A stretch of DNA of 42,769 nt from the IMG/VR virus record IMGVR_UViG_3300042430_000669, positions 1 to 42,769 of that record; one strand, written 5' to 3'. A program made the position numbers and the translations under genes. Source of the stretch: a virus. The notes under the pieces were generated by a model, which was not told the origin of the DNA, made no database searches, and worked only from the letters and a program-made list of their open reading frames with translations. Numbering within the stretch: position 1 is the stretch's first letter; every line of letters starts with the position of its first letter. Below are positions 1 through 42,769 of this stretch, in pieces.

Positions 1-404
1 CCACTTACGAATCTATATACGTTAGTTCCTAACTCATGCTGCCGACACAGTAGATCTAATCGGACTTTAATTTTAGCAGGGTCATCACCTTCATGATAAT
101 AAAATAGTATTCTTAATTGCCTAGCTGCTAGATCGGTTAACACCTGTTCTGGCAATAAAGCTATGTAATCTACAGTGAAATCAAAGAAAGCCAAGTGTAT
201 AACATAGTAGCTATCTTCGGGATAATCATCTACAGTGTATATACGACATTCAACGCCGTGCTCGTCGCAGTAGTTGGCAAGATCAGCAGGCTGTGTATAC
301 GGATAAGTCTGCGCCCAAGGAACGCTAGAATTCCTTCTGGGATATGCCTGTAGCGTGGGATATGGTTGATTATCTACTATGCGATCCACTACGAGATTAA
401 ACAT
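1..404 (-). CDS. Hypothetical protein, 3' end outside window
   Basis: An open frame starts at 404 (ATG) and runs leftward off the window edge; 134 codons are visible. The protein begins MFNLVVDRIV and has a motif like RILFYYHEGDDPAKI near residue 100. It has no signal peptide or membrane segment. AGGA lies about 9 nt before the ATG. It is probably in the same leftward unit as the glycosyltransferase-like gene at 598-1746. Aromatic-rich composition and the YYHEG stretch are similar in style to that neighbour (YYFYHAW), but I cannot name a family. Confidence 0.7.
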   Translation of the reverse strand, partial: MFNLVVDRIVDNQPYPTLQAYPRRNSSVPWAQTYPYTQPADLANYCDEHGVECRIYTVDDYPEDSYYVIHLAFFDFTVDYIALLPEQVLTDLAARQLRILFYYHEGDDPAKIKVRLDLLCRQHELGTNVYRFVS

Positions 405-407
405 ATA

Positions 408-521
408 TTAGGATTCCTGCATCCGCTCAAACGGTGTTGCAGCTACGGTGTATAGCGCCAAAAGACATCGTAAAATGTGTGCTCTGAAGAGAACCATTGG
501 TTTAAAGGATTTTTCTGTCAT
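408..521 (-). CDS. Possible 37-aa peptide
   Basis: This short frame (starts MTEKSFKPMV, ends ERMQES) stops 3 nt before the start codon of the next gene on the left, as expected for translational coupling. No clear Shine-Dalgarno sequence precedes it. The central part is hydrophobic (residues about 9-28), so it could be a small membrane peptide. It may equally be a chance frame in a 193-bp intergenic stretch. Confidence 0.3.
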   Translation of the reverse strand: MTEKSFKPMVLFRAHILRCLLALYTVAATPFERMQES

Positions 522-597
522 TTTATTTTGAATTATAGTCGGGGGAGCAAATCTTATCTACAGTAGAATTATCTTTAATTAAATTTAATCGTCTTTC

Positions 598-1746
598 TCA
601 CTCAACACAATCGAGATCGTATCGTTTGAATCCTGCTAACATAGCGGTTAACTCTGCCCATAATACATCACTTAATCCGCCCCGATAGAAATGATTGTAA
701 TTGTGTTCTACTATAGGTAATATGTTAGTCCAAAATTTGGCTTTATCCGCTGCGCTTCGCGCCTGTATCTCTAGTAATATACGAGTCACCGCTTCTATAC
801 GCAGCACAGGATCTTCTATTAAATCATAACTCTCATCTATATACGGGTCAAATGTTTTGAATCCGTATTCTTTCAAGTAGCTTAAACTACCGTAAGGTGC
901 CACTAACACAAAGGGCATTTCTAGGGCTATTGCTTTAAATGTCTTTTCTGTTAGGTGACTTCTGCGTCCTGTGTACACAGTTTCGGTAGGCACATATATT
1001 AAACTATCTGCTGCTTCTGCGAAATTGCCCAGTTGATAACTGTGCATTAGTTGATCAGTTTCTCCCTTGAATAATCGTGGTAATTCTGCTTGTGCGAATA
1101 CTTGCTCTATATCGGGATATATGTTACAATACTTACTAGCTATTACACCGATATCTACACCTTCATACTGACAGGTTCTAGGCGCTGATATATGGTTATT
1201 TTCTAAGTTATTTTTGAATATGTTATATAAGAACAGCACACGATGATCTCTTTGACCTGCTACTATACGATTAGGACTCATAAAGGTTTTCTTGGGCTGT
1301 CTAAGTCTGGCCCTGGCGATAACAAATGTCCGATCGTATCCGCGAAACCAATCTAAACAGGCCCAGGCATGGTAAAAATAATAATGCGTCTGCCACCCAT
1401 AGCGTTCAGCAAGTTGTTGAGCATATTCTCCGCGTTCACTCACAACAACATGTCCAGCAGGTCCGGGTCGATCTTGTACCCAGGTGGTATCTTCCCAGTG
1501 TCCACCTATATCTTTGTTGCGCAGTTTAACTTGATCAAACAAGGGAGCAAATTGATCCAGCTGTATGGGTTCTTGATCATGCATAAACACATAGTCAGTT
1601 TCTACCGTGTCATCGCGTCCTAGATTAAATAGTGCATCTGGATCTGTACAGCCCGGAGGATCACAAAAAAACAATCTCGCTCCGAGTTTATTTTGCTCAA
1701 ACCAAGGCCAAAATGTTGTGTTGTAAATTTCATCTATTCTAATCAT
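598..1746 (-). CDS. Glycosyltransferase-like protein (GT10-like C-terminal motif)
   Basis: A 382-aa soluble protein of unproven activity. The C-terminal third carries a run of the type LTEKTFKAIALEMPFVLV, then GSLSYLKEYGFKTF and DESYDLIEDPVLR. This resembles the nucleotide-sugar-binding half of GT10-like transferases and recurs in the protein at 24826-25947 (SEKTAKPL, LGFETF, YDSVED). An N-terminal stretch (MHDQEP, about residue 55) is typical of the same phage family as I recall it. Its start codon overlaps that of the rightward gene at 1745 by two bases, so there is no intergenic promoter. Likely role, by inference: adding sugars to a phage or host glycan. Confidence 0.6.
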   Translation of the reverse strand: MIRIDEIYNTTFWPWFEQNKLGARLFFCDPPGCTDPDALFNLGRDDTVETDYVFMHDQEPIQLDQFAPLFDQVKLRNKDIGGHWEDTTWVQDRPGPAGHVVVSERGEYAQQLAERYGWQTHYYFYHAWACLDWFRGYDRTFVIARARLRQPKKTFMSPNRIVAGQRDHRVLFLYNIFKNNLENNHISAPRTCQYEGVDIGVIASKYCNIYPDIEQVFAQAELPRLFKGETDQLMHSYQLGNFAEAADSLIYVPTETVYTGRRSHLTEKTFKAIALEMPFVLVAPYGSLSYLKEYGFKTFDPYIDESYDLIEDPVLRIEAVTRILLEIQARSAADKAKFWTNILPIVEHNYNHFYRGGLSDVLWAELTAMLAGFKRYDLDCVE

Positions 1747-3346
1747 GTTTGACGTATTTTATTCTGGTAAAAAACCTAATTTATTTGCTCATGAGCGTGA
1801 GGCTCGGGATATTGATCATGCTGGAGAGTTAAGTCGCACCCGCTTGTTTTGGTGGACAAACTATTTAACTGACTACACAGGCTTTGACTTTTTATTTGAA
1901 CCGCCACCTTGGCAATGTACCCAACGTCACATATGGCCCAGTCAACATCAAGCTAATGGTGCAACTTTATTATGTCCCAAGCATGCAGTAACCGATACAA
2001 ATTACGATCACCCTATGCTGTTTAGACATTCAGGTGCGCCTGTTGTGGGCATTGATCACGGCACCGGAGTTGATTATGCTTGTGATTATACCACACGCTA
2101 TATTAGCGACTATCTAGGAACCCTACGCAGAATACTTGCTCGAGTTGAAGAAGAATCAGTTTGGGTTATAAGTAGTGTATGTGATTATACTGGATTTGAC
2201 TTTACTTGGCATCCATCAGAATGGCAACGAGATATGCTTCATGTATTTGCTAGCGACGAGCAACGCTTTGGAGATACGTTTTACATACATGTGCCTAGCT
2301 TTCTGGAAAAAAGTCAAGATATTAAACTATTAGAATGGTTTGATACCTTACACTTTGTGCCAGATATTCGAGTATCACGCAAGAGTATTCCACAAATAGT
2401 GCATGCATATGATACGCATGTCCAAGCAGTTTGGCTACACGAGTTCGATACTCCTGTAGTGGAATTTAGTATCACAGCAGATACTAGTCCTGTGCCCGCA
2501 GTTAATTTGTGGAGAGAAGAAACTCGCACTATCGTACCGTTAAGTGCAGGCGCTAGTCGTGTTGTAGTTCCGCGAGATGCTAAAAATTACTTACGCTCGC
2601 AATTGTATGATTATCCTTACATAGATAAAACACATTATACTCAAGAAGATCCAGCCGCTGATGTGGTGTTTATTAGCAACGGCGAACCTATGGCTGAAGA
2701 AAATTGGCAAAATCTTCAGCGTTTATGTCCCCGAGCAAAACACAGTAAGGGTGTTGCGGGTCGTACACGAGCTTATCAAGCCGCAGCACAGTTAAGTGAC
2801 ACACCTTGGTTTTATGCAGTATTTGCCAAGACAGAAGTGCTGGATTCATTTGGGTTTGATTTTCAACCAGATCGTTTACAAGCACCCAAACACTATATTT
2901 TCCACAGCAGAAATCCCTTAAACGGATTAGAATATGGTGCAATGAATATTAATTTATATAATAGACAATTAGTATTAGATACTGTTCCTGGAATTGATTT
3001 TACTTTAAGTGCAGCACATGAAGTTGTTCCTATTTGTGCCAGCATTAGTAGATTTAATACGGATCCTTGGATTACTTGGCGCAGTGCCTTTAGAGAAGTA
3101 TTAAAACTTAAACAAGAATCGGATCTTACAGCCAATGTTGAAACGCAGTATCGTTTGCGTGTTTGGTGTCAACGGGCCGAAGGACTAAATGCTGAGTCGT
3201 GTTTGCAGGGAGCAAATGATGCATTGGAATACTATGCACAAGTCGCTGGAGCAGCTGAACTATTAAAGTTAAGTTTTGATTGGGCTTGGTTGCAAGACTA
3301 TTACTATAAAAAGTATAATTGCCGGCCCTGGTTAGAGTCGACTTAA
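1745..3346 (+). CDS. Large glycosyltransferase-like phage protein with internal repeat
   Basis: A 533-aa soluble protein. Two related segments occur: TDYTGFDF..PPPWQ..HIWPSQHQ at residues 42-69 and CDYTGFDF..SEWQ..HVFASDEQ near residues 145-172. From about residue 305 a second module starts (DVVFISNGEPMAEENW), followed by an HSRNPLNGLEYG stretch and DPWITWRSAFRE. I recall this second module in proteins of T4-like marine phages, where it is sometimes called glycosyltransferase-like; its biochemistry is unknown to me. It is one of few plus-strand genes, starts inside the start codon of the divergent gene, and has no visible Shine-Dalgarno sequence. Its 3' end overlaps the convergent epimerase gene by 15 nt. 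Confidence 0.6.
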   Translation: MFDVFYSGKKPNLFAHEREARDIDHAGELSRTRLFWWTNYLTDYTGFDFLFEPPPWQCTQRHIWPSQHQANGATLLCPKHAVTDTNYDHPMLFRHSGAPVVGIDHGTGVDYACDYTTRYISDYLGTLRRILARVEEESVWVISSVCDYTGFDFTWHPSEWQRDMLHVFASDEQRFGDTFYIHVPSFLEKSQDIKLLEWFDTLHFVPDIRVSRKSIPQIVHAYDTHVQAVWLHEFDTPVVEFSITADTSPVPAVNLWREETRTIVPLSAGASRVVVPRDAKNYLRSQLYDYPYIDKTHYTQEDPAADVVFISNGEPMAEENWQNLQRLCPRAKHSKGVAGRTRAYQAAAQLSDTPWFYAVFAKTEVLDSFGFDFQPDRLQAPKHYIFHSRNPLNGLEYGAMNINLYNRQLVLDTVPGIDFTLSAAHEVVPICASISRFNTDPWITWRSAFREVLKLKQESDLTANVETQYRLRVWCQRAEGLNAESCLQGANDALEYYAQVAGAAELLKLSFDWAWLQDYYYKKYNCRPWLEST

Positions 3347-4300
3347 AAAGTCCTGTTGCAAAAACCAATTTAAGTATTCAGGAATACCCTGTTCGATATC
3401 AATTTGCGGTTGCCAGTCAGTTACAGCAAGCATGCGTGAACTATCTAAAGTATCGCGGTTAGGATAAAACTCATCATGCGGTAATATTTCAATTGTGCCC
3501 GGTATATGTTTCTGTATGATTTCTGCGGCTTCTATAATACTACGCCCACGACCGCGAGTGCAGTTAAAGATTTGATTTTGAGCATTTGCGTGTAGCACAG
3601 CAGTGACAAATGCTTCAGCAACATCATCAACATTGCTAAAATCTAACTTGTTATCTGGACCCATTACCAGCATCTTTCCAGTGGTCAAGGCTGACACAGC
3701 CATTTTGCTAATTACTCGTACAATCATATCACGTGGACCATACAAAGCACTTGGTCTTAGTAAGCAATATTCTAGGCCATATTGATGCTGATAAATTTGA
3801 CACATACGTTCGCATTGCAATTTATAGCTGCCGTATAAAGTCAGCGGGTTGCATACAGCATCTTCGTTGGGTGCTCCTGCAAATGCACCAAAGTCACCAT
3901 AGACCATTGAACTACTGGCCAGGACAAAACGCTGAACCTGGTGTTTAACGCACAAGTCCAGTGCAATAGCAGTGGCAGTAATCATATTAGTAGTGGCATC
4001 TACTACATTTTTCTGCACCATCTTGGCATTGGGATATGTTGCTAGATCTATAACACGCTCTGGTTTAACTTCGGCAAATACCTGTGCCATCCAGTCTGGA
4101 TCACATACATTACCCGTGTGAGCATCATAAGCACCGATGTGTTGTATGCGTTGTTCTAACACAGGAAAGTATTCCCAGTCTGGATATTCACCATATTGAT
4201 GATGACAATCTATAACAGCTACATCATGCCCTCGAGCAATTAATTTGTGAGCTACGTTATGTCCAATAAATCCATGGCCACCTAAAATTAATATTTTCAT
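3332..4300 (-). CDS. NAD-dependent sugar-nucleotide epimerase/dehydratase
   Basis: A 322-aa extended short-chain dehydrogenase. The Rossmann motif GGHGFIGH is at residues 7-14, a catalytic Ser region at SSSMVYGD, and the catalytic Tyr-Lys pair in the YGSYK motif, followed by LLRPSALYGPRD as in UDP-glucose 4-epimerase relatives. Full length for the family. It overlaps the aminotransferase gene upstream by 4 nt (ATGA), so the two are translationally coupled. It is similar to the epimerase at 5959-6927, suggesting two steps or duplicate genes in one sugar pathway. The exact substrate cannot be read from sequence. Confidence 0.88.
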   Translation of the reverse strand: MKILILGGHGFIGHNVAHKLIARGHDVAVIDCHHQYGEYPDWEYFPVLEQRIQHIGAYDAHTGNVCDPDWMAQVFAEVKPERVIDLATYPNAKMVQKNVVDATTNMITATAIALDLCVKHQVQRFVLASSSMVYGDFGAFAGAPNEDAVCNPLTLYGSYKLQCERMCQIYQHQYGLEYCLLRPSALYGPRDMIVRVISKMAVSALTTGKMLVMGPDNKLDFSNVDDVAEAFVTAVLHANAQNQIFNCTRGRGRSIIEAAEIIQKHIPGTIEILPHDEFYPNRDTLDSSRMLAVTDWQPQIDIEQGIPEYLNWFLQQDFLSRL

Positions 4301-5346
4301 CTTAACACCTTTGCTATTTTTTCTACTTCTATATCTGTTAATGTATGTTGATTTGGCACTGTAAATGATTGTGTTTTTAAACGATCGCTAACAGGATACT
4401 CATTATTTGTTTTGTATAGCTGCTCGTCGTTAACTGTTAAGTTATAATGTATGCCACAAGCAATATCGTTAGCACGAAACTGTTCTAATAATTCTTGTCG
4501 ATTACCCAAGTCTGCTTGAAAAACTAGTTTATGTAAGGTATGTGTGGGTAGTGTAAAATCTATTCCACACGGATATTGACTTTCATCTGCTAGATATCTG
4601 GCAATTTTGTTCCTGCGTTGTTGCCATTGATCTGAATAATCTAATCCAATCTGTATACAAGCAGCTTCAAATGTACTAAGCATTGAATTCATTCCAGGAT
4701 GAATAGACAGTGATTCATTGTTGAGTTTGCCGTGTAATCTTAGTCTACGTGCAATGTCAGCGTAGACCAGACTGTCGGTTAATAAAGCGCCACCGGATCC
4801 CCAACTACTAATAGTTTTACTAGGACTAAAACTAATACAACTAATGTCTCCTAGTTCGGCCGACCAATATTTGCCGTTGTAGCTTTCCAAACTTTGTGCC
4901 GCATCGTTAACCACAGGAACATCTAGCTGATCAAGTTTAGTCCAATCAGCCATATTGCCAAACAAATCTACATTAACTACAGCATCTACTTTGCCGATTA
5001 AGTTGGGATCAATACAATATCGATCAGTAATATCTACGGGCAGCACACGATATCCAGCACGAGAAATAGCGTGTGCGGTTGCTGTGAATGTATAATTGCT
5101 TACGGCTACAACTGCATCCGTAGGTAAATTTAATAACTCCAGGGCAATTATTAGTGCATCAGTACAACTGGCAACCGTGACACAATATTTGCGATTATAT
5201 TTTTTAGCTAATCTTTCTTCTAGTTGTTTAACTAATTGACTATTTTGTGCCATCCCAGTACTGTGTTCTTGATCAACAAGAGCTAACACTTCGTTACGAA
5301 TAGTCGACCAGTTTCGATCCGTTTGGAATAGCGCAATCTTAGACAT
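4297..5346 (-). CDS. DegT/DnrJ/EryC1/StrS-family sugar aminotransferase
   Basis: A 349-aa PLP-dependent aminotransferase of the family that converts keto-sugar nucleotides to amino sugars. The Schiff-base lysine is K177 in SFSPSKTISSWGSGG, the PLP-ring Asp is D148 in VVNDAAQS, and the phosphate-binding region is SCTDAL at 60-65. Length is near the usual 360-400 aa. It lies between two epimerases and next to a PIG-L deacetylase, consistent with synthesis of an amino sugar. It overlaps both neighbours by a few bases. An alternative is another class-V-like PLP enzyme, which is less likely given the motifs. Confidence 0.88.
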   Translation of the reverse strand: MSKIALFQTDRNWSTIRNEVLALVDQEHSTGMAQNSQLVKQLEERLAKKYNRKYCVTVASCTDALIIALELLNLPTDAVVAVSNYTFTATAHAISRAGYRVLPVDITDRYCIDPNLIGKVDAVVNVDLFGNMADWTKLDQLDVPVVNDAAQSLESYNGKYWSAELGDISCISFSPSKTISSWGSGGALLTDSLVYADIARRLRLHGKLNNESLSIHPGMNSMLSTFEAACIQIGLDYSDQWQQRRNKIARYLADESQYPCGIDFTLPTHTLHKLVFQADLGNRQELLEQFRANDIACGIHYNLTVNDEQLYKTNNEYPVSDRLKTQSFTVPNQHTLTDIEVEKIAKVLR

Positions 5347-5962
5347 ATTTGTTTACTATAGTAAATGACTCAGCAAGCTCTTGCTGATTGCGTTGTCCAA
5401 AGTAACGATTAGTTTCCATAATTTTTGTTAACTGATTGGGTGTAATATAACTGCTATAGGTTTCTAATAGACCTTGTTTAAAGTCCCAGGTTGTAGAAAT
5501 ATCATAAAACAGATTAGCAGAGTTTGTACGATAAGTTAAACAATATGGCCAAGCAGTCATTAACCATACTTCTTTAGCTAGGCTTTTTACCAATGGCCAA
5601 GCAAGCTCGTAAGTAGTCCTGTGATCTTGATGACTATCTTCAGGATTAGGTATAATAGCAATATCACAAGTTTCTACTAGTTTTTTTAATTTAGTCATGG
5701 TGTTATTGTCGCAGACTAAATTTGGTCGACCATTTGTGTGTAAGTCGGTATCTAATATTCTTAATTTAAATCCTGATAATTGATAACTATTTTCTAATTC
5801 TTGAGTAACTATGTATTGAGTCCTGTTGTTATTTTCTTCAGCACTGGGCTTTACAGTAATTACACTAATAATCTCTGCACCTTGATTTTGTAAAAGACGT
5901 AATGTTCCGCTACAGCCAATTTCCATATCATCTGGATGAGCTGTAATAACTAATACTTTCAT
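5339..5962 (-). CDS. PIG-L/LmbE-family deacetylase
   Basis: A 207-aa metal-dependent N-deacetylase. The zinc-binding motif AHPDD is at residues 8-12, with the distal HQDH motif at 111-114. This family removes acetyl groups from N-acetylglucosamine-type sugars or related conjugates. It overlaps the aminotransferase by 8 nt and the epimerase upstream by 4 nt, so it belongs to one four-gene sugar operon (6927 to 3332). A second member of this family occurs at 26749-27291. Substrate unknown. Confidence 0.85.
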   Translation of the reverse strand: MKVLVITAHPDDMEIGCSGTLRLLQNQGAEIISVITVKPSAEENNNRTQYIVTQELENSYQLSGFKLRILDTDLHTNGRPNLVCDNNTMTKLKKLVETCDIAIIPNPEDSHQDHRTTYELAWPLVKSLAKEVWLMTAWPYCLTYRTNSANLFYDISTTWDFKQGLLETYSSYITPNQLTKIMETNRYFGQRNQQELAESFTIVNKYV

Positions 5963-6927
5963 GTTGGTATTGATGTTTTAGTTAGCCAGTTATAATACTG
6001 GTCGAATCCCTCTTCTATGTTAACTGTAGGAGTAAAACTAAAATCATTTTGAGCTCTAGTGATATTCAACTGGCCGCGTCGCGGAAAGCTATCATCGCGG
6101 TCGTTTATTCGGATAGCTCCAGAGCCAGCAATCTTTACAGCAAGTTCTGCAGCTTCCAAAAGCGTACGGCTTTGTCCACGGGCAAGGTTGTAAGTCATAT
6201 TGTCTGTGTTATTGCTAATACTAGCCATAGCAATACCATCCGCGGTATCATCTATATAGGTAAAATCTAATTCTTCTTCGGGTCCGTTAACTTGAATAGT
6301 CTCTCCACGCATGGCGGCCAACAAAAACTTACTTACCACACGATCTTCTACATCCACAGGTCCGTAAACAGCACTTGGCCGCAAAATAGTATAAGCCATG
6401 TTGGTTTGACGAGCATAATCTTTAACCAACCACTCTCCGGCAAGTTTCATAATACCATATTGGCCAATAGGATTACATGCATGATCTTCGTCTATGCCAT
6501 CAAAGTAAGTATCCTTAAAATTACCATAAACCATGCTTGAACTAATATAAACAAACTTCTTAACACCTGTATTCTTACTAGACTCTAATAAGCTAAGTAA
6601 CCCCTCGCTCATTGTTTGTGACCCCCAACAAGGATTACTATTAACCACCTTTTGACGTGGAAAGCTGGCAAGATGCACAACCAATTCAATACCATGACGA
6701 CGCATAATGTATTCCATACTTGCTTGATCTTTAATATCTGCTGAGTGGACGTCACATGGTGGAATTTTAAATCGACGTTCAGCGATCAAGTAATCAAGTT
6801 CAATTTGGGGAATGATACCATACGTGGTAAGATTGTCAACTATAACAACTTGATGGCCTTGGATTTTGAGTAGGTGAACAACATTATGCCCAATAAATCC
6901 CAAGCCACCAGTTACTAGTATTTTCAT
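5959..6927 (-). CDS. NAD-dependent epimerase/dehydratase
   Basis: A 322-aa extended short-chain dehydrogenase with TGGLGFIGH at residues 6-14, SSSMVYG, the catalytic YGIMK pair and LRPSAVYGP. The same length and layout as the protein at 3332-4300, so the two are probably paralogues, although they differ over much of the sequence. First of the four coupled sugar genes; it follows the small protein at 6924 with a 4-nt overlap. Likely a UDP- or GDP-sugar epimerase or dehydratase. Confidence 0.88.
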   Translation of the reverse strand: MKILVTGGLGFIGHNVVHLLKIQGHQVVIVDNLTTYGIIPQIELDYLIAERRFKIPPCDVHSADIKDQASMEYIMRRHGIELVVHLASFPRQKVVNSNPCWGSQTMSEGLLSLLESSKNTGVKKFVYISSSMVYGNFKDTYFDGIDEDHACNPIGQYGIMKLAGEWLVKDYARQTNMAYTILRPSAVYGPVDVEDRVVSKFLLAAMRGETIQVNGPEEELDFTYIDDTADGIAMASISNNTDNMTYNLARGQSRTLLEAAELAVKIAGSGAIRINDRDDSFPRRGQLNITRAQNDFSFTPTVNIEEGFDQYYNWLTKTSIPT

Positions 6928-7166
6928 TGATTAAACCATTTTAACATAAAAACGATTGCCGCAGGTTCCTCCAACGGGCCGTATATGCTGATCTGATGTC
7001 CCCAGGCATAGGAATCTGGTGCCACACGAAACTGTGGGTCAGGGCAGTGCTCCATCACCCATTGGCCTTTTTCAGTTTGTTGCCATTCGTAAATTGGTTG
7101 TGCCGCATATAATTCTGGATCCTCTACATCGCCCATCCGAAACGTATGAAAAACATACTGTTTCAT
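6924..7166 (-). CDS. Small phage protein, FxLKW-tail family
   Basis: An 80-aa protein with RMGDVEDPELYAAQPIYEWQ near the N-terminus, a pattern I recall from other phage proteins, and a C-terminal tail AAIVFMLKWF. This tail matches the short-protein array at 10505-12279. No function is known to me. A promoter-like pair lies directly upstream and its -10 box ends only 5 nt before the ATG, with no Shine-Dalgarno sequence, so the mRNA may be leaderless. Leads the sugar operon 6927-3332 through a 4-nt overlap. Confidence 0.75.
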   Translation of the reverse strand: MKQYVFHTFRMGDVEDPELYAAQPIYEWQQTEKGQWVMEHCPDPQFRVAPDSYAWGHQISIYGPLEEPAAIVFMLKWFNQ

Positions 7167-7171
7167 ATTAT

Positions 7172-7200
7172 ATTATAGCAAAAACTCCAGGCCATTACAA
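7172..7200 (-). promoter_or_regulatory. Sigma-70-type promoter
   Basis: On the minus strand TTGTAA (7200-7195) and TATAAT (7177-7172) are separated by 17 nt. It would drive 7166 and the sugar operon behind it. Predicted transcription start falls at the ATG. Confidence 0.65.
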
Positions 7201-7201
7201 C

Positions 7202-7504
7202 CTAGAGCTTTCCTAATAGTTTATCGGTTTCGGGTTGTACAAGGTTAGCCACAGCGGTAATATCCACAACAAAATCCACATCACGAATGTTATCATGCTC
7301 GTCGTGGAATGTGCGATTAAGTACCGCTTCGACTTCTTCTAAGTCTAAACCTTGCCGTTGTAGAGTAACCAAGTTAACAGTACGTTGCCGTCCGTTTTTA
7401 AACTTAATTACTATTTTCTTAATACATTCTAAAGGAACATCAGTTTTACTAACGTCGTTTACAATGTGTTCCCACTTGGCTAAAAAATCATCATTGTACT
7501 GCAT
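7202..7504 (-). CDS. Conserved phage hypothetical protein
   Basis: A 100-aa protein starting MQYNDDFLAKWE; this ATG overlaps the end of the upstream gene by 14 nt and is preferred over a start further upstream inside that gene. The sequence is charged, with a KFKNGRQRTVNL segment and an acidic middle; no membrane segment. Cotranscribed with 7491-8496. Function unknown; the gene set resembles a small conserved block in T4-like cyanophages as I recall it. Confidence 0.7.
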   Translation of the reverse strand: MQYNDDFLAKWEHIVNDVSKTDVPLECIKKIVIKFKNGRQRTVNLVTLQRQGLDLEEVEAVLNRTFHDEHDNIRDVDFVVDITAVANLVQPETDKLLGKL

Positions 7505-8231
7505 CGACCACCGCAGTTTTTGGTTTGTTAGGACCACGTGTACGCTTCTTAACTACAGGAGCTTCTACAACAACTGTGGGTGCTTCTTTGGCTACTACGC
7601 TTGGATCCATACGCTGTGCATCTTTTTTCATGCGAGCAGCTTCGGCAATCATCATCTTGGCATCGTTTTCCATTTTCTTAGCTTGGAATACCATGTCGGC
7701 TGCAATGTCACGATCACTTAATGCGCCATTAGCTGGAGCTACTAATGGAGCTTGTTGATTGCTAGCTAACTGTTGACCGGCTTTAAAATCTGCTGTGGCT
7801 GCTCGTAAAGTTGGCCCATCTACTAGACCACGTGACGCATCATTTTCAGCCATTTTCTTAACAGCATCTGCACCCAGTTTCATTTCATTCAACATCTTAT
7901 TTAATTCATCCAAACGAATCTTGGCATCGGTGCGTGGAGTCATGATAATGTCAGCAGTACGCAACTTCTTGATCATGCGCTCTTGATGTAGTGTCTGCAG
8001 AATTGGACGGCCATCTGGTAATAAAGTACGATACAGAGCATCAGCTAATTCTTCAGCCTGCTGACCGATATCACTTTCCAATGCTCGTTGAATGGCATCT
8101 TGCCAGTGCGCTAACAAGTTCTCAGGATAAATGACCAAGCACATATGATCTTCGCCCGGTACCTGTCTATACAATACGCAGACCTTACGATCACCGTGTT
8201 TACCTACATGTTTTAAAAAATTAACAGCCAT
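7491..8231 (-). CDS. Conserved T4-like phage protein, coiled-coil/basic tail
   Basis: A 246-aa protein starting MAVNFLKHVGKHGDRKV. The start is set by a strong Shine-Dalgarno sequence (AAAGGAGA) 4-8 nt upstream; the frame is open further upstream but without support. N-terminal part includes YRQVPGEDHMCLV and ADALYRTLLPDGRPIL, which I recall as conserved in T4-like cyanophage proteins of unknown function. Residues about 160-220 are rich in Ala, Lys, Glu and Met and likely helical; the tail is KKRTRGPNKPK, basic. Possibly a virion or nucleic-acid-associated protein, not proven. Confidence 0.75.
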   Translation of the reverse strand: MAVNFLKHVGKHGDRKVCVLYRQVPGEDHMCLVIYPENLLAHWQDAIQRALESDIGQQAEELADALYRTLLPDGRPILQTLHQERMIKKLRTADIIMTPRTDAKIRLDELNKMLNEMKLGADAVKKMAENDASRGLVDGPTLRAATADFKAGQQLASNQQAPLVAPANGALSDRDIAADMVFQAKKMENDAKMMIAEAARMKKDAQRMDPSVVAKEAPTVVVEAPVVKKRTRGPNKPKTAVVDAVQ

Positions 8232-8232
8232 T

Positions 8233-8496
8233 TTATTCTCCTTTGGGTGTTTCTGGTACTGGTGGCAATTCGCCGCCATCGATAACTTCCGTAACTGGCT
8301 CGTTGAGATTACCTTCTTCTTGAGCCTTGGCTTGTGCTACTACTGCTTCTAAAAACTTAGTGAGCTTTTCGTACACCTCACCTACCTGCTTTACTTCAGC
8401 GCCATTGAAGGCTCCGCGGGTGCAGGCTAGGTTAACAATGTTTCGTAGTAGATCAAGATCTACCACCGTAATTTGATTTTCAGTAATGTTTTCCAT
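8233..8496 (-). CDS. Small conserved phage protein
   Basis: An 87-aa acidic protein starting MENITENQITVVDLDLL, with a CTRGAFNGAEVKQVGEVY segment and a helical stretch, then a disordered Pro/Glu-rich tail. Its last codons contain the Shine-Dalgarno sequence of the next gene, so the two are coupled. I recall similar GAF-GAE small proteins beside the same neighbour in T4-like cyanophages. No known function. Confidence 0.72.
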   Translation of the reverse strand: MENITENQITVVDLDLLRNIVNLACTRGAFNGAEVKQVGEVYEKLTKFLEAVVAQAKAQEEGNLNEPVTEVIDGGELPPVPETPKGE

Positions 8497-8541
8497 ACTG
8501 ATATTTACTTGAGTTATATAGGGTTAGAATATTTTTGAAGC

Positions 8542-8568
8542 AAAAAACACCTCTAAATGAGGTGTTTT
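8542..8568 (-). terminator. Rho-independent terminator
   Basis: Stem CACCTC/GAGGTG with flanking A and T runs and a 5-nt loop. Read on the minus strand the hairpin is followed by six U. It would end the leftward transcript of 10458-8584. Confidence 0.8.
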
Positions 8569-8583
8569 GGTAAAACTGACCTG

Positions 8584-8754
8584 TTACTTTTTGTTTAAGT
8601 AGTAGTTGGCAAATACCAGTATCAAGCTGAATAAAGTGTCAGCGTAATCACCTTTGCTAAATGAATTTATTGCGGACGCAATTAGGAAACCAATTACAAA
8701 CCAAGTAATTTCGTTTTGATTTTTAAGATACCAATTTCTAAAGTTGTTTAACAT
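8584..8754 (-). CDS. Small membrane protein
   Basis: A 56-aa frame beginning MLNNFRNWYLKNQNE and ending NYYLNKK. It has two hydrophobic stretches (about residues 17-27 and 39-51) and charged ends, as for a small two-pass membrane protein. The ATG sits in the last codons of the upstream gene (7-nt overlap) and a terminator follows the stop, so it is likely the last gene of the unit. Function unknown. Confidence 0.65.
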   Translation of the reverse strand: MLNNFRNWYLKNQNEITWFVIGFLIASAINSFSKGDYADTLFSLILVFANYYLNKK

Positions 8755-8933
8755 TCTTCATCTATTGCTAAATCCTGTGTGACCATGTCTACCATGCTAC
8801 TATAACAAGTTGGACAAAATGCCACAGGCAGTATACCAAAGTAACCTAGTACACCACCTTCATCTTCGGTAAAATCACAAGTACATACATTACACTTGTG
8901 TTCATTGCCCACATGTTCAAATCCTTTGATCAT
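8748..8933 (-). CDS. Small zinc-ribbon-like protein
   Basis: A 61-aa protein with two cysteine pairs, CNVC (about residues 15-18) followed by a further Cys, and CPTC (about 40-43), as in a zinc ribbon. It overlaps both neighbours by a few bases. Could bind nucleic acid or be a protein adaptor; no specific family recognised. Confidence 0.7.
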   Translation of the reverse strand: MIKGFEHVGNEHKCNVCTCDFTEDEGGVLGYFGILPVAFCPTCYSSMVDMVTQDLAIDEEC

Positions 8934-9166
8934 TTATCATCTCTTAGATATACATCTCTTAGATACAATGGAACGTCTGAATCAACAATAGGTTGGCCAA
9001 AGTGTTCTTTAATAATCAAGTTCCACGGCCTTCCCTTGCCAAAAATATTATAACTATAGGCTAAATCAGCAGACTCTTGTATAATTAACTGGGCAAACAA
9101 ATCCAATCCTTCTTGGTCTGGATTGTCTTGTATGCCAGCTTTTAGTTTAAGTTCTTGTAAATTCAT
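8930..9166 (-). CDS. Hypothetical phage protein
   Basis: A 78-aa acidic soluble protein beginning MNLQELKLKAG, with FAQLIIQESADLAYSYN in the middle and a tail of LRDVYLRDDK. Overlaps the zinc-ribbon gene by 4 nt and shares one base (TAATG) with the VWA gene. I do not recognise the family. Confidence 0.7.
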   Translation of the reverse strand: MNLQELKLKAGIQDNPDQEGLDLFAQLIIQESADLAYSYNIFGKGRPWNLIIKEHFGQPIVDSDVPLYLRDVYLRDDK

Positions 9167-10458
9167 TATCGGCCTGCCTCTTCTTCGTAGTAAGCATGTT
9201 GTCCAAATGGTGGAACCACCGTGGTATTACCATGTATGATAAACACAGTATCGCAATACTGTTCGTCACCCCAAGAACCACACGGGTATCCATCTGTGAA
9301 CATAATGTGCCGTTTGGGTTGAATCTCTTCTTGCTTAAAGTATTCAAACACACAATCAAAGTCTGTACCGCCGCCACCTTTAGGTTCATAATCACAGATG
9401 CTGTCTAGGTTCTCACTGTCGAACTGTTGTGGATTGTAAGTGTTGGTATCAAAGCTCACAATATGAATACGATATGCTGGGAAGCTATCCATAATGCCTT
9501 GCACTTCTGATAAAAAGTCTTTGAGCATTTTAGCATCGATACTACCTGATGTATCAATACTAACAGCAATATCAATCATTTGATCTAATTGCATGCCAGG
9601 CATTACAGCATCTATGTGCCATCCTCTACGACTGCTACGCATCCAAGTATAGTCTGACTTAATAGTGCTTTCTAACTGCATACGCAATAGCTCACGCCAG
9701 TTCATCTTGGGTGCAGTCATATCTTGGATCAAACGCTTAACACCTGCTGGCAAGTTGCCAGCACCATCGCTAGCCGCTGCGGCAGCCAGAACAGCTTCTT
9801 TGATCTCGTCTTTGATTTGCTGTTTTTCTTCCTCGGTAAGTTTTGGTTTACCCCCACCTTTGCCTTTTTGATCGCCTTCCTTGTCGCCACTTTCCCCATT
9901 GTCCTCGCCATCTAGGTGATCATCTAGCAATTTGTCAATGAGATCACTAATATCAATCTTTTCGGCATTCTCATACAAGATGTCGTAGACTTCTTCAGCA
10001 CTCATACCTTCATACTTTGAATCATATAAACAAGGCACAGTGGTAATAAATTCTCCCACACGGTGCTTCTTCAAGTCGGCATTGACACAATAGTCATCGG
10101 CAATGTTCCAAAGTTGAGGATCTCTATCGCCACGCCGGCCCATGTGGTCATATACACAATGCAATACTTCATGTCCGAACAGAAATTCAACCTCTTTGGG
10201 TTTGAGCATGTCAATAAATTTAGTATTGTAGTAAAAATTACGCCCATCTGTTGCGGCAGTAGGACACCACTCATCGGCATTGACCAATTTTAAACGGGTG
10301 GCTAAGTTACCAAAGAAACTGGCACGGAGCAATAAACCCACGCGAGCAGTAATCAATTTTTCGCGAACGACATTATCTAATTTAGGATCAGTGGGTCCAC
10401 ACAAGTCCTTAAACTTATCTGATTCTTTTTTATTTGCTGTAGTAGTGGCTGTGCTCAT
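9166..10458 (-). CDS. VWA-type putative metallopeptidase
   Basis: A 430-aa protein in two parts. Residues about 30-180 form a metallopeptidase-like domain with HEVLH at 96-100 (HExxH zinc motif) and WNIADDYCVNADL. A low-complexity acidic/Gly/Lys linker covers about 182-225. The C-terminal part is von Willebrand A-like with the metal-ion site DTSGS at 302-306 and GGGGTDF further on. Such proteins pair with MoxR AAA ATPases, and a MoxR-like ATPase lies at 12539-13621 in the same orientation. Likely role: ATP-driven protein remodelling or a chaperone. Target unknown. Preceded by a near-consensus promoter. Confidence 0.85.
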   Translation of the reverse strand: MSTATTTANKKESDKFKDLCGPTDPKLDNVVREKLITARVGLLLRASFFGNLATRLKLVNADEWCPTAATDGRNFYYNTKFIDMLKPKEVEFLFGHEVLHCVYDHMGRRGDRDPQLWNIADDYCVNADLKKHRVGEFITTVPCLYDSKYEGMSAEEVYDILYENAEKIDISDLIDKLLDDHLDGEDNGESGDKEGDQKGKGGGKPKLTEEEKQQIKDEIKEAVLAAAAASDGAGNLPAGVKRLIQDMTAPKMNWRELLRMQLESTIKSDYTWMRSSRRGWHIDAVMPGMQLDQMIDIAVSIDTSGSIDAKMLKDFLSEVQGIMDSFPAYRIHIVSFDTNTYNPQQFDSENLDSICDYEPKGGGGTDFDCVFEYFKQEEIQPKRHIMFTDGYPCGSWGDEQYCDTVFIIHGNTTVVPPFGQHAYYEEEAGR

Positions 10459-10486
10459 ACGTGTCCTAATTTTTTACTATACTACT

Positions 10487-10515
10487 ATTATACTATACCT
10501 GGAATTATTGGTCAA
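10487..10515 (-). promoter_or_regulatory. Sigma-70-type promoter for the VWA gene
   Basis: Minus strand TTGACC (10515-10510), 17-nt spacer, TATAAT (10492-10487). Lies inside the end of the gene at 10505 and 29 nt before the VWA start codon. Confidence 0.8.
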
Positions 10516-10852
10516 CCTGGGTATCATTAAGGTATTTAAGTACAAACCATGTCATAGCAGATTCGTTATAAAAATCCAGATGTATTTGTGGCATGTAATG
10601 ATATCGATGTTCAAGATCTGCAGCAATTTTATGTATTTTCACAGCACCGTTAACATGGTCAACTTCTACCCAGTCGGCTTCATAACTGCTCAATGCTCGA
10701 TGGTGTCTAACTGTAAATCCAAGCTCTCTTTTAGTACGCCAGGAGATTGTAAAGATATTTGGGCCGTACTCTTTTTTAACGCAGTCTCGTACCCAAATCC
10801 AGTCAGCCGGATCTTCAAATACGATCAAGTTTTTTTTAATTTTAATTTTCAT
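10505..10852 (-). CDS. Short-protein array member 7 (WFVLKY tail)
   Basis: A 115-aa protein, last of seven consecutive small genes. The tail reads FYNESAMTWFVLKY, matching the array signature (aromatic, acidic residue, then F/W-x-L-K/R-aromatic). The start MKIKIKKNLIVFED is followed by DPADWIWVRDCV. Shares one base with the upstream gene. The downstream promoter for the VWA gene lies in its last codons. No known function. Confidence 0.75.
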   Translation of the reverse strand: MKIKIKKNLIVFEDPADWIWVRDCVKKEYGPNIFTISWRTKRELGFTVRHHRALSSYEADWVEVDHVNGAVKIHKIAADLEHRYHYMPQIHLDFYNESAMTWFVLKYLNDTQVDQ

Positions 10853-11133
10853 TATGTGCCAAACTTTAATATAAACAACAAATACTTCTGTTGATCAACT
10901 ACTTCATAATCAAGGCTAATACCGCCATCGCCGGTGTCCATAACCATTTTAACACCATACCACTCACGTGTAAAGTCGGTAAATGTTAGGAATCCTTGAC
11001 CAATTTCTACAGCGTCGGCCAAGCGGTCGTATTCTTCTTTACACTTACGCAGTCGAATATAGTGGCCGCTATCACCACCTATAATGGTATCTAATCTAGC
11101 TGCCGGTGTATTATAATATTCGTTTTTACTCAT
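10852..11133 (-). CDS. Short-protein array member 6 (LFILKF tail)
   Basis: A 93-aa protein beginning MSKNEYYNTPAARLD and ending QQKYLLFILKFGT. Basic first half (IRLRKCKEEYDRL) and acidic second half with DTGDGGISLDY. Overlaps the upstream gene by 4 nt. Fits the C-terminal signature of the array. Function unknown. Confidence 0.72.
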   Translation of the reverse strand: MSKNEYYNTPAARLDTIIGGDSGHYIRLRKCKEEYDRLADAVEIGQGFLTFTDFTREWYGVKMVMDTGDGGISLDYEVVDQQKYLLFILKFGT

Positions 11134-11336
11134 ATGCCCATCTTTAATCTAAAAAACGTAGCATGAACATCACTGTCAAAGTACGCAGTCATTTCGCCTA
11201 CCGGGTCACCGTCGGCCCACGCCTCTACATCAATAATGACCATTTCTACCCAGCCCGGACTGGCACGAACTCCGGCCAATGCTGCATCATAGTCCTCACC
11301 TGAATAAACTGTAAAGTTAACTTCCGTCATGCCCAT
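11130..11336 (-). CDS. Short-protein array member 5 (FFRLKM tail)
   Basis: A 68-aa protein (starts MGMTEVNFTVYSG) ending YFDSDVHATFFRLKMGI. Acidic, no membrane segment. Overlaps both neighbours (4 and 10 nt). The tail matches the array signature with the final aromatic replaced by Met. Function unknown. Confidence 0.72.
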   Translation of the reverse strand: MGMTEVNFTVYSGEDYDAALAGVRASPGWVEMVIIDVEAWADGDPVGEMTAYFDSDVHATFFRLKMGI

Positions 11337-11530
11337 TTTGACCTAAATATCACAGCCTGGTAAGGATTCATAAACTCTAGATACGGTGTGTATTCGGCTC
11401 TGGGTAATCCTACTACACCTTGATTTTCTAACCACTGATAGAATTCGTCAATGTTGCCTCGGCCAGTTGATATCCACCACTGTGCGGCGTTTTCCCAATA
11501 GGGAGTAATAGGAACTTGTATCATGACCAT
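11327..11530 (-). CDS. Short-protein array member 4 (VIFRSKW tail)
   Basis: A 67-aa protein starting MVMIQVPITPYWEN and ending FMNPYQAVIFRSKWA. It contains a Trp-rich helix region AAQWWISTGRG..FYQWLEN. Overlaps neighbours by 10 nt on each side. The tail fits the array signature. Function unknown. Confidence 0.72.
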   Translation of the reverse strand: MVMIQVPITPYWENAAQWWISTGRGNIDEFYQWLENQGVVGLPRAEYTPYLEFMNPYQAVIFRSKWA

Positions 11531-11748
11531 CTTAACAAAAATCCAATACGATCTCGATCAGAAGGAAAGTATATAAACATACCTTGTTGATGATCAATGC
11601 CTTGCGGCATATTATCTACCATCCAGTTCAGAATATTGCGCTCGTTATCCATCCACCACGTGAAATCTTTTATCATTAGGCCATACTGTCCTAATTCGTT
11701 GTTATGTCCAGATGGTGAAACTAAATGAAACCGGTTAGTCGTGGTCAT
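11521..11748 (-). CDS. Short-protein array member 3 (FLLRW tail)
   Basis: A 75-aa protein starting MTTTNRFHLVSPSG and ending YFPSDRDRIGFLLRWS, one of the clearest examples of the array signature. The centre has Trp-rich helix segments (FTWWMDNE, NWMVDN). Overlaps the upstream gene by 14 nt. Function unknown. Confidence 0.72.
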   Translation of the reverse strand: MTTTNRFHLVSPSGHNNELGQYGLMIKDFTWWMDNERNILNWMVDNMPQGIDHQQGMFIYFPSDRDRIGFLLRWS

Positions 11749-12019
11749 ACGCTCTGTAGATGTTTTTACTTTTTAGTTTGATCAAAGTAAACTCTCTAGG
11801 GTCTACTCTAAACCTGTGTGCTTGCCAAGTAGGTTTAATCAAGTAAACACCATTGGCATTTTCTAACCAAACACGGGTGCTCTGTGCCACAAAGTCATCG
11901 TGAACCTTAAAATCCATGTGTCCGCCTTCGGCCGGGGAGCAGTTAGGCATACACCAAAGTTGCCATTGTTGTTCTTTATATCGGGTTGTTCTTGTATCTA
12001 GTTCATAGTAGTAGTTCAT
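11735..12019 (-). CDS. Short-protein array member 2 (divergent tail)
   Basis: A 94-aa protein starting MNYYYELDTRTTRY, with paired CMPNC. Its tail REFTLIKLKSKN is a weaker match to the array signature and is followed by about ten more residues. The start overlaps the upstream gene by 4 nt. The opening resembles that of member 1 (MKYYLHDTRENKY), supporting common descent. Confidence 0.7.
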   Translation of the reverse strand: MNYYYELDTRTTRYKEQQWQLWCMPNCSPAEGGHMDFKVHDDFVAQSTRVWLENANGVYLIKPTWQAHRFRVDPREFTLIKLKSKNIYRAYDHD

Positions 12020-12279
12020 GCTAGAGCGGCCTCTGTTCCATATTTTAACTTAAACCAATTCAACTGTTCGTCGCCCTTTAGATAAATCATGTATTGCTGA
12101 TAGATAATATAAAATGCCCAGTTCTCATTACTTATCGGTTCGTCTCGAGTAATGTCTGCGCCTTGCCCGTAAGTGTCTGTGCACCAACGTCGAACACTAT
12201 GAAATTCCAACATACGATTAACCTGTATGCCGTACTTGAAGTACTTGTTCTCTCGAGTATCGTGTAGGTAGTATTTCAC
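12016..12279 (-). CDS. Short-protein array member 1 (WFKLKY tail)
   Basis: An 87-aa protein starting MKYYLHDTRENKYF and carrying GDEQLNWFKLKYG near the C-terminus, a good match to the array signature, followed by a short extension. First of the seven tandem genes; overlaps the small membrane-protein gene upstream by 4 nt. Function unknown. Confidence 0.72.
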   Translation of the reverse strand: MKYYLHDTRENKYFKYGIQVNRMLEFHSVRRWCTDTYGQGADITRDEPISNENWAFYIIYQQYMIYLKGDEQLNWFKLKYGTEAALA

Positions 12280-12461
12280 TTTTTAGTTTGTAAATACCAA
12301 CTACACAATCCAGAAATGCATGCGGCAACTAACCAAACACAACCAGCATAAAACAAGTGTTGGTTTGTGGGCCAGTTCCATGTCGAATGACTGTATGACG
12401 CACACATAAACAATGCACACGAAACTATTAATGCAATAAATTCTTTATCTTCATATTTCAT
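12276..12461 (-). CDS. Small two-pass membrane protein
   Basis: A 61-aa protein (MKYEDKEFIALIVS) with hydrophobic segments at about residues 8-23 and 37-57 and a charged tail LQTKK. GAGGT upstream is a suitable Shine-Dalgarno sequence. Coupled to the short-protein array by a 4-nt overlap. Function unknown; the membrane topology suggests an inner-membrane peptide. Confidence 0.65.
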   Translation of the reverse strand: MKYEDKEFIALIVSCALFMCASYSHSTWNWPTNQHLFYAGCVWLVAACISGLCSWYLQTKK

Positions 12462-12482
12462 TTCTGTTTACCTCAAAAGGTT

Positions 12483-12527
12483 GGAGGGCGGTGCGAACAC
12501 AGCCCTGTGTAAATTACACTGCCCTCC
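12483..12527. other. Nested hairpin between MoxR-like gene and the small-gene array
   Basis: Outer arms 12483-12493 and 12517-12527 pair over 10 of 11 positions; the remaining pair is G-U on the plus strand and C-A on the minus strand. Inside them ACACA/TGTGT (12497-12501, 12506-12510) forms a second stem with a 4-nt loop. No T run follows on the minus strand, so it is not a typical terminator. It may be an RNA processing, stability or regulatory element. Confidence 0.5.
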
Positions 12528-12538
12528 CGGCCCAATTT

Positions 12539-13621
12539 CTAGGCCGAAGCTGATAAAATGTATTTGCCGTAGCGTTGATGAAACTCATCAAAGTTCTTCA
12601 ACTTAGTAGGTTGGAACGGTAAATTGTATGTGGTAAGGGCAATTCGAGCACCCATGACCACTAACTCAGTTTCAAAATTCTTCATCATATAGGCAAAGAA
12701 GTTATCGGCCATTGCGTGGAATTCTTTGTCGGCTATTTTCTTTTCTACAGCATCTTTAAGTTCATAGCACATACTAATAACCAAACTATACATTGCCGAA
12801 ACTTCTTTAACTTCTAACTCTTTGACTTTACCAGACAAAATATCTTCTGGATTAGGCATGCGACCAGAAATCTTGCGGTGAGCCATAAACTTAACAGCCA
12901 GCCCTTCACCCACAGTACCAGCAACTAGATTCATCACAGTATCGTCATCGCCATCATCATCCAAAAATTCGCTTACAAAGGTCCATGAACGAGGAGTTGC
13001 GAATGCACGACTAGCTGATTTAGGATCAAAGTCATACAGATCCTGTTTAGCAAAACTCAAGTAACCTACTACGTCCTTGTGTATGTTATGTTTAACCGCC
13101 CACTCTTGCCATGATGCAAAGTCGCATTTCATTTCTTGGTGAATGAAACGGTTGGCAAGCGGAGTAGGCATACGGTATGTAACGCCTTTGTCACTTTCTC
13201 GATTACCAGCGGCAACAATAACCACATTCTTTGGTAATTTGTACTTACCGATACGGCGGTTAAGAATTAGCTGATAAGCCGCAGCCTGTACACTCGGTGC
13301 AGAACTATTCATTTCATCTAAAAACAAGATCACAATAGGATACTGTGCAGCTAGTTCTTCGGTAGGCAAATCAATTGGTTCTGCCCAGTCCATTTTACCA
13401 TTATCCTTATTATAAAACGGAATGCCACGAATATCTGTGGGCTCCATTTGGCCTAGGCGTAAGTCAATCATATGACCCTTGAGTTCTTCAGCAAGATCTG
13501 CCACTAACTCCGACTTTCCAATACCAGGAGGACCCCATAGGAACATTGGTCGTTGATGTTTAAATGCTTTGAGCAAACTGCGACGAGCTTGACTTGATGT
13601 GACTTGTCTTGTTTCTGACAT
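12539..13621 (-). CDS. MoxR-like AAA+ ATPase
   Basis: A 360-aa AAA+ ATPase. Walker A is GPPGIGKS at residues 30-37, Walker B IVILFLDE ends at D102-E103, followed by the sensor region VVIVAAGNRESD and an arginine-rich ANRFIH. Length and motif order fit the MoxR group, which acts with VWA-domain partners. The VWA metallopeptidase at 9166-10458 is in the same direction, separated by the small-protein array. It has its own promoter at 13667-13695. The substrate of the pair is unknown. Confidence 0.88.
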   Translation of the reverse strand: MSETRQVTSSQARRSLLKAFKHQRPMFLWGPPGIGKSELVADLAEELKGHMIDLRLGQMEPTDIRGIPFYNKDNGKMDWAEPIDLPTEELAAQYPIVILFLDEMNSSAPSVQAAAYQLILNRRIGKYKLPKNVVIVAAGNRESDKGVTYRMPTPLANRFIHQEMKCDFASWQEWAVKHNIHKDVVGYLSFAKQDLYDFDPKSASRAFATPRSWTFVSEFLDDDGDDDTVMNLVAGTVGEGLAVKFMAHRKISGRMPNPEDILSGKVKELEVKEVSAMYSLVISMCYELKDAVEKKIADKEFHAMADNFFAYMMKNFETELVVMGARIALTTYNLPFQPTKLKNFDEFHQRYGKYILSASA

Positions 13622-13666
13622 GGGCTGTGTCCTTTAAATAATGATTAAAATTAACTACTAAACTAC

Positions 13667-13695
13667 ATTGTACGACATTGTAAATTATGCGTCAA
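13667..13695 (-). promoter_or_regulatory. Sigma-70-type promoter for MoxR-like gene
   Basis: Minus strand TTGACG (13695-13690), 17-nt spacer, TACAAT (13672-13667). The -35 box overlaps the 3' end of the small gene at 13685. Leader of about 40 nt. Confidence 0.7.
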
Positions 13696-13849
13696 CCTTG
13701 GTCTCTGCCATAAAAACAGTCACAGCTTCTTGCTGTTCTGCAGTTAACAGTTTGAATTGTTTAACCATACGCTCTACCGCTGATAAACTTTCTAAACCGT
13801 TTGCTGCACTGTAAGCGATGATCTGGGCTAGGGCTTGATCTAAGTTCAT
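13685..13849 (-). CDS. Small conserved-looking protein, 54 aa
   Basis: Starts MNLDQALAQIIAYS and ends VFMAETKVDA. Its ATG overlaps the stop of the upstream 58-aa gene in an ATGA, a common arrangement in this genome, which supports it as real. Predicted mostly helical, soluble. Not recognised. Confidence 0.65.
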   Translation of the reverse strand: MNLDQALAQIIAYSAANGLESLSAVERMVKQFKLLTAEQQEAVTVFMAETKVDA

Positions 13850-14022
13850 ACCGTTTCCTTTTGGTCTTCAACCAACTTGTGGGCCAAGTTCAAGGCCATC
13901 ATAGTACCCAGGTAAACCAGGCGTTGTTCTTCACCAGTTCCGATGTTACGGATCATTCGATCAAGATCAGCAAAATCCTTGGGTGTTACAAATAAACTAC
14001 TACGGATAATTGGATTAGACAT
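13846..14022 (-). CDS. Small hypothetical protein, 58 aa
   Basis: Starts MSNPIIRSSLFVTPKDF and ends HKLVEDQKETV. Preceded by a strong GGAGCAG Shine-Dalgarno-like sequence about 6 nt upstream. Helical, soluble, with charged ends. It lies between 14032-14373 and 13685-13849 in the same operon. Not recognised. Confidence 0.65.
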   Translation of the reverse strand: MSNPIIRSSLFVTPKDFADLDRMIRNIGTGEEQRLVYLGTMMALNLAHKLVEDQKETV

Positions 14023-14031
14023 ATCTGCTCC

Positions 14032-14373
14032 TTAGTCTAAACGTGATCCGGCATAAGCACGGAAACCATATTTTTCAAAAACTTTTGCGGCTGCTTCCGC
14101 ACCAGCTTCCAAGGTGTCAATATTTTGCACACCAAGACCTGCTGGATTCCAAATTTGGTAACCACCGGTGTAGCTCTTACGAATACCTGCGGCCTTAAAT
14201 GCTTTACCAAGTTTGGTATTTCCTTTGACACCAAAAATGTCGGTCCATGCAAATCCACAACTATATTGATCTACGCCACCCAACTTCTCCTGGAAGAATT
14301 TTTCTGCGGCTTCACGAGCGGCTGTTTTTGCTTCGGCTAAAATATTTTCAATTTGTGTTTGACTATAATCCAT
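14032..14373 (-). CDS. Conserved phage hypothetical protein
   Basis: A 113-aa protein. The first 30 residues form a likely amphipathic helix (QIENILAEAKTAAREAAEKF), then CGFAWTDIFGVKGNTKLGKAFKAAGI and a Gly/Tyr-rich part YTGGYQIWNPAG. It has AAGGAG at a good distance and a near-consensus promoter upstream, so it heads the operon 14373-13685. I recall proteins of this type in large phages, without a known function. Confidence 0.75.
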   Translation of the reverse strand: MDYSQTQIENILAEAKTAAREAAEKFFQEKLGGVDQYSCGFAWTDIFGVKGNTKLGKAFKAAGIRKSYTGGYQIWNPAGLGVQNIDTLEAGAEAAAKVFEKYGFRAYAGSRLD

Positions 14374-14402
14374 TTCAACTCCTTTTTATTAACTATACAA
14401 CT

Positions 14403-14431
14403 ATTATAACAAATGGGCAATTTCTGGTCAA
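14403..14431 (-). promoter_or_regulatory. Sigma-70-type promoter
   Basis: Minus strand TTGACC (14431-14426), 17-nt spacer, TATAAT (14408-14403). It drives 14373 and following genes, with a leader of about 23-29 nt containing AAGGAG. Confidence 0.82.
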
Positions 14432-14459
14432 CTAATTTGTCTGTTGTCTAAAAACAACA

Positions 14460-15593
14460 CTAATAAGTGCTTATTTTGTATAGTGGGCTCAGATGCCCTT
14501 TGAGTCCTTCTTCAACTGTGCCCTTGTTAAACCACTTTTTTCCGCAGATACGTTCTAGTTCTAGTAAACTATTAATCCACTTAAATTTAGCTTCAAACTC
14601 GCCCTCGATAAACCAACGACTCATTTCATTCCAAACTGCCTTGGTTGGTTTTTTAATTTGCCAAGTGCTAGTGTCCCAATCAGGATAGATGCTAAGATTA
14701 ACTTCACGGTAGTATGCTTCGTCGTGAAAGCTGGCAATGTTGGTCATGTGTTTAATTAGGCCAACTTGATCGGTGGCCTTTAACCAACGAACTACTTCAT
14801 GACTTTGTTTAACTGCTAATTCGGGCATGTTAGGAGTCCAGTAGAAGTATTCGTCATTTTCCCAGTACTCGCCGAGGATATCATTGGTAGGTAGTGTGCC
14901 AGTGGTCATAATAACATCTAAAAAAGCAAAGTAAATTGAGTTGTCATCTCTAAGCAAGCGAGGTTTATCTATACCATATACAAATCCAACTTTCTTACCT
15001 TTGTGTAATAAATCGTTATGCTCACGGAATATCTTGTGAAATTTACTACGCACCATACAGGTAGGATCAAATCTAACACCGGCAGTCCAAAACCAATCTG
15101 GATCATTGGCAGCCGCAAGTATGTGGCGAGTCCAGTCAAACACATTTACCTTGATCTTCTTTTCTTCTGCTAACTTTTTAACTAAAGGTAGACTTTGTTG
15201 GATTTCGCGAGTGTAATATCCTGGTGTTGTATCTAGTCCTAATGTACCGTACATTTTCTCTTCGGCTTCAAATGCGCCAAAGATGTAGATTTCGTCTAGT
15301 TTAATATCGTTGTCAATAAAGACTTTAAGTATGTTCCATGAATCAACACCACCTGAATAGAACAACACCAGGTGGTCGTATGCTTCGCGTAACTGTAGGG
15401 CTCGTTGTCGGTATAACTCTTTTAACGCTACCGGAGGCTCTTGATCCCACTTGGCCGTACCAAATATAGCATCGTGGTAATCCCACTTGATGTAGCCGCC
15501 ATGTTGGTTGACTTCCATGATGGCTTCGAGCTTGTTGAAAAAAGGCTTACCGTTTGCACGGTAAACCCCTTTATTATGATACAGATATGTCAT
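14460..15593 (-). CDS. PP-loop ATP-pyrophosphatase-like protein
   Basis: A 377-aa soluble protein with the PP-loop motif SGGVDS at residues 80-85 (FYSGGVDSWN), as in N-type ATP pyrophosphatases such as asparagine synthetase, QueC and ThiI, which adenylate a substrate. An N-terminal segment RANGKPFFNKLEA is followed by a Trp-rich domain, and the long C-terminal part has no recognisable domain. Full-length asparagine synthetase would need an N-terminal glutaminase domain, which is absent. The start shares a base (TAATG) with the stop of the TctC-like gene, so translation is coupled. Substrate unknown. Confidence 0.75.
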   Translation of the reverse strand: MTYLYHNKGVYRANGKPFFNKLEAIMEVNQHGGYIKWDYHDAIFGTAKWDQEPPVALKELYRQRALQLREAYDHLVLFYSGGVDSWNILKVFIDNDIKLDEIYIFGAFEAEEKMYGTLGLDTTPGYYTREIQQSLPLVKKLAEEKKIKVNVFDWTRHILAAANDPDWFWTAGVRFDPTCMVRSKFHKIFREHNDLLHKGKKVGFVYGIDKPRLLRDDNSIYFAFLDVIMTTGTLPTNDILGEYWENDEYFYWTPNMPELAVKQSHEVVRWLKATDQVGLIKHMTNIASFHDEAYYREVNLSIYPDWDTSTWQIKKPTKAVWNEMSRWFIEGEFEAKFKWINSLLELERICGKKWFNKGTVEEGLKGHLSPLYKISTY

Positions 15594-16510
15594 TAATCGG
15601 CCTGTATCTGATTATGATACTTTTTGAGCAGTTGTTCACTTAACATTAAACTTTTATTATAATACATGGTAGTAGGAAAGTTATCAAACTGCGGAGGACG
15701 CATATCACTGGATTGTTGTATTTCTTTAGCACCTACTGATTGTGTGGCTTTGGTTAGTATTTTTGAAATTTCTTCGTGTCTTATGGCCGGCATATTACGA
15801 TTAGCAATCACAATATTAAACACATAAGGAGCAGTGATTCCTTGCTCTAATAAAGTTTTTACATTGGGTGCTTGCGGATGACGTTGGGGACAACTCATAG
15901 CCAACATTTTTAACTTTGAATTTTTCAACTTTATCTGTTCATAGTTACTGACACGCTCTAGAACCATGTTTACGCTACCGTCGGCAGCCATAAGAATTAG
16001 CGCATCAAAATTTGATTTAAACGGCACATACCTTACCTTAAATCCATATTGTTGAGCCAATTGCAATGCAGTTAGGTGAGCCGAATTGCCAAAGCCTACA
16101 CCACCTACTACCAGTTCACCTTGGCCTCTTAGACTAGCTACACCACGACGTTCATCACCAACATTTGTGATTACTGCCCAACAGGCATCTCCTAAGGCCC
16201 AAACAGGGTCATAATCAGACTGATTCAATTTGCCGCTTGAGACATGTTCTACAAACTTTGGTGCTACGATTGCCAAACGAGTTTGTGGTTGCTCGTCCAT
16301 ATACCTTACTGCAATGATTTGTTCGCCACCGGGCTTGAATTCCAAGATAAAGTTATAACGATTCTGATCTCGATTGGCCTGTTCAAAAATTTTAAATATA
16401 GCCGCAGAGCCAGAGTGACTGGCTGCATACGGACTAGCGATGGTAATTGTTTCTGCAGAATGTGCAGACATTGAGGCAGTAGCGATTAACGCTATTAACA
16501 ATTTTAACAC
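15593..16510 (-). CDS. TctC/Bug-family periplasmic substrate-binding protein
   Basis: A 305-aa protein with GTG start. Residues 1-19 form a signal peptide ending AHSA before ETITIAS. The mature part has FKPGGEQIIAVRYM, GGVGFGNSAHLTALQLAQ and VPFKSNFDALILMAADGSVN, which are typical of the tripartite tricarboxylate receptor (Bug) family, abundant in Burkholderiales. No TctA or TctB transporter gene is adjacent. In a phage it may supply or intercept a host uptake system, which is inference. It has a strong promoter, and its Shine-Dalgarno sequence lies in a hairpin. First of a coupled pair with the PP-loop gene. Confidence 0.8.
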   Translation of the reverse strand: MLKLLIALIATASMSAHSAETITIASPYAASHSGSAAIFKIFEQANRDQNRYNFILEFKPGGEQIIAVRYMDEQPQTRLAIVAPKFVEHVSSGKLNQSDYDPVWALGDACWAVITNVGDERRGVASLRGQGELVVGGVGFGNSAHLTALQLAQQYGFKVRYVPFKSNFDALILMAADGSVNMVLERVSNYEQIKLKNSKLKMLAMSCPQRHPQAPNVKTLLEQGITAPYVFNIVIANRNMPAIRHEEISKILTKATQSVGAKEIQQSSDMRPPQFDNFPTTMYYNKSLMLSEQLLKKYHNQIQAD

Positions 16511-16520
16511 GATTAATTTT

Positions 16521-16554
16521 CTCCTAATTGTCAGGAGCTAGTAGATGATCTACT
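16521..16554 (-). promoter_or_regulatory. Leader hairpins that may hide the ribosome-binding site
   Basis: In the minus-strand leader of the TctC-like gene, CTCCT (16537-16533) can pair with AGGAG (16525-16521), the ribosome-binding site, over a 7-nt loop. Just before it a second inverted repeat AGTAGAT/ATCTACT (16540-16546, 16548-16554) occurs. The layout suggests control of translation or an operator. Confidence 0.5.
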
Positions 16555-16575
16555 TACGGCCCGGCGTTATGCTAT

Positions 16576-16605
16576 ATTATAGCAGTAAAGACATCACTAT
16601 GTCAA
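16576..16605 (-). promoter_or_regulatory. Sigma-70-type promoter of TctC-like operon
   Basis: Minus strand TTGACA (16605-16600), 18-nt spacer, TATAAT (16581-16576). Predicted leader about 55-60 nt. A TATAAATA box, the T4 late-promoter type, lies upstream at 16659-16652 on the same strand. Confidence 0.8.
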
Positions 16606-16660
16606 GCGTCAGTTTGAGTGCCGACGTCGGAAGAACCCGGCGTTGCAGAAATATTTATAC

Positions 16661-16828
16661 CTATCGACCTCGACCGGCACTTCTTGTTGGCGGTTTATTG
16701 TTGATGGGCGCCGCGGTTTTTATTTTTTTTACTTTAGCATCGGTGATAGGAGCATCACCATTTTCTGGATGATGGATACCTTTCTTTTTGTCTAGTGCTC
16801 GTTGTAACGTGTCTGATAGTTTGCTCAT
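16661..16828 (-). CDS. Small basic protein, 55 aa
   Basis: Starts MSKLSDTLQRALDKKKG and ends TRSAGRGR. AAGGA is placed correctly 6 nt upstream. Rich in Lys, Arg and Pro, likely disordered and possibly nucleic-acid binding. Lies directly downstream of the tRNA-Thr gene in the same direction. Not recognised. Confidence 0.65.
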   Translation of the reverse strand: MSKLSDTLQRALDKKKGIHHPENGDAPITDAKVKKIKTAAPINNKPPTRSAGRGR

Positions 16829-16845
16829 ATTAAATCCTTAAATTT

Positions 16846-16922
16846 TGGTTCCCGGTGTCGGATTCGAACTGACCACATCAGCATTACAAATGCTGCGCTC
16901 TGCCTAATGAGCTAACCGGGAA
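16846..16922 (-). tRNA. tRNA-Thr (TGT)
   Basis: Cloverleaf with acceptor TTCCCGG/CCGGGAA, anticodon stem CAGCA/TGCTG with loop TTTGTAA (anticodon TGT, reads ACA), T-loop TTCGAAT and encoded CCA. It is embedded between two small protein genes. Confidence 0.93.
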
Positions 16923-16926
16923 TAGA

Positions 16927-17190
16927 TTATTCCGTGGCCTGCAATTTTTCTTCGGCAACCAACTCTGGAACTTCTGCAATCACTGCTTCCCCAACAACTT
17001 TCTTGCTCACTTGCTGTGTTTTCATGCGATAGCACAAAGCCCGTGTAATTTTTGGAACATGCTTTTTACGAGCACCTTCTAATAATTTTTCTAATTGAGA
17101 AATATTTAATGGTCCAAGTCTTGTTTTACCAGTCTTGGTTAACATTGAGTTTGCCTTACGAGTTTTTTGATTGCCGCCTTTAGCTGCCAT
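16927..17190 (-). CDS. Small basic phage protein
   Basis: An 87-aa protein with a Lys/Arg-rich first half (GGNQKTRKANSM, GKTRLGPL) and an acidic tail VPELVAEEKLQATE. It contains ISQLEKLLEGARKKHVPKITRALCYR. Possibly DNA- or RNA-binding. It lies 19 nt after the omega-like gene in the same unit. No family recognised. Confidence 0.7.
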   Translation of the reverse strand: MAAKGGNQKTRKANSMLTKTGKTRLGPLNISQLEKLLEGARKKHVPKITRALCYRMKTQQVSKKVVGEAVIAEVPELVAEEKLQATE

Positions 17191-17210
17191 GTTTATTCCT
17201 TATAATATTA

Positions 17211-17438
17211 TTATTTTATCTTAGCTAGATAATCTTCTAGATTGACTTGACCGCCTTCTACTTCCATCAAGGCGTCAACCGGAGTTATATAGCGTGTGGT
17301 ATCCTCACGATGAATACGTTTAAGTTCACGTAGACGCTGTGCAGCAATTAAAACAAGATCATATCTACCCCCACCGGCTTGACGAACACATTCTTCGGTA
17401 TCAATGATAGGGCCACGGCTTGCGATTCTTGGTTTCAT
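17211..17438 (-). CDS. rpoZ: RNA polymerase omega-subunit-like protein
   Basis: A 75-aa protein whose residues 25-40 (RYDLVLIAAQRLRELK) match the core motif of bacterial omega (N/R-RF/YDLVLxAAxRARxL), preceded by DTEECVRQAGGG as in omega N-termini. Omega helps to fold and hold the beta' subunit of RNA polymerase in the cytoplasm. Usual length is 70-100 aa, so it is full size. The C-terminal part (ALMEVEGGQVNLEDYLAK) also fits the helix and turn of omega. It is a phage-borne copy by context. It could replace or compete with host omega. Similarity is judged from motif recall only. Confidence 0.75.
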   Translation of the reverse strand: MKPRIASRGPIIDTEECVRQAGGGRYDLVLIAAQRLRELKRIHREDTTRYITPVDALMEVEGGQVNLEDYLAKIK

Positions 17439-17446
17439 AACTATCC

Positions 17447-17611
17447 TTACTTGTTTAGAATTTGATTTTGTTTGAATGCTTTAATAATTTCGTGAGTGTG
17501 TTTTTTACTGGCCATAATCTGCCGACTTGCAACAGCCCGTTTCTCACTCTTTGTCCACTGGCCTGATAATGTACGATCTCTTTCTGATGCTGTTTGTTTT
17601 GGTTTCGCCAT
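17447..17611 (-). CDS. Small basic protein, 54 aa
   Basis: Starts MAKPKQTASERDRTLS; this ATG has AAGGA 8 nt upstream and is preferred to an upstream in-frame ATG without one. Highly basic (KKHTHEIIKAFKQNQ), soluble and likely helical. First gene of a short operon with the omega-like gene. Not recognised. Confidence 0.65.
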   Translation of the reverse strand: MAKPKQTASERDRTLSGQWTKSEKRAVASRQIMASKKHTHEIIKAFKQNQILNK

Positions 17612-17672
17612 GTTCATTTCCTTTTTGTACAGATTTATATTATACAACATTTTTTATTAATTAAATACAATT

Positions 17673-18902
17673 ATGGACAAATCAGCAACGTATTGTGTAA
17701 TGCCTCATTTAGGAATGGCTCTTCAAAATCACTCTGATCTTTGTTGTTGTAACATCAATAAATATAGTTGGCAAGATGAAAAACGAAATACAATGTTTGT
17801 ATATAGCCATCCTATAGAATTGGCTTATAAAAGCCATACTAGAAAAATAATTGCTGCCAATCTTGACAACGGAATTAAGCATCCTAGTTGTCAACCATGT
17901 TGGGATCTAGAGACAGCAGGAAAAAAATCTGTACGGGAGAAATTGAACAGTAAGTTTGGTTCGGTAGAACCATTACTAGACCAACCACGTATTTTGATTA
18001 TTAAACCTGGAAATACCTGTAACTTTGCGTGCCGCATGTGTAACCCTATAACTAGTAGTAATTGGTATCACGATGGATACGATTTAGAAAAAGACGGGCT
18101 TGCTAGTTCTAGCTGGTATGAAAATATTAGATCAACTGACGATGTTGCTAAATTGACCTTTAACGAATATACAAAGACGTTTGAAACGATTAGAAATAGT
18201 TTTAATCAAGACAACAAAGAATTTTGGGACACATTAAAAAAATGGATTGAGAATTTAATTTACATTGATATTTATGGCGGCGAACCATTTTTGACTCCGG
18301 CTATGTTTGATTTATTAGAGCACGGTGTTAACATTGGTGCTAGTAAAAACATTACCATAGGAATACATACAAATGCCAGCATAAACAACACTAGGTATTT
18401 GGAAATTTTATCTCAGTATAAAGAAGTATCCTTTCATGTTAGTATAGATTCAGCGGTACCGGCGCAGTTAGAATACATACGACATAAAGCAGATTTTGAC
18501 ACAGTGATAGAAAATTCTATAAAATTTAAGAATTATTTTAAAGATCATCCTAATGTAAAAACAAATGTAACAACAACTATTACTCCGTTGAATGTATTCT
18601 ATGTAGACACTATAATTAAAGACGTAACAGATCTTTTGGGATTGTCTCTCATTGGAATAAACATTGTTACTACACCAGAATACGACATAAGACATCTGCC
18701 GGTTCCAGTTAAAGATTATCTTATTAACAATATTAAAGAACCCACAGTTGTTAATTTTCTAAAACAAACTATACCGGGTTGCGATGTTGAGTGGCCAAAG
18801 TTTTGCCAGACCACTAATAAATTAGATCAGTTACGTAGGCAAAGTTTTGCCAAGGTGTTTCCTGAGTGGTGGACCTTGTTAGAACCTTATTGGATTAAAT
18901 AA
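17673..18902 (+). CDS. Twitch-domain radical SAM protein
   Basis: A 409-aa radical SAM enzyme. The cluster motif is C116-x3-C120-x2-C123 in NTCNFACRMC, followed by YGGEPFLTP (GGEP, SAM binding). An N-terminal set of cysteines (C8, C24-C26, C73, C76 with PSCQPCW) suggests an auxiliary cluster domain of the twitch/SPASM type. Family members modify peptides, proteins or small molecules by radical chemistry. It is on the plus strand and directly precedes the 144-aa gene at 18907, which may be a partner. Substrate unknown. Confidence 0.85.
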   Translation: MDKSATYCVMPHLGMALQNHSDLCCCNINKYSWQDEKRNTMFVYSHPIELAYKSHTRKIIAANLDNGIKHPSCQPCWDLETAGKKSVREKLNSKFGSVEPLLDQPRILIIKPGNTCNFACRMCNPITSSNWYHDGYDLEKDGLASSSWYENIRSTDDVAKLTFNEYTKTFETIRNSFNQDNKEFWDTLKKWIENLIYIDIYGGEPFLTPAMFDLLEHGVNIGASKNITIGIHTNASINNTRYLEILSQYKEVSFHVSIDSAVPAQLEYIRHKADFDTVIENSIKFKNYFKDHPNVKTNVTTTITPLNVFYVDTIIKDVTDLLGLSLIGINIVTTPEYDIRHLPVPVKDYLINNIKEPTVVNFLKQTIPGCDVEWPKFCQTTNKLDQLRRQSFAKVFPEWWTLLEPYWIK

Positions 18903-18906
18903 AACT

Positions 18907-19341
18907 ATGCATATAGAATTAGATTTCTCGGCTAACGAAAATTGCAAAGATATTATTTTAGAAATATATTTAGACCAAGATAAAATTTTTCATGCCACTG
19001 CACAAACAGCAATTCAAACAGTGATTCACGATATTGTTGATGTTTTGGCCAATCACGAACTAAAATTAGTTATGAGTGGAAAAAACTGTAAACACACTAC
19101 ATTAGACGGCAACGGAAATATTTTAAAAGATATATTTTTTAAAATTGACCGTCTGGAATTTGAAGAAATGGACATGCAAGAAGTGTTTTGTTTAGGGCGC
19201 CGCAGTAGACATAGGCACAGTTTCAATTCAACCCAACCAGAATTTGACGACGAGTTTTATGGGGAAATAGGTTGCAATGGCACAGTATTCATACCATTTG
19301 ATACCCCTATTTACTTGTGGTTATCTGACAATTTAGATTAA
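18907..19341 (+). CDS. Beta-rich phage protein, possibly carbohydrate-binding-like
   Basis: A 144-aa protein starting MHIELDFSANENCKDI, 4 nt after the radical SAM gene. Alternating hydrophobic stretches such as ILEIYLDQDKIFHAT, HELKLVMSGKNCKHT and FFKIDRLEFEEMDM suggest a beta sandwich. I recall similar sequences in T4-like phages annotated as carbohydrate-binding-like, but cannot confirm this. It contains four Cys and a His-rich segment GRRSRHRHSF. Its position suggests a partner or substrate of the radical SAM enzyme, which is inference. Confidence 0.6.
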   Translation: MHIELDFSANENCKDIILEIYLDQDKIFHATAQTAIQTVIHDIVDVLANHELKLVMSGKNCKHTTLDGNGNILKDIFFKIDRLEFEEMDMQEVFCLGRRSRHRHSFNSTQPEFDDEFYGEIGCNGTVFIPFDTPIYLWLSDNLD

Positions 19342-19346
19342 AAATT

Positions 19347-19997
19347 TTAAAAATTTTGTTCATGTTTACACAACACATGAATTTGTAACAATTCTCTGTG
19401 AGGAAATTCATTGTACTTTTTCCAATTAGATGTACAATGTAATTGTGTGGCATCAAACAAAACACCTGTACCTTTTTTGTAAGGATAGACACCATCTAAA
19501 GTTAAGTAATCTGCAATATAACTTTTTTGATTTTCGTCAATGGTATGTTCTAGATCTTGAATTTCACTTATGTTTGATAATTTCTTTTTCAATCGTCTTA
19601 GCTTGCCCCATTCGGTAACATAGGCATGTAGTGCATCGTTATCCCAGCATTTTTCTTTCCATACAAAGGTTTTGAATTTAGGTTCCGTATCCATTGCTAG
19701 TATGTAGGTATACCGAAAGAGATCTGGTTGGTCGTTCCCGTAATCATCAATGTGTATTCCGTGTGGATTGGTCTGTCTTTGATAAGCCGACCAAACATCA
19801 ACAGTGTCACTAAAATTGTTAGCTACGATGCGACAAACTATTTCAAATTCAGAAGAAGTTTTATCAATTGTCAATCGGTGATCAATTATCGTATCACCAA
19901 CTTGCCAATTTATGTATTTTTTATCAAGATTGGTTTGGAAATATTGTTTGAATAACTCAATTTCTTCTTCTGAGATAATGTTATTTAATGTAAGCAT
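19347..19997 (-). CDS. 2OG-Fe(II) oxygenase-like protein
   Basis: A 216-aa protein starting MLTLNNIISEEEIELF; upstream open frame crosses the tRNA and is not real. The facial triad of 2-oxoglutarate/Fe(II) oxygenases is visible: H82-x-D84 in HGIHIDDYG, H187 in TQLHCTSNW, and R201 as the 2OG-binding basic residue. Length fits prolyl-hydroxylase-like members. The family is common in T4-like phages. Target could be a protein, nucleic acid or small molecule. Convergent with the radical SAM pair and cotranscribed with tRNA-Ser. Confidence 0.75.
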   Translation of the reverse strand: MLTLNNIISEEEIELFKQYFQTNLDKKYINWQVGDTIIDHRLTIDKTSSEFEIVCRIVANNFSDTVDVWSAYQRQTNPHGIHIDDYGNDQPDLFRYTYILAMDTEPKFKTFVWKEKCWDNDALHAYVTEWGKLRRLKKKLSNISEIQDLEHTIDENQKSYIADYLTLDGVYPYKKGTGVLFDATQLHCTSNWKKYNEFPHRELLQIHVLCKHEQNF

Positions 19998-20013
19998 ATT
20001 GTTATTTAGTGTA

Positions 20014-20103
20014 TGGCGGAGAGCGTGAGATTCGAACTCACGATACAGTTGCCTGTATGTCTGCTTAGTAGGCAGATGCCATCGTCCACTCGGCCAGCTC
20101 TCC
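20014..20103 (-). tRNA. tRNA-Ser (ACT anticodon)
   Basis: A class II tRNA with long variable arm. Acceptor GGAGAGC/GCTCTCC, anticodon stem TCTGC/GCAGA with loop CTACTAA (anticodon ACT), T-arm GTGAG/CTCAC with TTCGAAT, discriminator G and encoded CCA. The usual bacterial anticodon for AGU/AGC is GCT; A at position 34 is rare outside tRNA-Arg(ACG). Confidence 0.88.
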
Positions 20104-20143
20104 ATTAAGCAGTTATTATATTGTAATAACTGCTTAATGTCAA
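20104..20143 (-). promoter_or_regulatory. Consensus sigma-70 promoter inside a 15-bp palindrome
   Basis: Minus strand TTGACA (20143-20138), 17-nt spacer and TATAAT (20120-20115) match consensus exactly. The arms 20104-20118 and 20124-20138 are a perfect 15-bp inverted repeat with a 5-nt centre, covering the spacer and the -10 box and ending at the tRNA-Ser 5' end. It may be an operator site. Transcript start is predicted just before the tRNA. Confidence 0.8.
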
Positions 20144-20146
20144 TGA

Positions 20147-20695
20147 CTAAACAAACCTAATTGTAAAGGCAAAGGTAGCCGGGAAGTCGGCAATGAAATC
20201 CTTGTTTGTAGGGTCGTTAACGTAGGATGGATCAACTAGGGCACGGATATTGTGTCCAAAGTTAAAACAAACCATCTTACCAAAGATTGACTGGTAAGAG
20301 TTGTACTGCCACAAACCCTGACCTTGAACACGAATAGTTCCGGGATTATTTGCCCCACAGTCAACTTTGCCTTCGTAAGTCATGCCTTCTGTTCCATGCA
20401 AGTACTTGACTGCAAAGCCATAAAACGGATTACGCCACAACCACTGTACCTTTGACCACCAGCAAGGGTTGTGTTCGGCACGGAATGTTTGATCGCCATC
20501 TAGGCTGTTATCAGGTGTCTGCCACCAGGAAACAAAAGAGAACAAGCGCGGACCTGATTCCCAAACGGTACCGTTGTTGCACCAGCCAATTTGGGTAGAG
20601 TACATAATGCCAATAATAAACGCTAACGGGTAAGTTAAAACAACACCGATTAGGTTAATTGGAACTAAAATAAAAATATAAAGAATATACGCCAT
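20147..20695 (-). CDS. Phage membrane protein (DUF7338-like)
   Basis: A 182-aa protein. The first 32 residues are a hydrophobic membrane segment (MAYILYIFILVPINLIGVV). Then come WWQTPDNSLDGDQTFRAEHNPCWWSKVQWLWRNPFYGF-type repeats of Trp, and a C-terminal beta-rich region ending TIRFV. I recall this layout in phage proteins named DUF7338. AGGAGG is an excellent ribosome-binding site. Function unknown; possibly an inner-membrane-anchored protein used in lysis or exclusion. Confidence 0.72.
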   Translation of the reverse strand: MAYILYIFILVPINLIGVVLTYPLAFIIGIMYSTQIGWCNNGTVWESGPRLFSFVSWWQTPDNSLDGDQTFRAEHNPCWWSKVQWLWRNPFYGFAVKYLHGTEGMTYEGKVDCGANNPGTIRVQGQGLWQYNSYQSIFGKMVCFNFGHNIRALVDPSYVNDPTNKDFIADFPATFAFTIRFV

Positions 20696-20724
20696 AGTAA
20701 TACCTCCTGTGGGTTATTTAATGA

Positions 20725-20952
20725 CTATTGCCAGCGTAGTACAAATAATGTCTTATGTTGTTCCCAGCGAAATCCTACGCCCAGTTGATAGTGATCACCA
20801 TCGTCCCATGCCCAAGAGGCGAGTCTAGACCCTACATTTTGTGTCAGCCAATTTTCAATGAGATGAACTCCTAGGTCCCAGTCAATTTGATTAGAATCAT
20901 CAACTGTTGGCCACGGAACCTGAGCTGTGTAGCGAAAAGGATGTAAGTCCAT
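20725..20952 (-). CDS. Small FVLRW-tail phage protein
   Basis: A 75-aa protein (start MDLHPFRYTAQVPWP; an ATG 12 nt upstream is also possible) that ends FRWEQHKTLFVLRWQ, a clear example of the tail shared with the array at 10505-12279. WDLGVHLIENWL and SWAWDDGDHYQLG make up the middle. Follows the downstream side of an atypical tRNA. Function unknown. Confidence 0.7.
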   Translation of the reverse strand: MDLHPFRYTAQVPWPTVDDSNQIDWDLGVHLIENWLTQNVGSRLASWAWDDGDHYQLGVGFRWEQHKTLFVLRWQ

Positions 20953-20975
20953 TAGTGCTCGCATACGGATATTTA

Positions 20976-21052
20976 TGGTGCCCCTGGTAGGATTCGGACC
21001 TACAGATACTGCCTTCTTGGAGCAGTGACTTTACCAGTTTGTCTACAGGGGT
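20976..21052 (-). tRNA. Atypical tRNA, anticodon AAG by position
   Basis: A tRNA-like fold: acceptor ACCCCTG/CAGGGGC with an A-C mismatch at 1-72, D-arm GAC/GTC, T-arm GTAGG/CCTAC with loop TCCGAAT, and encoded CCA. Anticodon stem CTGCT/GGCAG closes with T-G, and the loop CCAAGAA has C at position 33, where U is nearly universal. The anticodon would be AAG but there is no long variable arm as in tRNA-Leu. Identity uncertain; could be a degenerate gene. Confidence 0.6.
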
Positions 21053-21060
21053 AATTAAGG

Positions 21061-21088
21061 CTAGTTTTTCATGTGTCAGGAAAACTAG
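21061..21088. repeat. 8-bp perfect inverted repeat
   Basis: CTAGTTTT (21061-21068) and AAAACTAG (21081-21088) with a 12-nt centre, between the metallophosphoesterase and the atypical tRNA. A hairpin with no T run on either side; may mark transcript processing or a weak terminator. Confidence 0.55.
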
Positions 21089-21168
21089 CAAACCCCGCAG
21101 CGGCAGCTCATCTCCGGTTTGGCCCTGGCGGATGCTGAATACTCTTGTGGAGTCGGAGTCAGCAATAA

Positions 21169-21774
21169 CTATGAAACTTGTGTGGTTCCATTTCCATTCT
21201 TGAAACCAACAACACCACCTTCTGCTTCAATGCGTTTGATAACATCTTCAAACAGGACAGGAGCAAAGTCAGTTTGTTCTACACAGACGCAATGATAGCG
21301 TTCATCTATTGTTTCGCAACCATGAGCCACGAATTCTTCAAGTGTTCGCGCAGGCCGCATGACACGACTAGCATGCAAGTGTCCGTGAATGTTAACCCCA
21401 AACCGACCAAGACTTTCACTATGTATAGGAATATGAGAGAGAATCATTCCGTTCATGACATGGTATCCACGTAGACTACGGAAATACTTCGTGTAGTCTT
21501 CATCCTTAAAGATGTCATGGTTACCACGGATAAGAACTTTGTCACCGTTGAGTCTATCTAGGATAGGCAATGCTTTTCTATTAATTACAACATCTCCCAA
21601 GTGATAAACTTTGTCGTTAGGTTTGACCCGTTCATTCCAAGCCTTGACCATGAACTCGTCCATCTCATCTGGATCAGTCCATGGGCGTAACTTGGTTACA
21701 CCATCGTTACGTGTGAACTTACAAACTCCCAAATGCCCAAAATGTGTATCAGACACCAAAAATACGCTGGGCAT
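21169..21774 (-). CDS. Metallophosphoesterase
   Basis: A 201-aa calcineurin-like phosphoesterase. Metal-binding motifs appear in family order: D9-x-H11 (SDTHFGH), GD61 (HLGDVV), GNHD at 84-87, LSHIP and GHLH. Length fits compact YfcE-like or phage enzymes. It would hydrolyse phosphodiesters of nucleotides or small RNAs; the specific substrate is unknown. It has AAGGAGG at ideal distance and a promoter (21806-21834). After the TAG stop the frame stays open for 27 codons; see findings. Confidence 0.88.
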   Translation of the reverse strand: MPSVFLVSDTHFGHLGVCKFTRNDGVTKLRPWTDPDEMDEFMVKAWNERVKPNDKVYHLGDVVINRKALPILDRLNGDKVLIRGNHDIFKDEDYTKYFRSLRGYHVMNGMILSHIPIHSESLGRFGVNIHGHLHASRVMRPARTLEEFVAHGCETIDERYHCVCVEQTDFAPVLFEDVIKRIEAEGGVVGFKNGNGTTQVS

Positions 21775-21805
21775 AGTGCCTCCTTTCTTTATTGTTTAAT
21801 ATACC

Positions 21806-21834
21806 ATTTTACTACAAAACGGTTTAGTGGTCAA
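21806..21834 (-). promoter_or_regulatory. Sigma-70-type promoter of metallophosphoesterase
   Basis: Minus strand TTGACC (21834-21829), 17-nt spacer, TAAAAT (21811-21806), followed by a leader with AAGGAGG. It is adjacent to the tRNA-Cys 3' end. Confidence 0.75.
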
Positions 21835-21836
21835 TC

Positions 21837-21914
21837 TGGAGCAACGGGCTGGATTTGAACCAGCGGTGTTAGGGATTTGCAGTCCCTTGCATTGGGCCAC
21901 TCTGCCACCGTTGC
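21837..21914 (-). tRNA. tRNA-Cys (GCA)
   Basis: Acceptor GCAACGG/CCGTTGC, anticodon stem AGGGA/TCCCT with loop CTGCAAA (anticodon GCA), T-loop TTCAAAT, encoded CCA after discriminator T. Last of the cluster 22464-21837. Confidence 0.93.
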
Positions 21915-21920
21915 GTTGTT

Positions 21921-21994
21921 TGGAGCGGGATATCGGAATCGAACCGATGACGAAAGATTGGAAATCTTTAGTTTTGCCCCTAAACTAATCCCGC
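21921..21994 (-). tRNA. tRNA-Gly (TCC)
   Basis: Acceptor GCGGGAT/ATCCCGC, anticodon stem AAAGA/TCTTT with loop TTTCCAA (anticodon TCC), T-loop TTCGATT, encoded CCA. Separated from the next tRNA by a 61-nt stretch that folds into two hairpins but is not a clear tRNA. Confidence 0.92.
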
Positions 21995-22055
21995 CGGGTG
22001 TAGGGCTTCCACCTACTTCCACATCGCTTTAAAGTCTGCGTGTCCAAGACTTGTA

Positions 22056-22129
22056 TGGCTCTGAGCCAGGGAATTGAACCCCATCCAACAGGTTTGGAGT
22101 CTGTTGTGCTACCGTAACACTTGCCCGGA
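22056..22129 (-). tRNA. tRNA-Trp (CCA), mismatched
   Basis: D-arm GTG/CAC, anticodon loop CTCCAAA (anticodon CCA), T-loop TTCAATT and encoded CCA. The acceptor TCCGGGC/GCTCAGA contains a C-A mismatch at 3-70 and a G-U, and the anticodon stem ACAGA/CCTGT has an A-C pair next to the loop. Reading is tryptophan; function is probable but weaker than for the others. Confidence 0.8.
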
Positions 22130-22131
22130 AT

Positions 22132-22207
22132 TGGTTGCGGGAGCCGGATTCGAACCGACGACCTTCAGCTTATGAGACTGACGAAATACCAACTTTTCCA
22201 TCCCGCG
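22132..22207 (-). tRNA. Initiator-like tRNA-fMet (CAT)
   Basis: Acceptor starts C1 against A72 (unpaired) with GCGGGA/TCCCGC below, the mark of initiator tRNA. A11-T24 is present in D-stem GAAA/TTTC. The anticodon loop is CTCATAA, and the T-arm GTCGG/CCGGC matches E. coli fMet. But the anticodon stem TCAGT/GCTGA lacks the three consecutive G-C pairs usual in initiators. Confidence 0.87.
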
Positions 22208-22214
22208 ATAGTAC

Positions 22215-22292
22215 TGGTACACTGTAGGGGATTCGAACCCCTGAAATGTCACCGTGAAAGGGTGATGACTTAGGCCGCTTGTCGAACAGTGT
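22215..22292 (-). tRNA. tRNA-Glu (TTC)
   Basis: Acceptor ACACTGT/ACAGTGT, D-arm GAC/GTC, anticodon stem TCACC/GGTGA with loop CTTTCAC (anticodon TTC), T-loop TTCGAAT, encoded CCA. Confidence 0.93.
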
Positions 22293-22301
22293 ATAAAACT
22301 T

Positions 22302-22378
22302 TGGCGGTCTGTATGGGACTTGAACCCATGGTCTCAGCAGTGACAGTGCTGTGATTTAACCAACTAATCTAACAAACC
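22302..22378 (-). tRNA. tRNA-Asp (GTC)
   Basis: Acceptor GGTTTGT/ACAGACC, anticodon stem CAGCA/TGCTG with loop CTGTCAC (anticodon GTC), T-loop TTCAAGT, encoded CCA. Confidence 0.93.
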
Positions 22379-22379
22379 A

Positions 22380-22464
22380 CATAGTAAAGCACACCAGAGT
22401 AGAATCGAACCTACACTACCCGTCAGCAGACCTACCATTGGTCTATCTAATGTACTTTACTATG
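22380..22464 (-). other. Degenerate tRNA-like element inside a 10-bp inverted repeat
   Basis: The arms catagtaaag (22380-22389) and ctttactatg (22455-22464) are perfect inverted repeats. Between them on the minus strand are an acceptor-like stem CATTAGA/TCTGGTG, a D-arm GACC/GGTC with loop AATGGTA, and a T-arm GTAGG/TCTAC around TTCGAT. The part that should hold the anticodon arm is only about 14 nt and has no proper stem. No CCA follows. First element of the cluster transcript. Confidence 0.55.
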
Positions 22465-22527
22465 CACTAATTTTTTGTTCTACAAGAAGAACTCTATCCT
22501 AGTGCCCGCCCGTTTATGCTTGTTTAT

Positions 22528-22557
22528 AGTATAGCATAGGCCCTCGTTGCCTGTCAA
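22528..22557 (-). promoter_or_regulatory. Promoter of tRNA cluster
   Basis: Minus strand TTGACA (22557-22552), 18-nt spacer, TATACT (22533-22528), upstream of the whole tRNA cluster in the leftward direction. Confidence 0.75.
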
Positions 22558-22569
22558 TACTTTAGAAGT

Positions 22570-22743
22570 TTAGTCCTCAATCTGGACGTAAACATCTCTT
22601 GATCGGAGCATGGTTCGCGCCCGCTCGATCTTATTACGGAACAATTCAGCCTTTTGGTCTTCACTGAGTGTGAAGTAAGATGCGGCCGATTCTTTAGCTT
22701 GTTCCACAATACGATCATTCAATTTACTGTAATCTATTGTCAT
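22570..22743 (-). CDS. Small helical protein, 57 aa
   Basis: Starts MTIDYSKLNDRIVEQAKES and ends DVYVQIED, with AAGGAA at good distance. Mostly helical and charged (LSEDQKAELFRNKIERARTM). It precedes the tRNA promoter. No family recognised. Confidence 0.65.
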   Translation of the reverse strand: MTIDYSKLNDRIVEQAKESAASYFTLSEDQKAELFRNKIERARTMLRSRDVYVQIED

Positions 22744-22762
22744 TCTTTTTCCTTTCCATAAA

Positions 22763-22790
22763 AAAAGCCCCTAACTACTTAGAGGCTTTT
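22763..22790 (-). terminator. Rho-independent terminator
   Basis: AAAAGCCCCT and AGAGGCTTTT pair with one G-U, loop of 8 nt; on the minus strand a run of T follows. It ends the short transcript of the 33-aa gene at 22814. Confidence 0.8.
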
Positions 22791-22813
22791 GAATAATAAA
22801 TAAATCCTTACTA

Positions 22814-22915
22814 CTATTCAAGCGCCTCTGTCCCTAGTTCTACGCCGCAATCATTGGCCCACACCCAAATCATACTTGGTAGTATTGCTAATAGTGTATA
22901 GGTTAAATGTTTCAT
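22814..22915 (-). CDS. 33-aa membrane or exported peptide
   Basis: Starts MKHLTYTLLAILPSMIWVWAND and ends GTEALE. One hydrophobic segment with a basic start resembles a signal or membrane segment. It has its own perfect promoter upstream and terminator downstream, so it is a single-gene unit. No Shine-Dalgarno sequence precedes the ATG, and the predicted mRNA begins within a few bases of it. Function unknown. Confidence 0.6.
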   Translation of the reverse strand: MKHLTYTLLAILPSMIWVWANDCGVELGTEALE

Positions 22916-22924
22916 AATAGTATT

Positions 22925-22953
22925 ATTATAGACAGGTATTTATACCTTGTCAA
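22925..22953 (-). promoter_or_regulatory. Consensus sigma-70 promoter of 33-aa gene
   Basis: Minus strand TTGACA (22953-22948), 17-nt spacer, TATAAT (22930-22925), both boxes exact. The spacer has a 6-bp inverted repeat AGGTAT/ATACCT and a TATAAATA (22944-22937), which may be operator or late-promoter sequence. Confidence 0.85.
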
Positions 22954-22963
22954 CCTCTTATTC

Positions 22964-22971
22964 TATAAATA
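22964..22971 (+). promoter_or_regulatory. T4 late-promoter-like box
   Basis: TATAAATA on the plus strand, ending 5 nt before the ATG of the radical SAM gene at 22977. No -35 box is visible. This is the consensus of T4 late promoters, but a single 8-mer in AT-rich DNA can occur by chance. Confidence 0.4.
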
Positions 22972-22976
22972 TTTTC

Positions 22977-23972
22977 ATGCTAAAACTCACTGACATTCGT
23001 CAGGTCCAAATAGAACTAACCACCCGTTGTAATGCCCGTTGCCCTATGTGTGTGCGTAACTACCGCGGCATAGATTTTAATTCGGGCTATCCACTAACCG
23101 AGTTGAGTTTAGCGGATATTCAACATATTTGTCAACCAGAGTTTCTTCGGCAACTAACACGTGGTATAAGCTTCAACGGTAATCTTGGTGACTTTGGTGC
23201 TGCCAAAGATGGATTAGAAATTGTAGAATATCTTGTTGAACACCAAGTTCCGGTACATATCAACACCAATGGTAGTATGCGTACATCAGAATGGTGGACT
23301 AAGTTTGCCTTGCCTGGAGTTAGTATTGGATGGGCCCTAGACGGGATCGATCAAGAGACTCATGTGAAGTACAGACAAGATACCAATTGGGACACAGTTA
23401 TAAGTCATGCTCGTGCATTTATTGACGCCGGTGGATATGCTATCTGGAGATTTATTCCGTTTGACCATAATCGTGACCAGGAGCCTGCTGCTAGATTGTT
23501 AGCAGAGGCATGGGGATTTAAACAGTTTGAAAACATACACGAAGGTCGAGATCGAGGCCCTGTGTTCACCCGTGATGGAGAACTCAGTCATTGGCTAGGA
23601 CCTGAACAAGATTGGCCAATAGATAGTAAGCGCATGGTTGAAGATCATGTCACTTGGTTTGACCACCGTACAGTAAAACCAGTTAAAGATACCCCTGTGC
23701 TTAATATAACATGTCAACACAAAAGGCAACAAGAACTATACATAGCCGCCGACGGCTCAGTGTGGCCTTGTTGCTTTTTAGGATTCTATCCAGGTCAGAT
23801 GACACATCCTGGAAATGAACAGTTAATTCCGTTAACAAAAGAAAACAATGCTTTACAATATAGTTTGGATCATTGTATTTCTTGGTTCGACAGCATAGAA
23901 GAAACCTGGACTAAATCCAGTGTTAATGAAGGTCGACTGTACGGTTGCGTAAACAGTTGTAATCGAGTATGA
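22977..23972 (+). CDS. Radical SAM protein with SPASM-like C-terminus
   Basis: A 331-aa protein; the ATG at 22977 (MLKLTDIRQVQIELTTRC) is preferred over an upstream TTG. The cluster motif C18-x3-C22-x2-C25 is in TTRCNARCPMC. The C-terminal half has CQHKRQQELYIAADGSVWPCC and later CVNSC, a pattern like SPASM auxiliary-cluster domains. This group acts in peptide or protein modification and sometimes sugar chemistry. Followed by three overlapping genes with glycosyltransferase-like features. Substrate unknown. Confidence 0.82.
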   Translation: MLKLTDIRQVQIELTTRCNARCPMCVRNYRGIDFNSGYPLTELSLADIQHICQPEFLRQLTRGISFNGNLGDFGAAKDGLEIVEYLVEHQVPVHINTNGSMRTSEWWTKFALPGVSIGWALDGIDQETHVKYRQDTNWDTVISHARAFIDAGGYAIWRFIPFDHNRDQEPAARLLAEAWGFKQFENIHEGRDRGPVFTRDGELSHWLGPEQDWPIDSKRMVEDHVTWFDHRTVKPVKDTPVLNITCQHKRQQELYIAADGSVWPCCFLGFYPGQMTHPGNEQLIPLTKENNALQYSLDHCISWFDSIEETWTKSSVNEGRLYGCVNSCNRV

Positions 23973-24829
23973 CAGTAGCTCGTGTAGTATTCCTTGCTCG
24001 CTACCGCATACCTCATGCATGCTTGGTCATGCAGTTTGATCATTTTCTCAAAGGAATAGACCGCACTGTTATTAGTAGTCCTGTGCCCAAAGATGAACTA
24101 TGGAGTATCTTTGCTCAACATAATATAGATACAACTACTTTTGAATACTTGCCAGATAGTTTAATACTTAACAAATATCCTGAAATTGACCATTGGATCT
24201 TTGAAGATGACTATCGTGGCAAGTGGTTATGGCAACAGGCATTAAAGTTGGCAGTACGTGACTATTTGGATGATGAAGTCATTCTAATGCACGACCCAGA
24301 TACCTTTATGGTTGAACCATACGAGTGCTACAAGGATGGTCGTTTGAACTATTTGATCTTGCCTAATACTACGCACGACAGCTATCGCGGAGTCCTTGAA
24401 AGCGTGGTAGGCATTAACCGTCAAACTCCTCATTGTTTTGTTACGGAACTAGTTCCGGTACACAAAGAAGATTGGCAAGCACTTAAGACTCTAGTAGAAC
24501 ACAAGCACAACAAATGGTTTCTTGATGCTATCATAGATTCTGTGCCAGGCATGCCCACAGTGCCTCCTTGGGGTACCGGTAACATTATTAAATGGTTCAG
24601 TGAGTATGAGTTGATTGGTAACTGGGCCATGTATAGACATGATATAGATACGCAAGAACAACGACGTTTTGAATACAACAGTTTAGACAAGATAGCAAAC
24701 TACACTTGCGACTATAATTGTTTTGCTGATGCTATTCCAGATCTCAGTCTAAGTTTACAGTTTGATTATACCACCAAAACTGTTAAAAACTTTGATCATT
24801 ATTTAAACTTAATTAGGAGTCGATTATGA
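23969..24829 (+). CDS. DUF6492-like glycosyltransferase-type protein
   Basis: A 286-aa protein with a GT-A-like metal site HDPDTF (about residue 111-116), preceded by RGKWLWQQALKLAVRDYLDDEVILM, a pattern I recall from DUF6492 proteins. It overlaps both neighbours by 4 nt. It contains several Trp/Tyr-rich stretches (VPPWGTGNIIKWFSEY) and no membrane segment. A second member of this family appears at 27288-28136. Likely sugar transferase; donor and acceptor unknown. Confidence 0.65.
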   Translation: MTVARVVFLARYRIPHACLVMQFDHFLKGIDRTVISSPVPKDELWSIFAQHNIDTTTFEYLPDSLILNKYPEIDHWIFEDDYRGKWLWQQALKLAVRDYLDDEVILMHDPDTFMVEPYECYKDGRLNYLILPNTTHDSYRGVLESVVGINRQTPHCFVTELVPVHKEDWQALKTLVEHKHNKWFLDAIIDSVPGMPTVPPWGTGNIIKWFSEYELIGNWAMYRHDIDTQEQRRFEYNSLDKIANYTCDYNCFADAIPDLSLSLQFDYTTKTVKNFDHYLNLIRSRL

Positions 24830-25947
24830 AACTGCCTTATCCTATATACTGTCCCAAGTGGGGAGAGTTGGCCGCATTAGACTGGGAAATAGAACCGGTA
24901 ACAAGTGACCTTGATGAAGTCATGCGTAGTGATTTTAAGATTGCTGCGTTGCCTGTTAGGTGTAATGTACGCAATGACTTTTCTTATAAGCCTGAGATAG
25001 AACAGTTGGATCTCAGCATGTTTGATCTTGTTATTTTAACTGACATCGAGTATCGCCCACTAGAGTGGATCAAACCTTGGATTGAACAGAATGGCATTCG
25101 TGATTATGTATTGGCCTTAGGTGGATTACATCGTAACGAAACTATCGATGAATCCTGTATGGTATATCGTCCTTGGTGGAGTTACAATGTACTAAATTTT
25201 AATGAAATAATCAACACCGATCGACCCAATAAACCCTACGATTTTGATGTTTTATTAGGAGCCAGACGACCCCACAGAGATTATGTTATGTTGTCATTTC
25301 AACAAAGTGGATTGATAGATAATAGTATTGTAACTTATAGAGAAATATTTACAGGCGGTGTAATGGATCAATGGACTCAGAAAGTTTATGATTGTTTTCC
25401 TGATACAAAGTTAAAATATCCCTATATAAGCCCTAACTTAGATCCTGACTGGGAAATTCAAAGGAAAAATCCGGATGAAACACGTAAATGTTTATTAAAA
25501 GAGGGTACTACTCCCTACATGTTAAAAAATATTAGTCCTTACATGCCTTACGAGATGTACAAACGTACTAATTATACAGTTGTTTGTGAAACACTTGGAA
25601 CAGCAGACGCATTCTTTCTAAGTGAAAAGACCGCCAAGCCGTTACTGGCCCAACGAGTATTTGTGATGTTTGGTGCTGTTAACTTTTTAAAGAATTTACG
25701 TAACTTAGGATTTGAAACATTTGGCAAAGTCATTAATGAACAATATGACAGCGTAGAAGATCATGTTACAAGATTTGGGCATGCGTTTGAACAATGCCAG
25801 TGGTTGGCCAAACAAGACCCTATAGAAATTTATAATCAGGTACAAAAAGAACTAGAGCATAACTGTAATTTGGCGCAGACATTAAAGCACAAAACCTTAA
25901 AGCAGATGCACGACCTGCTTAGAACAAAGATTCCTAACCTAGATTAA
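24826..25947 (+). CDS. Glycosyltransferase-like protein (GT10-like C-terminal motif)
   Basis: A 373-aa protein. The C-terminal module LSEKTAKPLLAQRVFVMF..NFLKNLRNLGFETF..NEQYDSVEDHVTRF is the same as in the gene at 598-1746, so both belong to one family. N-terminal half includes YDFDVLLGARRPHRDYVM, as expected for a nucleotide-sugar or acceptor-binding half. Coupled to the upstream gene by a 4-nt overlap and convergent with the SGNH gene (14-nt overlap). Sugar specificity unknown. Confidence 0.65.
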   Translation: MKLPYPIYCPKWGELAALDWEIEPVTSDLDEVMRSDFKIAALPVRCNVRNDFSYKPEIEQLDLSMFDLVILTDIEYRPLEWIKPWIEQNGIRDYVLALGGLHRNETIDESCMVYRPWWSYNVLNFNEIINTDRPNKPYDFDVLLGARRPHRDYVMLSFQQSGLIDNSIVTYREIFTGGVMDQWTQKVYDCFPDTKLKYPYISPNLDPDWEIQRKNPDETRKCLLKEGTTPYMLKNISPYMPYEMYKRTNYTVVCETLGTADAFFLSEKTAKPLLAQRVFVMFGAVNFLKNLRNLGFETFGKVINEQYDSVEDHVTRFGHAFEQCQWLAKQDPIEIYNQVQKELEHNCNLAQTLKHKTLKQMHDLLRTKIPNLD

Positions 25948-26752
25948 AATCTTTTTTGATACGATTGTACCAGTTGTTAGCAATAATACGTTGACTTTGT
26001 TCGTTGCCGTGATATCCAGGATCCTCTCCTTTGAAAGTATTATTTCCACATATTGCCTGGGGGCTTTGCATAGATTCTAGTTGTATGTAACGATCTGGAA
26101 TGTTTTTTGGAAATGCGTTGCGCCATTGATCTACGTTTTTAGGATTAAAAGGCCATAGTAAGTTTGGCAGTACTAAAAAGTTAATACCATCTAGATACAT
26201 TTGTAATATACCTTCAATCATGATCCACTCATCCATTTGTTTTTTCCAAGCATTGTCGTAGATACTGTCAATCCATGCACGAACTCCGCGTTGTGCATCT
26301 TTGGTAATCTTTCCTGACCGATATGGATGTGGGTAGTTTTCTGCTAAACTAAAGATAGTTTCACAAATCATATTATAGTTATTATTTCCATAGTTGACAT
26401 TGTCAATGCCATCTCTACGATCATATCCATTCTTTAATTCACGATTTTGAAGGTGTTGTTCTAAAGGAGGATTCTCACCGCCCGGTATATTGTGTTCCCA
26501 ATCGTACGGTGCAGAGGCAGCTGGTATCTCCATACGGTCCCAAAAGGTAGGACTAACTATTGCAAAGTCTGGACGTTGTCTGCGTATTTCTTCAATTTGA
26601 ATACGAATACCACCGTTACTACAACCTTGACGAGCAAGATTAACCAAATCCCAATTTAACTTGTTAGCTAATACTTCACTCCAACTTGTGCCTGGAAGAC
26701 TTTGACTTACCGCACTAAAACTACAACCGGCTACCATTAATTTTTTTTTCAT
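25934..26752 (-). CDS. SGNH/GDSL-like hydrolase
   Basis: A 272-aa protein with block I GCSFSAVSQS near the N-terminus (GxSxS), NLARQGCSNGG for block II, and a C-terminal EDPGYHGNEQSQ that would hold the Asp-His pair. These are features of SGNH esterases, which remove acyl groups from sugars and other esters. The block III Asn is harder to place. It overlaps the PIG-L gene by 4 nt. Three further SGNH-like proteins lie at 33223-36775. Confidence 0.7.
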   Translation of the reverse strand: MKKKLMVAGCSFSAVSQSLPGTSWSEVLANKLNWDLVNLARQGCSNGGIRIQIEEIRRQRPDFAIVSPTFWDRMEIPAASAPYDWEHNIPGGENPPLEQHLQNRELKNGYDRRDGIDNVNYGNNNYNMICETIFSLAENYPHPYRSGKITKDAQRGVRAWIDSIYDNAWKKQMDEWIMIEGILQMYLDGINFLVLPNLLWPFNPKNVDQWRNAFPKNIPDRYIQLESMQSPQAICGNNTFKGEDPGYHGNEQSQRIIANNWYNRIKKDFNLG

Positions 26753-27291
26753 GATCTATTTAACAGTCCTTTAACTGAGTCAGGAATAAAATATTCATTG
26801 GCATGTTCTACCTGATGAAAACTAGCTATAATTTTGCCATGTTCGGGCAATTCATCTAATGTATAAGTTCCTACCGGTATAACAAATCGTGCATTACCTT
26901 GGCCTATTTTAGAAAAAGTTACAGCATCAGGATGATAGTTTAATACAGCGTTGTGTACAAACACATGATGCAGGTGTCCGTAATCACCTTCTGCGTTGTG
27001 TGTTACTACAATGTCTTGACCACCAACGGCTTCCTGAATATCAATCCATGCACGAGCTTCATCGAAACTAATTTGTTTGTTTTCTATATCGTGCCAATTG
27101 TCAACGTAACCCAAAAACTTAGTAGAAATTCTACGTTTGTCCCAAAATGCTTTTAGTTCACTGCCGCGATAGTCGTCAGCTTCGTATGTAAGATAACACA
27201 CCGTCCAATCTAAATTAGGGTGTGCATGCATGAAACTGTAAGCAAATATAACGCAGTCATCGGGGTGTGCTACCATTGCTATGGCTTTCAT
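26749..27291 (-). CDS. PIG-L/LmbE-family deacetylase
   Basis: A 180-aa protein with AHPDD at residues 8-12 and GDYGHLHHVFVH (distal metal-binding region). Family enzymes deacetylate N-acetyl sugars. Overlaps the SGNH gene downstream and the DUF6492-like gene upstream by 4 nt each, so the three form one operon. The second PIG-L gene in the window (the other is 5339-5962); the two are not close in sequence outside the motifs. Confidence 0.82.
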   Translation of the reverse strand: MKAIAMVAHPDDCVIFAYSFMHAHPNLDWTVCYLTYEADDYRGSELKAFWDKRRISTKFLGYVDNWHDIENKQISFDEARAWIDIQEAVGGQDIVVTHNAEGDYGHLHHVFVHNAVLNYHPDAVTFSKIGQGNARFVIPVGTYTLDELPEHGKIIASFHQVEHANEYFIPDSVKGLLNRS

Positions 27292-28136
27292 ATCAAGTAC
27301 TTTGCTTGAGTAATTTTCTTGCTTAATAATAAATCTTGATATTTTTGTTTTTGTGTGTAACTTAATTTTGTCCAGGCATTTCGATGTATGCTAACAGTTA
27401 AGATATCAGGATATTGCATTTGTAAATATTTTTGATCAAATATTTCAATTTCGGTGTGACAAACATTACACGGACAATAACTATTTTTGTCTCCGTTTAC
27501 ATACATAACATCTAAAGATCCTTGACGATATTGTAAGTATCCTGAATAAAGTATAAACTCAGTTACCATCCCAGTGTGTTGAAACCATTCAGCAAAGGAT
27601 TGATTAGTGAGAGTTTCAACTTCTTGGATCATGTCTCGCACAAGACTATTTTCAAAGAAAAACGGAATACCCGCTGGCCCGGCCACATCAGTTTGTTGAA
27701 TATCAAAAAGTTTGCTAACAATTTTTCTAGCTGTGTCAAATACCGGCATAACGGGAAAGTATCCCCAGGTTAACCGACCGCCATCATCAAAAAGTCTATT
27801 CAATTCAACTGATTGCACAATTAAAGTTTTAGCATCGAGCACCATTGACCAAGTACTTTTACTTTGTTCTGCAGCTAATAATTTTAATAATTGTTGTGTA
27901 AGCCACCCATTTTCAATGTAACTATTTTTCCACTGATTTCTATGAATAATTTTTACACGGGTGCTATAATTCCCCCACCATGAAACATCAATATCATTTA
28001 CATCCATGCTATCATCGTTAATAATCACACAGACATTACCAAGATCCATATTATCACAATATAAGTCTATGCTTTCGGCTTGCAGTTTTAATATAGGAAG
28101 TTCGTCACGGAATACTACGGTTACAATGTCTATCAT
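27288..28136 (-). CDS. DUF6492-like glycosyltransferase-type protein
   Basis: A 282-aa protein starting MIDIVTVVFRDELPIL. It has ENGWLTQQLLKLLAAE followed by WSMVLDAKTLIV at the place of the DxD motif, so the second acidic residue is replaced (DAKT). A pair NSYCPCNVCHTE carries three Cys. The same layout as 23969-24829. Loss of one Asp could alter metal use or mean it is inactive. First gene of an operon with PIG-L and SGNH genes. Confidence 0.6.
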   Translation of the reverse strand: MIDIVTVVFRDELPILKLQAESIDLYCDNMDLGNVCVIINDDSMDVNDIDVSWWGNYSTRVKIIHRNQWKNSYIENGWLTQQLLKLLAAEQSKSTWSMVLDAKTLIVQSVELNRLFDDGGRLTWGYFPVMPVFDTARKIVSKLFDIQQTDVAGPAGIPFFFENSLVRDMIQEVETLTNQSFAEWFQHTGMVTEFILYSGYLQYRQGSLDVMYVNGDKNSYCPCNVCHTEIEIFDQKYLQMQYPDILTVSIHRNAWTKLSYTQKQKYQDLLLSKKITQAKYLI

Positions 28137-28153
28137 TCAAATACTTAGTCAAC

Positions 28154-28177
28154 AAAAAAGCCCCGAAGGGCCTTTTT
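28154..28177 (-). terminator. Terminator after the porin gene
   Basis: GCCC/GGGC hairpin with flanking A5-6 and T5 runs, giving a terminator that can work in both directions. It lies 22 nt past the porin stop codon. Confidence 0.8.
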
Positions 28178-28199
28178 GCAGTACATATCTAATCAACGA

Positions 28200-29351
28200 T
28201 TAGAATGTATGACGTACACCTACTGCATAGTTACTAGAAGACAATGCTGGTGCTAAAGTAGCAACATTGGTACTACTAGTTTTGTTCTGACCGTAGATTG
28301 CATACAAGTTTGTGCGCTTGCTCAACCAGTAGTTAGAACCAATCTGGAATGCGTTGAAGTTAACTGTAGGAGTTGTTGGACCAAATGCGTCATAACGACC
28401 ATTACCTACACTAGCCCAGGCATCAATGGTAGAAGTAAAGTTACCACGAACGCCGATCTGTTGTGCAGTACGGCTGAGATAATTATTACTACTTAAAGTG
28501 CTAGTAGCTTTGCGTGAAACATATTGAGCAAAGGCCTTGACTACGCCAAAGTCATAAGTTGCACCAACATACTTCTGTGTGTCTTGTGTGTTTACACCGC
28601 CACCAGGAATAACGCTACTAGAGTTGGTTGTCCAATATGTAGGACTGGAAAGAGTAAATGTTTGTTCGCTTTTTAAAGTTTGATAAGCGGCTACAACATA
28701 TAACTTGTTCCAAGCATAATCAGCACTCAAACCATAACCATTGTAGTTCGTGTTGCCGCCGGTTGAGTTTGTTTGAGTAGTGTTGCTGTTTGCTACAGTA
28801 GCGAAACCACCAGCACTGAAACCTTTAAAGTTATCACTCTTCAGACTTACTGTATTAGCTGTGCGAATTGTGTAAGCTGTGTTACTGCCGTTGCCAGAAG
28901 TAGTAGAGCTTGCACCAGTTGCATAGATAACATCACCGATCAAGTTATTTTGTTGACCAGCATCAGTTGCTGCCACTGCTGTGTGGATTGATGTATACTG
29001 AGTACCGAAAGCAACTTGGCCAATACCATTTTGTTTGATACCAACAAAACTTTGACGGTTGTCCCAGGTACTTGCTTGACCTTGGTTAGGTGTCAATCCA
29101 GTTTCAACAGTAAAGAAGGCTGAACGTCCGCCACCTAAATCTTCAGTGCCACGGAAACCTAAGCGGCTGGTTTGTTCTGCACTGTTACCGAATGTACTGT
29201 TTGTGGTTTTTGCAGCCTTGTTACCAACTGCGCCTTCTGCACTTGATCCGATGTAACCAGTATCTAAGAGACCATAGATGCTGACACTAGACTGTGCGTA
29301 AGCAGTGGTGATACCTGCGGTTGCTAGTAATGCTACTAGTAGTTTTTTCAT
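28200..29351 (-). CDS. Outer-membrane porin, Burkholderiales type
   Basis: A 383-aa protein. A signal peptide (MKKLLVALLATAGITTAYA) is followed by QSSVSIYGLLDTGY, SRLGFRGTEDLGGGRSAFF and WDNRQSFVGI, typical of the Gram-negative porin family of Burkholderiales. The C-terminus YAVGVRHTF ends with the Phe used for BAM-mediated outer-membrane insertion. Length fits a 16-strand trimeric porin. AAGGAAAC provides the ribosome-binding site; promoter and terminator flank it as a single-gene unit. It lies in phage-like surroundings, which is unusual. Possible roles: exclude other phages or alter permeability. Alternatively, recently acquired host DNA. Confidence 0.92.
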   Translation of the reverse strand: MKKLLVALLATAGITTAYAQSSVSIYGLLDTGYIGSSAEGAVGNKAAKTTNSTFGNSAEQTSRLGFRGTEDLGGGRSAFFTVETGLTPNQGQASTWDNRQSFVGIKQNGIGQVAFGTQYTSIHTAVAATDAGQQNNLIGDVIYATGASSTTSGNGSNTAYTIRTANTVSLKSDNFKGFSAGGFATVANSNTTQTNSTGGNTNYNGYGLSADYAWNKLYVVAAYQTLKSEQTFTLSSPTYWTTNSSSVIPGGGVNTQDTQKYVGATYDFGVVKAFAQYVSRKATSTLSSNNYLSRTAQQIGVRGNFTSTIDAWASVGNGRYDAFGPTTPTVNFNAFQIGSNYWLSKRTNLYAIYGQNKTSSTNVATLAPALSSSNYAVGVRHTF

Positions 29352-29446
29352 GCTGTGTGTTTCCTTTTATAAAAGTTATACAACAATATTATTTACTGAG
29401 TTTACTGTTGGTACAGCAAATTTCAGCACTATTATTGGTATTTTGT

Positions 29447-29475
29447 ATGTTAACATAGTAGTTAACGAATGTCAA
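29447..29475 (-). promoter_or_regulatory. Probable promoter of porin
   Basis: Minus strand TTGACA (29475-29470), 17-nt spacer, TAACAT (29452-29447, 4/6 match). It directly follows the tmRNA terminator. Confidence 0.55.
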
Positions 29476-29477
29476 TA

Positions 29478-29503
29478 AAAATGGGCTCCGAAGAGCCCAT
29501 TTT
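29478..29503 (-). terminator. Terminator of tmRNA
   Basis: A perfect stem AAAATGGGCTC/GAGCCCATTTT with a UUCG tetraloop on the minus strand, followed by U's. It closes the permuted tmRNA gene. Confidence 0.9.
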
Positions 29504-29506
29504 GGT

Positions 29507-29751
29507 GGTTTCTGTTACGAGGCATTTCCTGCCCTAGGCGGCCTAAGCTGCCAATGCGAACTGTTCGTCGTTTGCTTTTACGTTATTTGCTTTTAACGAG
29601 TACTCCTCTCGTGTTGCCTTCTTTTCTATCTCACCACGTCGAAACCAAGTCATCCCCAAGAAATACACTATTTCAAATGCACTTTTTGGAGATGTCGGGA
29701 ATTGAACCCGAGTCCGCAATGCCTTTAATCTAAAGGAATTACAACAATTCT
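29507..29751 (-). ncRNA. ssrA: Circularly permuted (two-piece) tmRNA
   Basis: On the minus strand the acceptor half comes first: T-arm TCGGG/CCCGA with TTCAATT, then acceptor CATCTCC plus A (29694-29687). A 29-nt spacer follows, then the other half starting GGGGATG (29657), which pairs with CATCTCC, and TTGGTTTCGACG as in standard tmRNA. The tag frame (29575-29543) encodes ANDEQFALAA then TAG. CCA is not encoded. This order is that of permuted tmRNAs, processed into two pieces, for ribosome rescue and protein tagging. The 5' boundary is uncertain; hairpins at 29713-29752 probably belong to it. Confidence 0.9.
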
Positions 29752-29955
29752 TTACAGCGGAATAATATTTGATGCTTGCTTGCCTTTTGGGCCTTGCACT
29801 ACATCAAAAGTTACCGCTTGATTCTCTTTGAGACTTTTAAATCCATTGCTATTAATAGCTGAGAAATGTGCAAACAATTCGTCACCACCACCATCTGGAG
29901 TAATAAATCCAAAACCTTTTGCATCGTTAAACCACTTTACTTTACCTGTTGCCAT
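29752..29955 (-). CDS. Cold-shock domain protein
   Basis: A 67-aa single cold-shock domain with RNP1 KGFGFI at residues 13-18 and RNP2 LFAHF at 27-31, an RNA and single-stranded DNA chaperone. Full length for CspA-like proteins. The start MATGKVKWF is set by AAGGAAG upstream. It stops at the presumed 5' end of the tmRNA, so the two may share a transcript. Such genes are known in some phages. Confidence 0.93.
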
Positions 29956-29989
29956 ATTACTTACTTCCTTTATTAAAATACTTTGAATA

Positions 29990-30157
29990 CTAATTACTAC
30001 CTTTAACCACATTATTATCTATTTTGGGGTTGGCGCGAGCAATAACATTTTGTGCTTGGTGAGCACGATCTCGCTCGGTGGGCAACGGCCCACACCCCAA
30101 TCTCGCCCACTCTTCTTCAGAGTAGTAATATTGTGCTACCGGTTTCTTTTGTTCCAT
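29990..30157 (-). CDS. Small hypothetical protein, 55 aa
   Basis: Starts [21 protein letters not shown] and ends NNVVKGSN. Soluble and charged, with [21 protein letters not shown]. The stop lies 34 nt before the cold-shock gene. The codon use is like that of its neighbours, supporting a real gene, although no strong Shine-Dalgarno sequence is seen. Not recognised. Confidence 0.6.
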
Positions 30158-30177
30158 AGTTGAATATTTATCTTTTT

Positions 30178-30254
30178 TGGTGGGCCTTGATGGACTTGAA
30201 CCATCGACCCAACGATTATGAATCGTTTGCTCTAACCAGCTGAGCTAAAGGCCC
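30178..30254 (-). tRNA. tRNA with CAT anticodon (Ile2-like or elongator Met)
   Basis: Acceptor GGGCCTT/AAGGCCC, D-arm GCTC/GAGC, anticodon stem AACGA/TCGTT with loop TTCATAA (CAT), T-arm GATGG/CCATC and encoded CCA. Its T-arm and anticodon region are closer to E. coli tRNA-Ile2 (CAT made to read AUA by lysidine) than to elongator Met, by recall. Confidence 0.88.
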
Positions 30255-30262
30255 TACAAACA

Positions 30263-30634
30263 TTAGATACAGCTAGGACCATACTTGTTCTCGCCGTCGG
30301 TACTAGGTACAAACATAATAGCAAGGCTGACTATAAAACCTACATAAGGAATCAAACATAACAAAATCCATACTCCACTTTGATTAAAATCTCGAACACG
30401 CTGACTGCCAGCCGACCAACTACACACTGCCATAGCAACGGCTAATGCAAACCCAGCCAACAGAAAAATGCCACCCAATAACCCAGAGCCAACAGTTAAT
30501 GCGGTGCCAATTGTAAATAACACTGCCAGTCCAATTCCGCCGCCAAATACCACGGTTAGCAGTAGCATGATGTAGCTTCGGCGGTTACGACGCCCGGTAA
30601 AATTAAATAAATCTTCAAACACTGGCTTACTCAT
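30263..30634 (-). CDS. DUF805 membrane protein
   Basis: A 123-aa protein with three hydrophobic membrane segments (about residues 22-42, 48-72, 88-108). It has the family patterns FTGRRNRRSYI near the N-terminus, SQRVRDFNQSGVW before the last segment and a tail with GENKYGPS. DUF805 is a bacterial inner-membrane family of unknown function and is occasionally seen in phages. It has GGAG and a strong promoter, and is followed by a tRNA in the same unit. Confidence 0.88.
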   Translation of the reverse strand: MSKPVFEDLFNFTGRRNRRSYIMLLLTVVFGGGIGLAVLFTIGTALTVGSGLLGGIFLLAGFALAVAMAVCSWSAGSQRVRDFNQSGVWILLCLIPYVGFIVSLAIMFVPSTDGENKYGPSCI

Positions 30635-30664
30635 TTTGAGCTCCTTTATTAAATTAGTATTACT

Positions 30665-30693
30665 AGTATAGCATCATGTTCGGTAATTGTCAA
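30665..30693 (-). promoter_or_regulatory. Sigma-70-type promoter of DUF805 gene
   Basis: Minus strand TTGACA (30693-30688), 17-nt spacer, TATACT (30670-30665). It overlaps the 3' end of the upstream gene. Confidence 0.8.
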
Positions 30694-31042
30694 GAAACTT
30701 TTTCAAATTGCCATATAAATTGGCCATCATGGCTTCTTTACTACCAAAGAACACTAGAGTACGCGGCATTTGTTTATGCATAATAATAAACCAAGGTTGT
30801 TGTAGTTTACGATCCAGTGCTATAATCATTTTGCTGTTAATAGCAAATGGTTCAACATTATAATCGTAGTTCTCGAGTTCAAGATGTTTGGAGAATGTTT
30901 CGTATCCTATTTTAGTCAATCGTAAACCACCGTTGCGTCTAAGATTGAACCACCATAAGGCCAAAGCCTCTGCTTCGGTAACCTTGTAAGGATCGGGCAG
31001 ATGTTGAATTAATTCTTTTGTAAGTTTATATTTGTCACGCAC
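30674..31042 (-). CDS. Conserved phage hypothetical protein
   Basis: A 122-aa protein starting MRDKYKLTKELIQHLPDPY. It contains RRNGGLRLTKIGYETFSKHLELENY, then a beta-rich part FAINSKMIIALDRKLQQPWFII and a tail with FFGSKEAMMANLYGNL. Soluble and basic. I recall proteins of this layout in T4-like phages, where the middle resembles a winged-helix. Function unknown. Follows 31044 by one base. Confidence 0.72.
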   Translation of the reverse strand: MRDKYKLTKELIQHLPDPYKVTEAEALALWWFNLRRNGGLRLTKIGYETFSKHLELENYDYNVEPFAINSKMIIALDRKLQQPWFIIMHKQMPRTLVFFGSKEAMMANLYGNLKKFLDNYRT

Positions 31043-31043
31043 A

Positions 31044-31331
31044 TCAAGGATATATCTGGTCGCCTGATTTTAGTAAGACCACGGTAAAAAGATCAGTTTT
31101 AAATTGGATGTTAAGTTTTCGAGCAAGATTGATTGCATGTCCAGGATTGGAGAAACTGACCTTCTTGTACTTAGGGCCAGGATATTGAACCAACAGGTTC
31201 GAGGTTTTAAGATTGATTGGTTTTTTTTGATAAAACACTGCCCACACACCTTCCGAGGCTAACACCTGTTCGGTCTTGTATGTACTTTTATTTGCTAACT
31301 CAATCAGGACATTGGGTTTTGGTCTGCTCAC
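31044..31331 (-). CDS. Phage hypothetical protein
   Basis: A 95-aa protein with GTG start and AGGAG upstream. Starts MSRPKPNVLIELANKS, then VWAVFYQKKPINLKT and LVQYPGPKYKKVSFSNPGHAINLARKLN. Basic and beta-rich, no membrane segment. Directly coupled to the next gene. Not recognised. Confidence 0.7.
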   Translation of the reverse strand: MSRPKPNVLIELANKSTYKTEQVLASEGVWAVFYQKKPINLKTSNLLVQYPGPKYKKVSFSNPGHAINLARKLNIQFKTDLFTVVLLKSGDQIYP

Positions 31332-31374
31332 TATTAAACTCCTATATATTATTTATGCTAAAATATAGGTAGTT

Positions 31375-31584
31375 TTAGAATGAACCCCCGTCCATTTTGA
31401 TTGAAATTATTTCGTCATCTTGTGCCGCTACAGCCCGTTCTTTAAGTGTAGTAAGCTCTAATAACAGTCGAGTTAGGTCAGCATGCATGCCTTTGGCATC
31501 AGGCATAGGCATAATAAAGTCCTTAGCGCCACGAGACTCGAACCCTTGTAACCGTTCAACAAACCGTTGTAAATGAATACTCAT
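31375..31584 (-). CDS. Small phage hypothetical protein
   Basis: A 69-aa protein starting MSIHLQRFVERLQGFESRG. A likely long helix runs through LTRLLLELTTLKERAVAA and the tail is SIKMDGGSF. It overlaps the end of 31556-32023 by 29 nt in another frame. Not recognised; I cannot exclude that the helix packs in a virion scaffold. Confidence 0.65.
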   Translation of the reverse strand: MSIHLQRFVERLQGFESRGAKDFIMPMPDAKGMHADLTRLLLELTTLKERAVAAQDDEIISIKMDGGSF

Positions 31585-32023
31585 CAGCAGTCTCCTTGGT
31601 GTAAAACGGGCCAGAGTACGGATAGCGTTGTAATAAAATTAATTTAGGTCCTTGTATCACAGTCCAGTTACGCCCTTTCTTGACTCGATACCAGCCAGCT
31701 GCAAACCAACTTTTACTTTTGTTAGTTTTAGTATACACAGGCAACTTCTTAGGAACATCCCACATGGGATTATGTACACGACCTGCTACTGGATAGCCAT
31801 GTACCAAATTAGTTTCGGGTCGAGATTTAACAATCTTAGCACCAGATTCGAATTTAACGTGTACACGTTGTTCAACCATTTTAATTGTTTTGTATTGTTG
31901 AACCTGGTTATTGATCTTAACTTGGTATCCACCATCGCAAGCTTCAACGTTACCAACCTTGCGATTTCCTTCTTGCAAGATCCAATACTTGCGATCAATT
32001 ACGGGTTTTGCTATCAGTGTCAT
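31556..32023 (-). CDS. Basic beta-rich phage protein
   Basis: A 155-aa protein starting MTLIAKPVIDRKYWILQEG, with HGYPVAGRVHNPMWDVPKKLPVYTK and a tail of YTKETADEYSF. High Lys/Arg content and many beta-type stretches, so nucleic-acid binding is possible. Coupled to the membrane-protein gene upstream by a 4-nt overlap. I recall similar proteins in T4-like phages with no known role. Confidence 0.7.
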   Translation of the reverse strand: MTLIAKPVIDRKYWILQEGNRKVGNVEACDGGYQVKINNQVQQYKTIKMVEQRVHVKFESGAKIVKSRPETNLVHGYPVAGRVHNPMWDVPKKLPVYTKTNKSKSWFAAGWYRVKKGRNWTVIQGPKLILLQRYPYSGPFYTKETADEYSFTTVC

Positions 32024-32208
32024 TTAGTACTCCTCTTTCGACATTCTTCTTGTACTGCTACTGGCACATCTGGGTGCCAACCGCCTATCACCTTGCGGCA
32101 ATCGTATTTTACTACTATTTGATTTTGATCCTGGGGCCAAAAGGCCAAGACCAACATGCCTAAAACAATAGCGAATGTTACAGCGGTCCAAAATAAATCT
32201 TTAGCCAT
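32020..32208 (-). CDS. Small membrane-anchored protein
   Basis: A 62-aa protein. Residues about 5-24 form one membrane segment (FWTAVTFAIVLGMLVLAFW), followed by a short soluble part with two Cys (YDCRKV, EECRKRS) likely on the periplasmic side. Overlaps the RNase H-like gene by 8 nt. Function unknown. Confidence 0.68.
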   Translation of the reverse strand: MAKDLFWTAVTFAIVLGMLVLAFWPQDQNQIVVKYDCRKVIGGWHPDVPVAVQEECRKRSTK

Positions 32209-33214
32209 TTAACATTCCTTTGTAAGGACCTTTGTAAGTTTCATTCATCCAACGACCGAAGCTGTCTGCTTGCTCGCTCAATTTGTTTAATTCGTACTTG
32301 CCACAGAACTGCATAAAACGTACACCAACTTGTCCTACATCTTTATGAGACATCTGTTCGCGAATGGCCCCATCTACTGCTGCTTTAATCTCTTTGGGTT
32401 GGGCAGTTAAATCTACTAGATGAACGTTGCGTTCATAGTCATCTAACACACGATGCTCTATGCCATCCGGATCAGTCCACCTCTGTAACATTAAGTTGTT
32501 CCAGTTGTATCCTTGTTTTGTGCGATCCTCAAATGCTTCCTGTAGGCCAACCTTATTCTTAGTGCCCTTAGTACGGACTCCCGGGTAGGCCGAGAACACA
32601 TTATCCGACGAATCGCCGCGCATACATTTCTCGAAGAGTAGCCATTGCGGATTAGGGATTGTTTTAGGTTCTTTAGTTTTTTTATCGATGACCGCTTTTC
32701 CTTTAGCATCAAAGATTCCTTCTATAGTGATTAGTTCGTCTGTAATACCGTTGTACTGCTTAACATTGGGTGCGATGAGCTGAACAAAGTCAGTATCGCT
32801 ACTGATAATAATATGTTCGTCTTGGGGATGTAATGCAATCCAGCGAGCTATAATGTCATCTGCTTCGGCATTTTCGTGCCTAATAACGCTACAGTTAGTT
32901 CTCTCTGACAAGTATTTAGTCAAATTATCATAGGTTTCCCAAAACATTTTATCTTCTTCTTGCTGGGTTTCTGTAAGTGCGGCACGGGCCACAGCCCGAT
33001 TGGCTTTATAGGGCTTATAAAAGTCCTTGCGCCAACTACGTCCTTCAAGGCCAAACACTACATGGTCTGCTTCAAAACGCTTGGCTACTTTGTTAGCGGC
33101 CATTAATGTAACATGTAATGCAAAGCCTACTTTCTCCCAAGTATCGCTTGCACGGTGAGCACCATGCCTGGCTCGAAAAAACATATTGGCCGTATCGATT
33201 AAAACATAGCGCAT
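32201..33214 (-). CDS. T4-type RNase H / 5'-3' exonuclease
   Basis: A 337-aa FEN/5'-nuclease protein. The N-terminal Asp is D7 (VLIDTANMFF), the middle acidic residues are in ENAEADDIIARW and SSDTDFVQLI, and the third site is in MRGDSSDNVFSAYPGV, matching 5'-nuclease metal sites in order. In T4 it removes RNA primers at the replication fork and works with gp32. The length of 337 aa is near T4 RNase H (305 aa). Strongest single link to a T4-like phage in the window. It follows an SGNH gene by 8 nt. Confidence 0.88.
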   Translation of the reverse strand: MRYVLIDTANMFFRARHGAHRASDTWEKVGFALHVTLMAANKVAKRFEADHVVFGLEGRSWRKDFYKPYKANRAVARAALTETQQEEDKMFWETYDNLTKYLSERTNCSVIRHENAEADDIIARWIALHPQDEHIIISSDTDFVQLIAPNVKQYNGITDELITIEGIFDAKGKAVIDKKTKEPKTIPNPQWLLFEKCMRGDSSDNVFSAYPGVRTKGTKNKVGLQEAFEDRTKQGYNWNNLMLQRWTDPDGIEHRVLDDYERNVHLVDLTAQPKEIKAAVDGAIREQMSHKDVGQVGVRFMQFCGKYELNKLSEQADSFGRWMNETYKGPYKGMLNG

Positions 33215-33222
33215 TGTAGACC

Positions 33223-33924
33223 TTAGATGAATTTGTTATTAATAATGTATTGTAACATAAAACGGTTAAAAAAGCTATGGGCATCCTTACCAAAATGATA
33301 GGAATTGGGCGCAACTGTATCGATACCTTGTTTACGAACAATAGCATCAAACGTCATTGTAGGCTCGTATGGTGCAACATAACACATATCCCACTCCCGC
33401 TGATCTTTAATTTTGGAAAAATCATTATTGCCGTTGAAAAAGATATGCTTGATTCCTTTTTCTTCTAGTTCTTTGTGGAATGCCCAAATTTGGTCATGTG
33501 CTTCTTGAGTTTTCCATTCCCAATCTACACCCATAATATATTGGCGATATTTTTCTTGTAGATCTTGCGGCACATGGTCAACACCACTAGCATTGACTTG
33601 AAGGTATCTGTCTTTGTACAACCATTCTTCTCGTTCCCAAGTTGACCATTGGATAACAACCAAGAGTTCTTCAAGATCTTGTCGAGTAGCCAACCATTCA
33701 CGAGAAGTTCGTAAAATTCTTGAGTTGCTACTAGCACTTTCGGCCTCACAATGAAATCCAGTTCTTAGTGCTAGGCTTAGTAACTTGCCCCAAGTAACCG
33801 ATAAATTATCAGGGTGTGGCGCTCTCCCGAGATAAAAATATTTTGGATCATCCTCGGCAAATGCGTGAACATTTACAGCTTCTGCTCCAGCGGTGTGACT
33901 ATCGCCATTTACATATAATATCAT
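33223..33924 (-). CDS. SGNH-like hydrolase
   Basis: A 233-aa protein starting MILYVNGDSHTAGAEA, the block I GDSHTxG of SGNH enzymes. Block V-like HFGKDAHSFF lies near the C-terminus. It contains WSTWEREEWLYKDRYLQVN, which recurs in the next gene (WTSWEREEWLHQGQYYNVN), so the two are tandem paralogues. Probable esterase or acyltransferase for sugars. No signal peptide, so it acts in the cytoplasm or on the virion. Confidence 0.75.
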   Translation of the reverse strand: MILYVNGDSHTAGAEAVNVHAFAEDDPKYFYLGRAPHPDNLSVTWGKLLSLALRTGFHCEAESASSNSRILRTSREWLATRQDLEELLVVIQWSTWEREEWLYKDRYLQVNASGVDHVPQDLQEKYRQYIMGVDWEWKTQEAHDQIWAFHKELEEKGIKHIFFNGNNDFSKIKDQREWDMCYVAPYEPTMTFDAIVRKQGIDTVAPNSYHFGKDAHSFFNRFMLQYIINNKFI

Positions 33925-34565
33925 ATCAATTCGTTATCTCTAATATAATTGTATAACACATCAGACCATTCTGCTTGTGCATTTTCTAGGAAGTGATTAT
34001 TTTTAGTAGGTTTCCATCCGTGATTCTTCAAATACCAAAAGTAACTAAGATCATTATCATAAGGTCCTACATAGTTCTTATGCCAGTTGAGCTGGATTGG
34101 ATCTAATAGATTATGTTGAAACGGCATTAATGCATTAAAGAACAAATGAGGAATATGTCGCTCAAGTAATGATCGATGCATACGATGTATCTGACTATGC
34201 ATCAGCTTGGACTTGATAGATTGTTGTTCAGGCCCTTGCTCGATCACCCATTGCTTATATCGTTCTTCAAGTTCGGGGGGTAATGTATCATACCCGCCTG
34301 AGTTGACATTATAGTACTGCCCTTGATGTAACCATTCTTCTCTTTCCCAACTAGTCCATCCAATAATCACAAAGGTATCTTTATTGGCTCTAGATAAAGA
34401 ATTACTAGCAGTTCTAATTATTTGTGGATTACTAGTACCGCTCTTAGCTTCATTTGCTAAGGAGATATCCAATCGATTGGCTAGTAGTTGTGGCCATGAA
34501 GATTTACCTGAGTCCTTTAATTCGTTTCCTGAACTATTACTATCACCATTTACATACAATATCAC
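33921..34565 (-). CDS. SGNH-like hydrolase, tandem paralogue
   Basis: A 214-aa protein starting MILYVNGDSNSSGNEL (GDSNSxG, block I). It shares WTSWEREEWLHQGQYYNVN with the gene directly downstream, and overlaps it by 4 nt (ATGA). The C-terminal HFLENAQAEWSD may hold the catalytic His, with the preceding residue not Asp. Likely arose by gene duplication. Function as for its neighbour, but the changed block V makes activity less sure. Confidence 0.72.
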   Translation of the reverse strand: MILYVNGDSNSSGNELKDSGKSSWPQLLANRLDISLANEAKSGTSNPQIIRTASNSLSRANKDTFVIIGWTSWEREEWLHQGQYYNVNSGGYDTLPPELEERYKQWVIEQGPEQQSIKSKLMHSQIHRMHRSLLERHIPHLFFNALMPFQHNLLDPIQLNWHKNYVGPYDNDLSYFWYLKNHGWKPTKNNHFLENAQAEWSDVLYNYIRDNELI

Positions 34566-34960
34566 GATACTTCAGACCTTCCGTCTCCAATGTTGCGAGT
34601 CTTTACTACTCGATCTCGTTGAGGATCCATTGCTTCGTATTGTTCATACGTTTCTAATACAACATTGCGACACACGTTGGTAAACCAACGATCTACAATG
34701 TCGGCATCTGTATCATTTGGACCCATCATGTAACCAGCTTTAACTAGTTTGGCAATAAAGATATCATTCCAATCTAGTTCAAATGCGCCATTCTGCATAT
34801 CGTTAGGATCAATATCCATACTTAAAATATTAACATATGGTTCGCCAGCTTCGGTGGCCGTTTCTTTAGCAGATTTAGTCTGCTTCTTTGCTGCCTCTGC
34901 AATAGGTTTTTTCTTTTGCGGTGGCTCTAGCTTTTTCTTAAAAAAATCAAACATTCCCAT
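34562..34960 (-). CDS. Conserved T4-like phage protein
   Basis: A 132-aa protein starting MGMFDFFKKKLEPPQKKK; this start has AAGGA at a better spacing than the ATG two codons earlier. A basic disordered N-terminus is followed by a conserved part with YVNILSMDIDPNDMQNGAFELDWNDIF and VDRWFTNVCRNVVLETYEQ. I recall this layout in T4-like cyanophage hypothetical proteins. Function unknown. First of the SGNH pair operon. Confidence 0.75.
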   Translation of the reverse strand: MGMFDFFKKKLEPPQKKKPIAEAAKKQTKSAKETATEAGEPYVNILSMDIDPNDMQNGAFELDWNDIFIAKLVKAGYMMGPNDTDADIVDRWFTNVCRNVVLETYEQYEAMDPQRDRVVKTRNIGDGRSEVS

Positions 34961-34993
34961 TTTCATTTTCCTTTAATCTATTAGCATTTGTAA

Positions 34994-35242
34994 TCATCTA
35001 TTCTTTAAACACCAAATCAAATGCTCTTCAACTGTATGCCAGTTGTACTCATACACTGGCGTACCCGGACCAGTCCACATGGCCATTCCTTCATACCCAT
35101 ACTTCAACCATATGATTTGATTACCGCGAATACAACGATGTGGCCACCAAGCAAATTCGCGCCGCCAACTTGCCCGTTGATAAAAACTACCTTGGCCGCC
35201 GAATAAACTATCTAGTGGCGGCACACTATTTGCCCCAACCAT
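34994..35242 (-). CDS. Small phage hypothetical protein
   Basis: An 82-aa protein, start MVGANSVPPLDSLFGGQGSF inside the last codons of queE (17-nt overlap). It has a Trp-rich centre (REFAWWPHRCIRGNQIIWLKYGYEG) and ends EEHLIWCLKNR. The frame is open upstream but lies in queE. No family known to me; the Trp pattern resembles other short phage proteins in this window. Confidence 0.65.
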   Translation of the reverse strand: MVGANSVPPLDSLFGGQGSFYQRASWRREFAWWPHRCIRGNQIIWLKYGYEGMAMWTGPGTPVYEYNWHTVEEHLIWCLKNR

Positions 35243-36086
35243 TACCCCACAAGTCCACATGCAATCTAGGACTATAATTCCAACCCTGCTCACAGCAAAT
35301 GTTGGCAATACGCAGTTTATTTTCGTCGTAGGGCTTAACTACACCACCTTGTGGCATCAAGTATATTTTGCCCTCAAAGCCGCCAGCTCTAAATGTATCA
35401 CTGGCTCGAATAGCTTCAATAATATGTTCATCTGTTTCTACAACAAACTTGAGATAGGTGTGTCCATGCTCTTGATAGCTGGTTACAATCTCAGGACAAA
35501 TAGCATCATCCCATGATTCTCCTGAGGCACTTAATTTAGCACTGACACTGAATGTAACTTGTCTACGTAGATCTCGTTTTACCCATTCGTCTAGATACTG
35601 TTTGAAATCATCATGCAACTCTTGAGTTCCGTTGGTTTCGAATGTAATATTTAACAAGTCTTCCATGCGAGGATGACTCAGTAATTCTTTGTATGCACGT
35701 TGCCAACCTAGCAAGGGTTCGCCACCTGTGATCACAAGATGCACGTCGTTGCCATTATTCTGCCCCCACATGTTGTTAGGAGTCAATGCTAACATACGCT
35801 CTACCAATTCTTCAGTAGGTTGTGTAGGACTTAGATGCTTAAACGCAGGATGCCAACTTGCATAACTGTCACACCCTGTTTCAACAAGCGGTAACTCTAG
35901 GAAGTTATTGTACAAGTGTACAACTTCAGCCACATCGTCGGCACCTGTTGACTTTTCTCCTGGCTTGCAACCAAATCCCGCACAGGTAAAGTTACATCCG
36001 TATGTTCTTAGGAACACACTAGGAACCCCAACAAAGCGTCCTTCGCCTTGTAAACTATAAAATAATTCGCTAACTTTAATTTTCAT
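35226..36086 (-). CDS. queE: 7-carboxy-7-deazaguanine synthase, phage type
   Basis: A 286-aa radical SAM enzyme that makes 7-carboxy-7-deazaguanine for preQ0 and queuosine or for deazaguanine DNA modification. The N-terminus FYSLQGEGRFVGVPSVFLRT and the Cys motif (C31, C35 and C40 in YGCNFTCAGFGC) are diagnostic; VITGGEPLLGWQ is the GGEP motif, and GCDSYASWHPAFKHL is common in phage QueE as I recall. The third cysteine spacing differs from the textbook CX3CX2C or CX14CX2C. No queC, queD or folE gene lies in the window, so partners must be elsewhere or from the host. Confidence 0.88.
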   Translation of the reverse strand: MKIKVSELFYSLQGEGRFVGVPSVFLRTYGCNFTCAGFGCKPGEKSTGADDVAEVVHLYNNFLELPLVETGCDSYASWHPAFKHLSPTQPTEELVERMLALTPNNMWGQNNGNDVHLVITGGEPLLGWQRAYKELLSHPRMEDLLNITFETNGTQELHDDFKQYLDEWVKRDLRRQVTFSVSAKLSASGESWDDAICPEIVTSYQEHGHTYLKFVVETDEHIIEAIRASDTFRAGGFEGKIYLMPQGGVVKPYDENKLRIANICCEQGWNYSPRLHVDLWGNGWGK

Positions 36087-36094
36087 AATAGTAT

Positions 36095-36775
36095 TTAGAT
36101 GTTATAAGCATTTTCCCAATATTTTGCTGCAGACTTATGCGCTTCTTCCAACGGATGCATATCCTGTATTGTAACAGGATATCCATTTTTATGCGACCAA
36201 TCTACAAAGTTTTGATTATCAAAAAGTTGTAATTGTGGTGCAACTAATCCTTGTAATTCTTTTATATAATCTGGAGTATGCCATTTTCCATCTAGTAATT
36301 CATAATCCATGTATGTTTGAACCGACTTAATTCCTTTTTGATCTAGATATTGTTGAACAGCCCAAATGGTTTGTAGATTCCTAAACTTGTTCCACAGTAA
36401 ACTACTGTTGGCTCGATTCTTATAAAAGTCAATCATGTCTTCGGCTTGCGTACGATCAACTAGATCTTTGAGTTTTTCTGGAACACAAGTTGGGCCTAAT
36501 GTAATCCATGTTTCGTGCTCAACAATATAAAAATCCCAACGAGACATCCAAGTCCAATTAATTACTGCTAATGTATTTTCTACTGAATTATTTGCAAACC
36601 AGGAATAAATTTGTCTAGCAATGCAATCATTGCCACACCCTGGAATAGAGCTAGTATGATATTCGTAGCCCAACTTTTTAGCAACTAACGCAGACCATGC
36701 TTTCGAGCCATCAAGATTGTCTGTTAATTCTGTTCCAAAAACAAAGCTATCTCCGAAGCTAACAATCTTCTTCAT
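36095..36775 (-). CDS. SGNH-like protein
   Basis: A 226-aa protein starting MKKIVSFGDSFVFGTELTDN (GDSF, block I), with SSIPGCGNDCIARQIY as block II-like and DMHPLEEAHKSAAKYW at the C-terminus, where DxHP and H could form the Asp-His pair. One of four SGNH-like proteins. Overlaps the MazG-like gene by 17 nt. Likely a carbohydrate esterase; not certain. Confidence 0.75.
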   Translation of the reverse strand: MKKIVSFGDSFVFGTELTDNLDGSKAWSALVAKKLGYEYHTSSIPGCGNDCIARQIYSWFANNSVENTLAVINWTWMSRWDFYIVEHETWITLGPTCVPEKLKDLVDRTQAEDMIDFYKNRANSSLLWNKFRNLQTIWAVQQYLDQKGIKSVQTYMDYELLDGKWHTPDYIKELQGLVAPQLQLFDNQNFVDWSHKNGYPVTIQDMHPLEEAHKSAAKYWENAYNI

Positions 36776-37043
36776 AAAGTTTTGACCATTTCTTTAATTT
36801 TGCCTGTTTTTCAATCTTGCCTACATCCAATCGACCCGGATCAAGCACGCCTTGTTCTACTAATATGTCTACCATACACAGCATGTCGGCTACTTCTTTT
36901 TCTAATACAACGCTATGTTTAACACCATCTTTATTTAGGTTGTTAATGCCAAAGCGAAAACATTTACTAACTTCTTGTATAACTTCAGCACATTCTTCTT
37001 GTAAGATTACAAGAGCTTCGTTAGTTTTTGTATTCATTCTCAT
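36759..37043 (-). CDS. MazG-like nucleotide pyrophosphohydrolase
   Basis: A 94-aa all-alpha NTP-PPase. The metal-binding pattern EECAEVIQE (about residues 16-24) and EKEVADMLCMVD (about 48-59) match ExxE and ExxD of MazG-like proteins, which cleave pyrophosphate from NTPs and are common in T4-like phages. The start overlaps the methyltransferase by ATGA. The family may alter cellular nucleotide or ppGpp pools. Confidence 0.82.
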   Translation of the reverse strand: MRMNTKTNEALVILQEECAEVIQEVSKCFRFGINNLNKDGVKHSVVLEKEVADMLCMVDILVEQGVLDPGRLDVGKIEKQAKLKKWSKLYEEDC

Positions 37044-37606
37044 TTTCTTGTGGCATATTCACTGCCGTGCATTGTAAATCCATTCTCTAACAACAAAGGT
37101 ATAGCGGTGGCACATTTGCCATCCCACGTACCATCATTATAAAAGGTATCATCCATAATTACAACCGCCTGTTTGTCTAAATAAGGCAAACAGTATTCTA
37201 ATTGCAACCTATGTTCTGCCTGACAGTTTTGGTTATTCATAACAACACCACGTACGGCATAGTTATCCATTTGTGTTTGACAGTACGGAGCAATGTTACC
37301 GGAATCCCAAATCCAATCAAAATTATCCAGATACAGAACTTTAATAATCTTATTTAGACCTGGGAGAATATTCTTACACCAATCAGATCCAGACTCTGCT
37401 ACTACCCAATTGATGTGTGGATAAGTTCTTTCACGTAACCTATGTTCAACATCGACTGAATAAAATTCTATGCCTTGTTGTTTTGCCCACTCACACAACC
37501 ATATAGAACTACCTTCGCCGTTTTCACTACCAATTTCTAAAACAATATGATTACTATTACAAATTAACTCTAGCTGTTCTAGTTTCTTGTACGGCATACT
37601 GCCCAT
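37040..37606 (-). CDS. Class I SAM methyltransferase-like protein
   Basis: A 188-aa protein. The start MGSMPYKKLEQ is set by a TAATG overlap with the upstream stop. Motif I VLEIGSENGEGSSIWL and an acidic motif II (YSVDVE) fit a Rossmann-type methyltransferase, and VVIMDDTFYNDGTWDGKCATAIP resembles the C-terminal part of TylF/CmcI-like enzymes. It contains several Cys. Substrate unknown. Between PRTase and MazG-like genes. Confidence 0.72.
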   Translation of the reverse strand: MGSMPYKKLEQLELICNSNHIVLEIGSENGEGSSIWLCEWAKQQGIEFYSVDVEHRLRERTYPHINWVVAESGSDWCKNILPGLNKIIKVLYLDNFDWIWDSGNIAPYCQTQMDNYAVRGVVMNNQNCQAEHRLQLEYCLPYLDKQAVVIMDDTFYNDGTWDGKCATAIPLLLENGFTMHGSEYATRK

Positions 37607-38103
37607 TAATTCTTCCACCAATCTTCCCAAGGGAATACAATCCACGAATCTTCTTCGGCTTTATTGATATCAACTGCGCTGTAATCAATACGTTTAAACT
37701 CACTTGCTTCGTTGTTGACTAGCACAGTGAATCGAACAGAATCGTTCCAAATAGTCAACCAGGGTTCTGGTTTACTAGGGTGAAAATCCTCCCAATCTTC
37801 TTTAATCCAATTTAATGTAGCACCAGAATCGTTGATGTCGTCAACAATAAGAATGTTCTTACCGTTGTAAGCATCTTCGGCCATCCATAGATTATGTTCG
37901 GGTTTGTTTCCATCGTCACGCAGGCTTACCTTAAGGCATTCCATCGGAACTTCTAAGTATTGACTAATTAGGTTAGCAGGTGTAAGACCACCACGTGTTA
38001 ATCCCACAACATAGTCTGGGCGCCAATCACTGGCATTAATTTGGCGCAGGATTTCTTGAGTTTGTTTTTCAACTGCCCGCCAAGTATGGTAGATTTTTTT
38101 CAT
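37606..38103 (-). CDS. Type I phosphoribosyltransferase
   Basis: A 165-aa protein with the PRPP-binding motif ILIVDDINDSGATL and an upstream VVGLTRGGLTPANLI, as in Gpt-like xanthine/hypoxanthine phosphoribosyltransferases. It transfers phosphoribose from PRPP to a base in nucleotide salvage. Overlaps kdsA by 4 nt (ATGA) and is the second gene after the kdsA promoter. Substrate cannot be named. Confidence 0.82.
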   Translation of the reverse strand: MKKIYHTWRAVEKQTQEILRQINASDWRPDYVVGLTRGGLTPANLISQYLEVPMECLKVSLRDDGNKPEHNLWMAEDAYNGKNILIVDDINDSGATLNWIKEDWEDFHPSKPEPWLTIWNDSVRFTVLVNNEASEFKRIDYSAVDINKAEEDSWIVFPWEDWWKN

Positions 38104-38921
38104 TTAACGATACCGTCTATTTGTTTAAGTTTAGCTAAAATTGATTCGAGGTCATCCAACGCAATCATGTTAGGACCATCGCTGGGTGCGTTATCGGGAT
38201 CTTCGTGACATTCCATAAACACAGCAGAAACACATCCTGTGGCAACAGCAGCGCGAGCCAAGTAAGGAACCATAGTTCGATCACCCCCTGATGTTGATCC
38301 GTTTGCTCCTGGGCGTTGTACACTGTGCGTAGCATCAAACACCACTGGAAATCCTGTACGGGCCATAGTAGGCAAACTAGTCATATCGACCACTAAAGTA
38401 TTATAACCATGTGTAACCCCACGCTCGCATAACATAACTTTATGATTGCCTGTGCTAACAACTTTTTCTGCGGCACTAACAATATCCCATGGAGCCATAA
38501 ATTGCCCTTTTTTAATATTAACTGTGAGTCCAGTCTCGCCAGCAGCAACAAGTAAATCTGTTTGTCGGCTTAAGAACGCCGGTATTTGCAATATATCAAT
38601 TCCAGCATCGGCACATATCTGTGCCTGTTCGGGTAAGTGAATATCAGTCAACACCGGAATGCCAAACTTATGTTTGATGCTGTTTAATATCTGCAGACCT
38701 TCGTTGATACCGGCACCTCGAGGAGTGTTAACACTACTTCGATTGGCTTTATCAAAACTACTTTTATAAACTAAATTAATACCAAGCAGTTGGCAAATTT
38801 CTTTTAAACGGCCGGCTGTTTGTTCAGCATGGTCTAAACTTTCAATTTGACAAGGGCCAGCAATTAACACAAATGGTGCTGAATTATTAAATTCTATATG
38901 GTTAACAAAGAATGATTTCAT
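38100..38921 (-). CDS. kdsA: 3-deoxy-8-phosphooctulonate synthase (KdsA)
   Basis: A 273-aa TIM-barrel enzyme that condenses phosphoenolpyruvate and arabinose 5-phosphate to Kdo 8-phosphate, for the inner core of lipopolysaccharide. Motifs FVLIAGPCQIES, KSSFDKANRSS, PRGAGINEGL, DIHLPEQ and FDATHSVQRPG are characteristic. Length is the usual 270-285 aa. The ATG at 38921 is preferred over an in-frame GTG five codons upstream that lies in the -10 box. The mRNA would be leaderless, with no Shine-Dalgarno sequence. Heads a unit with the phosphoribosyltransferase. A phage-borne KdsA is an auxiliary metabolic gene. Confidence 0.93.
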   Translation of the reverse strand: MKSFFVNHIEFNNSAPFVLIAGPCQIESLDHAEQTAGRLKEICQLLGINLVYKSSFDKANRSSVNTPRGAGINEGLQILNSIKHKFGIPVLTDIHLPEQAQICADAGIDILQIPAFLSRQTDLLVAAGETGLTVNIKKGQFMAPWDIVSAAEKVVSTGNHKVMLCERGVTHGYNTLVVDMTSLPTMARTGFPVVFDATHSVQRPGANGSTSGGDRTMVPYLARAAVATGCVSAVFMECHEDPDNAPSDGPNMIALDDLESILAKLKQIDGIVK

Positions 38922-38927
38922 ACAGTT

Positions 38928-38957
38928 ATTATACACGAACTGTATTTAGATTGTCAA
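38928..38957 (-). promoter_or_regulatory. Consensus sigma-70 promoter of kdsA
   Basis: Minus strand TTGACA (38957-38952), 18-nt spacer, TATAAT (38933-38928). The -10 box ends 6 nt before the ATG, so transcription should begin at the start codon. Overlaps the 3' end of the epimerase gene. Confidence 0.82.
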
Positions 38958-39847
38958 GAGAGAATTGATCTAATTCCTTGTTCAAAACTCATTGGCTCAT
39001 AATCGGGCATGATACCACGTAATTTGGTAATGTCTGGCCTACGATTGGCAACCGACCCGGCCTTGCTTGGTAACTGGTCAAACACAGCGTCTGGGTGTCC
39101 TAATTCAGTGGCAATAACTTGTACAGCATCACCTATAGTGATTTCGCGATCATTACCAATGTTTACCAATTCACGATTAATATTTTCAGCCACCCAGATA
39201 CTAGCACGGATAGCATCACTCACGTGGCAGAAACTACGAGTTTCTTGTGAGCCAATTACGGTGAATACCTTATTCTTGATTTTATCAATTTGATCGCCGA
39301 GGAAGTGACCTTTTTTGCTATTTTCACCATACACGTTAAAGTAACGCAACATTACATAAGGCAACTTACTGTTGGCTAAAAAGTTTTCACTTGTGACTTT
39401 GGCCAAACGATATGACCAGCGAGCATTGTGAATGTTCTTGATCGTAATGTCTGTGTTCTCGGCCACAGGGCTAGTAGGATCATCACTAACAACTTCGCTA
39501 CTTGAGGCATACACCAACCGAGTTAAATTGGGGCACAGTGAAGCAAATTCAAACACATTGATATCCGATACAAAGTTATTAACTAAAACTTCGTTAGGAC
39601 GTTCATAAAAATTAGTGGTGCCATTGATAGCACCATAATGGTAGATGTAATCAAAGTCTGTAGGCAACACATTTACAAATACATCTGGAAGTTTTAAATC
39701 AGTTATGATCCAACGATCACATTCGGGCATACTGGTTGATCTTGATTGATTATCAATGGCCCAAATCTCATGCCCTGCAGCTTTTAATTGTCGACAAAAT
39801 TCTGTGCCTAATAGGCCGCCAGCCCCAGTTACTAATATTTTACTCAT
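38954..39847 (-). CDS. NAD-dependent epimerase/dehydratase
   Basis: A 297-aa extended short-chain dehydrogenase. TGAGGLLGTEF at residues 7-17 is the NAD-binding motif, SSSEVV the Ser region, SYRLAK the Tyr-Lys pair, followed by VMLRYFNVYGEN. Slightly shorter than usual. Distinct from the two epimerases at 3332 and 5959. Overlaps the dehydrogenase-like gene upstream by 4 nt. Probably acts on a nucleotide sugar. Confidence 0.85.
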   Translation of the reverse strand: MSKILVTGAGGLLGTEFCRQLKAAGHEIWAIDNQSRSTSMPECDRWIITDLKLPDVFVNVLPTDFDYIYHYGAINGTTNFYERPNEVLVNNFVSDINVFEFASLCPNLTRLVYASSSEVVSDDPTSPVAENTDITIKNIHNARWSYRLAKVTSENFLANSKLPYVMLRYFNVYGENSKKGHFLGDQIDKIKNKVFTVIGSQETRSFCHVSDAIRASIWVAENINRELVNIGNDREITIGDAVQVIATELGHPDAVFDQLPSKAGSVANRRPDITKLRGIMPDYEPMSFEQGIRSILS

Positions 39848-40617
39848 TCGTTAATCTTTTTGTTATCATCAATAATAGCCTGGATCATTGAATACTCTAA
39901 TCCAAGATTTTTAATTAGGTTGTTCCAGGCGCTGGTATCCTTTGGTAAACAATGTCCGCCAAACCCACGCAAGTTATCGTTACACATCAAGTAAGCAGGA
40001 TTGAAACATTCGCGCTTGCTGATTGCATGATATACAGCATCGTAATGTACACCTAACTTCTTGCATACTTCAAATGCAATGTTGGCAAAGATAATTTGCA
40101 CACTGTGGTTTACATTGTTGAAATATTTGATTACTTCAGCTTCTGTTGGTTTAACACACGCAACATTCTTTGGTAAGTGTCCATGAATCTGCTTAACTAT
40201 TTCAAAATCTTCTTCACGACTACTACCAATAACCAATAGGTCATGGTTGTACATAAAATCCGCCAGGGCACTCTTAGCACGGAGGAATTCTGGAACGGAA
40301 CAGATACGCAAATTAGGAAACGAAGAACTTAAACGGTCGCTGGTTCCGGGAATAACTGTACTTTTAACACCAACTAATCCGCAATAGCTACTACGACTCA
40401 ATTCACTAATAACATTTTCAACAATTGAAGTATCGCAATCACCATTTGGTGCTTGGTTGGTTGGTACACAAATAAACACGCATTCGGTATCTAGGATATC
40501 TTCAAATTTACTTTCTGGATATGCAGGATCAACAAAACTCATTTGATGCCCTAAGTATTGTAATCCTTCGTGGACTGCCTTGCCTACGGTTCCTCGTCCA
40601 ATAATGCCAATTTTCAT
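39844..40617 (-). CDS. Nucleotide-sugar dehydrogenase-like protein, short form
   Basis: A 257-aa protein related to UDP-glucose/GDP-mannose 6-dehydrogenases, which oxidise the C6 alcohol in two NAD-dependent steps. GIIGRGTVGKA is the Rossmann motif, PTNQAPNGDCD and VPGT-like VIPGTSD follow, and the catalytic Cys is C223 in GFGGHCLPKD. Typical members have 390-450 aa; here the C-terminal UDP-binding domain is missing. It may bind another substrate, or pair with another protein. Coupled to neighbours by short overlaps. Confidence 0.82.
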   Translation of the reverse strand: MKIGIIGRGTVGKAVHEGLQYLGHQMSFVDPAYPESKFEDILDTECVFICVPTNQAPNGDCDTSIVENVISELSRSSYCGLVGVKSTVIPGTSDRLSSSFPNLRICSVPEFLRAKSALADFMYNHDLLVIGSSREEDFEIVKQIHGHLPKNVACVKPTEAEVIKYFNNVNHSVQIIFANIAFEVCKKLGVHYDAVYHAISKRECFNPAYLMCNDNLRGFGGHCLPKDTSAWNNLIKNLGLEYSMIQAIIDDNKKINE

Positions 40618-41214
40618 TTAATTTTCCTCTGGATATTTCATATCAACTAATTGGTTAGAATTATTTGATGCTATACTCAATATTTCTAATGCTACATCGT
40701 TTGGAGTTAAACAAACCGCCGGAGTCGACATATCAATTAAAGGAGTGCGTGTTCTTACTGGGTTAATTAAACTAACTGTAATATCAGTATTACTAAAGTA
40801 ATCACATGCCCCTTGCCACACATTATATAGTGCCGCTTTGGAGGCTGCGTACAAAATGTAAGCCTTACGTCCGCTGAGATAAGAACTTGATCCAACCATG
40901 ATAATCTTCACCGGTTTTTTACCTGGGGTATCAATATAGTGTTTGATAATTGCCCAATTAGATCCAACATTAATATCAAAAGTTTTATTGTGTGTTTCTG
41001 TATTGCCATTATCAAAGTGGCCAACGCAATTGATAACAACATCTGGATTTACAGCAAGTATGGTGGTAACTTGTTGATAAGATTCTGGATTATTAAAATC
41101 CACACTAGAACTATTAACCGGAACAACGCGATATCCAGCCGCAAGAAATACTTCTCTAACAGCAGATCCAATACCCCCGCGGGCTCCTAATAAAACTGCT
41201 ACGCGGTCAGTCAC
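40618..41214 (-). CDS. Short-chain dehydrogenase/reductase
   Basis: A 198-aa protein with LLGARGGIGSAV at the N-terminus (TGxxxGIG-like), VGSSSYLSG as Ser region and YAASKAALY as the Tyr-Lys pair. Short for classical SDRs (about 250 aa), with a reduced C-terminus. Between the nucleotide-sugar dehydrogenase and cupin genes, so it may reduce a keto sugar. Substrate not known. Confidence 0.82.
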   Translation of the reverse strand: MTDRVAVLLGARGGIGSAVREVFLAAGYRVVPVNSSSVDFNNPESYQQVTTILAVNPDVVINCVGHFDNGNTETHNKTFDINVGSNWAIIKHYIDTPGKKPVKIIMVGSSSYLSGRKAYILYAASKAALYNVWQGACDYFSNTDITVSLINPVRTRTPLIDMSTPAVCLTPNDVALEILSIASNNSNQLVDMKYPEEN

Positions 41215-41618
41215 AGTGGAATAATAGAGTTGACTCTTGTGGTATCAGACTCGTAGTCTTCGCCACCGCGTGGCCCTGAAGCAAACGCAATCATATCACA
41301 CCCGTCCTTGCCCATACGCATGGCATGGATTTCGTAGGGTTCGCTAACAGCCAACATGCCCGGAACTAATAAGGTCATAGTAGCCGGGATAGACAGGTCA
41401 GATGGCTGTGTCCAATATTCACAAACACCACGAGTGATAAACGTATATTGGGTGGTAAGTTTATGGTAATGATTACCGCGCACTGCATCGGCAGTACTGG
41501 TTATATAACATCCGTGATTGATCGTGGCTCTATAAAAAATATCGGCAATGGTACCGCGGTCGTCGGAGTGAACACCGAGACCAAGATCGGTGGGTTCGTA
41601 AATGTTGGTTAATTTCAT
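41211..41618 (-). CDS. Cupin, WxcM/3,5-epimerase-like sugar enzyme
   Basis: A 135-aa single-domain cupin. DDRGTIADIF near the N-terminus and VRGNHYHKLTTQYTFITRG form the cupin metal or active-site strand, as in dTDP-sugar 3,4-ketoisomerases and 3,5-epimerase-like proteins. Such enzymes isomerise keto sugar nucleotides. It overlaps the C-methyltransferase gene by 4 nt, which supports a deoxysugar pathway. Exact reaction unknown. Confidence 0.8.
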   Translation of the reverse strand: MKLTNIYEPTDLGLGVHSDDRGTIADIFYRATINHGCYITSTADAVRGNHYHKLTTQYTFITRGVCEYWTQPSDLSIPATMTLLVPGMLAVSEPYEIHAMRMGKDGCDMIAFASGPRGGEDYESDTTRVNSIIPL

Positions 41619-42769
41619 TGGGATAAAAACCTTGTGTTAGGATTGATATTTAGTAGGGCCTTCTTTAGTGGCTCGCCAATATTCCAACTTAAAATAAGAG
41701 CATATGGATTTTCATAATTAGCAAACTCATTATCACCACAAATAGGAATGCGAGTCAATGGTGTATACTTTCCTTGTTTATGTTCACTGGAGTCGGTAAT
41801 ACATTTGATAACAGTTTTATTGAGTCCATGCCAGTTTAACCAGGTGTTTGCCTTGGCCGCTGCACCCACACCAATAATAACAGCGGCTGGATCTTCAGCT
41901 AATATTTGGTAAAAATTAAGTAACCATGCATTGCGTTGTTGTTCAAATTTTTCCTGTAATTTGGCATAAAACTTAGGATCAAATAGGCCCAGTTTGGTTT
42001 CACTTTCGATGGCCCCTTTGACCAAAAACGGCATTTCATTATCAGTACTGCGTCTGGCTATGACTCTAATACTTCCGCCATGATAATCAACCACGTCAAA
42101 ATCTACAACTTCTAAACCAGCTTGTTGTAATAAGTGCCAGGCGCTTTTAATGGTAAAATAACTGATGTGTTCGTGATATACCATGTCCACAAAACGACCA
42201 CTCTGGATCATGCTGGCCCAGTATGGCAGTTCAAATACGAATAGACCATCTACATCCAATAGATCAGCCACCCCGCGAGCAAAATCTACAGGATCGTTAG
42301 CATGGTTAAACACATTGTTGGCCAAGATTAATTTAGCGGGGCCAAACCGGTTAAGTACCTCATCGGCCACAGTTCGATTGAACAAGGCGTGGATACTATC
42401 AACTCCTTGTTTAAGTGCAATTTCGCACATGTCTCCTGAACTATCAATACCTAAGGTCTTAACCCCATCTCTTTGAAATTGTTTAATTAAATAAGCATCA
42501 TTACTGCCAATTTCTACTACAAGTCCTTGTACTGGATATTTTTCTTGTATGGTGTTGGCATACTCGTTCCAATGGTTTCTGGCTGTTTTTGAATTACTTG
42601 AGGTATAACTATAACTATATAAATTATAACGATCTTCGGCATGACTGACATAGCCAAGTTGTATCTGACCAGATGCAGGATTTAAATAAAGTTGTAATGG
42701 GAATACTGGTTCGGATAAATTTAATTGATCTTCTGCTATAAATGTATCTGCATAGGCATGTTGTCCTAG
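41615..42769 (-). CDS. Sugar C-methyltransferase, 5' end outside window
   Basis: The open frame runs from the right edge (first codons give LGQHAYADTFI) to 41615, 384 codons visible. SAM-binding VVEIGSNDAYLIKQF, then GIDSSGD, YHEHISYFT, HGGSIRV and IIGVGAAAKANTWLNW are typical of class I C-methyltransferases of deoxysugars (Methyltransf_13/14 type). In the visible N-terminal part the usual zinc Cys are replaced (LYLNPASGQIQL). An internal ATG at 42430 is not the true start. It is first in the sugar block and coupled to the cupin. Confidence 0.85.
   Translation of the reverse strand, partial: LGQHAYADTFIAEDQLNLSEPVFPLQLYLNPASGQIQLGYVSHAEDRYNLYSYSYTSSNSKTARNHWNEYANTIQEKYPVQGLVVEIGSNDAYLIKQFQRDGVKTLGIDSSGDMCEIALKQGVDSIHALFNRTVADEVLNRFGPAKLILANNVFNHANDPVDFARGVADLLDVDGLFVFELPYWASMIQSGRFVDMVYHEHISYFTIKSAWHLLQQAGLEVVDFDVVDYHGGSIRVIARRSTDNEMPFLVKGAIESETKLGLFDPKFYAKLQEKFEQQRNAWLLNFYQILAEDPAAVIIGVGAAAKANTWLNWHGLNKTVIKCITDSSEHKQGKYTPLTRIPICGDNEFANYENPYALILSWNIGEPLKKALLNINPNTRFLSQ

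Follow-up and report, generated by a model that had tools for sequence, protein, structure and literature searches.

On the minus strand of a stretch of viral DNA of 42,769 nucleotides, called the window in the following, an open reading frame of 75 amino acids (17211–17438, ATG start) was found which, judged by its sequence, encodes a genuine homologue of the omega subunit of RNA polymerase (RpoZ/Rpb6-like), which in bacteria is the smallest subunit of this enzyme. It is likely that this viral omega replaces or supplements the host omega on beta' and thereby creates a phage-modified host RNA polymerase.

Sequence and Predicted Structure

The start codon of the omega gene is preceded by a Shine-Dalgarno-like AAGGA on the same minus strand (17444–17448), which was read from the sequence and lies 5 nt before the ATG. 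Residues 25–40 (RYDLVLIAAQRLRELK) had been recognised in the original prediction as the core peptide of omega, and this assignment is strengthened by a comparison with an HMM made solely from bacterial omegas, in which the window protein scored 23.0 bits, whereas its residues, shuffled about 20,000 times, gave 11.3 bits at best. The match is thus far above chance. The expectation of a hit to the Rpb6 model of Pfam held clearly for the relatives, and for the window protein itself the hit stayed slightly under the threshold: residues 24–66 matched PF01192 (Rpb6/omega) with an E value of 5.5e-5 and 23.5 bits, the curated cut-off being 26 bits, but relatives score about 30–62 bits, many of them well over this cut-off, which was exceeded in 16 of 32 viral records. 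The match to the NCBI rpoZ equivalog TIGR00690 (E 0.0022) was likewise under the cut-off of the model. When the window protein was used as a single sequence to search the PDB, the top 17 matches were omega chains with a best E value of 0.0087. A profile of 38 viral members yielded 31 PDB matches, all 31 of them omegas (best E 2e-17), in line with the match to RpoZ that had been foreseen. In the alignment of these 38 members the core motif residues Y26, D27, V29, L30, I31, and A33 are invariant. With omega models, distant members of the viral family obtain far higher scores than the clade of the window protein (55 bits for L024 and 62 bits for G017), and they reach 45–66 bits with the HMM of bacterial omegas. 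As the window clade grades into clear omegas via these relatives, the window protein can be regarded as a member of the viral omega family.

Structure prediction with AlphaFold2 and the family alignment suggested four helices (pLDDT 83, pTM 0.69), with low confidence for the first 10 residues (mean pLDDT 52). The predicted fold is omega-like. The best nine Foldseek matches were omega chains, with E values of at least 0.36 (about 0.4), and among the matches listed by VIA-align 50 of 50 were omega chains or models with Z scores of 5.5–7.5, the best reaching 7.5 over 66 residues; identity to E. coli omega was about 31% over 61 residues. The model therefore resembles solved omega chains, as had been anticipated when a fold model was proposed as a check. 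These fold matches are moderate, which is expected for a helical protein of 75 residues, and they support the sequence result rather than replace it: with a Foldseek E value of about 0.4 and VIA-align Z scores below 8, it is the sequence evidence that carries the weight.

A small, all-helical fold and a single-sequence Pfam score under the cut-off would also be compatible with an unrelated phage protein of small size that has put the short motif and the helices to a use other than that of omega. This is very unlikely, since the family profile finds omegas only, the distant members (45–66 bits) and the window protein (23 bits versus 11.3 for the shuffles) are recognised by the HMM of bacterial omegas, and the matches span nearly the whole protein.

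The Viral Omega Family and Its Carriers

A first scan of IMG/VR yielded 46 relatives in other contigs, and a profile-guided scan at least 88, of which 80 were kept. Twelve relatives are 75–84% identical to the window protein, and the identity of the others goes down to about 35%. The gene occurs as a single copy per record and is under strong purifying selection, the dN/dS within the window clade having a median of about 0.065 for unsaturated pairs and values of 0.05–0.08 for pairs with the window. Conservation of a viral omega under such strong selection indicates that omega is of importance in the infected cell.

A tree built from 67 rows splits the viral rows cleanly from the bacterial ones, with a support of 100/100 and a branch of 1.49 changes per column. 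Because the bacterial set consisted of Pseudomonadota only and the viral set had been fetched largely via the motif YD[LM]VLI[AG]A, the tree demonstrates a separation from probable hosts; a single origin relative to bacteria at large does not follow from it.

Of the 13 largest records with an omega gene, 9 also encode a T4-type gp23 capsid protein, among them the records of 344, 228, 216, 183, 177, 157, 148, and 131 kb, and a terminase was found on 4 of 32 omega-bearing records. Judged by these genes the carriers are phages, and they appear to be large uncultured relatives of T4. That the family might represent host rpoZ which contaminates viral contigs is hardly credible. Matches in the collections of cultured phages are, or look, bacterial or contamination-like, as contamination would have it, but the viral omegas form a group of their own (100/100 support), have conserved viral neighbours, and share their contigs with gp23 and terminase, and on these grounds contamination was ruled out.

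With the capsid proteins of the cultured phages Vibrio 2.275.O, PA5oct (Pseudomonas), and Sinorhizobium Phosso, that of the 228-kb relative shares about 65% identity; in these three phages, the closest cultured ones by capsid, the family-profile search found no omega. No match to the viral omega was obtained in PHROGs. Among 50,697 phage records omega matches were confined to apparent bacterial contamination or mislabelled bacterial records, i.e., to annotated omegas in bacterial or bacterial-looking records and to unannotated, contamination-like records. A weak tblastn match in Pseudomonas phage LKO4 (E 0.9) was judged to be due to chance, matches on plasmids resemble ordinary bacterial rpoZ, and the scan of GTDB contig genomes found only chromosomal omegas of alphaproteobacteria. 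Among openly licensed papers no report of a phage omega was found. The fold and the family are already known; a phage omega unaccompanied by other polymerase subunits was not found in openly licensed papers, PHROGs, or genuine cultured phage genomes, and may have been mentioned in other papers before.

The Polymerase Partner

A polymerase encoded by the phage itself was considered as the partner of omega and did not turn up in the records searched. The beta' subunit (PF00623) was found in 0 of 32 omega-bearing records and the beta subunit (PF00562) in 0 of 13; the controls for both searches were positive in 14 of 14 reference genomes. These negative results are no proof of absence, since most records are fragments and split subunits of the phiKZ type could escape either model. 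A T7-type single-subunit RNA polymerase was not found in 14 records, which is a weak result as the control genomes gave no match either. As neither beta' nor beta nor a T7-type polymerase was detected in the searched records, the RNA polymerase of the host is the presumed partner, and most likely the viral omega joins this enzyme. The original prediction had held that a phage omega could remodel host RNA polymerase, and it fits this idea that no core polymerase genes turned up in the searched carrier records. A search for sigma region 2 gave one match over the cut-off, in a record of 130 kb, and one weak match, so that a general link of omega phages to sigma factors cannot be claimed.

In the course of infection the viral omega would bind to the host beta' at the site of the host omega, which it may displace or supplement, and the result would be a host RNA polymerase modified by the phage. 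An alternative, independent effect might be that the extra omega helps the assembly or the stability of RNA polymerase. Phages often inhibit host RNA polymerase by small proteins, and the viral omega, which does not have the extended C-terminal tail seen in E. coli omega, might accordingly be a poisoned subunit which fills the beta' site, blocks host factors, and brings host transcription to a stop. Such a role is improbable: the core is conserved as in a working omega, no added inhibitory domain was seen, and the carriers appear to need the host RNA polymerase themselves. According to a review, most jumbo phages rely on host RNA polymerase (PMC13282480), and the core of the multisubunit polymerase of phage AR9 is active without additional subunits (PMC7598289).

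The N-Terminus and ppGpp

Omega is a chaperone of beta' and part of ppGpp site 1 (PMC5811629, PMC6416229). The Met-Ala-Arg (MAR) start is the ppGpp-binding motif of RpoZ (PMC6416229) and contributes to this site 1 (PMC5811629). All 34 bacterial omega rows that were located start with MAR; 23 of them came from the phylum sample, in which 7 of 30 loci were not located, and 11 from the genome scan. The start is visible in about 81 viral rows; 7 of these have MAR and 2 have MPR, many of the viral rows being near copies and not independent losses. In the window protein MAR is absent, and P10 and I11 are found at the positions of A2 and R3, within one residue by either alignment. In the window clade the motif is replaced by an N-terminal extension of 9–10 residues. 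As the structure prediction is poor for residues 1–10, a contact of Arg4 or Arg8 of the window protein with the ppGpp pocket is still conceivable.

With MAR kept in some viral omegas, the loss of ppGpp contacts cannot be a function shared by the whole family. The motif is a mark of omegas which respond to ppGpp and not a defining feature of omegas in general. As the window protein and most of its relatives have lost MAR, the block of ppGpp action envisaged in the original prediction is a testable idea, and a weaker ppGpp response of a polymerase containing the viral omega is plausible from the sequence, with ppGpp site 2 (DksA) expected to remain in the modified enzyme. More speculatively, the different N-terminal extension in place of MAR would make the polymerase less responsive to ppGpp, and phage genes would then still be transcribed in starving cells. 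Only tentatively can it be proposed that a widespread lineage of large T4-like phages swaps the host omega for a viral one without the contacts of ppGpp site 1, yielding a phage-specific polymerase which escapes the stringent response.

Relation to Known Systems

With bacterial RpoZ (PF01192, TIGR00690, COG1758) the viral omega has in common the core helix R[FY]DLVL.AA.R.R, the segment A[LI].E[IV]..G, the size, and the predicted fold over about 61–66 residues. Unlike bacterial RpoZ, it is the product of a phage gene, belongs to a group apart, and has a short C-terminus which ends with DYLxK, the tail of E. coli omega being absent. Rpb6 of eukaryotic polymerases and of those of large eukaryotic viruses belongs to the same Pfam superfamily and is, in the viruses, likewise a small subunit that the virus encodes for a multisubunit RNA polymerase. 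Large eukaryotic viruses with Rpb6 encode the remaining polymerase too, whereas no other polymerase genes were found in the omega phages, the partner presumably being that of the host. Jumbo phages of the phiKZ/AR9 type also carry genes of transcription machinery and represent the reverse case: they encode beta/beta'-like polypeptides, and in the omega phages an omega was found and no beta or beta'. T4-like phages keep the host RNA polymerase and modify it (AsiA, gp33, gp55, RpbA, ADP-ribosylation), a strategy which the omega carriers would share. None of these T4 modifiers is known to be homologous to a core subunit.

Phages are known to add proteins to host RNA polymerase, to modify it chemically, or to supply a polymerase of their own. 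Openly licensed papers yielded no description of a phage using its own version of a core subunit without encoding the other subunits, and the swap of omega, if true, would be a viral takeover by replacement of a core subunit. As the role of omega in bacteria is subtle (beta' assembly and ppGpp site 1), the viral version may also be a way to probe omega function, and to ask whether phages need to escape ppGpp.

Genomic Neighbourhood

In the original prediction the omega gene was placed in a unit with two small basic proteins and a tRNA. This arrangement is present in the window, and it mostly recurs in close relatives, where omega is followed by three open reading frames, two of them for small basic proteins (clusters 14, 15, and 16). 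In the window, cluster 14 comes before omega. The first small basic protein (cluster 14; 17447–17611, minus strand) is encoded immediately upstream of omega in the same direction. Its ATG at 17611 (MAKPKQ...) agrees with the starts in relatives, and the longest reading frame extends to 17650; it is found in 14 loci, mostly adjoining or near omega. Downstream of omega, and again co-directional, lies the second one (cluster 15; 16927–17190, minus strand), which has this downstream position in 13 loci. It is followed by a tRNA-Thr(TGT) (16846–16921, minus strand), also located downstream of omega in the loci L002, L007, L009, and L014, and by a reading frame of 55 amino acids (16661–16828, minus strand). 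The sequence of the latter, MSKLSDTLQRALDKKKG...KPPTRSAGRGR, matches on direct comparison the C-terminal half of the cluster 16 protein, which is encoded downstream of omega in relatives. Matches of the two small neighbours to UVSSA_N, taurine-binding, and ATP synthase delta models were weak, at chance level, and were discarded.

A calcineurin-like phosphoesterase (cluster 1; 21169–21774, minus strand), assigned by PF00149 (E 6e-6) and synteny, neighbours omega in close as well as distant clades. The distant clades have otherwise different neighbours, often with a MoxR-type ATPase (cluster 10) nearby.

In each of the nine loci examined for tRNAs, omega lies among tRNA genes, which number 2 to 19 per locus of about 10 kb. 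Such an island for expression support would suit a spare, host-like omega which was captured long ago and which only boosts assembly and stability of the host RNA polymerase, with regulation unchanged. The main body of the protein retains the omega motif and some members keep MAR, as this explanation would have it, but in most members the N-terminus of the ppGpp site is replaced, and a branch of 1.49 changes per column separates the family from the omegas of Pseudomonadota. The replaced N-terminus together with the long branch points to an altered function. A plain role in assembly support has somewhat less than an even chance of being correct and is a strong rival, especially in view of the tRNA-rich setting and the members which keep MAR.

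Two further tRNA calls in the window are unusual. The one called Leu(AAG) (20976–21052, minus strand) has 77 nt, which is short for a leucine tRNA, and an unusual anticodon, and the same call is made in L002 and L061. The tRNA-Ser(ACT) (20014–20103, minus strand), with an anticodon unusual in bacteria, where GCT is usual, occurs again in L002, L007, L009, and L061. A phage tmRNA gene (29452–29776, minus strand) encodes the tag peptide ANDEQFALAA, and in L044 a tmRNA with an odd tag was called near omega. The tmRNA gene of the window adjoins that of a Gram-negative porin (28200–29351, minus strand; PF13609, E 4.8e-37). A periplasmic substrate-binding protein of the TctC/Bug type (15593–16510, minus strand; PF03401, E 3.6e-10) is also found, as cluster 9, on other omega-bearing contigs, e.g., L061. 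Porin and TctC-like protein together suggest a Burkholderiales-like host. A DUF2201/VWA putative metallopeptidase and a MoxR-like AAA ATPase (9166–10458 and 12539–13621, both on the minus strand) form a chaperone-like pair, and distant clades also retain the MoxR-like ATPase in the vicinity of omega. Two radical SAM proteins (17673–18902 and 22947–23972) are encoded in the tRNA region on the plus strand, opposite to omega.
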